A model generated the notes under the pieces. It was given only the letters and a program-made list of their open reading frames with translations, did not search any database and had not been told where the DNA came from. This document shows, piece after piece, positions 1-64,000 of a DNA stretch of 64,000 nt. Position 1 is the stretch's first letter. Each line of letters starts with the position of its first letter. Made by a program: the position numbers and the translations under genes. The DNA lies in the NCBI GenBank assembly GCA_029962745.1, contig CM057154.1:26500970-26564969 (forward strand), given 5' to 3'. Source of the stretch: Echinometra lucunter. Its lineage: Eukaryota; Echinodermata; Echinoidea; Camarodonta; Echinometridae.

Positions 1-883
1 ATAGCAATATCAAGAAAAGATTCCATGTTCAATTAATATATTCTGTACATATAGCACCATGATGGAATCTCATTACTGACACCCTTACTAAGACCAATGA
101 AGCAACATTTGAAGAATAATGGCAATGACGAACAGATTTCAGGAATCAAGAGATAAAGAGGGAGAGAGGAGTAAACGTGACATGTGTAGAAATGAAGGGA
201 AAGAAAGAACATCCACTAATCTAAGATTTGGCATAGAACATGTAGTCATGATTATAATGAGAGGATGAAACAGAAGTTAGTGCAGTAGTGCTTTATCTCC
301 TAAATCAGATCATGTGATAGGACAGTTTATCAAAGAGCAATGATCAGGCCCATGCAGATACCACATCTAATAAGAAATACCCTGATTTCAGTCAATAGCC
401 TCATAATATCACTTTAAAAAGTGAAGCAACACTGAAGAATACTGAGAGACAAAAAGACAGAGAAGTGAAGAGAGACAGAAAAAGAAAAAGAGGGAGAAGT
501 GAGAGCAAAGCAAAATTCAACAAAAGCTTTTCAAAAAGTGGAAAAATGTAATGAAGATGAAATAAATAATGAAATAAATGAATACATACTCTTTACATTA
601 TTAGGTGAGTGCATTCTTACAAAGCGTATAGCTGTCATGGTTGTCAAGATAATTCTATACACTTTGTTAAATGTAACGATAAATTGTGAAAAATTTTCTA
701 AAAAATGAATGAATACACTAAAGCTAGACGGTTTTAGAATCTAGATCCAAAACGTAGGTCCATCCACATTATTCCTTTGTTATTGAAGATGTTGTCAGCA
801 CAATCGGGGTAATGTATTAAAAAAATTGTGAATGATCATTTGGAATAAAACCTGTTCCCAGCAGAAGTGGTATATGGGTATAC

Positions 884-1060
884 CTTTGATTTTGATGCCT
901 CAGATGCCATCGTAGAGAAAAACTCATCACCCGGCTTTACATTGATCAGCTCCAATAACTGAAGATTTGGCATGGAGCAGAGACCTCTCGCGTAATGACA
1001 GGAGGCAGCGGGACCCAGTTCGATCGGCTCTTTATATGATTTATGCTTCAGCTCTTGAAT
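884..1060 (-). CDS. NLR gene A exon 7, LRR exon (array unit 1)
   Basis: A 177-bp phase 0/0 exon matching units 2 and 3 except for codons 7-11, which read KSYKE. It differs from unit 2 at about eight bases within that 15-bp block and nowhere else in the exon. It is the last complete LRR exon in the window; a further unit is cut by the left edge. Confidence 0.82.
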
Positions 1061-2090
1061 CTGGTGGTGTGACAGAACAGGCTGAATAAAGTAAATAGCA
1101 ATATCAAGAAAAGATTCCATGTTCAAATGAATATATTCTGTACATATAGCACCATGATGGAATCTTATTACTGACACCCTTACTAAGACCAATGAAGCAA
1201 CATTTGAAGAATAATGGCAATGAAGAACAGATTTCAGGAATCAAGAGATAAAGAGGGAGAGAGGAGTAAACTTGAGGTGTGTAGAAATGAAGGGAAAAAA
1301 AGAACATCCACTGATCTAAGATTTGGCATAGAACATATAGTCATGATTATAATGAGAGGATGAAACAGAAGTTAGTGCAGTAGTGCTTTATCTCCTAAAT
1401 CAGATCATGTGATAGGACAGTTTATCAAAGAGCAATGATCAGGCCCATGCAGAGCAGATACCTCATCTAATAAGAAATACCATGATGTGAGTAATAGCCT
1501 CATAATATCACTTTAAAAAGTGAAGCAACACTGAAGAATACTGAGAGACAAAAAGACAGAGAAGTGAAGAGAGACAGAAAAAGAAAAAGAGGGTGAAGTA
1601 AGAGCAAAGCAAAATTCAACAAAAGCTTTTCAAAAAGTGGAAAAATGTAATGAAGATGAAATAAATAATGAAATAAATGAATACATACTCTTTTGCTTAT
1701 CAGGTGAGTGCATTCTTGCAAAGCGTATAGCTGTCATGGTTGTCAAGATAATTCTATACACTTTGTTAAATGTAACGATAAATTGTGTTTCTCTTTGCAA
1801 AGTGAGTTAATTCTATAAATCACACTTTAAATTTGACCTTTGTCATGGAGATGGAGAGACGTCTATCGTCACTAAAAAAATATAAACTACGTGAGAATTT
1901 TTTTTTTTTAAATGAATGAACACACTAAAGCTAGACGGTTTTAGAATCTAGATCAAAAACGCAGGTCCATCCACATTATTCCTTTGTTAGTGAAGATGTT
2001 GTCAGCACGATCGGGATAATGTATTAAAAAAATTGTGAATTATCATTTGGAATAAAACCTGTTCAAAGCAGAAGTGGTATATGGGTATAC

Positions 2091-2267
2091 CTTTGATTTT
2101 GATGCCTCAGATGCCATCGTAGAGAAAAACTCATCACCCGGCTTTACATTGATCAGCTCCAATAACTGAAGATTTGGCATGGAGCAGAGACCTCTCGCGT
2201 AATGACAGGAGGCAGCGGGACCCAGTTCGATCGGATAAATTCCTGATTCATGCTTCAGCTCTTGAAT
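2091..2267 (-). CDS. NLR gene A exon 6, LRR exon (array unit 2)
   Basis: A 177-bp phase 0/0 exon with the same acceptor and donor as unit 3. The variable codons 7-11 read ESGIY and the remaining codons match unit 3 exactly. Because the exon is symmetric in phase, units can be gained, lost or skipped without a frameshift, which fits growth of the LRR region by tandem duplication. Confidence 0.82.
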
Positions 2268-3281
2268 CTGGTGGTGTGACAGAACAGGCTGAATAAAGTA
2301 AATAGCAATATCAAGAAAAGATTCCATGTTCAAATGAATATATTCTGTACATATAGCACCATGATGGAATCTCATTACTGACACCCTTACTAAGACCAAT
2401 GAAGCAACATTTGAAGAATAATGGCAATGAAGAACAGATTTCAGGAATCAAGAGATAAAGAGGGAGAGAGGAGTAAACTTGAGATGAGTAGAAATGAAGG
2501 GAAAAAAAGAACATCCACTGATCTAAGATTTGGCATATAACATGTAGTCATGATAATGAGAGGATGAAACAGAAGTTAGTGCAGTAGTGCTTTATCTCCT
2601 AAATCAGATCATGTGATAGGACAGTTTATCAAAGAGCAATGATCAGGCACAGATACCATATCTAATAAGAAATACCATGATTTCAGTAATAGCCTCATAA
2701 TATCACTTTAAAAAGTGAAGCAACACTGAAGAATACTGAGAGACAAAAAGACAGAGAAGTGAAGAGAGACAGAAAAAGAAAAAGAGGGTGAAGTAAGAGC
2801 AAAGCAAAATTCAACAAAAGTTTTTCAAAAAGTGGAAAAATGTAATGAAGATGAAATAATGAAATAAATGAATACATACTCTTTTCCTTATCAGGTGAGT
2901 GCATTCTTGCAAAGCGTATAGCTGTCATGGTTGTCAAGATAATTCTATACACTTTGTTAAATTTAACGATAAATTGTGTTTCTCTTTGCAAACTGAGTTA
3001 ATTCTATAAATCACACTTTAAATTTGACCTTTGTCATGGAGATGGAGAGACGTCTATCGTCACTAAAAAAATATAAACTACGTGAGAATTTTTTTTTTTA
3101 AATGAATGAACACACTAATGCTAGACGGTTTTAGAATCTAGATCCAAAACGTAGGTCCATCCACATTATTCCTTTGTTACTGAAGATGTTGTCAGCCCGA
3201 TCGGGGTAATGTATTAAAAAAAATTGTGAATTATCATTTGGAATAAAACCTGTTCCCAGCAGAAGTGGTATATGGGTATAC

Positions 3282-3458
3282 CTTTGATTTTGATGCCTCA
3301 GATGCCATCGTAGAGAAAAACTCATCACCCGGCTTTACATTGATCAGCTCCAATAACTGAAGATTTGGCATGGAGCAGAGACCTCTCGCGTAATGACAGG
3401 AGGCAGCGGGACCCAGTTCGATCGGATAAATTCTTGCTTCATGCTTCAGCTCTTGAAT
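3282..3458 (-). CDS. NLR gene A exon 5, LRR exon (array unit 3)
   Basis: A 177-bp phase 0/0 exon of 59 codons, with acceptor TGTCACACCACCAG and donor AAAG|GTATAC. It encodes two LRR-like segments: IQELKH plus a variable block, PIELGPAASCHYARGLCSMP, then LQLLELINV and an acidic tail. The variable block at codons 7-11 reads EARIY. Everything else is identical at DNA level to the exons at 2091-2267 and 884-1060. This is the rightmost, first-transcribed unit of the tandem array. Confidence 0.82.
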
Positions 3459-3929
3459 CTGGTGGTGTGACAGAACAGGTTGAATAAAGTTAATAGCAAT
3501 ATCAAGAAAAGATTCCATGTTCAAATGAATATATTCTGTACATATAGCACCAAGATGGAATCTCATTACTGACACCCTTACTAAGACCAATGAAGCAACA
3601 TTTGAAGAATAATGGCAATGACGAACAGATTTCAGGAATCAAGAGATAAAGAGGGAGAGAGGAGTAAACTTGAGATGTGTAGATATGAAGGGAAAGAAAG
3701 AACATCCACTGATCTAAGATTTGGCATAGGGCATATAATCATGATTATAATGAGTGGACGAAACAAAACCCAGATCGGTGCAGTATAGTGATTCAACTTT
3801 CAATATGTTGATAGGATGTGAAAGATTTGATCATATACGATTGTCAAATGGTGTCGTATGACATGTGTGATAGTGAATTCCTGAATCTCAGTATGATTTC
3901 ATCACTTAGACCTATCAACAATATATAGC

Positions 3930-4790
3930 AGTAAGTATAGCAGTAAAAGTATGGGTGTTGCAGTGATTATCAATAATGGGAGTAGCACTGATATTACAAA
4001 CGTATGCAGAGATGACAAAAGGAAGAATATTGATTGTAGATGTGGTGAAATGTGAACTTAAGTTTACTGTTATTAATGTATATGCCCTTAATATAGAAAA
4101 GATGCAACTTGATATTTATTTAGAATTAAAAAGACATCCTCAAAGATTATATTGACAGAGAGAACATTATAATTAAGGTGACTTTAACTGCATTCTGAAT
4201 TAGGATTTATACAAGAAAGGTGGAGTAGAAGGAATAAATAAAGAAAAATGCAGTAGATAAAATTTATAATTTAATTGATACTTTTGACCTACGTGATAAA
4301 TGGAGGTTCATCACCCTGACGAACACAGATTTACATGGAAAAAATCTGGTTACAGTCCGTTATTCCGAAGGTTCGTTATTCCAAAGGTTCGTTCATTCCG
4401 AAGGTTCGTTATTCCGAAGGTTCGTTAGTTCGAAGGTTCATTAGTCCGAAAACAAAATAAGTTTCGTCATTCCGAAGGTTCGTTAGTCCGAAAAAAAAAA
4501 TGTGTAAGGTTCGTTAGTTAGTTAATTATTTCCGGACTAACGAACCTTATTTCTTTTCCGGACTATCGAACCTTACTTTGAAAAAGCGTTTGATTCGTTA
4601 GAGTGGGATTTTCTATTTAAAACTATGAACCGTTTCCACTTTGGAACAAATTTTATTAATCATGTCGGAACTCTCTACACAAATATAAGCAGTTGCATAA
4701 TGAACAATGAAAAAACATCTTCTTATTTCCCGATTGGGAGTTGGGTTCGACAGGGAGATCCATTAAGCTCCCGTTTATTTTAAATTAGCT
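3930..4790 (+). pseudogene. Dead LINE ORF2 fragment (endonuclease and RT pieces)
   Basis: Plus-strand fragments match the L1/Tx1-type LINE layout. An endonuclease tail DLRDKWR...HRFTWKKSGY ends near 4352, with a frameshift. A reverse-transcriptase segment from 4578 reads FEKAFDSLEWDF and later WVRQGDPLSS. Stops and frameshifts show it is dead. The usual few hundred residues between these two parts are missing, and a short inverted-repeat element occupies the junction. Gene B lacks this stretch, so it is specific to copy A. Confidence 0.75.
4353..4576. mobile_element. Short element built of TTCGTTATTCCGAAGG units
   Basis: Several ~18-bp units related to GGTTCGTTATTCCGAA run in one orientation, followed by units in the opposite orientation (CCGGACTAACGAACCTT). 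The whole folds as one imperfect hairpin, as in a MITE. It sits exactly between the two LINE pieces. Confidence 0.6.
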
Positions 4791-4888
4791 GTCGAAGTAG
4801 TTATACTAGTGTCGATAGACATTTTCCGGTGACTGGAAGTAACTTTCACCGGAAGTAACTAATTAGCATAGACAGGAGGTAATTAATT

Positions 4889-5230
4889 AACATAATCCTT
4901 GTTCTAAAGGAAACCCATGATTAGGAAACCCTAATCCTTGTTCTAAAGGAAACCCATGATGAGGAGACCCTAATCCTTGTTCTGAAGGAAACCCAGGATC
5001 AAATCGAGGGTAGTGATGAGACAATAATCCTTGTTCTGAAGGAAACCCAGGATCAATGTGAGGGTAGTGATGAGACCCTAATCCTTGTTCTAAAGGAAAC
5101 CTAGGATCAATGTGAGGGTAGTGATGAGACCCTAATCCTTGTTCTAAAGGAAACCCAGGGTCAATGTGAGGGTAGTGGTGAGACCCTAATCCTTGTTCTG
5201 AAGGAAACCAATGGTCAATATGAGGGAAAT
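4889..5230. repeat. 54-bp minisatellite, ~7 units
   Basis: Units begin CCTAATCCTTGTTCT and recur at about 4930, 4969, 5023, 5077, 5131 and 5185. The later units have a 54-bp period; the first two are shortened to ~39 bp. There is no spacer diversity, so this is a minisatellite. It is absent from gene B. Confidence 0.88.
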
Positions 5231-6019
5231 AGCATGGCCAAGTTTTTTGTCAGGATAACGGTACCCCGTAACGGAAGAATTATAACCAGTCTATGATTGG
5301 AGGAATGTTTAGAGTGGGCATGCATCCAGGAGCAGCGATTGGCTGATTGTTAATCATGTGTCTTGTTGAAGATTGACTGAGAAAAGAGGGTTTTACTTGT
5401 GATTGGTCGACCAATTAAAGGATTGTGCTGTGACTGGTCACTGGGTGTGGTGTATAGGAACGCGAAGTGAAGAAAAGACATAGACAGCAGGGTGTTGGTA
5501 GGTAGGATGAATAATGACATGGAGCTACAAACGAGTTCTTGAAGAGCATTTATAGCATAATACTTAATGTAATATTATCACGGGTTCATCTTCCACTTGG
5601 TCGTCCCCCCCCCCACCCCTAAAATGGACTGACGCCTCTGGTATTATCAAAAAAAGTATGTTCATGGTATTGTGGGTTTGATCCATAACGTATGTTGGCA
5701 GGCCTTTGGTATTAAGACAAGCAACAATCAAAATAAAACACAACCGAGTAAGAAATAGGTATATATTGTTTCATTTATTAATTTTACCGCAAGTGCATGT
5801 CTGTCAACTATGCAAAATTATTGTAATGGTACAAATACATATCATACGGGTATAACAAACTTAAATCATAACACAGTATAGTATAGGCCTAATACAGATC
5901 TTTCTTAGGTCCTTGCAAGTTTACGCTCATACATGTAGGCAAGTCAATTCATGTCATAATACGACGAAAGAGAGTCCAGATTGTCAAGTAATAAACTTGA
6001 CTATAACAGATGTCACGCC
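5231..6019. other. Copy A-specific intron DNA, nothing recognised
   Basis: AT-rich intron sequence with no coding signal. A C-run followed by AAAATGGACTGACGCCTCTGG at about 5605-5640 resembles the right end of the hAT-like element at 34465-35899, so a solo remnant of that family may lie here. Confidence 0.4.
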
Positions 6020-6425
6020 TTAGTTTCCTTCAGCCCCCTCAGTCTCTTCTTCACAATCATCTTCATTCTCGTCCTGATACTGGAATAAACCCTCAAATTT
6101 TGCACCCTGTCTGGCGAAGACTCTTCGTACGGCTTTCCGGAAGTTCATGCCATTTTCTACTTTCTCTGCGAGATCAGTCAAAAAATTTCGTGGTTGGTGA
6201 CATCTTCTTCAAGGTACAAGTTCTGCTGTAAGAATTGAGAGTATAGATCGAAAAAGATTCGTTTGACAGCCCATAGAACTTTCACATGAGCCTTTTCCTT
6301 AGCGTCCTCTTCGTTCATACCCTGTGAGATGTGTCTCAGAATTTGACGAATCATCCTCTCCTTCGTTTTCTGAATCACTCGTTTCAGCTGCATCATCATC
6401 GTCGTCGCTAGATTCTGCGACTCTT
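6020..6425 (-). pseudogene. Decayed acidic protein, terminal part, unknown family
   Basis: Reading the minus strand across two frameshifts gives one continuous protein-like sequence. An acidic segment (ESSDDDDDAAETSDSENEGE) is followed by a helical middle (NEEDAKEKAHVKVLWAVKRI) and, in a third frame, LTDLAEKVENGMNFRKAVRR ending in an acidic tail and TAA. Codon-like quality in three abutting frames suggests a broken gene rather than chance. I do not recognise the family; a transposon-encoded protein is possible. It lies in the copy A-specific insertion within intron 4. Confidence 0.45.
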
Positions 6426-6429
6426 TGCA

Positions 6430-9108
6430 TTTAAACGGTGGTTCAGATTGATAATCATCATAGATAAATGAATGGGTGCATCGTGGATGTATTCTGCACT
6501 TGAATAAACTTTGACTCAGGCCAACTCAGAATGCGAAGGAATCATGGCAGGAAAATAACATAAACGTTGTACATGTTGTACACTATTTCCAAACCCCACT
6601 TTAGTTTGACTTTTGTCGTAAAACGTATCGAAAAATAGAAACCTATCATCTCAACCAATATAATCAGTATTAGCCTACAAAGGAAATAAAACAATCAGAA
6701 AAAAAAACACTCATGAGTAATCGGAATAACGTGCAATTTTACAAAATCGTGAATGTAAAATCTATTCGTATAACATTTCCTTCCTGTCAGCGTGCACTGA
6801 AAAGGACATAATGCGTATATACGACTTATACGAGAAGGAATGATGTTAAATTTCTTCTACACACATATTACTTTGGGCAATGACAATATTGCTGGAAATC
6901 ATTTCCCGTACAAAGCAACTGAATTTGATATTGATACATCAGAGGACATCATCCCCATATATTGGAAAATAGGAAGAGGAATGGCTAAAGAGTTACTGCA
7001 CCCAACAATTCTGCCATGCCTCTGTTTAGTCTTTTATACCCAATTCTGTGTACGATGTATGTGATTTTCAGCAAAATTGAGTCAATTTCTTTACGATGAC
7101 ACAAATACTCGGAACATGCAACAGGGCAATTCCACGGCAAGGGTGTAATTCCGTCACCAACATTTTTGGACTTTCTGTGCCTCTTTTGTTCTCTGCCTCC
7201 CTTCCCATCATTTAATACACTTTCAATATGCCCTTTCTTTCATGTGAGCTCTTTCATTCCAACAAAATTATTCTTACATTCATGATATTGTGGTATAACA
7301 CTTCGGTAACAGAATTACCAGAAAAAAGCGCCAATTTTAAACTTCAAACACATCTTTTAAAATCAAACATGCATTATACCTGCACTGACTAAGATTGTGG
7401 AATTCTCTATTGTTTCAACTTTTTTTATTCAAAGATTTGGCTATTCATGGCTTTCAAAGTGATTGTTTTTACTATAAATAAGAAGTAAGGTGATTGTTTT
7501 TCTGCCGCGGAATTGCCCAACAGCTATTTTCTAGACCATAAACATCTCTCAATTGCTTAAGTCAGTTTCTTTCAAAATGAAGCAGAATGGCATATAATAT
7601 ACCAGAACGTCATCTCAACATATTTTTATAGACGTTTCATGATCATGTAGATCTTAAAAAGAAATTTCTATCCTGTTCATTGTCGACCTATTCAATATCG
7701 GTATTGATTTGATCAAGGGCCACGAAACATTTTTTTTTTTTGGGGGGGGGGGGGGCTGACACCCAAACAGGTAGAGGGCTCTTGCGAGGGTTCTGGGGGC
7801 TCCGCCTCCTGAAGCCCTTCTTTTTTTATTTTAGAATGGTTTTGCAAGCCAATTACAATTCATGAGCCATTTACAATTTAGAGATAATTTTTTTTTTTCT
7901 AGCTGGAATTGTGGGCCCCAAAGCTTCCGCAGCCCCTCTTGATTAGCATCAACTTAAAATGATGATGGAGAAAAAGATGCCAAATATATTCAATACACAT
8001 TACATTTTTATTAATAAAGAGAATACATGTGTTCAAAAATGGAATTTTCAATAAACACCCGATAATTAATAAATGAAATTTTCCTCAAATGAAAAATAAA
8101 ACGAAATGTTATTTTGACCCTTAACCGTGCAGAGCCCTGGCTATATTGAAATTGCCCCCCCCCCTTAGATCTCGGCTGTTGATCGCGTGATCGCGACGAA
8201 AATCAGCATGCACTTCACCCACAACGTAATCTCCAAAACTGTATAGTTACTCATTACAATATTATTCAAATTTATTTTTGATGAATGAATTATGCTAATT
8301 AATGAACAAAATTAGAATTCAGCTGTAAATCTGTAAATACAGCTCCAAAACTGCTAAATTTTGGTCTAGACACTTGTTTTAGGATTCTTATCAAAATAAT
8401 GTACATAAAGAAATTAGAGGCATCAAAAAATTTCTCATGTAATTTATTGTTTTACAAATTTCTTACGTATTTCCTTGTTTTTTTACTTTTCTTTTTTTGT
8501 TTTTTCGATGGAAATGGTCGGCGACACTATTCCGATCATAAACAACATGAAATCAATTGTTTTTAATCAGTAAAGGTAAAATTAATGATACATTTATGCA
8601 TTTTTGGCTAGAAACAGAATTTGCATTGGATTTGTACATGAAATCATGTTTTTGAGCAATTTGGGGTCTGACATGCACTTACAAAATGTTGGGTAACTTC
8701 GGAACCACATATATTACCCTGGTGTCGCGAATTTGGTCTCAAAAGTTGCATGAGACTTGAAAGCCCCTTCTCCGGGCTAGATAGGGTTAATGTTTTTACT
8801 TTCATGATGATGATTCAGAGTATTCAAATTCAATAACAAAATGTAATATGTTGTGTTTGATAGAGCAACAAGTAGAATGCATTGCTCAAGGAATGGTGAA
8901 AATAATCAATCATAATGTTCTACAACTTCAAATATGATCGTTGAAAAATCGGTGAGTTTTACCATTTTTATCCTTATCATGGTTATCTCTATAGCTGCAT
9001 TGAAAATGCGCATGAATTCCTGTTACCGCCATACAGTGTAGACAAAATCTGACATCCACGCAAGCTGATATCAGTTAATATCATTTAAGTTTTAAAAAAA
9101 TCAGGTAC
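6430..9108. other. Intron 4 of gene A, shared with gene B
   Basis: This stretch is collinear with 26290-29190 of gene B at high identity. It contains T/G homopolymer tracts (about 7729-7755), a C-run near 8150 and a plus-strand ORF at 6840-7064 that is also kept in gene B. No exon was found. Confidence 0.6.
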
Positions 9109-9291
9109 CTTTGACAGTGACCCTGCAGCAAATATTCCTGTGTAGAAGTCGTCATCCAGGTGCATACTAAACTCAGTGATGGTCAACGATCGTAAGTCCT
9201 GCAGTGAACAGAGACCAATTGCTGCCAATGCGTGATCTTTGATGGGCTTGTCAACAGCCAGTTTTTCAGCAACTGAAGAACATTCTCTCTC
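9109..9291 (-). CDS. NLR gene A exon 4, first LRR exon
   Basis: A 183-bp exon with acceptor TTCTATAACAG and donor AAG|GTACCT, phase 0 at both ends, encoding 61 residues (636-696 of the model). The second half GLCSLQDLRSLTITEF aligns with GLCSMPNLQLLELINV of the downstream LRR exons, and both end in Lys-Ser-Lys or Leu-Ser-Lys at the donor. I therefore read it as a diverged member of the same two-LRR exon family. It is the part of the sensor that adjoins the NACHT tail. Its partner in gene B (29194-29376) carries Gln-His in place of Gln-Asp within the LRR. It would be missed by an ATG-based search. Confidence 0.82.
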
Positions 9292-10671
9292 CTGTTATAG
9301 AAATCAATGATACTGTTAGCATTTTGATCTGTTATTAAAAAAGAACAACAAACAAACGTATACGACTCAGTGAATAACTGTGGAACAATAAAAAGCTATG
9401 TTTCTTCTACTATGTTAAAAGGACTTTCATCTGAGAATTCTGTCTGACTGCCCTATTGTAAGCATCGTTTTGTGGAGGTAATTACAAAAACAGACAGACG
9501 CAGAAAAGTGGTATATTATAGTTAATTGGATGGTGAATAACTATAACTTCTAGTGCGATTACAATTAGTGTTTTTGTAGATCATCTGGTTGGTGAGGGTA
9601 TTTTTTCTGCGTTCCATTTTATTTTGTTAATTTCTTTTGTTTTTGTTTTTGTTTTGGTCTTGGACATAATACTTTTCATTTCCTCATCATGTTCATGGAC
9701 ATCTTGAAGCAAGTAGTACTTGAACGTCAAAGCAATAAGAGGAATTGTAATCGCAAAAAGGTCACGTACCGCTCACAATGCGTTTCGACTGTGACCTAAT
9801 TTGAAAATGAAACGCATTTTGCATTAAATATGAATTGTTAAAATAATCAGATTTTACCCAATGGAGGTTCGAATAATCATAGGAATATTCCAAACGAAAT
9901 GCTGGTTTATGCGAAGCATTTTAGTCTGAGTAAAACTAAATCGGGTTCAAATCTTAGCTAGGCAATCGCAAAACTATTATGATTATGATTTCAACGTCAC
10001 TTCGAGTCACAATTTGATCCTGCTTTTTCTCACAAGGAAGTTCTCAATAGCCCGAAATTATGACAATTCAGATTTTTTATCATTAGGATTTTACATGAAT
10101 GTTCTTATCAAGTGTTGTTAAAGTAACACATTTCTCCAAATTTCGTATTTTTAATAGCAGACCCATCGTTTAGCGAGTGTGGTTGGCTTAATAGCCCCCT
10201 CACACCTGACCGAATGTAGGTTGATGAAGGGTGGCGAATGGGAAAAATGCATTTTAAACATGTTCAAAATTTCCGCGCGAATTTGAATAATCACAGCTGT
10301 TAGTTCAGAAGGTGTACGAACCCAAACACGAAAGGTAAATATGATTTACTATCAGTTACCATTGAAAACGATTTTTTTAAAAATGCCTTTCGCCAGCCAT
10401 CACAAGGCATATTTCAGGCAATTCGGTTAGGTGCGATTGATGAAACCTCGCAGTTACAAAATGGTAGTCTGCATGCCATGGGTTCCTTACACGAGATAAT
10501 AAACAAATAGTACGATTCTTAGGGTTGAAGTATTTTCTCTCTCTCTCTCTCTCTCTCCAAATTTGGCATCGCATGCGCATTACATTGTCACGACACAATT
10601 GAAATTATAATTTGATAAATTTATGAACATAAGAAGTGCCATAATCTACTTTATTCAATTTAATACACTAC
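9292..10671. other. Intron 3 of gene A
   Basis: Noncoding DNA between the NACHT donor and the first LRR acceptor. It is collinear with 29377-31220 but lacks the ~440 bp found in gene B at about 30355-30790. It includes a (CT)n microsatellite at about 10534-10556 that is shared with gene B. Confidence 0.7.
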
Positions 10672-12203
10672 CTTTTCCCCTAATGTTTTCAGTGTGAAGA
10701 TATATCCAGCAAAGCGACTTTCGTAGGTCCAGAGTTCAAGATCAGTCTTAATCTTCAAAAGATTCCTAACAGGATCGATGGCTTCTCGATCATGACATTC
10801 ATAAGCAACCGCCATGATGAAATCCATGTCATCAACTTTTTCGCACAACACTTCCATCACCCTCTTTCCAACTTCTTCACGTGCTGCGGTAAAATACAAG
10901 ACATATCTGAATTCCTCGTAGTCTTGTATCAGCTTGTCTGTCAGCATTGTGTCAAAGTGTGGACGATCCTGGCAGAAGAGCGATTCAAGATAGGAACTTG
11001 CAGTGTATTCTTGAAACAGTTTGTGAGGGAAAGAGAATTCCTGGATGAAACGTTTCCGCTCCCTTTTTCTGATTTTTAGTGGTGCCAGCTTCTCTTCCTT
11101 GCTGAGAATTCCAACTTTACATGCAGTCCCTGCAGCATTCCTACATGATTTGAACGCTTCTTCGTCAAAGACCAGCTGTTTAGCCTGCAATCCATGAAAT
11201 GCTACACTTCCAATCTCTCTCATACTTTCATCAGCTTTTTCCATGTGCATGCTATAATCACTCTCATCATGTTTAGAAGAATAATGCTCTTGAAGTGAAA
11301 ACACAAGACAATTTAAGAGTTGTGAAAATGTTCTCATGGTCTGAATATTTTCCCTCCCAGATGGCTCTTTCCACATGTAACATAGCATGCAGCAAAATAT
11401 TGGCAAATGTGCCATGTGCTCAGATACAATACTATTTGTATTCATGAACGTAATGAGACTAGAAGCAGAGTCTACGTCATCTTTGAAATACTGCTCAATG
11501 TATGTCGACATGTTTTTCTTTGAGAAACCCTTAATCTTGACATATGTGTACTGCTCATTGACCTCCATGATACTCTTGATATGATCAGCTCCAAAAGGAC
11601 GGGAGGTGATGAGGATTGGGGTGTTAGTGAATCTCTCTCCTCTTATCATCGATACCACAGCGTCATCCCGGTTAGGTCGTTTGATGTCAATTTTTGCCTC
11701 GTCCAGTCCGTCCAATAAGATAAGGACCTTTCTTTGATTTTCCCTGATGTATCTATCCACTTGTTCACCTTCTGTGTCCATGTCATCTGGGAAGTGATTC
11801 ATGACAATATCCCCAAAGTATTTTTGTTCGTCAATCTCTCGAAACGATTCCAGGAAAAGGAGATCAATCTCTTGCAGAATTCTACCTTCAGTCCAATCCA
11901 GGGCTATCTTTGCAAGCAAGGTCGATTTTCCAACACCAGCTTCTCCAAGGAAAGCAAAGCGTGTTTCGAATCCTCTTGGTGTTTTTGTTTTGATCATCTT
12001 GAATAGACCATTGTAATCTATTTCCTCCTCCTTTTCTCCTCTCAATCCCAACATAAAGACGAGACTGACGTAGACGTGCTGTAACCATGTGCGTGATGCG
12101 GAGTCGACAGGTGATGTTTTGACCTCACTGAATTTCTTACGATATCTCGCCTTCAGTTGTTCACTTAGTTTCCGAATCTCATCTGGGAACCCCTGGGGAT
12201 CAG
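10672..12203 (-). CDS. NLR gene A exon 3, NACHT NTPase
   Basis: A single 1532-bp exon, 510 full codons, open throughout. The acceptor is a T-run followed by TTTGCCAG and the donor is GAAAAG|GTAGTG. It has no initiator of its own; it opens with DPQG, whose preceding Ala codon is split with the Death exon. Motifs: Walker A GEAGVGKST (model residues 211-219), Walker B KVLILLDGLDEA (283-294), sensor LITSRPF (322-328), and the helical-region signature FSFPHKLFQEY near residues 513-523. The product should bind and hydrolyse ATP and drive oligomerisation of the receptor. All key residues are present with no frameshift, so I infer a functional gene. It differs from the gene B exon at about 28 of 510 residues, including TLLAK here against TLFAK in B directly after the P-loop. 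Confidence 0.95.
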
Positions 12204-12339
12204 CTGGCAAAAAAAAGAAAGAATGCAAGAACAAAGAAAAGGGTAGAAGATTGAACAAATAAATATATGAGGTTGGATTTTTATTTAATTTTATTCACAA
12301 AATATCTTAAGGGAAACATATAAATAATAATATGAGTAA

Positions 12340-12669
12340 AAACAAAAAGAAATGATATTGGAAGGATCGCCCTACTCAGCTGTGCCATTACAGCACAGGT
12401 GTATAGTCTTCCGAGGGGTCCAGTTGGAGACAGGTTTCATCATGTTCATTAAAGAAAAATTTCATGAGGTATCTTCCTCTCTAATCAAGGTATCTTCGGA
12501 GGGTGATTGCAACATCTCTCCATTTAACTCTATCATCTGCCATTCTGATGCACTCTAGTCCACTCCAGCTTTTGATATTCTCTTCCCGGTTGGTTCTAGG
12601 TTTTCCTCTAAGTCTAGTTCCTTCTACTCTTCCCTCCAACATATCCTTTAAGAGACTTTGGTGCCTTTT
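12340..12669 (-). pseudogene. LINE reverse transcriptase C-terminus remnant
   Basis: The minus-strand ORF reads LLKDMLEGRVEGTRLRGKPR followed by NREENIKSWSGL and WRDVAITLRRYLD, the C-terminal pattern common downstream of LINE reverse transcriptases. It continues, interrupted by the element at 12670-14601, into 14602-15075. The uninterrupted paralogue in gene B is at 32880-33400. Confidence 0.7.
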
Positions 12670-14601
12670 GGGCCGCATTCAAGCGACCATTTTTCACCCT
12701 AGAATCACGGTTTTGAAAGACGTTTAGTTTAAACCACGGTTGCGTTCAATCAATTTTCCTATTGGTTTTTGCTGTAAAGTGATTGGTTCAGTATCCTGGA
12801 AAATCTGTTTCATGCATTTAGCTTCTTTATTTAGCAAATAGCATGGTTTGATTTTATTTGGTGTATATGTAGCCTGTGTAGATATTTTTAGTTTTCACAC
12901 TGATTTAGAGAAGAACTGGAAGGAAAGGTTAGATAGAATCCTGAGTGTTACTGCTTAAAAGAACAAGAAGAAAAAGTGAAATAGAGCTGAGAATAATATT
13001 GATTTAATGGGATGTATAAGTTCAGGGGGAAAAATGATGTAGATTATACAAGTATATGTACTGGATTGCAAATGCTACAATTATGAAGATTCAACATGTG
13101 AGTAACTAAACACAACAAAAAAAGTAACTTCACCCCTAAGGAAAATGCTGTAACTTTTTAACGAAGAGGTTTTGAGGAAAATGATTTGCCAGAAATGTTC
13201 CTATACTTATTGACCAGCTTCTGTGCAAAAATGAGATTGATACGTTGAGTCATGGATGAGTGAGCATACATTAAAGGCAAAAATGTCACTTTTCAAAAGT
13301 CACAAGAGTCATTTATGAGGGTCTGTGAAACAAGATTTTGGCAAATTCTGTTTCTGGTGTCTGTTTAAGTGCTGTTGTTGTTTTATTAATCAATGTTTGA
13401 TCGACTTACACCTATCCTGACACCTTTCACGCTCTTTCACGGTTGGGTGAGCACAGTTTTAGGGGGGAATGGCAATGTTCAATCCTCCTAAAATTGCAAA
13501 ATCCATTCAATTTATTGCAAGAATTGACATGAAATATTGTTACTAACAAGTATCATCATGTGTTGTAGGAAGATCAGAGGAAGCACTGGTGTCATGTTTG
13601 AGTGAGCACACTTTAAAGATGAAGCAAGAAATGCAAAAATTCCTGTGAATATGGCATTAATGCATATGCACAATTCAATTTCAGCTCTGTATGTGTAACG
13701 CCATCAACTTTCTAAAACCTATTCTGATATTTTGCTCGAAATTGCATCGTTGAGTGAACACGATATCAACGGGAAATGGGGAAAGTCAACTGCATGACAA
13801 GCATGACATTACTTCAGGTGAATGAAAATTGAATATCAGTTATCTTGCTGAACGTGTGTTATACTGTTAAATAAACAGTTTTAATCATGTCGCGCCTGAG
13901 TAGGTAGGCCTACATATGGAGATTTAAAAGGAATGTAATGAAATATACCCGTGAAAGGTGTCAGGATAGGTGTCGATCAAACATTGAATGATAAAACAAC
14001 AACAGCACTTAAACAGACACCAGAAACAGAATTTGCCAAAATCTTGTTTCACAGACCCTCATAAATGACTCTTGTGACTTTTGAAAAGTGACTTTTTTGC
14101 CTTTAATGTATGCTCACTCATCCATGACTTGACGTATCAATCTCATTTTTACACAGAAGCTGGTCAATAAGTGTAGGAACATTTCTGGCAAATCATTTTT
14201 CTCAAAACCTCTTCGTTAAAAAGTTACAGCATTTTCCTTAGGGGTGAAGTTACTTTTTTTGTTGTGTTTAGTTATTTCAGTTGCTTTTAAGAGATGTTGT
14301 TTGTAGACAAAATGTTAATGTAATTACTCTGTCTAACAACTTCCCTCATATTTTAGTATATTTCCAGTTAGGAAAGAAAAGAGATGTAAGAGAAAAGAAG
14401 TAGTCAAACCAATATGTAATATTGTTGATCATCATGTACATTGTGTTAACGCCATCTGTTGGCGAAGGTATTCAATGCTTTTGGATCATGGCCTGAATAA
14501 AGCCCTGTTGCACTTTACAACTATCTTGAAGTCGCTCGGTGTTTATCTTGTTAATGTATGGCGTTGTGATTCTAGCTTCAAAAAATCGCTTGAACGCGCC
14601 C
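12670..14601. mobile_element. 1.93-kb terminal-inverted-repeat element inside the LINE
   Basis: The ends are imperfect inverted repeats of ~40 bp: left GGCCGCATTCAAGCGA...CTAGAATCAC, right the reverse complement of GGGCGCGTTCAAGCGA...CTAGAATCAC. The gene B LINE at 33200-33230 runs straight through the site, giving an empty-site comparison that defines the insertion. A clean target duplication could not be resolved. No transposase ORF is present, so it is non-autonomous. Confidence 0.7.
13103..14274. repeat. Long inverted repeat, ~327-bp arms
   Basis: The arms 13103-13431 and 13950-14274 are near-perfect reverse complements (starting TAACTAAACACAACAAAAAA) around a ~518-bp loop. The loop and arms carry further copies of a GAGTGAGCACA-type motif. 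Transcription of either strand would yield a long hairpin RNA inside the NLR intron. Confidence 0.88.
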
Positions 14602-15075
14602 TAGTTTGACCAAAGTATTTAGCTTTTCTTTCCTTAACTAATCCTACCAGTACAGTAACTTTGTTTACGCCCTGCCATTTGCGATATTTCTTTGTTGGTT
14701 TTCATTCGTTTCCAATACATTTTCATCATTCTTCTGTATATTCACATTCCAAAGGTGTAATTCTATTTTCCACGGCCTTGTTTACTGTGCATGTTTCCGC
14801 TCCATATAATTAAAGGACAGACAATATAAAATTATAACCATGATAACAGTTTACTAGGTCTGCGAATAAGTCTTTTATTGCCATAAATGTATTCCGTGCC
14901 ATTGCAGTTCTTCTTTTGATGTCCGCATAGTATTATCTGGTATCATGAGTGATATTTTGTCCTAAGTGGATGTAATTACTGACCTGCTCAATGATAGGTC
15001 CATCTATTTTCAAACTAATAGTACCCTTTTCATAATCACCCCTTTCTCCGCAAGTTTTCATTATATACCACAAAT
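14602..15075 (-). pseudogene. LINE reverse transcriptase remnant, upstream part
   Basis: The minus-strand frames contain pieces typical of the region between the LINE RT core and its C-terminus: EKGTISLKIDGPIIEQVSNY, a YIHLGQ-like motif, DIKRRTAMARNTF and LYGAETCTVNKAVENRITPLE. Stops and frameshifts separate them. It joins the fragment at 12340-12669 once the inserted element is removed. Confidence 0.65.
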
Positions 15076-17300
15076 GAATTTTGAAAAATGAATTTTGAAA
15101 AAAGACTATTTCATATACGGCTGCAAATCCTATCTATAAAAAATAGAGCCTATATAAAGTACATGTAGATACAAGTTGAAAGTTATTGAATAGAATAAAG
15201 AGGTGCACTGATGTCTCAAAACTGTATTTCCTCTTGATGTCCAGTTGCCCTTTTAAAGCGCCCTTTTTGTTTGAGCCTCCACTTTGAGGACTTTAAGGCC
15301 CCTGGCAGGGGGAAAGGTGGTGGAGCCCCCTAAAGTCCTTAGGTTTTTATGGTTTTGAAAACTTATGAAATGAGCAATTTACAATTAAAAGTATAATTTT
15401 TGGAATCAATATTTCTTCTTGTGAGCCAGAACAGTAGGGGAGGGCTGCAGCCCCCAGATCCCCCCCCCCTCCCGGCTTCCCAGGCCCCTGTACAATGATG
15501 GGAGTGTCTCTAGTTTTTCTACCTTTCCAGTCCTCTACCCTCCGACCTCGGGTTATGCTATACCTGCAGAGACAAAAAGATTGTGACTCAGGTCCAATGA
15601 TTTCACAACAATACATGGTACTACTATAAAAAAAAAAAGAAAAACCCCTCAAAACTAAACTAAACTAAAAAAAAATAAGACATAACAATAACCAACCCCA
15701 CAATATGAGATTCCCAGGGTTTCCTTCCTTTTGAAAAAATGAAACAGAAAATTGAATGTAATAGCAAAGAAAAAGGGTAAACTGAGCATCATAGGAAATT
15801 GTCACTCTCTTTCTTCTAGAATTCTGGTCCCCTGGCCGTTAAATAAATTGTGTACTTATTGTCAGTTATGTAATTCTATTGTTAATATTACTGTATTTCA
15901 GTGGAGCCTCGCCTTGACGAGTCCATCTTTTTTCTCACATGATATACTTTGATGCTTGTCAGGGTGAGCCTTTACTGACTAAAATGAGGAAGTTATTGTT
16001 CTGTTTTCAATTTAAAAAAAAAAATAATAATAATATCAGGTCCCTGGGAACGATTTTTTTCTCAGGGAATGCTGAGCCCCTTTAAAGCCACATGTTAGAT
16101 TACCGCACCTTCAGCAAGCAGTGTTTCAGTATTCGGGGAACATGAGGGGGGGGGGGGTGTAAGACCTAACTTTGCCGACAGTTATGCTACATTCTAAGTC
16201 AAATCTAAGTACCCCCTCCCTCTTACACAAACCACAAGAAGTTATTTTCAAACAATATCGCAGATGTAGATTTTTATTATATTGATGAAACTTTTAAGGG
16301 TTGCAAAGCGTTTTATGATTCTTTTTTGGGGGAAGAGAGACTGACGCTTCTTTCTAGATTATGAACCACCTTGTTTTTTAATTTTGAGAGCGAGCGAAAC
16401 AAGTCAACCGAAAATATGGACTTCTTGAAAATTTTTGTTAAGATTGATGTGTTATTTTGTCATCAAAATACAGTATGGGCCTATAGACCAATTCTATCTC
16501 TGGTTTATGTTTAGGAACTCTATCAGCGAGGTGATAGCTGCGGTGTGTGATAGTGGGCCGACTGCCACTGGCTGTGTACAAAAGCAATGAAAGATTATGA
16601 CATATACCCTGATATCATTTCATTAACTTTATTCTAGATCAATAAAATAAAGCATGGATACATGGGTAGATGACAAAAGACAATGACCATATCTGACAGA
16701 TCAAGATATGATGTATTTTTGTACTTTCGTTCCTTTTCTCCTTAGTTTTGTCATTAAAAGGCCAGGAAACCCGTGTAGAGCCGGGGTACGGCTTCTCACA
16801 CGAACAGGCTTCATGAGTCAAAGGCGAGTAAATTTCGAACTCAATAAGCTTCCAATTTTTAAGCTTTCTCCAATTGTTGTGGCATCTGAGCACCGCACAG
16901 CTACGATCTGAACTTCCCCGATTATTCCTCATTGCAAACATTAACAGAAATCTACATGTTGGTCCAAAATAAAGAAAATCGAACTTAAGTACATAACACG
17001 CTATTGACGTATGTACTGTAAAAGTTGGGAAACGCACTGCAGTGTCGCGATCAGTTTGCTGCCCTCTCGCGTTGTGGAAGTGGTCTATAAGATATCTGAA
17101 GCGGAGTGAGTGAGTAAAAAATAATGGCCATTTTTGTTATGAAAGAAGTGTTATTTGTTCCTAAAAAAGGGCCACTGTAGGCCTTTTGAATATCTAAATG
17201 ACATGATCACCTTGCTGCCAAATATGACTTTATTTTGGCACCTTGCTGATGCAGTTGTTTGCTGTCTCGCAAAACAACTCTGTTTACAAATATTACAACC
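15076..17300. other. Intron 2 of gene A, degenerate repeats
   Basis: No coding exon seen. The part 15900-16640 is collinear with gene B at 33950-34460 plus 35900-36080; gene B differs by the insertion at 34465-35899. G-runs at about 16146 and C-runs at 15460 mark decayed hAT-like ends, and the text GCGAGCGAAACAAG near 16390 belongs to the repeat motif found in several such elements here. Confidence 0.45.
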
Positions 17301-17309
17301 GAGCAGGGG

Positions 17310-18430
17310 TGTCAGTAGAACATTTTGACTGGGGTGGGGGGGGGGGACTGGTGGTAAGACCTAAATTAAATTTTCGATGGTAACTCAAGTTTGCCGACAG
17401 CAGAATTCTAAGTCTAATCTGCCCACCAACACACTCATGAAAAATAATTTTCAAACACAATCACAGATGTAGATCTTACGTTACTGACCGCTATTAGCAT
17501 TTTTAAATTTTTGAGAAATGTTACGCTTCTTGCTCGATTATGGACCACCCTACTGCGAGGGAACAAAGCGAGGGAGCCAAAAATTACCACTTCTTTTATG
17601 AAATGTTTTGTCATTAAAATACACCAGTATGGGCATTAAAGACTTCTAATGAAATATTTTGTCACGTCGCCCTGTTTTTAAATATTATAAGCGAGCGGAG
17701 TGAGCGAGGAAAAATACCTCTCTGAAGATAAAAGTATTATTTCCTCATTAAAATACACCGACATCTCAATCATATATGTTAGGTCACATCGCTTGCCAAA
17801 TTCCTGTTTTCCGAAACGATCCCATATCTGAATGTTATACGAGCGAGAAAAATATACACTCTCTTTCATGGTAGAAGTATTATTTCGTCATCAAAATTCA
17901 CTTTGGCCTAAGATATCTAAATGTAAATTGTATATTATTTCGATCCCCTATTTGCTGTATCATCCGAAACCATCATGTATGTAAATATACAAGCGAGGAA
18001 AAATATGCACTTTTTCATGTTATTTCGTCATCAAAATGAACTTTTGCCAGTAGGATATCTAAATCATATATTCGATCACCTCGCTTGCCGATTCTTTTTT
18101 TTTTTTTTTTTGCTTTTCCGATGGGGGGGGGGGGGGGGTAGAGATCAGATTGCCCACAAACAATGCCACCGATTATCGACAACCAACGTCGATAAATTCA
18201 ACCGTATCAAGTCCACGAGGCATGTTTAATTATGTGCCTCTATCATATTTTCCTTCTAAATTACATATTTGTTCACCTCACTTGCCGAATGCACATGTTT
18301 GCTTTCCGAAAACATCCTGTATCTAAATATAATATGAGCGAGCGAGGAAAAATATACACTCTCTTTTGTAGTAGTCATCAAACTACATGATGGGCTTAAA
18401 GATATCTAAATTAGATATTTGGTCATCTCT
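17310..18430. repeat. Degenerate ~140-bp tandem repeats with GAGCGAG motif
   Basis: The phrase TCATCAAAAT or TCATTAAAATACA recurs near 17611, 17746, 17889, 18029 and 18378. Each copy is followed by TATCTAAAT and CACCTCGCTTGCC and preceded by a GAGCGAGGAAAAATA motif, giving a period near 140 bp. The left edge (CAGGGGTGTCAGTAGAAC then a G-run) resembles a hAT-like terminus, so this is probably the interior of a non-autonomous DNA transposon. Confidence 0.6.
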
Positions 18431-18740
18431 CTCTAATATATTCTTTTTGAAGAGGATGATTTTCAATCTCACATTTTTCAATCATAATGAATTTCCTTAA
18501 AGTTTGGCAAAAATTTGACAGATAAAACACAACTGTTTAATAATGTACACTCGTAAAACGCATTGGTGAAAATGACCAATACTTTGGTTAACAATTCAAG
18601 GGGAAAAAATGGTGAAGATTGACCAATGAATATTACGGTCAATATTTCAAAATTATTGGTTAAATTGATTTTGGCTGAAGACATATTTTGGTCGGAGACA
18701 TATTCACCGACACATTGGTTATTTTGACCAGTCCTAAAGA

Positions 18741-21130
18741 GTTCTTATCTCCGAGTTGGTTCTCGGATTCTCCAACCAATCTTGGAAATGTAAAGGATTT
18801 ATGGAAAAGGGGTCCTTTACTGACAAGACAGAATTATTCCAAAAACACATAAGGAAAGAGCCTAATAGCTATTTATTCCAGCTTCCGACTCAGTGTCACA
18901 GAACCTAACATGATGGGCATCCTTTGAATAAAGACTGAAAATAAAGGGGACAAACTAATATCCCCCAAAATAAATAAAACAAAATCAGTGAATAGTGATT
19001 TTCCCCTTTTTTCATTTGCATGGCCATGACGGCCGTCACAATTTCTTTTCTCATCGGTGCCTTGAAAGACGTACCTCCTCTGTATTTTCAACATTCATCA
19101 TACAATCTCATTCCTTTTTGGAACTTATCCCTTCTTATTCTTTCCTTCTTTTCCCCCTTCTCCTTCCCCCTTCTCCTTCCCCCTTCTCCTTACCCCTTCT
19201 CCTTCTCCCTTTTCATCTCTTATTCTCCTGTCTTCTTCTCTTGTTTAGCTCGTTCCCTTTTTCCCGGACTTCTAGTAGGGAGAGGGTGACCCATCCTGTA
19301 CTTTGCTCCTTACATGCCTTATTTTCACAATTATGAACCCTTCCTCGTTGTTACCAGTGAGGAAACGAACCTTCAGAATAACGAGAGTGAACCAAAGCAT
19401 GTCACGCACAATGAATTTGTCTGTTTGTTGTTGTGTTTACCTTGACGGTGTCGTTGTTGTTGTTGGATTAGTTTAATTGATCTAACAATTTAGTTTGTAG
19501 TTTTTTCCGGCATTACTCGGAATTACAGACCTCAGTGTATAGCGTATAACTTATGTGATGAACAAACTTATACAGAGGATTCACAACAGGTTATCAGCAC
19601 AAACCCAGAAACAGAGAAACGATGGAACTGTCTCTTCTTCTTCGTCAGAGGATTTTTCTGCCATTCATAATTTCTTATCTCATTGCCTGTGTGCTAATGA
19701 CGATGGACAATAGGATGCATATAGCGGCCGAGTCAAAGGTGGTGGACGATCTTTCAAAGTGGAGGGGGTAATAGCAAGAGGGACACTGATTTTAAAAGAA
19801 AGGGGCCCCTGACATAGGGTAAACTCAGAAAGAAAATATCAATTTGGGAGGTTGTATTCTATTCAGTACCAATTTAAGGAACATGTTCAACATTACATTA
19901 TTTGTATATCACATTAACTTAAATAATTAACCAATTTGCAGAATTGCAGTTGTATAATGGGCTGATTACATATTTGCAAGCTAGCAAAGACTTTGAGTAT
20001 TTCTTTCTTTTCCTGTCACAGGTCACGGGATTTGCATAAGTGACTTAGTGAGATTACAGCAGCTGCAAATTCATTTAGGGATTTTCCATATATCATTTTC
20101 ATAGTCATCCATTACCGCTGTCGTTTTCCTTATCACTGACCAAGCTATAAGAAGCTTCTCTGATTCCTTGGAACTTGGTATACTTTTATGAGGATTTCAG
20201 GGCACTTACAAGAATAGAAAAGGGTACTTAAAAGAAGGAAAAATGGCATCACAAGAACGTTAAGGGGGCTCTAAAAAAAAGTGAAAGGGGCGTGTCTAAA
20301 ATTCAAACGGGAATACTTACTTGATGTGAAAGGGGCATTTATCTGAGGAGAACTTATCAGAATTGCTATTCAAATTACATTAGAAACGAAAGGGGCGCTA
20401 AAAAGAGTTATTTATTTAATCCCTTTAGTCGGGCCCTCGAGATTTCCTGTGACAGAAGGAAAATGATAAAAGGGGGAAAGGGCACAAATCAGTAGTGAAA
20501 AGGGAACTACTATTAAAGTAAACAAATTATTGCTCGTGAAAAGGAGAAATGGGAAGTACTAGAAAGCAAAAAAAACCAAAAAATAAAAAAACAAAACAAA
20601 AAAGATAGCACTTATCAAACACTGCTATAATAGTAAAGAAGCACATCTATAAACTGAAGAGAGGCATTTATCAGAGATGAAAACAGGCACAAAATTTTAG
20701 AAAGAAAGTAACCACTGGTAATTATAAACTAAATCTTACTGATAATGTTGCCAATAGACTACTTTTTAGGGATAAGAAAACTCGTCACAGTATTTCACAA
20801 GAATAGCTAATGGTGTAGAGAGCATCATGTCATTTTTATCGTACAAGATCAAAGTGGATGAGAAAGTTTAAAAAGCAAAGAGCGATTTATCCTTAATTTT
20901 TTTTTTTCAACTCCTTAACCTTTAACCCCTGGCTTGCCTGGAATGCCAGCAAATATTTTCAGGGATGTTTCACATGTACTTCTCATGATGTAACGGGTAC
21001 ACTTAAAGACTGGTTCCCCATCAAGATGCTCTCTACATAGATTACATAAATTTCATTGCTGGAAAGAGAAGAAAAGATGATAGAGGAGTGTTGTAAGGGC
21101 AAGCATACTCAATTATCATCATGATCATAG
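18741..21130. repeat. Intron block present three times (1 in A, 2 in B)
   Basis: Sequence from AAAGAGTTCTTATCTCCGAG to the Death donor is found again at 36194-38618 and, from the gap on, at 39308-41539. It includes a pyrimidine-rich patch (19130-19230) and a purine-rich degenerate minisatellite of GAAAGGGGC units (20170-20700). Each copy ends at a Death exon, so block and exon were duplicated together. Confidence 0.85.
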
Positions 21131-21139
21131 GAGACTTAC

Positions 21140-21444
21140 CTGCACTGCTACTTGGGAGACATGTCTCAGCCACCTCTACTAAGCCCACCTTTTTTAGAGC
21201 GTCTCTGAGAATCGGTATTTGCTCAGACTGTTTCACTGTCTCCGCCCAGCTCTTGAGCATCTGCAAATTGCCGGTGCTAGTCTTGACACCCGTGGCCCAA
21301 TTCGTCGCTAAGGCCCGATCGATATCAGGATTCTTGAGCCCAAGTTTAAGGCCAAGCTTCCTTACATCCGAATCCATTGATATGGCTTCGGACACCTCGA
21401 TTATCATGTCATCGCATCTATGTCTCTTGTGGCATGGTTGGCTG
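21140..21444 (-). CDS. NLR gene A exon 2, Death domain
   Basis: The 305-bp exon has acceptor TTTCCAG and a consensus donor CAG|GTAAGT. It encodes residues 24-124 of the model. The Death fold is visible from about residue 36: MIIEVSEAI (helix 1), DVRKLGLKLGL, a central NLQMLKSWAE with the conserved Trp at about residue 89, and the closing IPILRDALKKVGLVEVAE. In this family the Death domain makes homotypic contacts with Death-domain adaptors. A basic Cys/His-containing stretch (PCHKRHRC) precedes the domain and is kept in gene B. The exon enters in phase 2 and leaves in phase 1, so its length is not a multiple of three and skipping it would break the frame. The acceptor is a CAGCAG tandem (NAGNAG), so one Ser may be optional. 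Confidence 0.88.
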
Positions 21445-22707
21445 CTGGAAATCAGAATTTAATGCAGGGAAAACGATTTACACCTAAATAATATACACAT
21501 ATTTTTTTTGTTTTTAGCCTTTGGACACAATACAATTAAAAAAAAAATCTTTCAAACATTTTTGTCCATTTGAATAGAAAATGTCCTTTCCTACATGGCA
21601 CGCTAGATGCAAACATTGAAAAATAATATTCCGTTTCAACAGAATATTGCAATTTTATCGTGCCTTGATCTTGTAACCTAGAGTCATGACACACTGACTA
21701 TGGGTTCGATAATTATATTTATTTTTTTGACTTTCAGGCAAAGATGAAACAGAAAACAAGAAAGAGATGCTACCAGTTAGTACTTATAGTATATCTAAGA
21801 TAGGCTATTCTGATTCTTATTTGTTCACAGAAATATATTGTCGGATTCAAATTGAATTCAGGATACACAGTTATTTGATTGTGATTTGGTCCCCCCCCCA
21901 AAAAAAAAACAAAACAAAAACAACAAACAAACTATACATGGAAAATGAACTGATAGGATCTTTACTGAAAGATGGTCACTAACGTAATTCAAAATCATTT
22001 TTACATCCTTCAAAATTACAGTGCAAACTGTGCTATAAAGTATAAACTTTTGACTCACTAAGAAACAGAACACCCATTTTTATTGATGTTTTATTACACC
22101 CATGGTGAACAGACTTCCCTAATGATTCGGGATCATTCCGTATTACAACCACTTGCATTTTGCAAAATGAAGATTAAAGACCGGGGACACATTTTTTTTT
22201 TTTTTTATTCCTTGAATGTATTTCCTTATCTCCAAAATCAAAGAGTGCATTATAGGGCCTAAGTATACACTTTAGCCTTCATGAGGTATAATAAGAGATG
22301 ATTATAACATTTTTCTAATCCACTCCCCCAGCAGCAGTTCAAACTTGATATCTTTCAGGCATGATGCCATTGTCTTGATTTCTTTATACATTAATAGCTG
22401 TTGCAGCATTCTGTAATATATGTCACGTGATACCTTATATCTTTGTGTTTATAGGTTAGGAAGTTTCATATATAATTATTAGGTATTTCATGTCAGGTTC
22501 AAGAATTAATATGGATGCAGTAGGAAAATTCAACTTCGCATGTTTGTCTGAAAATTATGAGATATCTAGTTATATGAAATAGCACCAAAAAAAAATCAAT
22601 AACATAGAGGGGAAAACTGTAAGATTCGGTGAGAGAATATTTTGTATTTTTCTCCATTTTCCAATTACCACTCATTCATAGGCGTGACAGGCGATATTAG
22701 ATGAGCG

Positions 22708-22731
22708 TCTCTCTCTCTCTCTCTCTCTCTC
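22708..22731. repeat. (CT)n microsatellite in intron 1 of gene A
   Basis: A run of CT dinucleotides lies just inside intron 1, shared in position with gene B near 53008. Confidence 0.9.
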
Positions 22732-22802
22732 TTTCCTTTGTTTCTTATTTTTTAGTTTGTCTTGTTTTAAGCGGTAGGTATTAGATTAATAGAAAGGCCT
22801 AC

Positions 22803-22870
22803 CTGGCACCAGATGTATCAACCCTCCTTTTTCGTTGCCCAGTCACCCCGTCGGTTCGGTCTGCTTCCAT
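22803..22870 (-). CDS. NLR gene A exon 1, start-codon exon
   Basis: The minus strand reads ATG followed by 21 further codons and two bases (protein begins MEADRTDGVTGQRKRR), then a donor GTAGGC after CCAG. The two leftover bases AG join the single leading base C of the Death exon to make Ser, so the phase fits exactly. An in-frame TGA lies about nine codons upstream in both gene copies, which supports this as the true start. In gene A an extra ATG directly precedes it (start could be 22873); gene B has ACG there. The peptide is basic and hydrophilic, with no signal peptide, as expected for a cytosolic protein. The matching exon in gene B at 53086-53153 differs at only a few codons. I found it by reading the conserved block upstream of the Death exon; it is too short for ordinary ORF calling. 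Confidence 0.8.
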
Positions 22871-23423
22871 CATAATTGTGTTCAGGCTTGGGTTCAGGCT
22901 CAGTCAGTTCAGTTGATTCCTGCACTTAAGCAAACACAGAGATAGAGATACATTTATTTTTAAAAGGCGCTAAATCCGATTTGATTTAGTTTTAGTGATT
23001 TCGAATAAAATAATCAAGGATCTTCATTTAATATATTTCCTTCGAAAGATAATTTTTGAACGGTTGGAATTAGTACTAACTTAGCGTTAAACAGCTTGCT
23101 GTTAAAACAAATGGAATGCAGAAAAAAAAAATCCAGCACGAGTAGATGTAGACTATTTCCTTTTTAAAAAATGTATTACATTTTAAACATGCTGCGAAAA
23201 ATCAGAAAGGCGCTAAATCCTTTGATTTTTTTTTTCTAGAAGGAAGTACTGCTCATGCATGGATTCATTCCTTTCACATTCGTTAGATGACTAATATTGC
23301 AACTAGTCTAGTTGTCAAAATTTTGATGTTTCGAGGTAGGAACTGGAAATAAAGATCTTTGACAGGTGTTTGATTTTCTCAAGTGGATAGATTTAACGTT
23401 AACTGTTAACTGTTATAGAGGTC

Positions 23424-23813
23424 GGCAAACCCGGAGAATATGGGACCGGAACGCACGCACATGCCATTTGTACTGTGCAGAGATCAGCAGCATCAGCTGA
23501 AAGTCAGGGTATGTGACAAGTCCATGATCAAGTTCAAAATGACTTTAAAATATGTTAATCAAGTAGACTAATTATGTTCAAATATATTACATTGTCCTCT
23601 CCCGCTTTCAAATGTGTGATTATGTGGTGAAAATCATTTTGATTTTTGCCAGAAATGTTCTCAAACTCACAAATGTTTCATCCATGAATCTTGTGCAGAT
23701 CGTCCCCCTCGCCACCGACTCTGCTGCTGCCACCGGAGCTGCATTTGATTTGTTTGCGGTGCACACAAATGAATATGTGCGCGCGTCCCCTATTCTCCGA
23801 GTCCGGGTTTGCC
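23424..23813. mobile_element. hAT-like MITE, 390 bp, with 8-bp target duplication
   Basis: The termini are GGCAAACCCGG...GAATA and its inverted counterpart ending CCGGGTTTGCC. The flanks carry the direct repeat TAGAGGTC at 23416-23423 and 23814-23821. Gene B lacks the insert at the matching site (about 53680), so it inserted after the gene duplication. It encodes no transposase. Confidence 0.85.
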
Positions 23814-24022
23814 TAGAGGTCTATAGCGCCCATTGGAAATAAATGTTTTTTTGTTGTTTTTTTGTGTGTGTTTTTGTAGGCAGTGTATACAGCCACACAC
23901 GTGTGTCTTTACCTTACGGCCACATGCGTGTGGTTGTATCCACAGCATCGATATGAGGATACAGCCAGACTTGTCTGTGCCGCGACAGCTATCTCTAGTG
24001 TGGTGTGCACTGCACTGCACAA

Positions 24023-24092
24023 GCGGTGACAGCCCGCGAGACCGAAGGCCGCGAGACCGAGGGCCCGTGAGACCGAAGGCCCGCGAGACCGA
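24023..24092. repeat. Short GAGACCGAAGGCCCGC tandem repeat
   Basis: About four imperfect ~18-bp GC-rich units lie in tandem, ending in a T-run. Probably part of a mobile-element terminus. Confidence 0.7.
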
Positions 24093-24130
24093 CTTTTTTT
24101 TTTTTTTTTAAATCTTATTTTCCTTCATAA

Positions 24131-24180
24131 GGTGCCGCGGTCGAGTGGTTTAAGGCGCCTTGTTGCAGCGGCGTAACAGG
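24131..24180 (+). mobile_element. Possible tRNA-Leu-derived SINE head
   Basis: GGTGCCGCGGTCGAGTGGTT followed by TAAGGCGCC resembles the 5' half and A box of a leucine tRNA. No acceptor pairing, anticodon arm or B box follows because G-rich DNA interrupts it, so a SINE fragment is likelier than a tRNA gene. Confidence 0.35.
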
Positions 24181-24189
24181 TGCCTGTTA

Positions 24190-24192
24190 TCA

Positions 24193-24231
<39 letters not shown>

Positions 24232-24580
24232 AGAGCCAAATATTTCCCGGTAACTCCGTCTAGAATTAGTGGCGTAACTGGGATTTCAGTAAAGGGGGGC
24301 GGTAGTGAGCACGGGGAAGCGCGCTCCCAAGGGGGTTGCAGGGAGGGGGAAGTGTCCCGCGCGAGAAGAGCGGTTCCTTGTCTGCTCCCGCTCATCTTGA
24401 TACGTCCTCTGCCTGTTATCGGGGGGGGGGGGGGGGGGGCAAATAATTCCCGGTAACCAAGTTTAGAATCAGTGGCGTTGCTAGGATTTCATTTTAGGGG
24501 GCGGTGGTGGGCATGCGAATCATGCGAAACACTTACTGAGTGCACGAAACGGGCTCTCTGGGGAGGGGGGGGGGTGCAGA
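24190..24580. mobile_element. Two hAT-like termini with long G-runs
   Basis: Runs of about 30-45 G at ~24190-24230 and ~19 G at ~24421-24439 are each followed by AATTAGTGGCGTAACTGGG or ATCAGTGGCGTTGCTAGG, the CAGTGGCGT-type terminus common to hAT elements. Boundaries cannot be fixed. Homopolymer length is unreliable in assemblies. Confidence 0.45.
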
Positions 24581-24781
24581 GAGGGGGCATTTATTTAGGA
24601 ATCAAGATGTTAACTTAATTGGAAGAGAACAGAGAGGGAGAGAGAGTAAGAGACAGAGAGGGGGGAATGTCAAGAGGAACGATAGGAGAAATTGAAAGTA
24701 AAATGAGCTGTGAGAAAAGTATAGAGGAAAAGAACTTAGAAGAATATCCAATTTATTTGAGCGTGCTCTGTGTCTCTCAGT

Positions 24782-25281
24782 NNNNNNNNNNNNNNNNNNN
24801 NNNNNNNNNNNNNNNNNNNNNNNNNNNNNNNNNNNNNNNNNNNNNNNNNNNNNNNNNNNNNNNNNNNNNNNNNNNNNNNNNNNNNNNNNNNNNNNNNNNN
24901 NNNNNNNNNNNNNNNNNNNNNNNNNNNNNNNNNNNNNNNNNNNNNNNNNNNNNNNNNNNNNNNNNNNNNNNNNNNNNNNNNNNNNNNNNNNNNNNNNNNN
25001 NNNNNNNNNNNNNNNNNNNNNNNNNNNNNNNNNNNNNNNNNNNNNNNNNNNNNNNNNNNNNNNNNNNNNNNNNNNNNNNNNNNNNNNNNNNNNNNNNNNN
25101 NNNNNNNNNNNNNNNNNNNNNNNNNNNNNNNNNNNNNNNNNNNNNNNNNNNNNNNNNNNNNNNNNNNNNNNNNNNNNNNNNNNNNNNNNNNNNNNNNNNN
25201 NNNNNNNNNNNNNNNNNNNNNNNNNNNNNNNNNNNNNNNNNNNNNNNNNNNNNNNNNNNNNNNNNNNNNNNNNNNNNNNNN
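24782..25281. other. Assembly gap, 500 N
   Basis: Exactly 500 N, so a placeholder size. The right flank starts inside the LRR array unit of gene B, so further LRR exons of gene B are probably missing here. Confidence 0.98.
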
Positions 25282-25491
25282 TAGACGGTTTTAGAATCTA
25301 GATCCAAAACGTAGGTCCATCCACATTATTCCTTTGTTATTGAAGATGTTGTCAGGACGATCGGGGTAATGTGACTTGTATGTAAAAGAAACAGTTGTGA
25401 ATTATCATTTGGACACAAATTTTCAGTTTTAATATGCGTTAATACTTGGGGAAAAAAACCGGTTCCCAGCAGAAGTGGTATATGGGTATAC

Positions 25492-25668
25492 CTTTGATTT
25501 TGATGCCTCAGATGCCATGGAAGAGAAGAACTCATCACCCGGCTTCACATTGATCAGCTCCAGTGACTGAAGATTTGGCATGGAGCAGAGACCTCTCGCG
25601 TAATGACAGGAGGTAGCGGGACCCAGTTCGAACAGATTATATCTTACTTCATGCTTCAGCTTTTGAAT
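25492..25668 (-). CDS. NLR gene B exon 5, LRR exon
   Basis: A 177-bp phase 0/0 exon, acceptor TGTCACACCACCAG, donor AAAG|GTATAC. It starts IQKLKHEVRYNLFELG, then CHYARGLCSMPNLQSLEL and a KPGDEFFSSMAS tail. It differs from the gene A units both in the variable block (EVRYN, continuing into LF) and at a few scattered residues. It sits in a single copy of the array unit that is cut by the gap on its downstream side. Confidence 0.82.
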
Positions 25669-26289
25669 CTGGTGGTGTGACAGAACAGGTTGAATAAAGT
25701 AAATAGCAATATCAAGAAAAGATTCCATGTTCAAGTGAAATATATCATGTAATTGTAGCACCATGATGGTGTCTCACTGCTGACATCCTTACTAAGACCA
25801 ATGAAGCAACATTTGAAGAATAATGGCAATGACGAACAGATTCAGGAATAAAGAGATAAAGAGGGAGAGAGGAGTAAAGGTGAGATGTGTAGAAATGAAG
25901 GGAAAGCAAGAGCATCCACTGATCATATAGTCATGATTATAATGAGAGGATGAAACCAAACAGAAGTTAGTGCAGTAGTGCTTCAACTTTCATTGTGCTG
26001 ATATGATGTGTAAGCTTTGCTCTTATATGTATACAATTATCAAAAGGTGTCATGTGACATGTCTAATAGTAAATTGCTGAATCTCAGTATAATTTCATCA
26101 CTTAGACCTACAAACAATATACTGTACAGCAACACTGACATGAAAACAAAAAAATGAGGGAAAGAAAAGAAAAGGGAGAGATATGAAAGTAATTTCATGT
26201 TGAATATGAACAGAAAGATGGGGAAAGTCAGCTCAAATTAGATATTTCCATCTACAAACTAAATTATCTACATTGTAATTATATGAAGG

Positions 26290-28680
26290 GAAATGAAGGG
26301 TGTATCGTTGATGCATTCTGCACTTGACTAAATTTTGACCCGGGCCAACTCTGAATGCGAAGGAATCATGGCAGGAAAATAACATAAACATTGTACGCTA
26401 TTTCCAAACCCCACTTTAGTTTGACTTTTGTTGTAAAACGTATCGAAAAACAGAAACCTATCATCACAACCAATATAATCAGTATTATCCCATAAAGGAA
26501 AAAAAACATACTCATGAGGAATCGGAATAACTTGTAAATTTACAAAAACATGACCGTAAAGTCTATTCTTTTCGTATAACATTTCCTTCCTGTCAGTGTG
26601 CACTGAAAAGGATGTTTAATGCGTCACGAGAAGGAATGATGTTAAATGTCTTCCACACACATATTACTTCGGGAAATGACAATATTGTTGGAAATCATTT
26701 CCCGTACAAAGCAGCTGAATTTGATATTGATACATCAGAGGACATCATCCCCATATATTCAAAAATAGGAAGAGGAATGGCTAAAGAGTTATTGCACCCA
26801 ACAATTCTGCCATGCCTCTGTTTAGTCTTTTATACCCAAGTCTGTGTACGATGTATGTGATTTTCAGCAAAATTGAGTCAATTTCTTTACGATGACACAA
26901 ATACTCGGAACATGCAACAGGGCAATTCCACGGCAAGGGTGTAATTCCGTTACCAACATTTTTGGACTTTCTGTGCCTCTTTTGTTCTCTGCCTCCCTTC
27001 CCACCATTTAATACACTTTCAATATGCCCTTTCTTTCATGTGAGCTCTTTCATTCCAACAAAATTATTCTTACATTCGTGATATTGTGGTATAACACTTC
27101 GGCAACGGAATTACCAGAAAAAAGCGCCAATTTTAAACTTCAAACACGTCTTTTAAAATCAAACATGCATTATACCTGCACTGACTAAGATTGTGGAATT
27201 CTCTATTGTTTCAACTTTTTTTATTCAAAGATTTGGGTATTCATGGCTTTCAAAGTGATTGTTTTTACTATAAATAAGAAGTAAGGTGATTGTTTTTCTG
27301 CCGCGGAATTGCCCAACAGCTATTTTCTAGACCATAAACATCTCTCAATTGCTTAAGTCAGTTTCTTTCAAAATGAAGCAGAATGGCATATAATATACCA
27401 GAACGTCATCTCAACATATTTTTATAGACGTTTCATGATCATGTAGATCTTAAAAAGAAATTTCTATCCTGTTCATTGTCGACCTATTCAATATCGGTAT
27501 TGATTTGATCAAGGGCCACGAAACATTTTTTTTGGGGGGGGGGGGCTGACACCCAAACAGGTAGAGGGCTCTTGCGAGGGTTCTGGGGGCTCCGCCTCCT
27601 GAAGCCCTTCTTTTTTTATTTTAAAAAGGTTTTGCAAGCCAATTACAATTCATGAGCCATTTACAATTTAGAGATAATTTTTTTTTTCTTGCCGGAATTG
27701 TGGGCCCCAAAGCTTCCGCAGCCCCTCTTGATTAGCATCAACTTAAAATGATGATGGAGAAAAAGATGCCAAATATATTCAATACACATTACATTTTTAT
27801 TAATAAAGAGAATACATGTGTTCAAAAATGGAATTTTCAATAAACACCCGATAATTAATAAATGAAATTTTCCTCAAATGAAAAATAAAACGAAATGTTA
27901 TTTTGACCCTTAACCGTGCAAAGCCCTGGCTATATTAAAATTGCCCCCCCCCCCTTAGATCTCGGATGTTGATCGCGTGATCGCGACGAAAATCAGCATG
28001 CACTTCACTCACAACGTAATCTCCAAAACTGTATAGTTACTCATTACAATATTATTCAAATTTATTTTGTGATGAATGAATTATGCTAATTAATGAACAA
28101 AATTAGAATTCAGCTGTAAATCTGTAAATACAGCTCCAAAACTGCTAAATTTTGGTCTAGACACTTGTTTTAGGATTCTTATCAAAATAATGTACATAAT
28201 TTGATAAAGAAATTAGAGGCATCAAAAAATTTCTCATGTAATTTATTGTTTTACAAATTTCTTACGTATTTCCTTGTTTTTCGACTTTTCTGTTTTTGTT
28301 TTTTCGATGGAAATGGTCGGCGACACTATTCCGATCATAAACAACATGAAATTGTTTTTAATCAGTAAAGTAAAATTAATGATACATTTATGCATTTTTG
28401 GCTAGAAACAGAATTTGCATTGGATTTGTACATGAAATCACGTTTTTGAGCAATTTGGGGTCTGACATGCACTTACAAAATGTTGGGTAACTTCGGAACC
28501 ACATATATTACCCTGGTGTCGCGAATTTGGTCTCAAAAGTTGCATGAGACTTGAAAGCCCCTTCTCCGGGCTAGATAGGGTTAAAGTTTTTACTTTCATG
28601 ATGATGATTCAGAGTATTCAAATTCAATAACAAAATGTAATTTGTTGTGTTTGATAGAGCAACAAGTAGAATGCATTGCT
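26290..28680. other. Intron 4 of gene B, shared with gene A
   Basis: Collinear with 6480-8890. It contains the plus-strand ORF at 26612-26860 corresponding to 6840-7064, T/G and C homopolymer tracts, and no exon that I can see. The copy A insertion (3930-6470) is absent here. Confidence 0.6.
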
Positions 28681-29140
28681 CAAGGAATGGTGACAATAAT
28701 CACTGATAATGTTCTACAACTTCTAAATAATATGATCGTTGAAAATCGGTGAGTTTTATCCTTATCATGGTTATCTCTATAGCTGCATTGAGTATGCGCA
28801 TGAATTCCTGTTGCCGCCATACAGTGTAGACAAAATCCGACATCCGCGCAAACTGATATCAGTTTCATTTTTTCATTTCATTTATTTCCACATAAAAAAT
28901 AATCAATAAACAGTGTAGACAAAATCCGACATCCGCGCAAACTGATATCAGTTTCATTTTTTCATTTCATTTATTTCCACATAATAAAATAATCAATCAT
29001 AATGTTCTAAACTTCTAATATGATCGTTGAAAAATCGGTGAGTTTTACCATTTTTATCCTTATCATGGTTATCTCTATAGCTGCATTGAAAATGCGCATG
29101 AATTCCTGTTACCGCCATACAGTGTAGACAAAATCTGACA
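28680..29140. repeat. Local ~300-bp direct duplication in gene B intron
   Basis: Sequence from AATGTTCTA through GCGCATGAATTCCTGTT to GCTGATATCAG occurs once in gene A (8900-9090) but twice here (about 28700-28860 and 28995-29160). Between them is a further direct repeat of a ~70-bp piece ending ATTTATTTCCACATAA. Confidence 0.8.
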
Positions 29141-29193
29141 TCCACGCAAGCTGATATCAGTTAATATCATTTAAGTTTTAAAAAATCAGGTAC

Positions 29194-29376
29194 CTTTGAC
29201 AGTGACCCTGCAGCAAATATTCCTGTGTAGAAGTCGTCATCCAGGTGCATACTAAACTCAGTGATGGTCAACGATCGTAAGTGCTGCAGTGAACAGAGAC
29301 CAATTGCTGCCAATGCGTGATCTTTGATGGGCTTGTCAACGGCCAGTTTTTCCGCAACTGAAGAACATTCTCTCTC
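29194..29376 (-). CDS. NLR gene B exon 4, first LRR exon
   Basis: A 183-bp phase 0/0 exon, acceptor TTCTATAACAG, donor AAG|GTACCT, encoding 61 residues that include GLCSLQHLRSLTITEF. It is nearly identical to gene A 9109-9291. It lies next to a local ~300-bp tandem duplication in the following intron. Confidence 0.82.
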
Positions 29377-30354
29377 CTGTTATAGAAATAAATGATACTG
29401 TTAGCATTTTGATCTGTTATTAAAAAAGAACAACAAACAAACGTATACGACTCAGGGAATAACTGTGGAACAATAAAAAGCTATGTTTCATCTACTATGT
29501 TAAACAGACTTTCATCTGAGAATTCTGTCTGACTACCCTATTGTAAGCATCCTTTTGTGGAGGTAATTACAAAAAACAGACAGATGCAGAAAAGTGGCAT
29601 ATTATAGTTAATTGGACGGTGAATAACTATAACTTCTAGTGCGATTACAATTAGTGTTTTTGTAGATCATCTGGTTGGTGAGGGTTTTTTTTCTGCGTTC
29701 CATTTTATTTTGTTAATTTCTTTTCTTTGTTTTTGTTTTTGACTTTTTGTTTTGGTCTTGGACATAATACTTTTCATTCCCTCATCATGTTCATGGACAT
29801 CTTGAAGCAAGTAGTACTTGAACATCAAAGCAATAAGAGGAATTGTAATCGCGTAAAGGCCACGTGCCGATTATAATGCTTTTCGACTGTGACCTAATTT
29901 GAAAATGAAACGCATTTTGCATTAAATATGAATTGTTAAATAATCAGATTTGTCCCAATGGAGGTTCGAATAATCATAGGAATATTCCAAACGAAATGCT
30001 GGTTTATGCGAAGCATTTTAGTCCGAGTAAAACTAAATCGGGTTCAAATCTTAGCTAGGCAATCGCAAAACTATTATGATTATGATTTCAACGTCACTTC
30101 GAGTCACAATTTGATCCTGCTTTTTCTCACAAGGAAGTTCTCAATAGACCGAAATTATGACAATTCAGATTTTTTATCATTAGGATTTTACATGAATGTT
30201 CTTATCAAGTGTTGTTAAAGTAACACATTTCTCCAAATTCGTATTTTTAAATAGCAGACCCATCGTTTAGCAAGTGTGGTTGGCTTAATAGCCCCCTCAC
30301 ACCTGACCGAATGTAGGTTGACGAAGGGTGACGAATGGGAAAAATGTATGAAAT

Positions 30355-30790
30355 GCACGCGAATTCAACGAATTCAAATAAAATTTCCGTCAAATCATGT
30401 GATCAGTAACTATTGTCAAATTTTATCAACGAACGATAAGCGAAGGATAATTATGACATGCAAAGGATATCGATTTTTCGGTTCACCTCTTTCAGTAAAT
30501 TGCAGCCGAAGGCGAGCGAAGGGTTGATATAACCCAATAAGATGAACGAACAGTGAGCAATGGTTTGATATGGCGTGCGATTAGAAACGAAGACGAGGGA
30601 ATAGATCGGGCGTTTGTCATCGTGTTGCTTCATTAAGGTTCTTTCGAGATCAGTCCACTTTGGCAAAAGCGCGATGAGGGACTATGCGCGACAATAACAC
30701 ACGAACGATAAACGAACGATTACTGCAGACTAAATAAGAGATGCGAATTCAAACAGATGACCAACGATTTTTCAATTCGTCGGGAAATTT
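30355..30790. other. Gene B-specific ~440 bp within intron 3
   Basis: Gene A reads straight from GGGAAAAATG into TTTTAAACATG (about 10245), while gene B has ~440 bp in between with short GAACGATAAACGAACGAT-type repeats. It may be the full form of a transposon that is internally deleted in gene A. Confidence 0.5.
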
Positions 30791-31220
30791 TAAACATGTT
30801 CAACATTTCTGCGCGAATTTGAATAATCGCAGCTGTTAGTTCAGAAGGTGTACGAACCCAAACACGAAAGGTAAATATGATTTACTATCAGTTACCATTG
30901 AAAACGATTTTTAAAAAAATGCCTTTCGCCAGCCATCGCAAGGCATATTTCAGGCAATTTGGTTAGGTGTGATTGATGAAACCTCGCAGTTACAAATGGT
31001 AGTCTGCATGCCATGGGTTCCTTACACGAGATAATAAACAAATAGTACGATTCTTATCAGCATGTACAGGGTTGAAGTATTTTCTCTCTCTCTCTCTCTC
31101 TCTCTCCAAATTTGGCATCGCATGCGCATTACATTGTCATGACACAATTGAAATTATAATTTGATAAATTTATGAACATAAGAAGTGCCATAATCTACTT
31201 TATTCAATTTAATGCACTAC

Positions 31221-32752
31221 CTTTTCCCCTAATGTTTTCAGTGTGAAGATATATCCAGCAAAGCGACTTTCATCGGTCCAGAGTTCAAGATCAGTCTTAA
31301 TCTTCAAAAGATTCCTGGCAGGATCGATGGCTTCTCGATCATGACATTCATAAGCAACCGCCATGATGAAATCCATGTCATCAACTTTTTCACACAACAC
31401 TTCCATCACCCTCTTTCCAACTTCTTCACGTGCTGCGGTAAAATACAAGACATATCTGAATTCCTTGTAGTCTTGTATGAGCTTGTCTGTCAGCATTGTG
31501 TCAAAGTGTGGACGATCCTGGCAGAAGAGCGATTCAAGATAGGAACTTGCAGTGTATTCTTGAAACAGCTTGTGAGGGAAAGAGAATTCCTGGATGAAAC
31601 GTTTCCGCTCCCTTTTCCTGATTTTTAGTGGTGCCAGCTTCTCTTCCTTGCTGAGAATTCCAACTTCACATGCAGTCCCTGCAGCATTCCTACATGATTT
31701 GAACGCTTCTTCGTCAAAGACCAGCTGTTTAGCCTGCAATCCACGAAATGCTACACTTCCAATCTCTCTCATACTTTCATCAGCTTTTTCCATGTGCATG
31801 CTATAATCACTCCCATCTTGTTTAGAAGAATAATGCTCTTGAAGTGAAAACACAAGACAATTTAAGAGTTGTGAAAATGTTCTCATGGTCAGAATATTTT
31901 CCCTCCCAGATGGCTCTTTCCACATGTAACATAGCATGCAGCAAAATATTGGGAAATGTGCCATGTGCTTAGATACAATACGATTTGTATTCATGAACTT
32001 AATGAGACTAGAAGAAGAGTCTAAGTCATCTTTGAAATACTGCTCAATGTATGTTGACATGTTTTTCCTTGAAAAACCCTTAATCTTGACATACGTGTAC
32101 TGCTCATTGACCTCCATGATACTCTTGATCTGATCAGCTCCAAAAGGACGGGAGGTGATGAGGATTGGGGTGTTAGTGAATCTCTCTCCTCTTATCATCG
32201 ATACAACAGCGTCATCGCGGTTAGGTCGTTTGATATCAATTTTGGCCTCGTCCAGTCCGTCCAATAAGATGAGGACCTTTCTTTGATTTTCCCTGATGTA
32301 TTTATCCACTTGTTTACCTTCTGTGTCCATGTCATCTGGGAAGTGATTCATGACAATATCCCCAAAGTATTTTTGTTCTTCAATCTCTCGAAACGATTCC
32401 AGGAAAAGGAGATCAATCTCTTGCAGAATTCTACCCTCAGTCCAATCCAGGGCTATCTTGGCAAACAAGGTCGATTTTCCAACACCAGCTTCTCCAAGGA
32501 AAGCAAAGCGTGTTTCGAATCCTCTTGGTGTTTCTGTTTTGATCTTCTTGAATAGACCGTTGTAATCTATTTCCTCCTCCTTTTCTCCTCTCAATCCCAA
32601 CATTAAGACAAGACTGACGTAGATGTGCTGTAACCATGTGCGTGATGCGGGGTCGACAGGTGATGTATTGACTTCACTGAATTTCTTACGATATCTAGCC
32701 TTCAGTTGTTCTCGTAGTTTCCGAATCTCATCTGGCATCCCCTGGGGATCAG
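31221..32752 (-). CDS. NLR gene B exon 3, NACHT NTPase
   Basis: A 1532-bp open exon of the same length and phase as in gene A; acceptor TTTGCCAG, donor GAAAAG|GTAGTG. The apparent start at its edge is a TTG in the splice region, not an initiator. Walker A GEAGVGKST, Walker B KVLILLDGLDEA, sensor LITSRPF and the FSFPHKLFQEY signature are all present. About 28 of 510 residues differ from gene A, many of them charge changes (for example M to K, K to E, E to K, S to R), with no disabling change. Confidence 0.95.
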
Positions 32753-32879
32753 CTGGCAAAAAAGAACAAAGAACAAAGAAAAGGGTAGAAGATTGAACGA
32801 ATAGATATATGAGGTTGGATTTTTATTTCGTTTTATTCACAAAATATTTTAAGGGAAACATATAAATAATAATATGAAA

Positions 32880-33400
32880 ACATAAGGAAATGATATTGGA
32901 AGGATCGCCCTACTCAGCTGTGCCATTACAGCACAGGTGTATAGCCTTCCGAGGGGTCCAGTTGGAGACAGGTTTAATCATGTTCATTAAAGAAAAATTT
33001 CATGAGGTATCTTCCTCTGTAATCCAGGTATCTTCGTAGGGTGATTGCAACATCTCTCCATTTAACTCTATCTTTTGCCATTCTGCTGCACTCTTGCAGT
33101 TTTAGTCCGCTCCAGCTTTTGATGTTCTTTTCCCGGTTGGTTCTAGGTTTGCCTCTCGGTCTAGTTCCTTCTACTCTTCCCTCCAACATATTCTTTAAGA
33201 GACTTTAGTGCCTCTTGGCGTGACCAAAGTATTTGCCTTTTTTTTCCTTAACTAATCCTACCAGTACGGTATTAAACTTTGTTTACGCCCTGCCATTTGC
33301 AATATTTCTTTGTTGGTTTTCATTCGCTTCCAACACATTTTCGTCATTCTTCTGTATATTCTCATTCCAAAGGTGTAATTCTACTTTCCACGGCCTTGCC
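32880..33400 (-). pseudogene. LINE RT C-terminal remnant in gene B intron 2
   Basis: Contains MLEGRVEGTRPRGKPRTNRE and the WRDVAITLRRYLD ending on the minus strand, with upstream fragments in other frames. Paralogue of the gene A remnant but without the 1.93-kb insertion. It ends where the GC-rich element at 33402 begins. Confidence 0.68.
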
Positions 33401-33401
33401 C

Positions 33402-33948
33402 CGGGGGGGGGGGGGGGGGTACTCGACCCCAAAAGTGGTAGGTATGTGCCGCGGGCGAGACAAAAAACGGGGGCTTCGGAACGGGCTTATTGTGAAAAGG
33501 AGGGTCTTCGGAACGGGCTTCGCAACTACAAATGTTTGTGAAAACGGGGGTCTTTGGAACGGTTCGCCTGCGTGTGAGTGCGTATGTATCCCTATGGATC
33601 GAACGGGCATACGTCCATGCAGCTAGCCCGGCGGCACGGGCGCCAGGTGCGCTCGCGCAGAGGCAATGGTCAGATAGCGCTCTGCAGGCCGCTTTTCACC
33701 AAAAATGCAGCTCATTGTAGCGGATCGATGCGGCCGCAACGGCGTAACGAAAATATGCGAAGCTTTGGAACGGATTTCTTTCTTCTTTTTTCTCGATATG
33801 AAGAGAATGCTACGCTTTGGAACGGCTTTCTTTGTTCTTTTTCTCAATAAGATAAAAATGCTATGCTTTGGAACGGAAATTTGAGTGTAAAAATGGGGGT
33901 CTTCTCCGCGGCACATATCCACCACGCATTATATACTGAGTGCCCCCC
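33402..33948 (+). mobile_element. GC-rich element bounded by G/C runs, copy 1
   Basis: Starts CCCCGGGGGGG then TACTCGACCCCAAAAGTGG and ends ACTGAGTGCCCCCCCC. The interior repeats TTCGGAACGGG or TTTGGAACGG about eight times and has a GGCGCCAGGTGCGCTCGCGC core. The inverse copy at 44945-45505 and split copy at 46066/52590 define the family. No transposase is visible. Gene A sequence 14786-15917 is missing on its right side, so a deletion accompanied the insertion. Confidence 0.7.
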
Positions 33949-34464
33949 CCTTTTTTTCTCACATGATATACTTTGATGCTTGTCAGGGTGAGCCTTTACT
34001 GACTAAAATGAGGCATTTATTGTAAATATGTTATGATGTTCTGTTTTAAATTTAAAAAAAAAGAATAATATCAGACCTCTAGGAACGATTTTTTTCAGGG
34101 GTGCTGAGCCCCTAAGCCACATGTTATGTTACCGCACCTTAAGCAAGCAGTGTTTCAGTATTCGGGGAACAAGAAGGGGGGGGGGGGGTGTAAGACCTAA
34201 CTTTGCCGACAGTTATGCTGCATTCTAAGTCAAATCTAAGCACCCCCTCCCTCTCACACAAACCACAAGAAGTTATTTTCAAACAATATTGCAGATGTAG
34301 ATTTTTCATTATCTTGATGAAAAATTTAAGGGTTGCGAAGCATTTTATGATTCTTTTTGGGGGAGAAGGGGGACTGACGCTTCTTTCTAGATTATGAACC
34401 ACCTTGTTTTTAAATTTTGAGAGCGAGCGAAGCAAGTGAACCGAAAATATGGACTTCTTGAAAC

Positions 34465-35776
34465 GAGAGGCATCGATCCTGGGGGCAGGGGGGCAGGGAG
34501 GCAGTTGCCCCCCAAAGAAAATTTCGGGGGAGCAAAGATATTATTTTGCCCCCCCCCCCCAATAATTTCCCAACAAAGTAAATAAAAGCAAAAAGGAAAA
34601 GGGAAAAAGAAAAGAAAGGAAAGGGAAGGAAGGAAGAGAAATGAAAGTGTAAAACAAGGAAAAAGAAAGAAAATGGGATAGTGGAAGCGCTCGCTCGCTT
34701 CGCTCGCTCGCATTTAAGTACCTTAACTAATGTCGATGATAATCACTATTCTTATGAAAGGAAATTGGTTTGCATCTTGTGTTCTATCTAATGTTATACT
34801 ATTCTTCTACTCATAGGAAGTAATATAACCAAACAATATATCACTCCTAGAAATCGGGCGGCCAGTTGACCTAAAAATAGATAAACTTTCAGGAGACAAC
34901 GGCCTGGATGAAAAAAAACGCAAAACAAAATCTTTTTTTTCATTAACTCGTTCGCTACTCTCGCTGGTTAAAGCTATATACAAGATGATTTCGGGCAGCA
35001 AGTAGCTTATCATAGCAGCGAGATTCCAAAATATTATTATATTTGGGCAGCAAGGTGGTTGACAAAGATTTTGGGACGAATCCATATAATTTTGCCGGGA
35101 TCGGTCGTTGACTTTGCTCGCTATGGTAGAAACAGAATGGATTCGTACTGCAAGCGAGGTAGCTAAAACAGTGTCATATTCGGCACACAGGTGATCGGAT
35201 GTATTATTTAGATATCATACAGGCATGACAGGTTTATAGTGTATTCTGATGATGATGATGAAGATAATATTCCGTTCTTGTATAGTGCATATCACATATT
35301 TATCACATTATTATGATGACGAAATAACACTTCTATCATTTGATATTAATGGTTTTGAAAAGCAAACGAATTCGGTGAGATGAGACCGAATAGATATTGC
35401 AGATGTTTCATTGGCTCACAGCGTAATTTGCCGAAGGGTTTACTACATCTACCATGAAAAACAGTGTGTTCTTCCTTGCTCGCTTCGCTCACTCGTACTA
35501 TTAAAAAAACAGAGTGGTTTTGGGGGCAGCAATAATGGACCAGCGATGTGACAAAATAGAGTTTATATTTGGTAGCGAGGTAACCATATACATATATATT
35601 AGGTATCATTTATGCCTATATGATAACTAAAACCTTCTCTCATAACAAGAAATTGAAAAAAAGCAGGATGGTTCACATAGCAAGTTGTGTAATTTCCCCA
35701 AATTGAAAATGCTTCATGTTGATATAGGTATATGTTTATATATATATATACACATACATATATGTGAGGGTGTGCA

Positions 35777-35808
<32 letters not shown>

Positions 35809-35899
35809 TACGTATATACATATTTATACGATCAGTAGCCGTCTCCGCTTGGTCGTCTTACCCCCCCCCCCCAATCCGAAAAATGGATCGACGCCTCTG
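34465..35899. mobile_element. hAT-like non-autonomous element, 1435 bp
   Basis: Flanked by the direct repeat CTTGAAAC at 34457-34464 and 35900-35907. Termini are GAGAGGCATCGATCC and the inverse of CAGAGGCGTCGATCC, each followed internally by a G- or C-run. The empty site is seen in gene A at about 16430. The interior contains GCTCGCTTCGCTCGCTCGC motifs near 34687 and 35482 and a TA/GT microsatellite at 35740-35805. No transposase ORF. Confidence 0.85.
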
Positions 35900-38618
35900 C
35901 TTGAAACGTTTTGTTAAGATTGATGTGTTATTTTGTCATCAAAATACAGTATGGACCTATAGACCAATTCCATCTCTGGTTTATGTTTTGGCCCTCTATC
36001 GGCGAGGCGATGACCACGACTGGCTGTGTACAAAAGCAATGAAAGATTATGACATTTCATTAACTTTATTCTAGATCAATAAAATAAACATGTCAAAAAG
36101 TTTTGCCTAAAGACGTTTGTTGCATCTGCATAGATGAAGGTCACCAGAAAGACACTCTGCTCGCTGTGCCCGCTGGTCTAGTCTGTAGACATAGTCTAAA
36201 GAGTTCTTATCTCCGAGTTGGTTCTCGGATTCTCCACCCAATCTTGGAAATGTAAAGGATTTATGGAAAAGGGGCCCTTTACCAACAACACAGAATTTTT
36301 CCAAAAACACATAAGGAAAGAGCCTAAGTAGCTATTTATTCCAGCTTCCGACTCAGTTTCACAGAACCTAAACATGATGGGCATCCTTTGAATAATAAGA
36401 CTGAAAATAAAGGGGACAAAATAATATACCCTGAAAAAACCAAAATAAATAAAATAAAACAAAATCATTGAATAGTGATTTTCCCCTTTTTTCATTTGCA
36501 TGGCCATGACGGCCGTCACGATTTCTTTTCTCATCGGTGCCTTGAAAGACGTACCTCCTCTGTATTTTCAACATTCATCATACAATCTCATTCCTTTTTG
36601 GAACTTATCCCTTCTTATTCTTTCCTTCTTTTCCCCCTTCTCCTTCCCCCTTTTCACCTCTTATTCTCCTATTGTCTTCTTCTCTCGTTTAGCTTGTTCC
36701 CTTTTTCCCGGATTCCTAGTAGGGAAAGGGTAACCCATCCTGTACTTTGCTCCTTACATGCCTTATTTTCACAATTTTGAACCCTTCCTCGTTGTTACCA
36801 GTGAGGAAACGAACCTTCAGAATAACGAGAGTGAACCAAAGAATGTCACGCACAATGAATATTTGTCTGTTTGTTGTTGTGTTTATCTTGATGGTGTCTT
36901 CGTTGTTGTTGGATTAGTTTAATTGATCTAAAAATTTAGTTTGGAATTTTTTTCGGCATTACTCGCAATTACAGACCTCAGTGTATAGCGTATAATTTAT
37001 GTAATGAATAAACTTATACAGAGGATTCACAACAGGCTATAGCACTAACCCAGAAACAGAGAAATGATGGAACTGTCTCTTCTTCTTCGTCAGAGGATTT
37101 CTGCCATTCATAATTTTTTATCTTATTGCGTGTGTGCCAATGATGATGGACAATAGGATGCATATAGCGGCCGAGTCAAAGGTGGTGGACGATCTTTCAA
37201 AGTGGAGGGGGTAGTAGCAAGAGGGACACTGTTTTTAAAAGAAAGGGTCCCCTGACAAAGGGTAAACTCAGAAGGAAAATATCAACTTGGGAGGTTGTAT
37301 TCTATTCAATACCAATTTAAGGAACATGTTCAACATTATATTATTTGTTTATCACATTAACTTACATAATTAACTAATTTGCAGAATTGCAGTTGTATAA
37401 TGGTCTGATTACATATTTCCAAGCTAGCAAAGACTTTGAGTATTTCTTTCTTTTCCAGTCACAGGTCACGGGATTTGCATACGTGACTTAGTGAGATTAC
37501 AGCAGCTGCAAATTCATTTAGGGATTTTCCATGTATCATTTTCATAGTCATCCATTACCGCTGTCGTTTTCCTTACCACTGACCAAGCTATAACATGTAT
37601 AAGAAGCTTCTCTGATTCCTAGGAACTTGGTATACTTTTGTGAGGATTTCAGGGCACTTACAAGAATTGAAAAGGGTACTTAAAAGAAGGAAAAATGGCA
37701 TCACAAAAACATGAAGGGGGCTCTAAAAAAAGTGAAAGGGGTGCGTCTAAAATTCAGACGAGGATACTTACTTGAAGTGAAGGGGGCATTTATCTGAGGT
37801 TAAAAGGAGAACTTATCAGAATTGCTATTCAAATTACATTAGAAACGAAAGAAGCGCTAAAAAGAGTTATTTATCAGAAGAAAACTATTTACTTAATCAC
37901 TTTAGTTGGGCCCTGGAGATTTCCTGTGACAGAAGGAAATGATAAAAGGGGGAAAGGGCACCAATCAGAAGTGAAAAGGGTACTACTATTAAAGTAAGCA
38001 AATTATCGCTCGTGGAAAGGAGAAATGGGAAGTACTAGAAAGGAAAAAAAAAAAAAAAAAAAAAGAAAAACAGAACAAAAAAGATAGCACTTATCAAATC
38101 CAGATATAATAGAAAGAAGCACAACCTATAAATTGAAGAGAGGCATTTATCAGAGATGAAAACGGGCACAAATTTTTAGAAAGAAAGTAATCACTGATAA
38201 TTACAAACTAAATCTTACTTAGTTACTGATCATGTTGCCAATAGACTACTTTTTAGGGATAAGAAAACTCGTCACAGTATTTCACAAGAAAAGTAATGGT
38301 GTAGAGAGCACCATGTCATTTTTATTGCACAAGATCAAAGTGGATGAGAAAGTTTAAAAAGCAAAGAGCGATGTTATCCTTAATTTTATTTCAACCTCCT
38401 TTAACCCCTGGCTTGCCTGGAATGCCAGCAAATATTTTTAGGGATGTTTCACATGTACTTCTCATGATGTAACGGGTACACTTAAAGACTGGTTCCCCAT
38501 CAAGATGTTCTATATATAGATTACATAAATTTCATTGCTAGAAAGAGAAGAAAAGATGATAGAGGAGTGTTGTAAGGGCAAGCATACTCAATTATCATCA
38601 TGATCATAGGAGACTTAC

Positions 38619-38807
38619 CTGCACTGGTACTTGGGAGACATGTCTCAGCCACCTCTACTAAGTCCACCTTTTTTAGAGCGTCTCTGAGAATCGGTATTTG
38701 CTCAGACTGTTTCACTGTCTCCGCCCAGCTCTTGAGCATCTCCAAATTGCCAGTGCTAGTCTTGACACCCGTGGCCCAATTCGTCTCTAATGCCCGATCG
38801 ATATCAG
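38619..38807 (-). CDS. NLR gene B Death exon, proximal copy, cut by gap
   Basis: The 3' part of a second Death exon, donor CAG|GTAAGT at 38619, running into the gap at its 5' side. Visible sequence covers DIDRALETNWATGVKTS to LPSTSAG, closer to gene A (21140-21444) than to the neighbouring copy at 41540. The acceptor and first helices are missing. Its exit phase fits the NACHT exon. It could be an alternative exon, a relic, or an allelic copy placed in tandem by the assembler. Confidence 0.75.
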
Positions 38808-39307
38808 NNNNNNNNNNNNNNNNNNNNNNNNNNNNNNNNNNNNNNNNNNNNNNNNNNNNNNNNNNNNNNNNNNNNNNNNNNNNNNNNNNNNNNNNNNNNN
38901 NNNNNNNNNNNNNNNNNNNNNNNNNNNNNNNNNNNNNNNNNNNNNNNNNNNNNNNNNNNNNNNNNNNNNNNNNNNNNNNNNNNNNNNNNNNNNNNNNNNN
39001 NNNNNNNNNNNNNNNNNNNNNNNNNNNNNNNNNNNNNNNNNNNNNNNNNNNNNNNNNNNNNNNNNNNNNNNNNNNNNNNNNNNNNNNNNNNNNNNNNNNN
39101 NNNNNNNNNNNNNNNNNNNNNNNNNNNNNNNNNNNNNNNNNNNNNNNNNNNNNNNNNNNNNNNNNNNNNNNNNNNNNNNNNNNNNNNNNNNNNNNNNNNN
39201 NNNNNNNNNNNNNNNNNNNNNNNNNNNNNNNNNNNNNNNNNNNNNNNNNNNNNNNNNNNNNNNNNNNNNNNNNNNNNNNNNNNNNNNNNNNNNNNNNNNN
39301 NNNNNNN
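38808..39307. other. Assembly gap, 500 N
   Basis: A placeholder of exactly 500 N between two copies of the Death-exon block. The left flank ends inside a Death exon and the right flank begins mid-block, at the sequence matching 36479. Confidence 0.98.
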
Positions 39308-41106
39308 TTTTCCCCTTTTTTCATTTGCATGGCCATGACGGCCGTCACGATTTCTTTTCTCATCGGTGCCTTGAAAGACGCACCTCCTCTGTATTTTCAA
39401 CATTCATCATACAATCTCATTCCTTTTTGGAACTTATCCCTTCTTATTCTTTCCTTCTTTTCCCCCTTCTCCTTCCCCCTTTTCACCTCTTATTCTCCTA
39501 TTGTCTTCTTCTTCGTTTAGCTCGTTCCCTTTTTCCCTTACTTCTAGTAGGGAGAGGGTGACCCATCCTGTACTTTGCTCTTTACATGTCTTATTTTCAC
39601 AATTATGAACCCTTCCTCATTGTTACCAGTGAGGAAACGAACCTTCAGAATAACGAGAGTGAACCAAAGAATGCCACGCACAATGAATATTTGTCTGGTT
39701 GTTGTTGTTGGATTAGTTTAATTGATCTAACAATTTAGTTTGCAATTTTTCCGGCATTACTCGGAATTACAGACCTCAGTGTATAGCGTATAACTTATGT
39801 AATGAATAAACTTATACAGAGGATTCACAACAGGTTATCAGCACAAACCCAGAAACAGTGAAACGATGGAACTGTCTTTTCTTCTTCGTCAGAGGATTTT
39901 TCTGCCATTCATAATTTTTTATCTTATTGCCTGTGTGCCAATGATGATGGACAATAGGATGCATATAGCGGCCGAGTCAAAGGTGGTGGACGATTTTTCA
40001 AAGTGGATGGGGTACTAGCAAGAGGGACACTGTTTTCAAAAGAAGGGGGCCCCTGACATAGGGTAAACTCAGAAGGAAAATATCAATTTGGGAGGTTGTA
40101 TTCTATTCAGTACCAATTTAAGGAACATGTTCAACATTATATTATTTGTATATCACATTAACTTACATAATTAACAAATTTGCAGAATTGCAGTTGTATA
40201 ATGGTCTGATTACATATTTGCAAGCTAGCAAAGACTTTGAGTATTTCTTTCTTTTCCTGTCACAGGTCACGGGATTTGCATAAGTGACTTAGTGAGATTA
40301 CAGCAGCTGCAAATTCATTTAGGGATTTTCCATATATCATTTTCATAGTCATCCATTACCACTGTCATTTTCCTTATCACTGACCAAGCTATAAGAAGCT
40401 TCTCTGATTCCTTGGAACTTGGTATACTTTTATGAGGATTTCAGGGCACTTACAAGAATCGAAAAAGGTACTTAAAAGAAGGAAAAATGGCATCACAAGA
40501 ACGTTAAGGGGGCTCTAAAAAGTGAAAGGGGCGCGTCTAAAATTCAAACAGGGATACTTACTTGATGTGCAAGGGGCATTTATCTGAGGAGAACTTATCA
40601 GAATTGCTATTGAAATTAAATTAGAAACGAAAGGGGCGCTAAAAAGAGTTATTATTTTAATCACTTTAGTCGGACCCTGGAGATTTCCTGTGACAGAAGA
40701 AAAATGATAAAAGGGGACGGAAAGGGCACAAATCAGTAGTGAAAAGGGTACTACTATTAAAGTAAGCAAATTATCGCTTGTGAAAAGGAGAAATGGGAAG
40801 TACTAGAAAGCAAAAAACAAAAAATAAAACAAAAACAAAAATAAAACAAAAAATATAGCACTTATCAAACACTGCTATAATAGTAAAGAAGCACATCCTA
40901 TAAACTGTAGAGAGGCATATATCAGAGATGAAAACGGGCACAAAATTTCAGAAAGAAAGTAACCACTGGTAATTATAAACTAAATCTTACTGATCATATT
41001 GCCAATAGACTACTTTTTAGGGATAAGAAAACTCATCACAGTATTTCACAAGAATAGCTAATGGTGTAGAGAGCACCATGTCATTTTTATCGCACAAGAT
41101 CAATCA

Positions 41107-41245
41107 GGGGAGCGTTTCATGAAGAGTTTTGTCGATGAAAATCACTGATAAATGTTATAAGCTACTGAAAATCCTTGCATCTGATTGGCTGAAAGCAAAT
41201 TAGTCGGTGAAAATCACTGACAAAACTCTTCATGAAACGCTCCCC
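41107..41245. mobile_element. 139-bp MITE with GGGGAGCGTTTCATGAAG ends
   Basis: Perfect inverted ends of about 24 bp (GGGGAGCGTTTCATGAAGAG and its complement) flanked by AGATCAATCA and AGATCTCATCA, an imperfect duplication of the target. It is absent from the other two copies of the block at 20845 and 38335. Confidence 0.85.
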
Positions 41246-41539
41246 AGATCTCATCAGTGGATGAGAAAGTTTAAAAAGCAAAGAGTGATGTTATCCTTAA
41301 TCTTTTTCAACTCCTTAACTTTTAACCCCTGGCTTGCCTGGAATGCCAGCAAATATTTTTAGGGATGTTTCACATGTACTTCTCATGATGTAACGGGTAC
41401 ACTTAAAGACTGGTTCCCCATCAAGATGCTCTCTATATAGATTACATAAATTTCATTGCTGGAAAGAGAAGAAAAGATGATAGAGGAGTGTTGTAAGGGC
41501 AAGCATACTCAATTATCATCATGATCATAGGAGACTTAC

Positions 41540-41844
41540 CTGCACTGCTACTTGGGAGACATGTCTCAGCCACCTTTACTAAGCCCACCTTTTTTAGAGC
41601 ATCTCTGAGAAGCGGTATTTGCTCAGACTGTTTCACTGTCTCCGCCCAGCTCTGAAGCATCTTCAAATTGCCATTGCTGGTCTTCACACCTGTGAGCAAG
41701 TTTGTTGCTAATGCCCGATTGATATCAGGTTCCTTGACACCAAGTTTATGACCCAGCTTCCTTACATCCGAATCCTCTGAAATGGCTTCAGACACCTCAA
41801 TGATCATGTCATCGCATCTATGTCGCTTGTGGCATTTTTGGCTG
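41540..41844 (-). CDS. NLR gene B Death exon, distal copy
   Basis: A 305-bp exon with acceptor TTTCTAGCAG and donor CAG|GTAAGT, same phases as gene A exon 2. The Death core is intact, with the conserved Trp in MLQSWAE. It is the most diverged of the three Death exons here (for example NLLTGVKTSNGNLKMLQSW where gene A has NWATGVKTSTGNLQMLKSW, and IPLLRD for IPILRD). Coming first after exon 1 in transcription order, it would be used by default if both copies are real. Confidence 0.85.
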
Positions 41845-42189
41845 CTAGAAATCAAAATTTTAAAAATGCAGGGAAAACGATTTAAACCTAAATAATTCAT
41901 ATACACATATTTTTTTTTAGACTTTGGACATAATACAATACAAAAAAAAATCTTTCAAACATTTTCGTCCAATCAAATACAATACGTCCTTTCCTACATG
42001 GCATGCTAGATGCAAACACTAAAAAAATAATAGTGGTCCGTTTCAATAAAATATTTCACTTTTCATAATTCCATCGTGCCTCTTGTAGCATAGAGACATG
42101 ACACACTGAATATGGGTTTGATATTTATTTGATTTGACTTTCAGGCAAAGATGAAACAGAAAACAAGAAAGAGATGCTACCGCTAGTAC

Positions 42190-44456
42190 CAGTGTTGTAG
42201 TCAAGACAAGACCATCCGAGACCAAGACCAAGACCAAGACCAGACACCCTGAGACCAAGACCAAGACCAGACACCCCGAGACCAAGACCAAGACCAAGAA
42301 AATAGGTCCGAGACCAAGACCAGAGGTCCGAGATCAAAACCACCAATTTCCGAGACCAAGACCAAGACCAGCATTTACATGTACTTTATTGTCACTAATT
42401 TGCAGTAAATAATGCCCGCTTTGAGTAAACACTTCTTTGTTATTCAGTAGGCCTATTGAATATGGAATATAGACTCCGGTATAGGCTACCTAATACCAGC
42501 ACTTCATGAGCAGTCTGTAATATGTTTATATGGTTGAATAGAATGAACAATTAACAAAGAATGTAATAAATCATATTTCCATTGTGCTTCTTCGATCTCT
42601 TCACAAGCATGCTCATAGTTTAATGCACGAGTCAGTAGCTACAAACTGCACTAAGGATCCAGGATCGTGAGAAAATGTAATAATAAAAAAAATACTTCTT
42701 TATTTCTGCATGAAAAACATTTGCCTTAGCTACTGAAAAACATATCAGACAAAAAATATTAAGTGTTGTTAGCAACAATACCACAAGGCATACAAAATAA
42801 ACATGACCTCATTTCTAGAATGATGTTTCCAAAACATGTTCAAGTCATTCATTTTTTTTCTCTATCAACTCTTTTATCAATACATTTGCCTGAGTTACTT
42901 AAATATATATCAGACAAATAATAGGCCTATAAAGTGTTGTTAACAAACTGTACAATGTGTACAGCAAGGCATACAAACTAAACATGACTTCATTTCTAGC
43001 ATGATTGTTTTCATTCCTAAACTCACAAAAAGGTGCGTTTACGATCGGCATTTCACCAAAAAGACGGTTTCTGGGGATCAAGCATAAACGCATTTTCTAA
43101 ACGCATTTATATAACGTCATAATAAACTGTCTTCCCTTCTTTCCATCTATATTCTTTGTTTTATTGTTCTGTCATTTCTCCATTCAATCTTCCTCATGTT
43201 ATTCTTTGTTTTCCTTCTATCTTTTCTTTCTATTATCTAATTTATTAATTCCTTCTTTTTGATCCTATCATTTCCCCTTTCTGTCTTCCTAATGTTATTC
43301 TCTGTTTTATCTTATTCTTCCCCCTATATTCATGTCCTTCTATCTTTCCTTATGTTACTCTTTATATTATTGTCACTTCTTCTTTCCATTCTTCTTTTAT
43401 TCTTTGTTTTACCTTCTTTCCCTCTTTCCGTCTTTACTTATGTTATTCTTTATTTTCTCTTTCAATCTTCCTTATGTTATTTTTTTATTTTTCCTTTTAT
43501 TATCTCATTTTTCTAAGTTTATTTTGGTTATTCTTTCTTTTTATCCTATCATTTCTTCTTCCTATCTTCTTTATGTAATTCTTTGTTTTATGCTATTTTC
43601 TATCTCTTTATGTTATTCTTTGTTTCATCCTATTTTCTCATCTTTCTATGCTTCCTTATTCTTTGTTTTATTGTTTTATCTTCATGTCTTTCTACATGTA
43701 TCATTCCTTATGCCTCTTTGTTTTATTCTGTGAATTCTTTTCTCTCTTTCTGTTTTTTCTTTCTTATTCTCTTTCCATCTTTAGTTATACTTTGTTATAC
43801 TTTGCTTCATTGGTCTTTCATTTTCTCGTTCAATCTTCCTTAGTGTAATTCTTTGTTCTTCTGTTTATTTCTCATCTTTCTCTGCTTCCTATTGTTATTC
43901 TTTCTCTTTGATCCTATAATTTCCTCTTTCTTTCTTCCTTATGTTATTCTTTGTTTTCCTGCTATCTTCCTGTCTTTCTATCTTTCTCTATTATGTTACT
44001 CTAATTTATTCTGTCAAGTTTCCTTTTTGTTTCCTTTGATTATTTTTTCATTTTGTCTTCTTATTTTTCCTTCTTTCTTATCTTATTCTTTGTTTTATCC
44101 AATCATTCCTCTTTCAATCTTTCCCTATCAGGCTACATAGTACATACAGCATAACTCCAAACTTTCGAAAAAGCTTCGGACCTGCCCTCGATCATGTCGA
44201 TCTGTCTTTAGTAAAGAAGCATAAACAGTGCCCTAGGCCCTTGAAACAGTGTTTACGATGTGCCTTTACGATGCGGTTTTCAAAACGCTCATCCTGCCTT
44301 CAAAAATGAGCATAAAACGCACCCTGTGTACATGTTGCATGTTAGCACTTAAATTCCAAGACCAGAAGCTCAAGACCAAGATCAAGACCAAGACCAGAGG
44401 GTTCGAGACCAAGACCAAGACCAAGACCAAGACCAGTCTCGAGACCTCCAACACTG
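42190..44456. mobile_element. hAT-like element, 2267 bp, GACCAA-repeat ends
   Basis: Flanking direct repeat GCTAGTAC at 42182-42189 and 44457-44464; termini CAGTGTTG and CAACACTG. The empty site is gene A near 21775. Both ends carry (GACCAA)n hexamer tracts. The interior holds a long pyrimidine-rich degenerate tandem array (43130-44130, TTATTCTTTGTTTTATC-type units) and inverted GCGTTTACGAT motifs. The small ORFs in it come from low-complexity DNA; no transposase is seen. Confidence 0.85.
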
Positions 44457-44944
44457 GCTAGTACCTTATATGTTTAAGATAGGCTGTTCTGTTTCTTATT
44501 TGTTCACAGAAGTATATTGTCAGATTCAAATTGAATTCAGGATACACATAATAATTTGATCATGATTTGGTTACAAAAAAAACAACAATCAAACAAACTG
44601 TAAATGGAAAATGAACCAATAGGATCTTTATTGAAAAACAAGCAAATAAAAGATGGTGACAAACGTGATTCAAAATCATTTTTACATCCTTCAACTTACA
44701 TTGCAAACTGTGTTTTACTATAAACTTTTGACTCACTGAGAAACAAAACGCCCATTTTTCAAGATGTTTTACATGTATTACACCATGGTAAACAGATTTC
44801 CCTTATGATTCGGGATCATGATCATTCCGTATTACAACCACTTGTATTTTGGAAAATGAAGATTAAAGACTGGGGACACATTTTTCATTCCTTGAATATA
44901 TTTCCTCTTCTTAAAAATAAAAAAATCAAAGAGTGCATTGTAGG

Positions 44945-45505
44945 CCCGGGGGGGGGGGGCACTCAGTGTATATAATGCGTGGTGGGTATGTGCCGCGGAG
45001 AAGACCCCCATTTTTACACTCAAATTTCCATTCCAAAGCATAGCTTTTATATCTTATTGAGAAAAGCAGAAAGAAAGCCGTTCCAAAGCATAGCATTTTC
45101 TTCTTATCGAGAAAAAAAGAAGAAAGAAATCCGTTTCAAAGCTTCGCATATTTTTCGTTACGCCGTTCCGGACGCATTGATGAGCTACAATGAGCTGCGT
45201 TTTTGGTAAAAAAAGCGGCCTGCTGAGCGCTGTCCAACCATCGCCTCTGCGCGAGCACACCCGGCGCCCGTGCCGCCGGGCTAGCTGCATGCACGTATGC
45301 CCGTTCCATAGGGATACATATGCACTCACACGCAGGCGAACCGTTCCAAAGACCCCCGTTTTCACAAACATCTGTAGTTCCGAAGCCCGTTCCGAAGACC
45401 CTCCTTTTCACAATAAGCCTGTTCCAAAGCCCCCGTTTTTTGTCTCGCCCGCGATACATACGTACCACTTTTGGGGTCGAGTACCCCCCCCCCCCCCCCC
45501 CCCGG
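44945..45505 (-). mobile_element. GC-rich element, copy 2, intact with 8-bp duplication
   Basis: 561 bp, inverse orientation to copy 1, flanked by ATTGTAGG at 44937-44944 and 45506-45513. The empty site is gene A near 22248. Begins CCCGGGGG...CACTCAGTG and ends TCGAGTACCCCC...CCGG. Contains the same TTCCAAAGC/GGAACGG repeats. The 8-bp duplication suggests hAT-type mobilisation. Confidence 0.85.
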
Positions 45506-45536
45506 ATTGTAGGGCCTAAGTAAGCACTTTAGCCTT

Positions 45537-46049
45537 TCCAAATCAAAGTATTAGTTATGATTCAATTCAATTCAATTCAATTCAACTTTTATTGATTTGT
45601 AATCCAGACAAATTGGATTATTCTCAATTTTTTTTTTCACAAACATCAACAAAAATTTTACAAAATAAAATATAACATATAAAGAACAAAGTATAACATG
45701 AATAGCAATGTATACCAGGATTTCCACAAAAACATAACAGAATATAACAAAATGTAACAGAATATGATAGATATATACTAGAATGTGACACAATATATTC
45801 GATTAAAACAACTTTTAAGTATGTAAAAAAAAAATTAAAAAAACAAAAAACAAAAACAAAACAAAACAAAACAAAACAAAACATAAAGCAGCCAAATCTC
45901 GCATAAGTCCCTGCCCCAATTTAAATTACCTATAGCGGGTTTAGCCCCCCCGGGAGCAAGCTGTTCAAATTTATGATTTATTATTTTCTATTAGTTCCAT
46001 TAGTTCCATTAGTTCTATTAGTTATATTAAAACAAAATAGGTCTGAGAC
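45537..46049 (-). mobile_element. Retroposon-like insertion with (TTGAA)n tail
   Basis: Absent from the matching gene A site (about 22279). On the minus strand it ends AATAAAAGTTGAATTG followed by TTGAA repeats, a tail type seen in non-LTR retroposons. It also contains a TTTTGTTTTG tract and TTCCATTAG repeats. No ORF with RT motifs. Confidence 0.5.
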
Positions 46050-46065
46050 TTCATGAGGTATAATC

Positions 46066-46311
46066 CCGGGGGAGGGGGGGGCACAGTCACTCGACCTCAA
46101 AAGTGGTAGGAATGTGCCGGGGGCGAGACATAAAACAGAGGCTTTGGAACGGGCTTATTGTGGAAAGGAGGGTCTTCGGACGGGCTTCGGAACTACAAAT
46201 GTTTGTGAAAACGGAGGTCTTTGGAACGGTTCGCCTGCATGTGAGAGCGTATGTATCCCTATGGAACTGGCATAATGTGCATGCAGCTAGCCCGGCGGCA
46301 CGGGCGCCGGG
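46066..46311 (+). mobile_element. GC-rich element copy 3, left half
   Basis: Starts CCCGGGGGAGGGGGGGG and runs through the GGAACGG repeats to GGGCGCCGGG, where it is split by the 5.95-kb insertion. The right half resumes at 52262. Confidence 0.8.
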
Positions 46312-48027
46312 TGGCGAATTTTTTTCAGTACATGGTAACGCAAATCCTCCTTGTGCGCATGTGCGTGGACTTGGTTTCTTGCTGGACTTTTCAATAGGCA
46401 ATGCACGCAATCCCATAGACTGTCTCATTCGACTCATTTACGATGGTAGTCTTCGCGCGCAGACCCTATCGCTGATACTTGCTGCGTTTGCGCAGGCACT
46501 GATTTTTCTCTCCTTCCCCAATATGCTCTCTCTCTCTCAGCAATGTGCTCGCACTATCTCTGTCACTTTGTATTAGTACTACCAGTACTTATTTCAAATG
46601 TTCTGCTGAGGGCCAGAAGGCCATTAACTCAAAGCACAACAAATAAGCAATACAAATTCACAGGTCTGTTGTTATTGGACAAATAGTTGTCACATGAATC
46701 TGTATTTTTAATGATTTGCTCGCTGTATCACATTCAGAAATAAGGCTCATGCGGGCAGTTGTGTATTTCCATACAAGGACTGAATGATGATCATACAAAA
46801 TATTTGATACAGTTGAGGATATAGATCTAATCATTACAAACAATTGTTTGGGTATTGATTTTCTCCTTTCTTAAAATATTACATAATATGGTTCGCACCG
46901 TTTTTTTTACTGATAGATAAGATACATACTCTTAAAATACACAGATGTTTATCGATCGAAATGAATTAGGTATAACAAAACGAAAATGTATGACACTATT
47001 GAGGTGAAGTAATAAACAAATGCTGACAGAAACAAATTCATACGGTTTTCTTACGTAATATTTAACTAATTATCTCAACTGAAAAAAAAAACAGAAACAA
47101 TTCCTGATTAATTTGAGTGATTAGTGAATGACTTGTATGAATATACATGTAGATATTTACCCATAGACACCACACCAGGCCTTGTTATAGATTCAATTAA
47201 ATAATCATATTCATACTTCTGTTTTTATACCATTCATTAGGCAATGAAAGAGTAATATCTTCAAGCGAAAATTCAATAATCGCATGATTTTCTTTAACTG
47301 ATATACCTGTACATACAGGTCAACATGTATAAGTAGCACAGAGTCTCAGTCTAGTGAATTTGCCTTTACTGGTTTGAACATTCTCAAATGGGAAGGTAAG
47401 CCTACATACGCAGCCAACACAAATGATGGATTGTTTCAGGTACACATATTCGACATATTCATAATCAAAACAACACATTCATTACTATATCACAGAAATA
47501 TAGTTATTTTTCTTTTACATTGTCAATATAACTCTTTATACTCTTTGAGGTTTCCTGCTACAATCAAAGAAGAAACACACATGAAAAAAGTTTGTATGAC
47601 CTGACTGAATAAGGGAGGAATGCACAGTAATTTGTGTCCTTCATCGCAGTGACAATAATCTTCTCCTGGATCCTAAAATCTCATGAAGAGAAAATAGAAG
47701 ATGATCGTCATTTGTCATAATTTTCTTGGAGTTTTTTATTCCATGATTCTCTTTTTACACATTTCCCTGAAAAACTCCCCTTCGATCCCAGTAATTCTTT
47801 CTGCTTGTGTTTTTTTTTTCTGGTTTTGTTGAATCCTTTCTACAAGTTCACGCAAAAAAAATTGTGCAAACTAACTCAGTATACTGATGAGTATTGGACA
47901 AAAATGTACACCTTTACATTATACAAACTCAGTGATGTGTATTATACTGTCAGTTTCCTGTTTTTCTTTTTTGTTGCTTTGTTTTCATTTGTAGTTATCA
48001 CTGGCAGATGAAACGAATGAATAACAA

Positions 48028-48269
48028 TAGGGGCGGCGCCAGGGTATTTTGATAGAGGGCAAGATGACTCATAGGTGAAATTATTGATGTTTTAAATGAA
48101 CAAATGGGGGTATTATATATTTTCAAGCCCCAGGCCTCTATTTCCCCACCCTCTTCTTCCTTCTTCCTTCTCTTTTTACCCCTCTTTTTCTCCTCTTTTT
48201 TTCCTTTTTATCACTTGAAAATCATAGGAGCATTCGCACGGCCCCCACCCCCCTCTAGCACCGCCCCTG
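48028..48269. mobile_element. hAT-like MITE, 242 bp
   Basis: Flanked by AATAACAA at 48020-48027 and 48270-48277. Ends TAGGGGCGGCGCCAGG and the inverse of CAGGGGCGGTGCTAGAGGG. Confidence 0.85.
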
Positions 48270-48828
48270 AATAACAATGCTCCTGAAGAAAAAAAAAAGA
48301 AAAAGAAAGGACGATAACCACAGGAATATAGGATATACATGTACATATGGATCGAAAAATTAATGTTCTGTGATATCCTGCAAGTTCAAGTTAAAAATTC
48401 AGCGACCAAATTCCAACAAAGTTTGCAAAGTCAACCACTCTTCAAAATGAATTGAGGGCTATCATTTTTTTTAAAAAAATGTTGATTAATATTCAAAAAT
48501 ATGTTTTTTATTATTCCCATGAAATTCAATGAATTCATAAAACAGCGAAGAGTTAAAGTCTGGGCCAGAAATTACGAAACAGTGTTCTTGTAGAAAGTAT
48601 AATGTTGAAGCACAAACTGGAAAATAGAAGTCTAAATACAATCATTTTGAAAGATATAGCCGTAGTTGTCACAATTCAGTGGTAAAAACGAGAGCAACAA
48701 ACCTCTTTTTCAGCTCAAAACCCAATAGTTTCAATCTCGAAGAAGACGAGAACAGCCAATAATTCGCCGAAGGTTGTAGTTTTATTTCCGTATGATAATT
48801 TTTTTTAAAGCCCTGGTTTAATAGAAAA

Positions 48829-49265
48829 TGTCCGGACAAAGCCGCGACACTGTCCGGACAAAGAACCCTGGGTAACATTCCAATGAAAAAAACAAGGGTG
48901 AGAGCCCCATGCACTGTCTCAACAGACATGCTGAAAACTTTCCCAGGGCATGTTCCCATAACAATGCACCTGACTGAATTGACAGAACTGATTAATGTAT
49001 TTGTAAGGAGGTAAAAACTATTTCATATCGCAGGACAAATGAGATAAATAGAAAACCAGAATGATTTAAATGTTCTGATTTTATGATCAACAGAATTTCA
49101 AAATTTACCATGTATATACGTGATTATTTGAAACCGGTAATATAATTTGTAAACAAGATTCATACACCTGTTGTTACCACAGAACTAGAAAGACGTTTGT
49201 ATTTGTTTGTTGGTTGTTACCCTGGGTTGTTTGACCGGACATTGTCACGAAATTGTCCGGACAAG
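48829..49265. mobile_element. MITE with TGTCCGGACA inverted ends
   Basis: The left end TGTCCGGACAAAGCCGCGAC...CCCTGGGTAAC is matched by the inverted right end (GTTACCCTGGGTTG...TTGTCCGGACA), about 50 bp on each side. Target duplication not resolved. A relative lies at 53838-54060. Confidence 0.7.
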
Positions 49266-49977
49266 TTCTGAAAAAAAAAAAAAAAAAAAAAAAACATGAA
49301 GATGAACACAATGATAAAAATCTAGGAATTTTCTTCTCATAGTGTTTTGTTTCTTGTTTGTTTTACTTGTATATGACTCATGAGCGGATTCTTGTGACTG
49401 TATATCTACAATGCGTCCAATCAGGGATCAATAAATTTATTACGTAATGATTAATGGTTTCTTTACGCCACAGAAACTTTTTTTACATAAAATAATGAAG
49501 AAAAATAAACGATTCCGCAGACTTATTTAAACATGTATGTAAAAACATTTAAGTTTAGATTCTTTTAATGCCCTTCCCTCCCATCCATTGTTATGCCAAT
49601 ATTTTTCAGTTGCTTCATGAAGCATGCAATAAGTTTGAAAGACCTTTGACGAATTTCCCTATATATTCACGTGGTCGATGAGTGCCACAGAGCAGGCTAG
49701 AGAGATAGAAAGACAGACAGACAAATACATGTAGACAGACGGACAGACAGAAAGAGAAGGGTGAGAGGGAGAGGGGGACAAGGAAGAAACATGTCTGTTT
49801 TTTTTATAATTATGAAACGAACATGCGATAACTTCCGGTGGTCTAATGAATAGGGGCCTAATAATTTGGTTAATCTATACCTATATACTCGCAAGAGAGA
49901 TAAAGAACATAATTAGCGGAATGAGAATTCATTATGGCAGACCAATCGTCCCTTTCTTAAAACATTGTGAAAACATG

Positions 49978-50235
<258 letters not shown>

Positions 50236-50864
50236 CAGTGGCAGCACCAAGGGGGGCATGGGGGGGGGGCAAATGCCCCCCCAGTTGCCCCCCCCCCCCA
50301 GAAATTTTGAGGACTGAAAAGAAAAATTATACAGTAATTTGTAAATAAGTAGATGTAGTCATAAGCATCATATTCAAGCTGTGAAGTGCTCTAAAACACC
50401 ATTTTCCGCTCTTCAAAACTTCGAATGAAAACAAAAAAAGTGGTAATTTTTGGCTTGCTCGCTTCGCTAGCTCGTCATATTTTAAAATTTATTTTCTACA
50501 ATGCGATTAAAAACAAGAAAAGTAGCCATTTTTGGTTCGCTCGCTTGGCTCGCTCATCATATTTCAGAATATCTATTGAAAAATGCGATTAAAAACAAAA
50601 AAAAAAACAGTTATTTTTTGTTCACTTGCTTCGCTCGCTCACAAAATCGATATCAAAATGTGTGTAAGAGGGAAAAAAAATAGTCCAAAAATTCAATCAT
50701 CCCCCCACTCTTACGCCAGCTACTAAAACTTGCCCTTTACACTCGATTTTTCCATACACGCTAAAAAAAAAAATTGACTGCCCTTGCCCCCCCAACATTT
50801 TCCTTTGCCCTCCATTTGCCCCCCACCCCCCCCCCCCACTTTAACCATCCTGGTGCCGCCACTG
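50236..50864. mobile_element. hAT-like element inserted in the microsatellite
   Basis: 629 bp, ends CAGTGGCAGCACCAAGG and the inverse of CAGTGGCGGCACCAGG, flanked by AGTAGTAG on both sides. The interior has G/C runs and GCTCGCTTCGCTAGCTCG motifs repeated about every 60 bp (50455, 50517, 50625). Confidence 0.82.
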
Positions 50865-51086
50865 AGTAGTAGTAGTAGTAGCAGTAGTAGTAGTAGTAGG
50901 TTGGTAGTTTGTTATTATTTTGGATACATTTTTTTATATATATCATCAGTATATATTTTTTTTTTATTACAGTTGAACTGAAAATATATTTTTAAAAAAG
51001 AAAGGACCCTTTAACGATTATAACTGCAATGTACATTTCATGTTCTTTATCGTCAAAAACACCCGGTCGATATAAAATGCATCTAA

Positions 51087-51418
51087 TACTGCTTTCACAC
51101 CAAGGTACGGTCGCTGCGACCTATGAAATCATAATGTGAAAGCATTTCATCGATTGCTGAGTACGGTCGCTGAAGTACTTCAGCGACCGATCGCGACCGA
51201 TGGCGACCGATGCAAGCTAGATGTGAAAGCACATCGTACTCAGCGACCGATCGAAATGCAATCACCCCCATACATGCCTACGCACTATCTCTACTTCCGC
51301 TTCTGGCTAGGTCAGCTATACAGCAACCGACACAGTCTGTGGCGACCGATCGCTCTGGGCCTTACCAAATTTTGACGGAGGTGTGAAAGCACGTCCGTAC
51401 CTTGATGTGAAAGCAGTA
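51087..51418. mobile_element. PIF/Harbinger-like MITE, 332 bp
   Basis: Termini TACTGCTTTCACACCAAGGT and the inverse of TACTGCTTTCACATCAAGGT, flanked by TAA on both sides (51084-51086 and 51419-51421). The 3-bp TAA duplication is typical of PIF/Harbinger. The interior has GCGACCGATCG repeats and an inner palindrome at ACTTCAGCGACC. Confidence 0.8.
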
Positions 51419-52261
51419 TAAGATTGCCTTTCTAATATACGCTTTTGTTATGTAGGCCTACTGGCCTACATGTGTAGTCGGTGTGGTGTGTGTGTGGTTA
51501 TATTTTTATGAACAAAAATAATTAAATAGATATGATACACCACAGAAACTAAAATAATAAAGAAAACTAAACGATTCCGATAATTCAACCGATTGCTATC
51601 TTAAGCTGCCGGATCAACATGATTAATCTTATATTCGGCTTTGGCAGAGAAGAGGTACGAAACTTTTTGAGCTGCCATCATCATTCTTTGTTGTTTAAGC
51701 TGTTGTTATTGTTTTTAAATGCCTGTATGTTCCTGATGATGTGATGGATACCTGTTCCTTACACATGGAAATACAATTATATTTGCAACTGTACATTTAG
51801 TATTTTGACTAAATACTTTCCAGCGTTCGACTCCCCTCACTATGTACCACTCGTACAAGCAACATCGATCCCATAGTTGGTTGAGAACCAGAAGGGCATT
51901 TGTTGTGCTTTCTAACCCTCAGCAGAACATTTGAAATACATGTTAGTACTATTAGTACTAATACAGAGTGACAGAAATAGTGTGAGTACATTGGAGAGAG
52001 AGAGGGAGAGAGAGAGAGGGAGAGAGAGAGAGAGAGAGAGAATGAGCATTATTATGGGGAAGGAGAGAAAATCAGTGCCTGCGCGAATGCAACAAGTATC
52101 AGCGATAGGGTCTGCACGCAAACACTACTAACCATCGTAAATGAGTCGTACGTGACAGTCTATAGGATTGCGTGCATTGCCTATGGAAAGGTCCAGCAAG
52201 AAATTGCGCACATGCGCACAAGGAGGATTTGCATTTCCATGTACGGAAAAAAAAATCGCCA

Positions 52262-52590
52262 CCGGGTGCGCTCGCGCAGAGGGGATGGTCAGACAGCGCT
52301 ATGCGGGCCGCTTTTTTCACCAAATATGCAGCTCATTGTAGCGGATCAATGCGGCCGGAACGCTGTGACGAAAAATATGCAAAGCTTTGGAACGGATTTC
52401 TTTCTTCTTTTTTCTTGATAAGAAGAAATTGCTATGCTTTTGAACGATTTTTTTTTTTGGTTCTTTTTCTCAATAAAATAAAAATGCTATGTTTTTGGAA
52501 CGGAAATTTGAGTGTAAAAATGGGGGTCTTCTCCGCGGCTCATACCCACCAGTACGCATTATACTGAGTGCCCCCCTTCCCCCAGGGGGG
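52262..52590 (+). mobile_element. GC-rich element copy 3, right half
   Basis: Resumes CCGGGTGCGCTCGCGC and ends GAGTGCCCCCC...CAGGGGGG, followed by TATAAT, which also precedes the left half. Joined with 46066-46311 it matches copies 1 and 2. Confidence 0.8.
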
Positions 52591-53085
52591 ATATAATAAG
52601 ATGTGATTATAGCAATTTCTAATCCACTCGCCCAGCAGCAGTTCAAACTTGATATCTTTCAGGCATGATGCCATTGTCTTGATTTCTTTATAGCTGTTGC
52701 AGCATTCTGTAATATTGTGATACCTTGATTTGAGGTATCTTTGTGTTTATAGGTTAGGAAGTCTCATATATGATATTAGGTATTTCATTAAAGTTTCAAG
52801 AATTAATATGGATGCAGTAGGAAAATTTAACTTCGCATGTTTGTCTGAAAATTATGAGATATCTAGTTATTTGAAATAGCACTAAAAAAAATCAATAACA
52901 TAGAGGGGAAAACCTGTAAGATTCGGTGAGAGAATATATATTTTGTATTTTTCTCCATTTTCCAATTACCACTCATTCATAGGCGTGACAGGCGATATTA
53001 GATGAGCGTCTCTCTCTCTCTCTCTCTTCCTCTCTCCTTTGCTTCTTGTGTTTTAGTTTGTCTTGTTTTGAGCGGTGGGTATTAC

Positions 53086-53153
53086 CTGGTACCAGGTGTA
53101 TCAACCCTCCTTTTTCGTTGCCCAGTCGCCCCGTCGGTTCGGTCTGCTTCCAT
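53086..53153 (-). CDS. NLR gene B exon 1, start-codon exon
   Basis: ATG with 21 further codons plus AG, then donor GTAATA after CCAG. The peptide starts MEADRTDGATGQRK and ends DTPGT, compared with DTSGA in gene A. It joins the Death exon in phase 2 to form Ser. The upstream in-frame TGA is conserved. Its distance from the Death exon shows how far intron 1 has grown. Confidence 0.78.
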
Positions 53154-53837
53154 CGTAATTGTGTTCAGGCTTGGGTTCAGGCTCAGTCAGTTCAGTTGAT
53201 TCCTGCACTTAAGCAAACACAGAGATAGATATACATTTATTTTTAAAAGGCGCTAAATCCGATTTGATTTAGTTTTAGTGATTTCGAATAAAATAATCAA
53301 GGATCTTCATTTAATGTATTTCCTTAGGAAGATAATTTTTGAACGGTTGGAAGTAATAACTTAATGTTAAACAGCTTGCTGTTAAAACAAATAGAATGCG
53401 GGAAAAAAATCCGGCATGAGTATTTCCTTTTTAAAAAAATTTAAAAATTGTTGCGAAAAATCCAAAAGGCACTAAATCCATATAAAACGAACATCGATTT
53501 TTTTTTTCTAGAAAGAAGTAGGGTCTACTGCTCATGCATGGATTCATTCCTTTCACATTCTTTAGATGACTAATGTTGCAACTAGTTGTCAAAAATTTTG
53601 ATGTTTCGAGGTAGGAACTGGAAACAAAGATCTAACAAAGCTACAGGTGTTTGGTGGATAGATCTAACGTTAGATCTATATAGACATAGCGCCCTTTGGA
53701 ATTTTTGTTTTTACACCACTGTTTTACGCATTTTGTTCTATTATCCCGATTTTCTTTTTCTAAGTATTCAAATGAGTCATATTGAAGCCCATATGAAACA
53801 AGCATCTAATAAAGTTAGTTCTACCATTATACCCAGT

Positions 53838-54060
53838 TGTTGGATGTCCGGACAGGTTGTATATCCCGGACAGTCGATTTAAAACAGCCAATTGAAAAAG
53901 TTCACAAGCAAATCTCTTAAATATTTTAGCACAAAATGTTAGAAAATATTATAGCGAACAAATATTGATGATAATTAGCACAAATCAATGTATAGTTTTT
54001 GTTTAATCCAAAGACAAAAAAAGAAGGCTTCATTTTTGTTACGTGTCCGGACACCCAACC
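53838..54060. mobile_element. Second TGTCCGGACA-type MITE
   Basis: Left TTGGATGTCCGGACAGG and right the inverse of GGTTGGGTGTCCGGACAC. Related in its core to 48829-49265. It lies just outside the duplicated gene block. Confidence 0.55.
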
Positions 54061-55490
54061 CCCCATCCTACCTTGCATGTTTCTGTGAGAAACAAAAATG
54101 ATAAGGGTTGTGACTGCTCCGCTCAGATCGTGAGTTCTATCAGGCCGCTGTTCAACTTCCTTATTCAAAATGGAGAATTGGGCCTAACAAGTAACAGTCG
54201 CACTGTAAATCACGTGGTTCCCTTTCTCGTTTCTCTCAAGCTGCCATTTGTGATCTTGAAACTTGTCTTGACTCCCATAAAACTGAACTTTGGTGGAATA
54301 TGTCGATCGAGCGCCAGGATCTGGAATAAATACTACACGTGATTCTTTTCCCAAAATGCTATGTACCGGTACTAAGTAGTTGAATATGGCAATGATAGTA
54401 CACAACTAACTATCAACAGCATTTGAATGTTGAATAATAGCAAAGTCGGTGGCAAACTATATAGTTACACGTACACAAAGAAATACATATTTTCTGCTCA
54501 CTGAGTCATGTACACCGTGATTCTCATGGGTGTTCAGGGTCGAGAAAAATAAGGACGGGTGGGGAGGGGGCTTGTATTCCCGCTGTGTAATCCCCGCCCG
54601 ATTGTTGTTGTTGTAAATGTGCATGCTAAATGTTTTAAGCCGGTCTGTGAAGCCACTCTGTCATTATTTATTTATTCATACATGTTTTTCCCCTCTTAAA
54701 CTTTTCCTATTTTGTGGAGCTCTATGAAACCATTTTGCTATATATATACAGTTAAGTAAATGGCATCTTGCCAAGTTGTCAATTTCTCTCTTCCCTTCTC
54801 TCTTTCTCTCACACCTCATTATATATGCATGACGGCAGTGTACATATAAAAATGCATATTTTGACATGGGTGATCTCCTCACTAAGAAGTGGCATATTGT
54901 ACATGTAGTAGAGTGTATATATACGTCTCCACATTTTTGTGTGGGGATGCTAGCTAGGGGTTGGGGGGGGGGGGGGGCGAGGAGGGAGTGGAGGGGTCTC
55001 TCTCCCTATTTGCGTGTTCACGTTTTCTCTTTTGTTTCATTTAAAGCAGCATAACATAAGGAAATATCTGGAAATATACCAGGCGCGGTAGCTCATTTCA
55101 GCCTTATCATACGTAACAAAATGCATGTTCTTCTATATATGGTTATCTTGTTCGCTCTCTCTCTCGCACTGAAATTTATAATTTCGCTCTCTCTCTCTCT
55201 CTCTCTCTCCCTCTCTGTCTCTCTCTGTCTCTCTCTGCATGTACCTGTAGAAATTTCTCCTTACTCTAGTTCTAACATATTGTTGTTTCAGTTTGTTTCT
55301 ACTTGTAATTGCCTATAGATACATTCATCTCCCTCTTCCTCTAAATTACCTTTTTCATATCACTACCTGTGAATTGTTTTTCAGTTCGCCTCTCTTTCTC
55401 TCTCTGTCTCTCTCTCTTTCTCTCTCTCCCTAGTTTTCTTTTATTCTCTTAATGCCTCTACCAGAGTCTGAGAAGAAGCGGAAATCAAAC
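54061..55490. other. No gene seen; CT-rich tracts
   Basis: Unrecognised DNA beyond the duplication, with a G-run near 54962 and (CT)n tracts at 55155-55240 and 55390-55435. ORFs here are short and low in complexity. Confidence 0.5.
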
Positions 55491-55990
55491 NNNNNNNNNN
55501 NNNNNNNNNNNNNNNNNNNNNNNNNNNNNNNNNNNNNNNNNNNNNNNNNNNNNNNNNNNNNNNNNNNNNNNNNNNNNNNNNNNNNNNNNNNNNNNNNNNN
55601 NNNNNNNNNNNNNNNNNNNNNNNNNNNNNNNNNNNNNNNNNNNNNNNNNNNNNNNNNNNNNNNNNNNNNNNNNNNNNNNNNNNNNNNNNNNNNNNNNNNN
55701 NNNNNNNNNNNNNNNNNNNNNNNNNNNNNNNNNNNNNNNNNNNNNNNNNNNNNNNNNNNNNNNNNNNNNNNNNNNNNNNNNNNNNNNNNNNNNNNNNNNN
55801 NNNNNNNNNNNNNNNNNNNNNNNNNNNNNNNNNNNNNNNNNNNNNNNNNNNNNNNNNNNNNNNNNNNNNNNNNNNNNNNNNNNNNNNNNNNNNNNNNNNN
55901 NNNNNNNNNNNNNNNNNNNNNNNNNNNNNNNNNNNNNNNNNNNNNNNNNNNNNNNNNNNNNNNNNNNNNNNNNNNNNNNNNNNNNNNNNN
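55491..55990. other. Assembly gap, 500 N
   Basis: Placeholder of exactly 500 N. The right flank is inside a hAT-like element. Confidence 0.98.
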
Positions 55991-56653
55991 TTAGGTATCT
56001 CGCTTACCGTCAAATATCATTCTGTTTTTACGAGCGAGCAAAGTCAGCGACCCTCATACCCCTCCCCCGAAAAAAAAAATATGTATGGATTCGTCAGCAA
56101 AATGCATTTATGTTTTTGGAAATTTGTGACCCACCTCGCCGTGCCCAAATATTATGACACTTTTCTAATGGCTTCTGAAATAAGTTGATGGCCGTGCCCG
56201 AAATCATCATGTTTCCTATCTTTTACGAGCCAGATCAAGTAGCGAGCTAGCAAACGAAAAAAATGGGAATATTTGTTTTTATCTAGGCCGTTATCTACTG
56301 AAAGTGTATCTATTTTTAGGTAAACTTGCCGCTCGATTTCTTGTAGTGAAATCCAGGTGTGGTTATATTACTAACATTCTATGAGTGGAAGAATGGTAGC
56401 CCATTACATCAGATTGAGAAACAAGATGAAAAATGATTCCTTTCATAAGATTAGTAAAATCATCGGCATTGGTTAAGTTACTTAAATGCTTGCTCCCTTC
56501 GCTCGCTCGCGCTTCCCAATTTCCCATTTTCCTTTTCCTTGGTTTCACCCTTTTCTTTTCACTTTTCTTCTCCTTTCTTTTCTCTTTCTTTTTTCTTTTT
56601 TTTTTGCCAGCCGAGGAAGGGGGAGGGGTCCATGTCCTCCGACTTACGCCACT
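55991..56653. mobile_element. hAT-like element, right part
   Basis: The interior resembles the 34465-35899 element (GCCCGAAATCATCATG, ACGAGCGAGCAAAG, CTTCGCTCGCTCGCGC). The right end GACTTACGCCACTG is the inverse of a CAGTGGCGTAAGTC terminus. The left end lies in the gap. Confidence 0.6.
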
Positions 56654-56929
56654 GATTATTTTTTTCTTCATATGATACATATTCTCTTATTTCTTTGGTT
56701 TGAATAATACCACACCTAAAATGGATGATCATCCTCCTCCTCCTCCTCCTCCTCCTCCTCTTACGCAAAGTAAAACAGTCAATAATGAAAAGGGGTAAGA
56801 AATATTACACTTTATTTATACTGGGCAAAAAATACAGTACACAGAATAAAAAGGAAAACATATATCAATATATTAAGAATGTCCGGAAATTTAGATCCCG
56901 AATACATGTACACCTAGACTTTTCTCTTT

Positions 56930-58330
56930 CTCGCACTCTCCCATTTCTTTTCTTTCCACGATTGACATCTGTCATGTGTGTCTGTATTGACTCCTTCTCT
57001 TGTTTTTCATTTTCTGCTTTACCATATTCACATCTGTTCTTTCTTTCTTTCTCCCGTCTGTTTGTTCTCTAGCTCGCTGTCTCCTTTATTTCTCCTTACA
57101 CCTCAGCATTTCTCTCTTTCTCGCACTCTCCCATTCCTTTTCTTTCCTCGAATGACTCCTGTTTGTCCTTCTCTTTATGTTTTCCATTCTCTGATTTACA
57201 CATTCACATATTTTGTTAGATTTACCACATTCAACTTGTTCTTTCCTTCTCTCATATACCTTTCTCCTTTACAGCTAGGCATTTCTCTCTTTCTCGCGCT
57301 CTGCCGTTTTTTTTTTTCTTTCCGTGATTGACTCCTTGGGGTGTTCCACAAAGATTAAGATTGACTAAAATCGCACTTAACTATGGCTGGACGTTCAGTG
57401 CTACTGTTTTCTTTCACCATGGATCTCTCAAAGGATTTGAAATCATGGTCACAAATCTGAAGAATTGATAATTTTTTTATAGTTCATTGATGAAGAAAAC
57501 AAAAAATGTAAATTCTTCAAATTTATGACCACGATTTGCGCATCCCTTAAGAGACCGATGGTGAAAGCAAACAGTGGCACGAAAGGCCTGCCGAAGTTAA
57601 GAATGATTTAAATCAATCTTAGTCTTTGTGAAACACCCCCCATAATGTCCTTCTCTTTGTGTCCTCTTTTCTCTGCTTTTACCACATTCCCTTTTGTTCT
57701 TTCTTTCTCCCATCTGTCTTTCTCCATATCGTTGTCTCCTTTCTTTCTCCTTACACCACGGCCTTTCTCTCTTTCTCGCACTCTCCCATTTCATGTTCTA
57801 TTCCCGTGTCCTTTATCATGTTTATTTTCTGCGTTATGCACATTCCCATTTGTTGTTTCATTCTTCCATCTGGCTTTCTCCTGTTGGTTGTCTCTTTCTC
57901 TCTTTCTTTCTTTCTGTCTTTCTTTCTTTCTTTCTTTCTCCTTACACCACGGCCTTTCTCTCTTTCTCGCGCTTTCCCATTTCATTCTATTCCTCTACGT
58001 CCCTAATTCTCTTTGTGTCCTCTAATTATATTCTCTGCGTTATACATTCACAGTTATTGTTTCTTTCTTCCATCTGTCTTTTCTCCTGTTTGCTGTCTCC
58101 ATCTTTCTTTATACTTTCTCCATGCACCTCGGCATTTTTCGCGCTCTCCCATTTTATTCTATTCCTGTACGATCTTAATTCTCTTTTCGTCCTCTACAAT
58201 TATATTCTCTGCTTTACTACATTCACATTTTTTCTTTCTGTCTCCCATCTGTCTTTCTTCAGTTCGTTGTCTCCTTCCTTCCTTTCTCTTACACCATGGC
58301 CTTTCTCTTTTTTCTCGCGCTCTCCCATTG
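56930..58330. repeat. ~180-bp pyrimidine-rich satellite, ~7 units
   Basis: The phrase CTCTTTCTCGCACTCTCCCA recurs near 56932, 57113, 57287, 57769, 57959, 58134 and 58308. Once the MITE at 57338-57640 is removed the spacing is 174-190 bp throughout. The overlapping long ORFs rich in Ser, Phe and Leu reflect this repeat, not genes. Confidence 0.85.
57338..57640. mobile_element. MITE with GGTGTTCCACAAAGATTAAG ends
   Basis: ~303 bp with ~45-bp imperfect inverted ends (GGTGTTCCACAAAGATTAAG against GGTGTTTCACAAAGACTAAG). It sits within one satellite unit and restores the satellite period when removed. Confidence 0.82.
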
Positions 58331-58497
58331 CATTCCTTTCGGACCGCGATTGACCCCTGTGCAATATATCCTCAACTTTGTGTCTTGCTTACTAGTTACT
58401 TCGCATTCATTTTCCCCTTAATTCCTTTATTCCCCTTTTTTCCATCGCACTGTCTCTCTCCCTGCTCTTTTCTTTCTCTGTATACTTATACATCGGC

Positions 58498-58498
<1 letters not shown>

Positions 58499-58575
<77 letters not shown>

Positions 58576-58576
58576 C
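58499..58576. repeat. (CT)n(TA)n microsatellite
   Basis: About 60 bp of CT followed by about 16 bp of TA. Confidence 0.95.
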
Positions 58577-61500
58577 TCACTCTCTTATGCTTTAATATTA
58601 TTTTTTCTGCAAAGGTCAGTTCATTCAGTTCCTGTCTTCATGTTGTCCTTTTCCTATTGTGCAGTAAACATAAAATAAGGAAGGCACTAGAGTTTCAATT
58701 TGAAATAGAATGAAAGTAGATTATTTTATTCACTTTTCAGTTCAATCCGATTCATTTGGTCGTGTCTTGTTCTACCTTCTTTTACATTCAAGAAAATGTC
58801 AGTAGACTATTTCATTTTTACAACTTCAGTGCTTGCTGGCAGCTTCAAAGTGAGGTTCCCATGCAATGATACATACACATGAATTAGCAGTCGATCTTTG
58901 ATAGTTTTTGTTTACTTTGTTATTACAGCTGCATACAAACACAAGTAATTATTTTAATACATCATGGAGTGTGCTGGTGAAAGGATTATTACATTTCCTC
59001 TACTTTAACTTCTTTTTTTTTTTTTTTACCTTGTTGAGGATAATAAGAAACCACTTCTAAAATGTCATGTTTGAATACTTGCGTGTAATTGTTCAGAATA
59101 ATAGCACATTATGATCATTTATAAAATTGCCACCAATAATATCCGGGAAACGGCTGCTTCACATAGTTACCGATATCTCGACAAATAAACTTATCATTAA
59201 CATGTATACAAAGTTATGTTCTTGTTCATTAATCTTGCAAAAAATTGAGAGCAAGCAATATCCGTTCGACAGGACAGATAACGCCAATGTTGTAAGTCCT
59301 GGAGCTGACTAGCGATTCAATATAAAACAGCTCAATCTACTCATACGCTAACGCATTATGCCTGTACGCAAATATGATATTGACAAACATTGTGTATTAC
59401 TATATACAGTCATTTACCTTGAACAAAAAAACATCTGATTCTGAACGAAACAAACATACCAATTCCTATAACAGGCAATATCAACTCTCTTTATCACAAT
59501 GATGATACAATTCTTTAAAGAAAATGAAATTTCATTCTTTAGGTTTTACTGCCAAAATAGTTATACATGTATTCATTTGTTGTTTTCATGATTCTATATA
59601 GTTGACAATTTCCTATAGTCCACACGTCTTACTGATATTTACAATCTAGAGATCTGATCTGTACAATCCAGAAATCATCAGTACTTAGTCATTCACACTC
59701 CGAATGTGGGCAATATATGAAAAAAGATATTTACAGGCTTAAAGATGATATCTGCACAGCCTTTGCAGACAGTAAAGGTCCTATATAACATGGGTCTAAT
59801 TTTCCATCGAGCGAGAAAAATGAGTCATTATACAAGAAAACTGTATACAACTTAGACAAAAGCCATGTTGGCAATGCACATTACTACTACAATTTGGTTC
59901 CCTTATCATGCCTATATATATATTCCGTATATACAAAGCAAACTGGCAAAATCATTGTATGACATGTACGGACAATATCAGGCTATAGTATGATATCATT
60001 AAAAACACTGTATACATGTATAATGATTATGATGAAACTTGAAAGGAAAGATCACTATAACGATACTGGAGAATAATCTTTTGCCAATGTGCAGGGTGTC
60101 ACTTTAGACTTCTTGCCCTTCATATCAGGTCTATACTAATCTTGAAAATACATAATAATGCATATCACAGCTTTGTAATGGGAAATAAAGGGGCATCCCC
60201 GTGATACCAACATAAAACGACTACATAATCCAGTATAATCTGAGAGATATATTCAATTAGGTTCTCAGAACATCTTAAGCATATTCATGATTAAGTCTAA
60301 GAAAGAAGATGAAAAAGAAAATAATTTCTTTCTTTTTCTCATGCTTACTACAGCATCAGCAATGACAACTTTCAGAAATTAGTCAAGGTGATATAAAAGA
60401 TCTGCTTATTGTTAATTTCTCTCTTCCACCTCTCTGGTTGGATATAATACCAGCTCCTGTAAATGATTTCATATTAAGTACATTGATGAAAAGGAGCATA
60501 TGCATCATTTTCAATACAGATACATATGTCACATTATTATATAGAGTGAACAAAGATTTGATTTGTGAGCGTATAATGTTTTAAATCAATCATGTTTTAA
60601 TCAAATTTCAATGGAAAAAATCTGTTATAGGGTCTTTGTGATAAAAAAATCCCTGCATTTGCTCTATATTAGAGATTTAAAGGTCAAAATTTGTGAACTT
60701 GTGACCTCTGGTGACCTTTTCACCATAGAAATTTGCATAAAACGCAGCACAAACTTGTAGAACTCAATTAGGCCGACATTTTAAGGGGTCGTACAACATA
60801 TATATGTGAAGAATTGCAAAGTTAGAGCAGTTACAAACTATCAATACCCCTAATTTTCTACAATCAGCTGTAAATGAGGGCGTGGTCAAAAAGTCCATGG
60901 GGGTATCTTCCATCCCAGTTTTTTTTTGCTGGCAACATCAATTTTCTGAATTGTTAGACCCAGGGCTACATGAAAATAACCATTTCCGTAAGTCACACCG
61001 GGGGTGCACTATGACCCCCACTAGCCCATGGCCTATATACATTGTACATCATCATAATGAAAGTGATTGCAATAGATCCTTACGGGAAATATCATTTTGA
61101 TATGACTCTGACTGTCATACGACAATGAAATCATATACTCGGCATTATCAAGCCCATAACATACGAGAACACAGAAACTGGTAATGAATATCAGTGGAAA
61201 TACTGTATTTAGCCTCATCATCCAACATTAAAATCCATCGATAGATATCATGATCCGAATTCAAGAAAGAAGTTTCTTTTGAACAATGGTTTTAAACCTC
61301 CATAACCGTGTACGCGCATGATCTCTTGTCCAGTGGACGGACAATCATGCTATTATGCGCAAAACACATATTTACACTTATTTCAGTCCACAGCGAAATT
61401 TTCAACCAGGATTGGAGTAGACCATGGTTTAAACCAACCCTTGTCCGTGAATTCGGGCCAATACATCTAAACGAAAAATAAACAATTACTGCTTCGACTT

Positions 61501-61939
61501 CAGTCGACATTTTTCAGTTATACGATTAAAGAGAGATTTTATCCTTGTCTGAAATTGCTTTCCAGTAGATTTACTTTCACACTGTTGTTGTTTCTCTCCT
61601 TTTCTTTCTTTCTTTTTTTAAAGCCTATTTCGTGTACTTCTGCTTCTGTGTAATTCTTTTCCTCTCCAATGCGCCTCGAGCACATTACTCATGTGGAATC
61701 GGCGCATATAACCTGCATTATTATTATCATTTTGGCATTTCTAACAAGCAGGTGTTCAGTCATTGCGGAGTGTGAACAGCACTGGAAGATTGGGGAGTAC
61801 ATATCTTCATCTTAAATACACTCTTAGATTAATTTCTACTTTCTTGAAGCAAATAGAGATGTTGTTTACAGGGTGTTGTATTTTTCCTTGTTCCTCCTCT
61901 CCTCTCCTCTCTTTTCTGGAACTAAATATGGCTTTCTGT
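58577..61939. other. AT-rich DNA, nothing recognised
   Basis: The longest mostly repeat-free stretch of the window. Only short ORFs without family signatures occur. I cannot exclude small exons or regulatory DNA. Confidence 0.5.
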
Positions 61940-63092
61940 CAGGCATTATGGCGGCTGGGACAAGCAGTGCAGTTGTGCCCCCCCCCCCCCTTCTCGAGTG
62001 CCCAAGCGTTTCTGCATTATGATATAAGCGAGGGAGCAAAGCGACCAAGTGGGGATTTTTCTTTCAAATTTCAACCCGTAAAAATGAAATTTCTTGCGCA
62101 TTTTACCCAGGAAATTTGGCAACTGACCATTGAAAGTGAACGGAAGAGAAGATCGAAATGAGATGTTAATAAACAGTTTTCTATTTTCTCAGTTTTTAAA
62201 TTGTGAGCAAAATTAAGGAAAACCCTTGAGAAACAGTCACATTTTGATAGCAAGTCGACAAAAGATTTAGATTTCTTTTAACCTTTTCAAATGCTGTATG
62301 ATACTCGAGGCGCAGTATTTAACAAGAGGCAGATGAAGCTTATGATAACGAGCAAAGCAACTTAATCATTATTTCTCAAATTGCGAACCCCTTTCAAAAG
62401 GGCTATTTAAAAAAGCCCATGATATCCTGAAAGGAAATATATTCATGCCAGGGAGCAAAGCGACCGAGCTCTAAAAATGTGGCAACCACATATAGTCTAT
62501 TTCTGATGCATTTACCCTGCGCATGGGGGAGGGAGCGTTTATCATTTAAAGACTATGATTTTTCTTCATTTTCTCTTTTTTTCTTGTGTTTTTGGAGCCC
62601 CCTCTAAGTGCTGCCCTTATTAGACGTCAGATTTCTTAATTCAAATGTTTAATATTTGCAAATTATGTATTAGGCAACACTGCATGGGGGAGTAGTATTT
62701 AGCAAGAGGCAGATAAAACTTACGACAGGGAGCAAAGCAACAATTGCATCACTACGGATCTTTAAATTCTGAACCCCCTTTTAAAAAACTTGTTTAAGGA
62801 CTATTATAGGGAGCGCGAAATTATGATATTCTGAGTGGAAATGATCATGCGAGGGAGCAAAGCGACCGAGCTTCAGAAAATCTTTGCATTTTAAACCCTC
62901 GAATATTCTATTTTTGATGCATTTATCCCGCGAATGGGGGAGGGGCGGGGCACAAAATCCTTAAGACATAATATTTTTCTTCGTTTTTCTTTTTTCTTTT
63001 TTTTTTTTTTGGTTGCATTTTTGCGCCCCTCAAAGTGCCGCCCGGGGCGCTTCCCCCTTGCCCGCTTGCCCCCCTAGATATATATGCCACTG
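61940..63092. mobile_element. hAT-like element, 1153 bp, GAGGGAGCAAAGCGACC repeats
   Basis: Flanked by CTTTCTGT at 61932-61939 and 63093-63100; termini CAGGCATTATGGCGGC and the inverse of CAGTGGCATATATA. Four internal copies of GAGGGAGCAAAGCGACCGAG lie near 62028, 62450, 62728 and 62850, and the ends carry C-runs. No transposase. Confidence 0.7.
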
Positions 63093-63193
63093 CTTTCTGT
63101 TTTTTGATTCCTTCCTTTGACTTGTGTTTTGTATACATTCTATTCTTTTTTTCTCTTCCTCTGTTTACTAAGGCTCAATAATGTTATTGATGT

Positions 63194-63234
63194 GCTCGCA
63201 ATCAGCACAAATATATTTTGTGCTGATTGCGAGC
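63194..63234. repeat. Perfect 18-bp-stem palindrome
   Basis: GCTCGCAATCAGCACAAA pairs exactly with TTTGTGCTGATTGCGAGC across a 5-base TATAT loop. Too short for a normal microRNA precursor; no U-run terminator context is relevant in an animal genome. Confidence 0.9.
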
Positions 63235-63459
63235 AAAGAAGCTGCTAAGAATAAGAATATCCCGCTGAAAACAAACTGAAATTGCACACATAGAAATATA
63301 TATTTTTTTAAAATCCAAAACATTAATACAACGCATAATTGATTGATGTATTCTTACTCGACCCCTTCTATTAATATAGAACATGAGGTGGAATGAGCTG
63401 TGTAGAGTCCTAATTATTACCCCTGTACATTGTAGAGCTCACCAAGTTGAAGATGATTA

Positions 63460-63567
63460 TCAGCGAAGATGGCCATAGAAGTTTGCTGCCACCACTTGTT
63501 TGCTGAGGGTCATCTGCCCAATGTGTTCAGATAGGCCCGCTGGTATTTGCTGCTTGACGTCCTTAGC
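63460..63567 (-). CDS. Possible terminal exon of an unknown gene
   Basis: A minus-strand frame open for ~35 codons to TGA reads AKDVKQQIPAGLSEHIGQMT then LSKQVVAANFYGHLR. The balanced composition looks protein-like, and AG dinucleotides that could be an acceptor precede it (GAGCTAAG), but without a good pyrimidine tract. No family recognised. Chance is quite possible. Confidence 0.22.
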   Translation of the reverse strand, partial: AKDVKQQIPAGLSEHIGQMTLSKQVVAANFYGHLR

Positions 63568-64000
63568 TCAAGTCTCGAGCACTATCACCTAATGGAATGG
63601 CTATTATTTATTAAGAAATAAACAGAACACGGACTATCGTGAATAAACATACACAAAATATCTTGTAATTTTGAATAAATACCAATGCCTGTACAGAATC
63701 ATTTACGTTTATGAATATACCTTCTGTAAAAAAAAAGTTCCAGACAATGTATGCCATGTCATTTAGTGATGTGAAGGAATGCTAGTTTTTCGTGTGTTTT
63801 TTTTTGTTGTTGTTGTTAGCTCTTTTCAATAAAAATGATTTGGTTAAGATTTTATAGTCTATCTCTTTTAAAAAATGAAAGAAAGTGATGACAATTCTCT
63901 TTTATTTGGATTTGATCAATAAAGCGAGCCGAACTTAAAAGACTATTACATAATGATATTAGATGATTTGCAATCAATATGATATTATTAAGATATTTTC

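Follow-up and report, generated by a model that had tools for sequence, protein, structure and literature searches.

Evidence for diversifying selection and exchange of a hypervariable codon block among tandem LRR exons of a sea urchin NLR gene family

Sea urchins possess very large families of NLR genes, and the role of these families in specific recognition is unsettled. Here, we describe tandem LRR exons in the sea urchin Echinometra lucunter in which a block at codons 7–12 is under diversifying selection, and in which the residue strings at this block (hereafter words, the residues between residue 6 and the next [E/K]L) are reshuffled among units. The reading we hold to be likely is that of an exon-modular NLR that combines diversifying selection on codons 7–12 with reassortment of words by recombination. 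Each exon would be a phase-0 module of two ribonuclease inhibitor-type LRRs in the sensor end of a Death-NACHT-LRR receptor, with codons 7–12 forming the end of the concave strand of the first LRR and a strand-helix loop of variable length, and this block would contact ligand. Diversifying selection favors amino acid change there, and the exon outside codons 7–12 is mildly constrained, with silent sites that behave like introns. Units are duplicated, and words reassorted with other parts of the exon, by gene conversion or unequal crossover between arrays. The array exons would be spliced in series into one solenoid.

The window, the whole stretch of 64,000 nucleotides that was analyzed, corresponds to C4:26500970–26564969 of the 743-Mb E. 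lucunter assembly and holds parts of two paralogous genes, A and B, that are alike in exon order:

1–3768, minus strand: tandem array of gene A, unit of about 1.2 kb, running past the window edge
884–1060, minus strand: array exon of unit 1, 59 codons, two predicted LRRs, word KSYKEPI
1028–1042, minus strand: codons 7–11 of unit 1, KSYKE, hypervariable
2091–2267, minus strand: array exon of unit 2, word ESGIYPI
2235–2249, minus strand: codons 7–11 of unit 2, ESGIY, hypervariable
3282–3458, minus strand: array exon of unit 3, word EARIYPI, leading the array in gene order
3426–3440, minus strand: codons 7–11 of unit 3, EARIY, hypervariable
9109–9294, minus strand: first LRR exon of gene A, outside the array, 5' end approximate
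10660–12294, minus strand: open frame holding the NACHT exon of gene A, with the exon ends inside the frame
21042–21458, minus strand: open frame holding the Death-domain exon of gene A (Pfam 22.3 against a cut-off of 22.6 bits)
25492–25668, minus strand: gene B member of this exon family, word EVRYNLF
25636–25650, minus strand: codons 7–11 of the gene B exon, EVRYN, hypervariable
31209–32822, minus strand: open frame holding the NACHT exon of gene B

Three further gene A array exons lie outside the window (C4:26498095, 26499309, and 26500518), making six units in total, and the gene B array enters an N gap at 24782–25281. Upstream of the gene A array, the Death exon, NACHT exon, and first LRR exon follow one another on the same strand, and the NACHT domain (PF05729) scored 93.6 bits in gene A and 91.0 bits in gene B against a cut-off of 26.7. 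Splice sites, strand, and exon order are consistent with LRR exons joined to NACHT, and this predicted structure assigns the window exons to an echinoid Death-NACHT-LRR (NLR) gene. A Pfam search of single array exons returned no LRR match (0 families); their identity as LRRs comes from relatives that fold as ribonuclease inhibitor-type LRRs and align to the exons.

The original prediction described the exons at 884, 2091, and 3282 as near-identical apart from codons 7–11, read as KSYKE, ESGIY, and EARIY, and we found exactly this. Each exon is 177 bp long, is flanked by an AG acceptor and a GT donor, and is open in frame 0 only. No pair of units differs at any of the other 162 exon bases, and within the 15-bp block units 1 and 2 differ at 8 bases, in line with the earlier figure of about eight, units 1 and 3 at 9, and units 2 and 3 at 2. 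The nine variable sites of the three exons all lie in the block, for which random placement in one 15-bp span gives a chance bound of about 2e-9, a bound that takes sites as independent, an assumption that block exchange would violate. Every differing codon changes an amino acid, and the aligned intron bases of units 1/2, 1/3, and 2/3 differ by 2.3%, 4.1%, and 4.7%. The gene B exon likewise departs from the three window exons at the block (4, 6, or 10 of 15 bases), as had been claimed, although the contrast with the rest of the exon is weaker there, with 10 of the 162 other bases differing too.

Unit 1 is not alone in carrying KSYKE. In gene order the gene A array reads EARIY, ESGIY, KSYKE, ESGIY, KSYKE, KSYKE (KSYKE three times, ESGIY twice, EARIY once), and KSYKE and other words were later found in further units of the genome. 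Elsewhere in the window, every match to a block carries at least 2 mismatches. An indel origin of KSYKE was rejected, as this block, when aligned with gaps to each of the other three, scored no better than shuffles (385, 729, and 688 of 1000 reached the scores); an inverted alignment of the KSYKE block scored −5 (without a shuffle comparison).

Querying the assembly with the exon gave at least 136 matches (E ≤ 0.001) among the 150 of 407 candidates that were scored; roughly 60 are strong, and nearly all of these lie on C4 24.99–26.59 Mb or C2212. From 20 stretches and the window we collected 64 tblastn matches, which came to 59 exons after removal of three without a full spliceable exon and two overlaps; outside this set are the C1099 and C1155 exons and a number of weaker matches. 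All 59 exons are spliceable with open frames and none contains a stop, and their lengths (165–180 bp) are all multiples of 3, in phase 0. Genes A and B each have a NACHT exon upstream, on the same strand, and so do six or more further arrays or lone exons (NACHT at C4:26594525, 25694232, 25733075, and 24996785, C418:66640, and C2212:19729). Of 219 NACHT candidates 99 were scored, all above the cut-off and one with an internal stop, and among these 99 there was no nearby upstream NACHT for the plus-strand arrays at C4:25.44 and 25.62–25.67 Mb, so some arrays may be orphan.

With one exon dropped for a body deletion, the remaining 58 carry 42 different words. The words span 4 to 8 codons (7 in 41 exons, 4 in 8, 8 in 6, 6 in 2, and 5 in 1), and some recur: EASRPPI in five units, KSYKEPI in three, and EARIYPI in two that lie 0.8 Mb apart. 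Nucleotide diversity among the 37 distinct 177-bp exons is 0.415 at codons 7–11, 0.109 at codons 37–43, and 0.067 in the remainder (which excludes codons 7–13 and 37–43), and codon 40 has the highest amino acid entropy outside the block. Also 0.8 Mb away, at C4:25715906–25717327, are two units with the gene B word EVRYNLF, one of which has exactly the translated exon of gene B.

The block is not a feature of every NLR array in this genome, as no comparable hypervariable block was present in the seven exons (six of 168 bp, one of 174 bp) of an array on C1661, where 12 of 56 positions vary, including positions 5, 7, 8, 34, and 36. The block would therefore be a property of the array-exon subfamily, or need time to arise. 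Three of the seven C1661 units (C1661:300–9900) are identical, and this array, which belongs to another NLR subfamily, may be very young.

We compared rates of change in 17 disjoint closest pairs of 177-bp exons, each exon counted once, drawn from the 55 of 59 exons with usable flanks and with flank divergences of 0.7–8.3%. A multiple alignment of the flanks misaligned some pairs (the downstream flanks of C4:26499309/26501853 differed by 0.259, as against 0.051 when aligned pairwise), and pairwise alignments were therefore used, in which errors at indels would inflate the intron rate. Across the 17 pairs, codons 7–12 hold 72.7 replacement and 4.3 silent differences (pN 0.300, pS 0.068), compared with pN 0.031 and pS 0.052 in the exon outside the block and 459/9762 (0.047) in the flanking introns. 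Replacement change in the block exceeds the intron rate (P = 3e-36) and silent change does not (P = 0.55), and the ratio of replacement to silent change differs between the block and the rest of the exon (P = 3e-6), P values that overstate the evidence, as words exchanged whole are non-independent mutations. Among 54 six-codon windows pN peaks at codons 7–12, the best window starting after codon 18 reaching 0.071, and words differ in 13 of the 17 pairs. As replacement change alone is raised, codons 7–12 are under diversifying selection and are not a mutation hotspot.

In the rest of the exon, silent sites evolve like introns (P = 0.63) and replacement change falls below introns (P = 8e-4), indicating mild constraint. 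The original prediction had the exon bodies homogenized, and a special homogenization of them was not supported: with body silent divergence equal to that of introns, the identity of the three bodies in the window is a local and recent state. Genome-wide, silent diversity among array exons is about 10-fold lower in the block than in the rest of the exon, for which our guess is recent sweeps of words.

Words also move between units. In gene A, the split between KSYKE and the other words occurs in all four combinations with the variants at codon 28 base 2, codon 35 base 2, and codon 41 base 3, and given the eight base differences between KSYKE and ESGIY, the straightforward explanation is that the exon has undergone internal recombination or conversion. 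The same word is found in units whose flanks are up to 10% apart. Nine of 1485 pairs are mosaic, with one 300-bp flank ≤1.5% and the other ≥4% divergent (0/300 versus 31/296, for example), and four of these survive correction for 1485 tests; one mosaic pair has an identical exon, a downstream flank differing at 2/300 and an upstream flank at 25/295, and another is alike upstream (2/300) but differs in the exon and downstream (21/271). Distance correlations from segment to segment are low (−0.18 to 0.28 over 659/741 pairs) and fit what frequent exchange would give, although short segments are noisy and these values are given little weight. Recurring words, the four combinations, and mosaic units together indicate that crossover or gene conversion reshuffles words among units, as had been suggested for conversion.

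Among named relatives of the array exons, gene models of Strongylocentrotus purpuratus come closest (≤62% identity). We obtained 61 module matches, nearly all from S. purpuratus and one from P0003, of which 59 (54 distinct) pass a frame filter, although register is lost in the second half of a few. In the S. purpuratus modules variation is highest at positions 7, 8, 36, 35, 33, and 5, the xLxLxx positions of both LRRs, and the gene model P0001 alone, with 16 modules of which 13 are back to back, gave the ranking 7, 33, 36, 5, 3, 35, 8. A Diadema setosum protein was similar, with positions 36, 5, 7, and 37 ranking highest in 12 of its 13 modules. An AlphaFold2 model of S. purpuratus P0004 (mean pLDDT 84.8, 13-sequence alignment) predicts strands at module positions 3–10 and 31–38 and helices at 13–25 and 41–53. 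Its top PDB matches were NLRP proteins and ribonuclease inhibitor, and none of the ten best exceeded a TM-score of 0.55 (normalized to the query length).

Mapped by eye onto this model of a relative, window codons 7–8 correspond to module positions 7–8, codon 40 to position 36, and codons 9–12 to a four-residue insertion between strand and helix. This puts the block at the predicted concave strand end and strand-helix loop of the first LRR, close to where it had been expected; Echinometra variation would be concentrated at the strand end and in the loop, and positions 5 and 7 would vary less. A comparison of 50 of the 59 modules led us to reject concerted evolution within each S. purpuratus protein, as body identity was 0.813 for modules of one protein and 0.805 for modules of different proteins, a difference attained by 437 of 2000 shuffles. 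Hypervariable sites are slightly more alike within proteins (0.204 versus 0.139; 6 of 2000), the opposite of homogenized bodies.

The same exons could be used differently, as mutually exclusive exons of which one enters each transcript in the manner of Dscam, the words being alternatives. Tandem in-frame exons with clean splice sites would suit such a scheme, and the available part of one report describes alternative splicing of NLRP3 LRR exons (PMC6642158), but predicted S. purpuratus gene models such as P0001 string modules in series and the exon lengths, all multiples of 3, make series inclusion possible. We regard mutually exclusive use as unlikely.

Another account would be neutral block exchange, in which gene conversion moves a few old, divergent words whose difference is unselected. 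It would account for words that repeat across arrays and bodies, for mosaic units, and for the sharing of the unit 1 word with two other gene A units, but it creates neither 42 words in 58 exons nor an excess of replacement over silent change, and it leaves unexplained why strand positions are the variable ones in two further echinoids; we give it little credence.

Focused hypermutation (AID-like, error-prone, or templated) would strike the block whatever its coding effect, and had been offered as an alternative to selection. The high local nucleotide diversity at codons 7–11 could be read this way, as could the codon-sized length changes and the third positions of codons 9–11, which vary alongside amino acid change. 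Against it, four-fold sites are invariant at codons 8 (34/34) and 12 (36/36), block pS equals that of introns, and the same residue is written with another codon in just 8 of 1141 block comparisons versus 2039 of 27359 others (36 distinct exons, different-word pairs), making this process improbable. An assembly artefact of collapsed or chimeric repeats is hardly credible: the tandem repeats are near-identical, the window has three 500-N gaps, and short-read assemblies of comparable Podospora repeats are unreliable according to the available part of one report (PMC12222747), but words repeat in several arrays with different introns, all 42 occur in open, spliceable exons, and proteins of other species vary at matching positions.

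Diversifying selection with recombination of words remains the reading we favor; counted against it are the C1661 array without a block, the plus-strand arrays without a nearby NACHT, and a structural model taken from a relative.

Brown algal LRR-ROCO genes were reportedly the subject of earlier work by Zambounis in 2012, cited by Teng 2024. In the parts of the sources available to us, these genes are the closest likeness: they are candidate immune receptors with tandem LRR exons in one phase and exon shuffling, and four positively selected sites per LRR lie on the concave side (Teng 2024, PMC11378527). The Echinometra exons share the one-phase tandem arrangement, shuffling, and diversified concave residues, but belong to an animal Death/NACHT gene rather than a ROC-COR GTPase, encode two LRRs per 165–180-bp phase-0 exon rather than one per 72-bp phase-2 exon, and vary most at the strand end and a loop that changes length.

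The HNWD NLRs het-d and het-e of Podospora carry near-identical sensor repeats exchanged within and among genes, with four codons diversified on the repeat surface (PMC1805685, PMC12222747, as far as their available text goes). Both systems are NACHT receptors with exchanged repeats and few diversified surface codons, the surface position in Echinometra being that of the model. HNWD repeats are WD40 repeats in one coding region, >80% identical within a gene, whereas the Echinometra modules are LRRs, on separate exons in 1.2-kb units. The Echinometra units exchange, and their body silent divergence equals that of introns, with no extra homogenization. Fungal NLRs are reported, in the text available, to be without LRRs (PMC4986451).

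Among animals, mammalian NLRP genes offer exon-modular, frame-preserving LRRs and a matching fold, NLRP3 having 171-bp LRR exons of ribonuclease inhibitor-like type; the accessible part of that report describes no hypervariable block or exon-array expansion (PMC6642158). Zebrafish NLR-B30.2 genes are likewise a large family with variable LRR exon number and gene conversion, but their positive selection is in B30.2, with LRRs judged not particularly variable in the available part of the report (PMC4852459), unlike the signature within LRRs in Echinometra. The array is an animal NLR with exon-modular LRRs and a member of neither the HNWD nor the LRR-ROCO class.

Lamprey variable lymphocyte receptors (VLRs) likewise have variable concave residues on a conserved LRR scaffold, and are assembled somatically and displayed or secreted, whereas the Echinometra receptors are NACHT proteins, known here from one genome assembly. 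One could imagine an anticipatory, VLR-like combinatorial repertoire in which dozens of words sit on LRR exons that can be swapped, recombination keeps rebuilding the arrays by breaking them at the edges of exons, and immune cells, through somatic recombination or alternative exon use, make solenoids particular to each animal or cell, an extension that we think doubtful.

These results suggest that selection diversifies, and recombination reshuffles, what the receptors can recognize, in an animal NLR with a strong selection signature in its LRRs at a few defined codons. Exchangeable exon words are a DNA substrate for making new specificities, in parallel with independent solutions in fungi and brown algae, and the block names residues and units to examine for binding, splicing, and individual variation. 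A literature search, from which subscription papers mostly fell outside, found no report of such a block in sea urchin NLRs, which does not prove absence.

A search of a phage collection gave no match, and the end of S. purpuratus P0004, used to seek a C-terminal exon, matched nothing in the extracted stretches. Beside the array, 4580–4790 of the window (plus strand) resembles by eye what we take to be a broken piece of a non-LTR reverse transcriptase, and two minisatellites adjoin the array at 4358–4450 and 4893–5226, with periods of 16 bp and 54 bp. Near gene B, at 38808–39307 and 41442–41954 (minus strand), a 500-N gap interrupts one Death-domain frame, and another such frame is located about 3 kb from it. 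Each gene A array intron contains an apparent LRR-exon relic (202–240, 1300–1338, 2507–2542, and 3695–3733, minus strand), roughly SMPNLRSVDVLS, as if two LRR exons had made up the ancestral unit.
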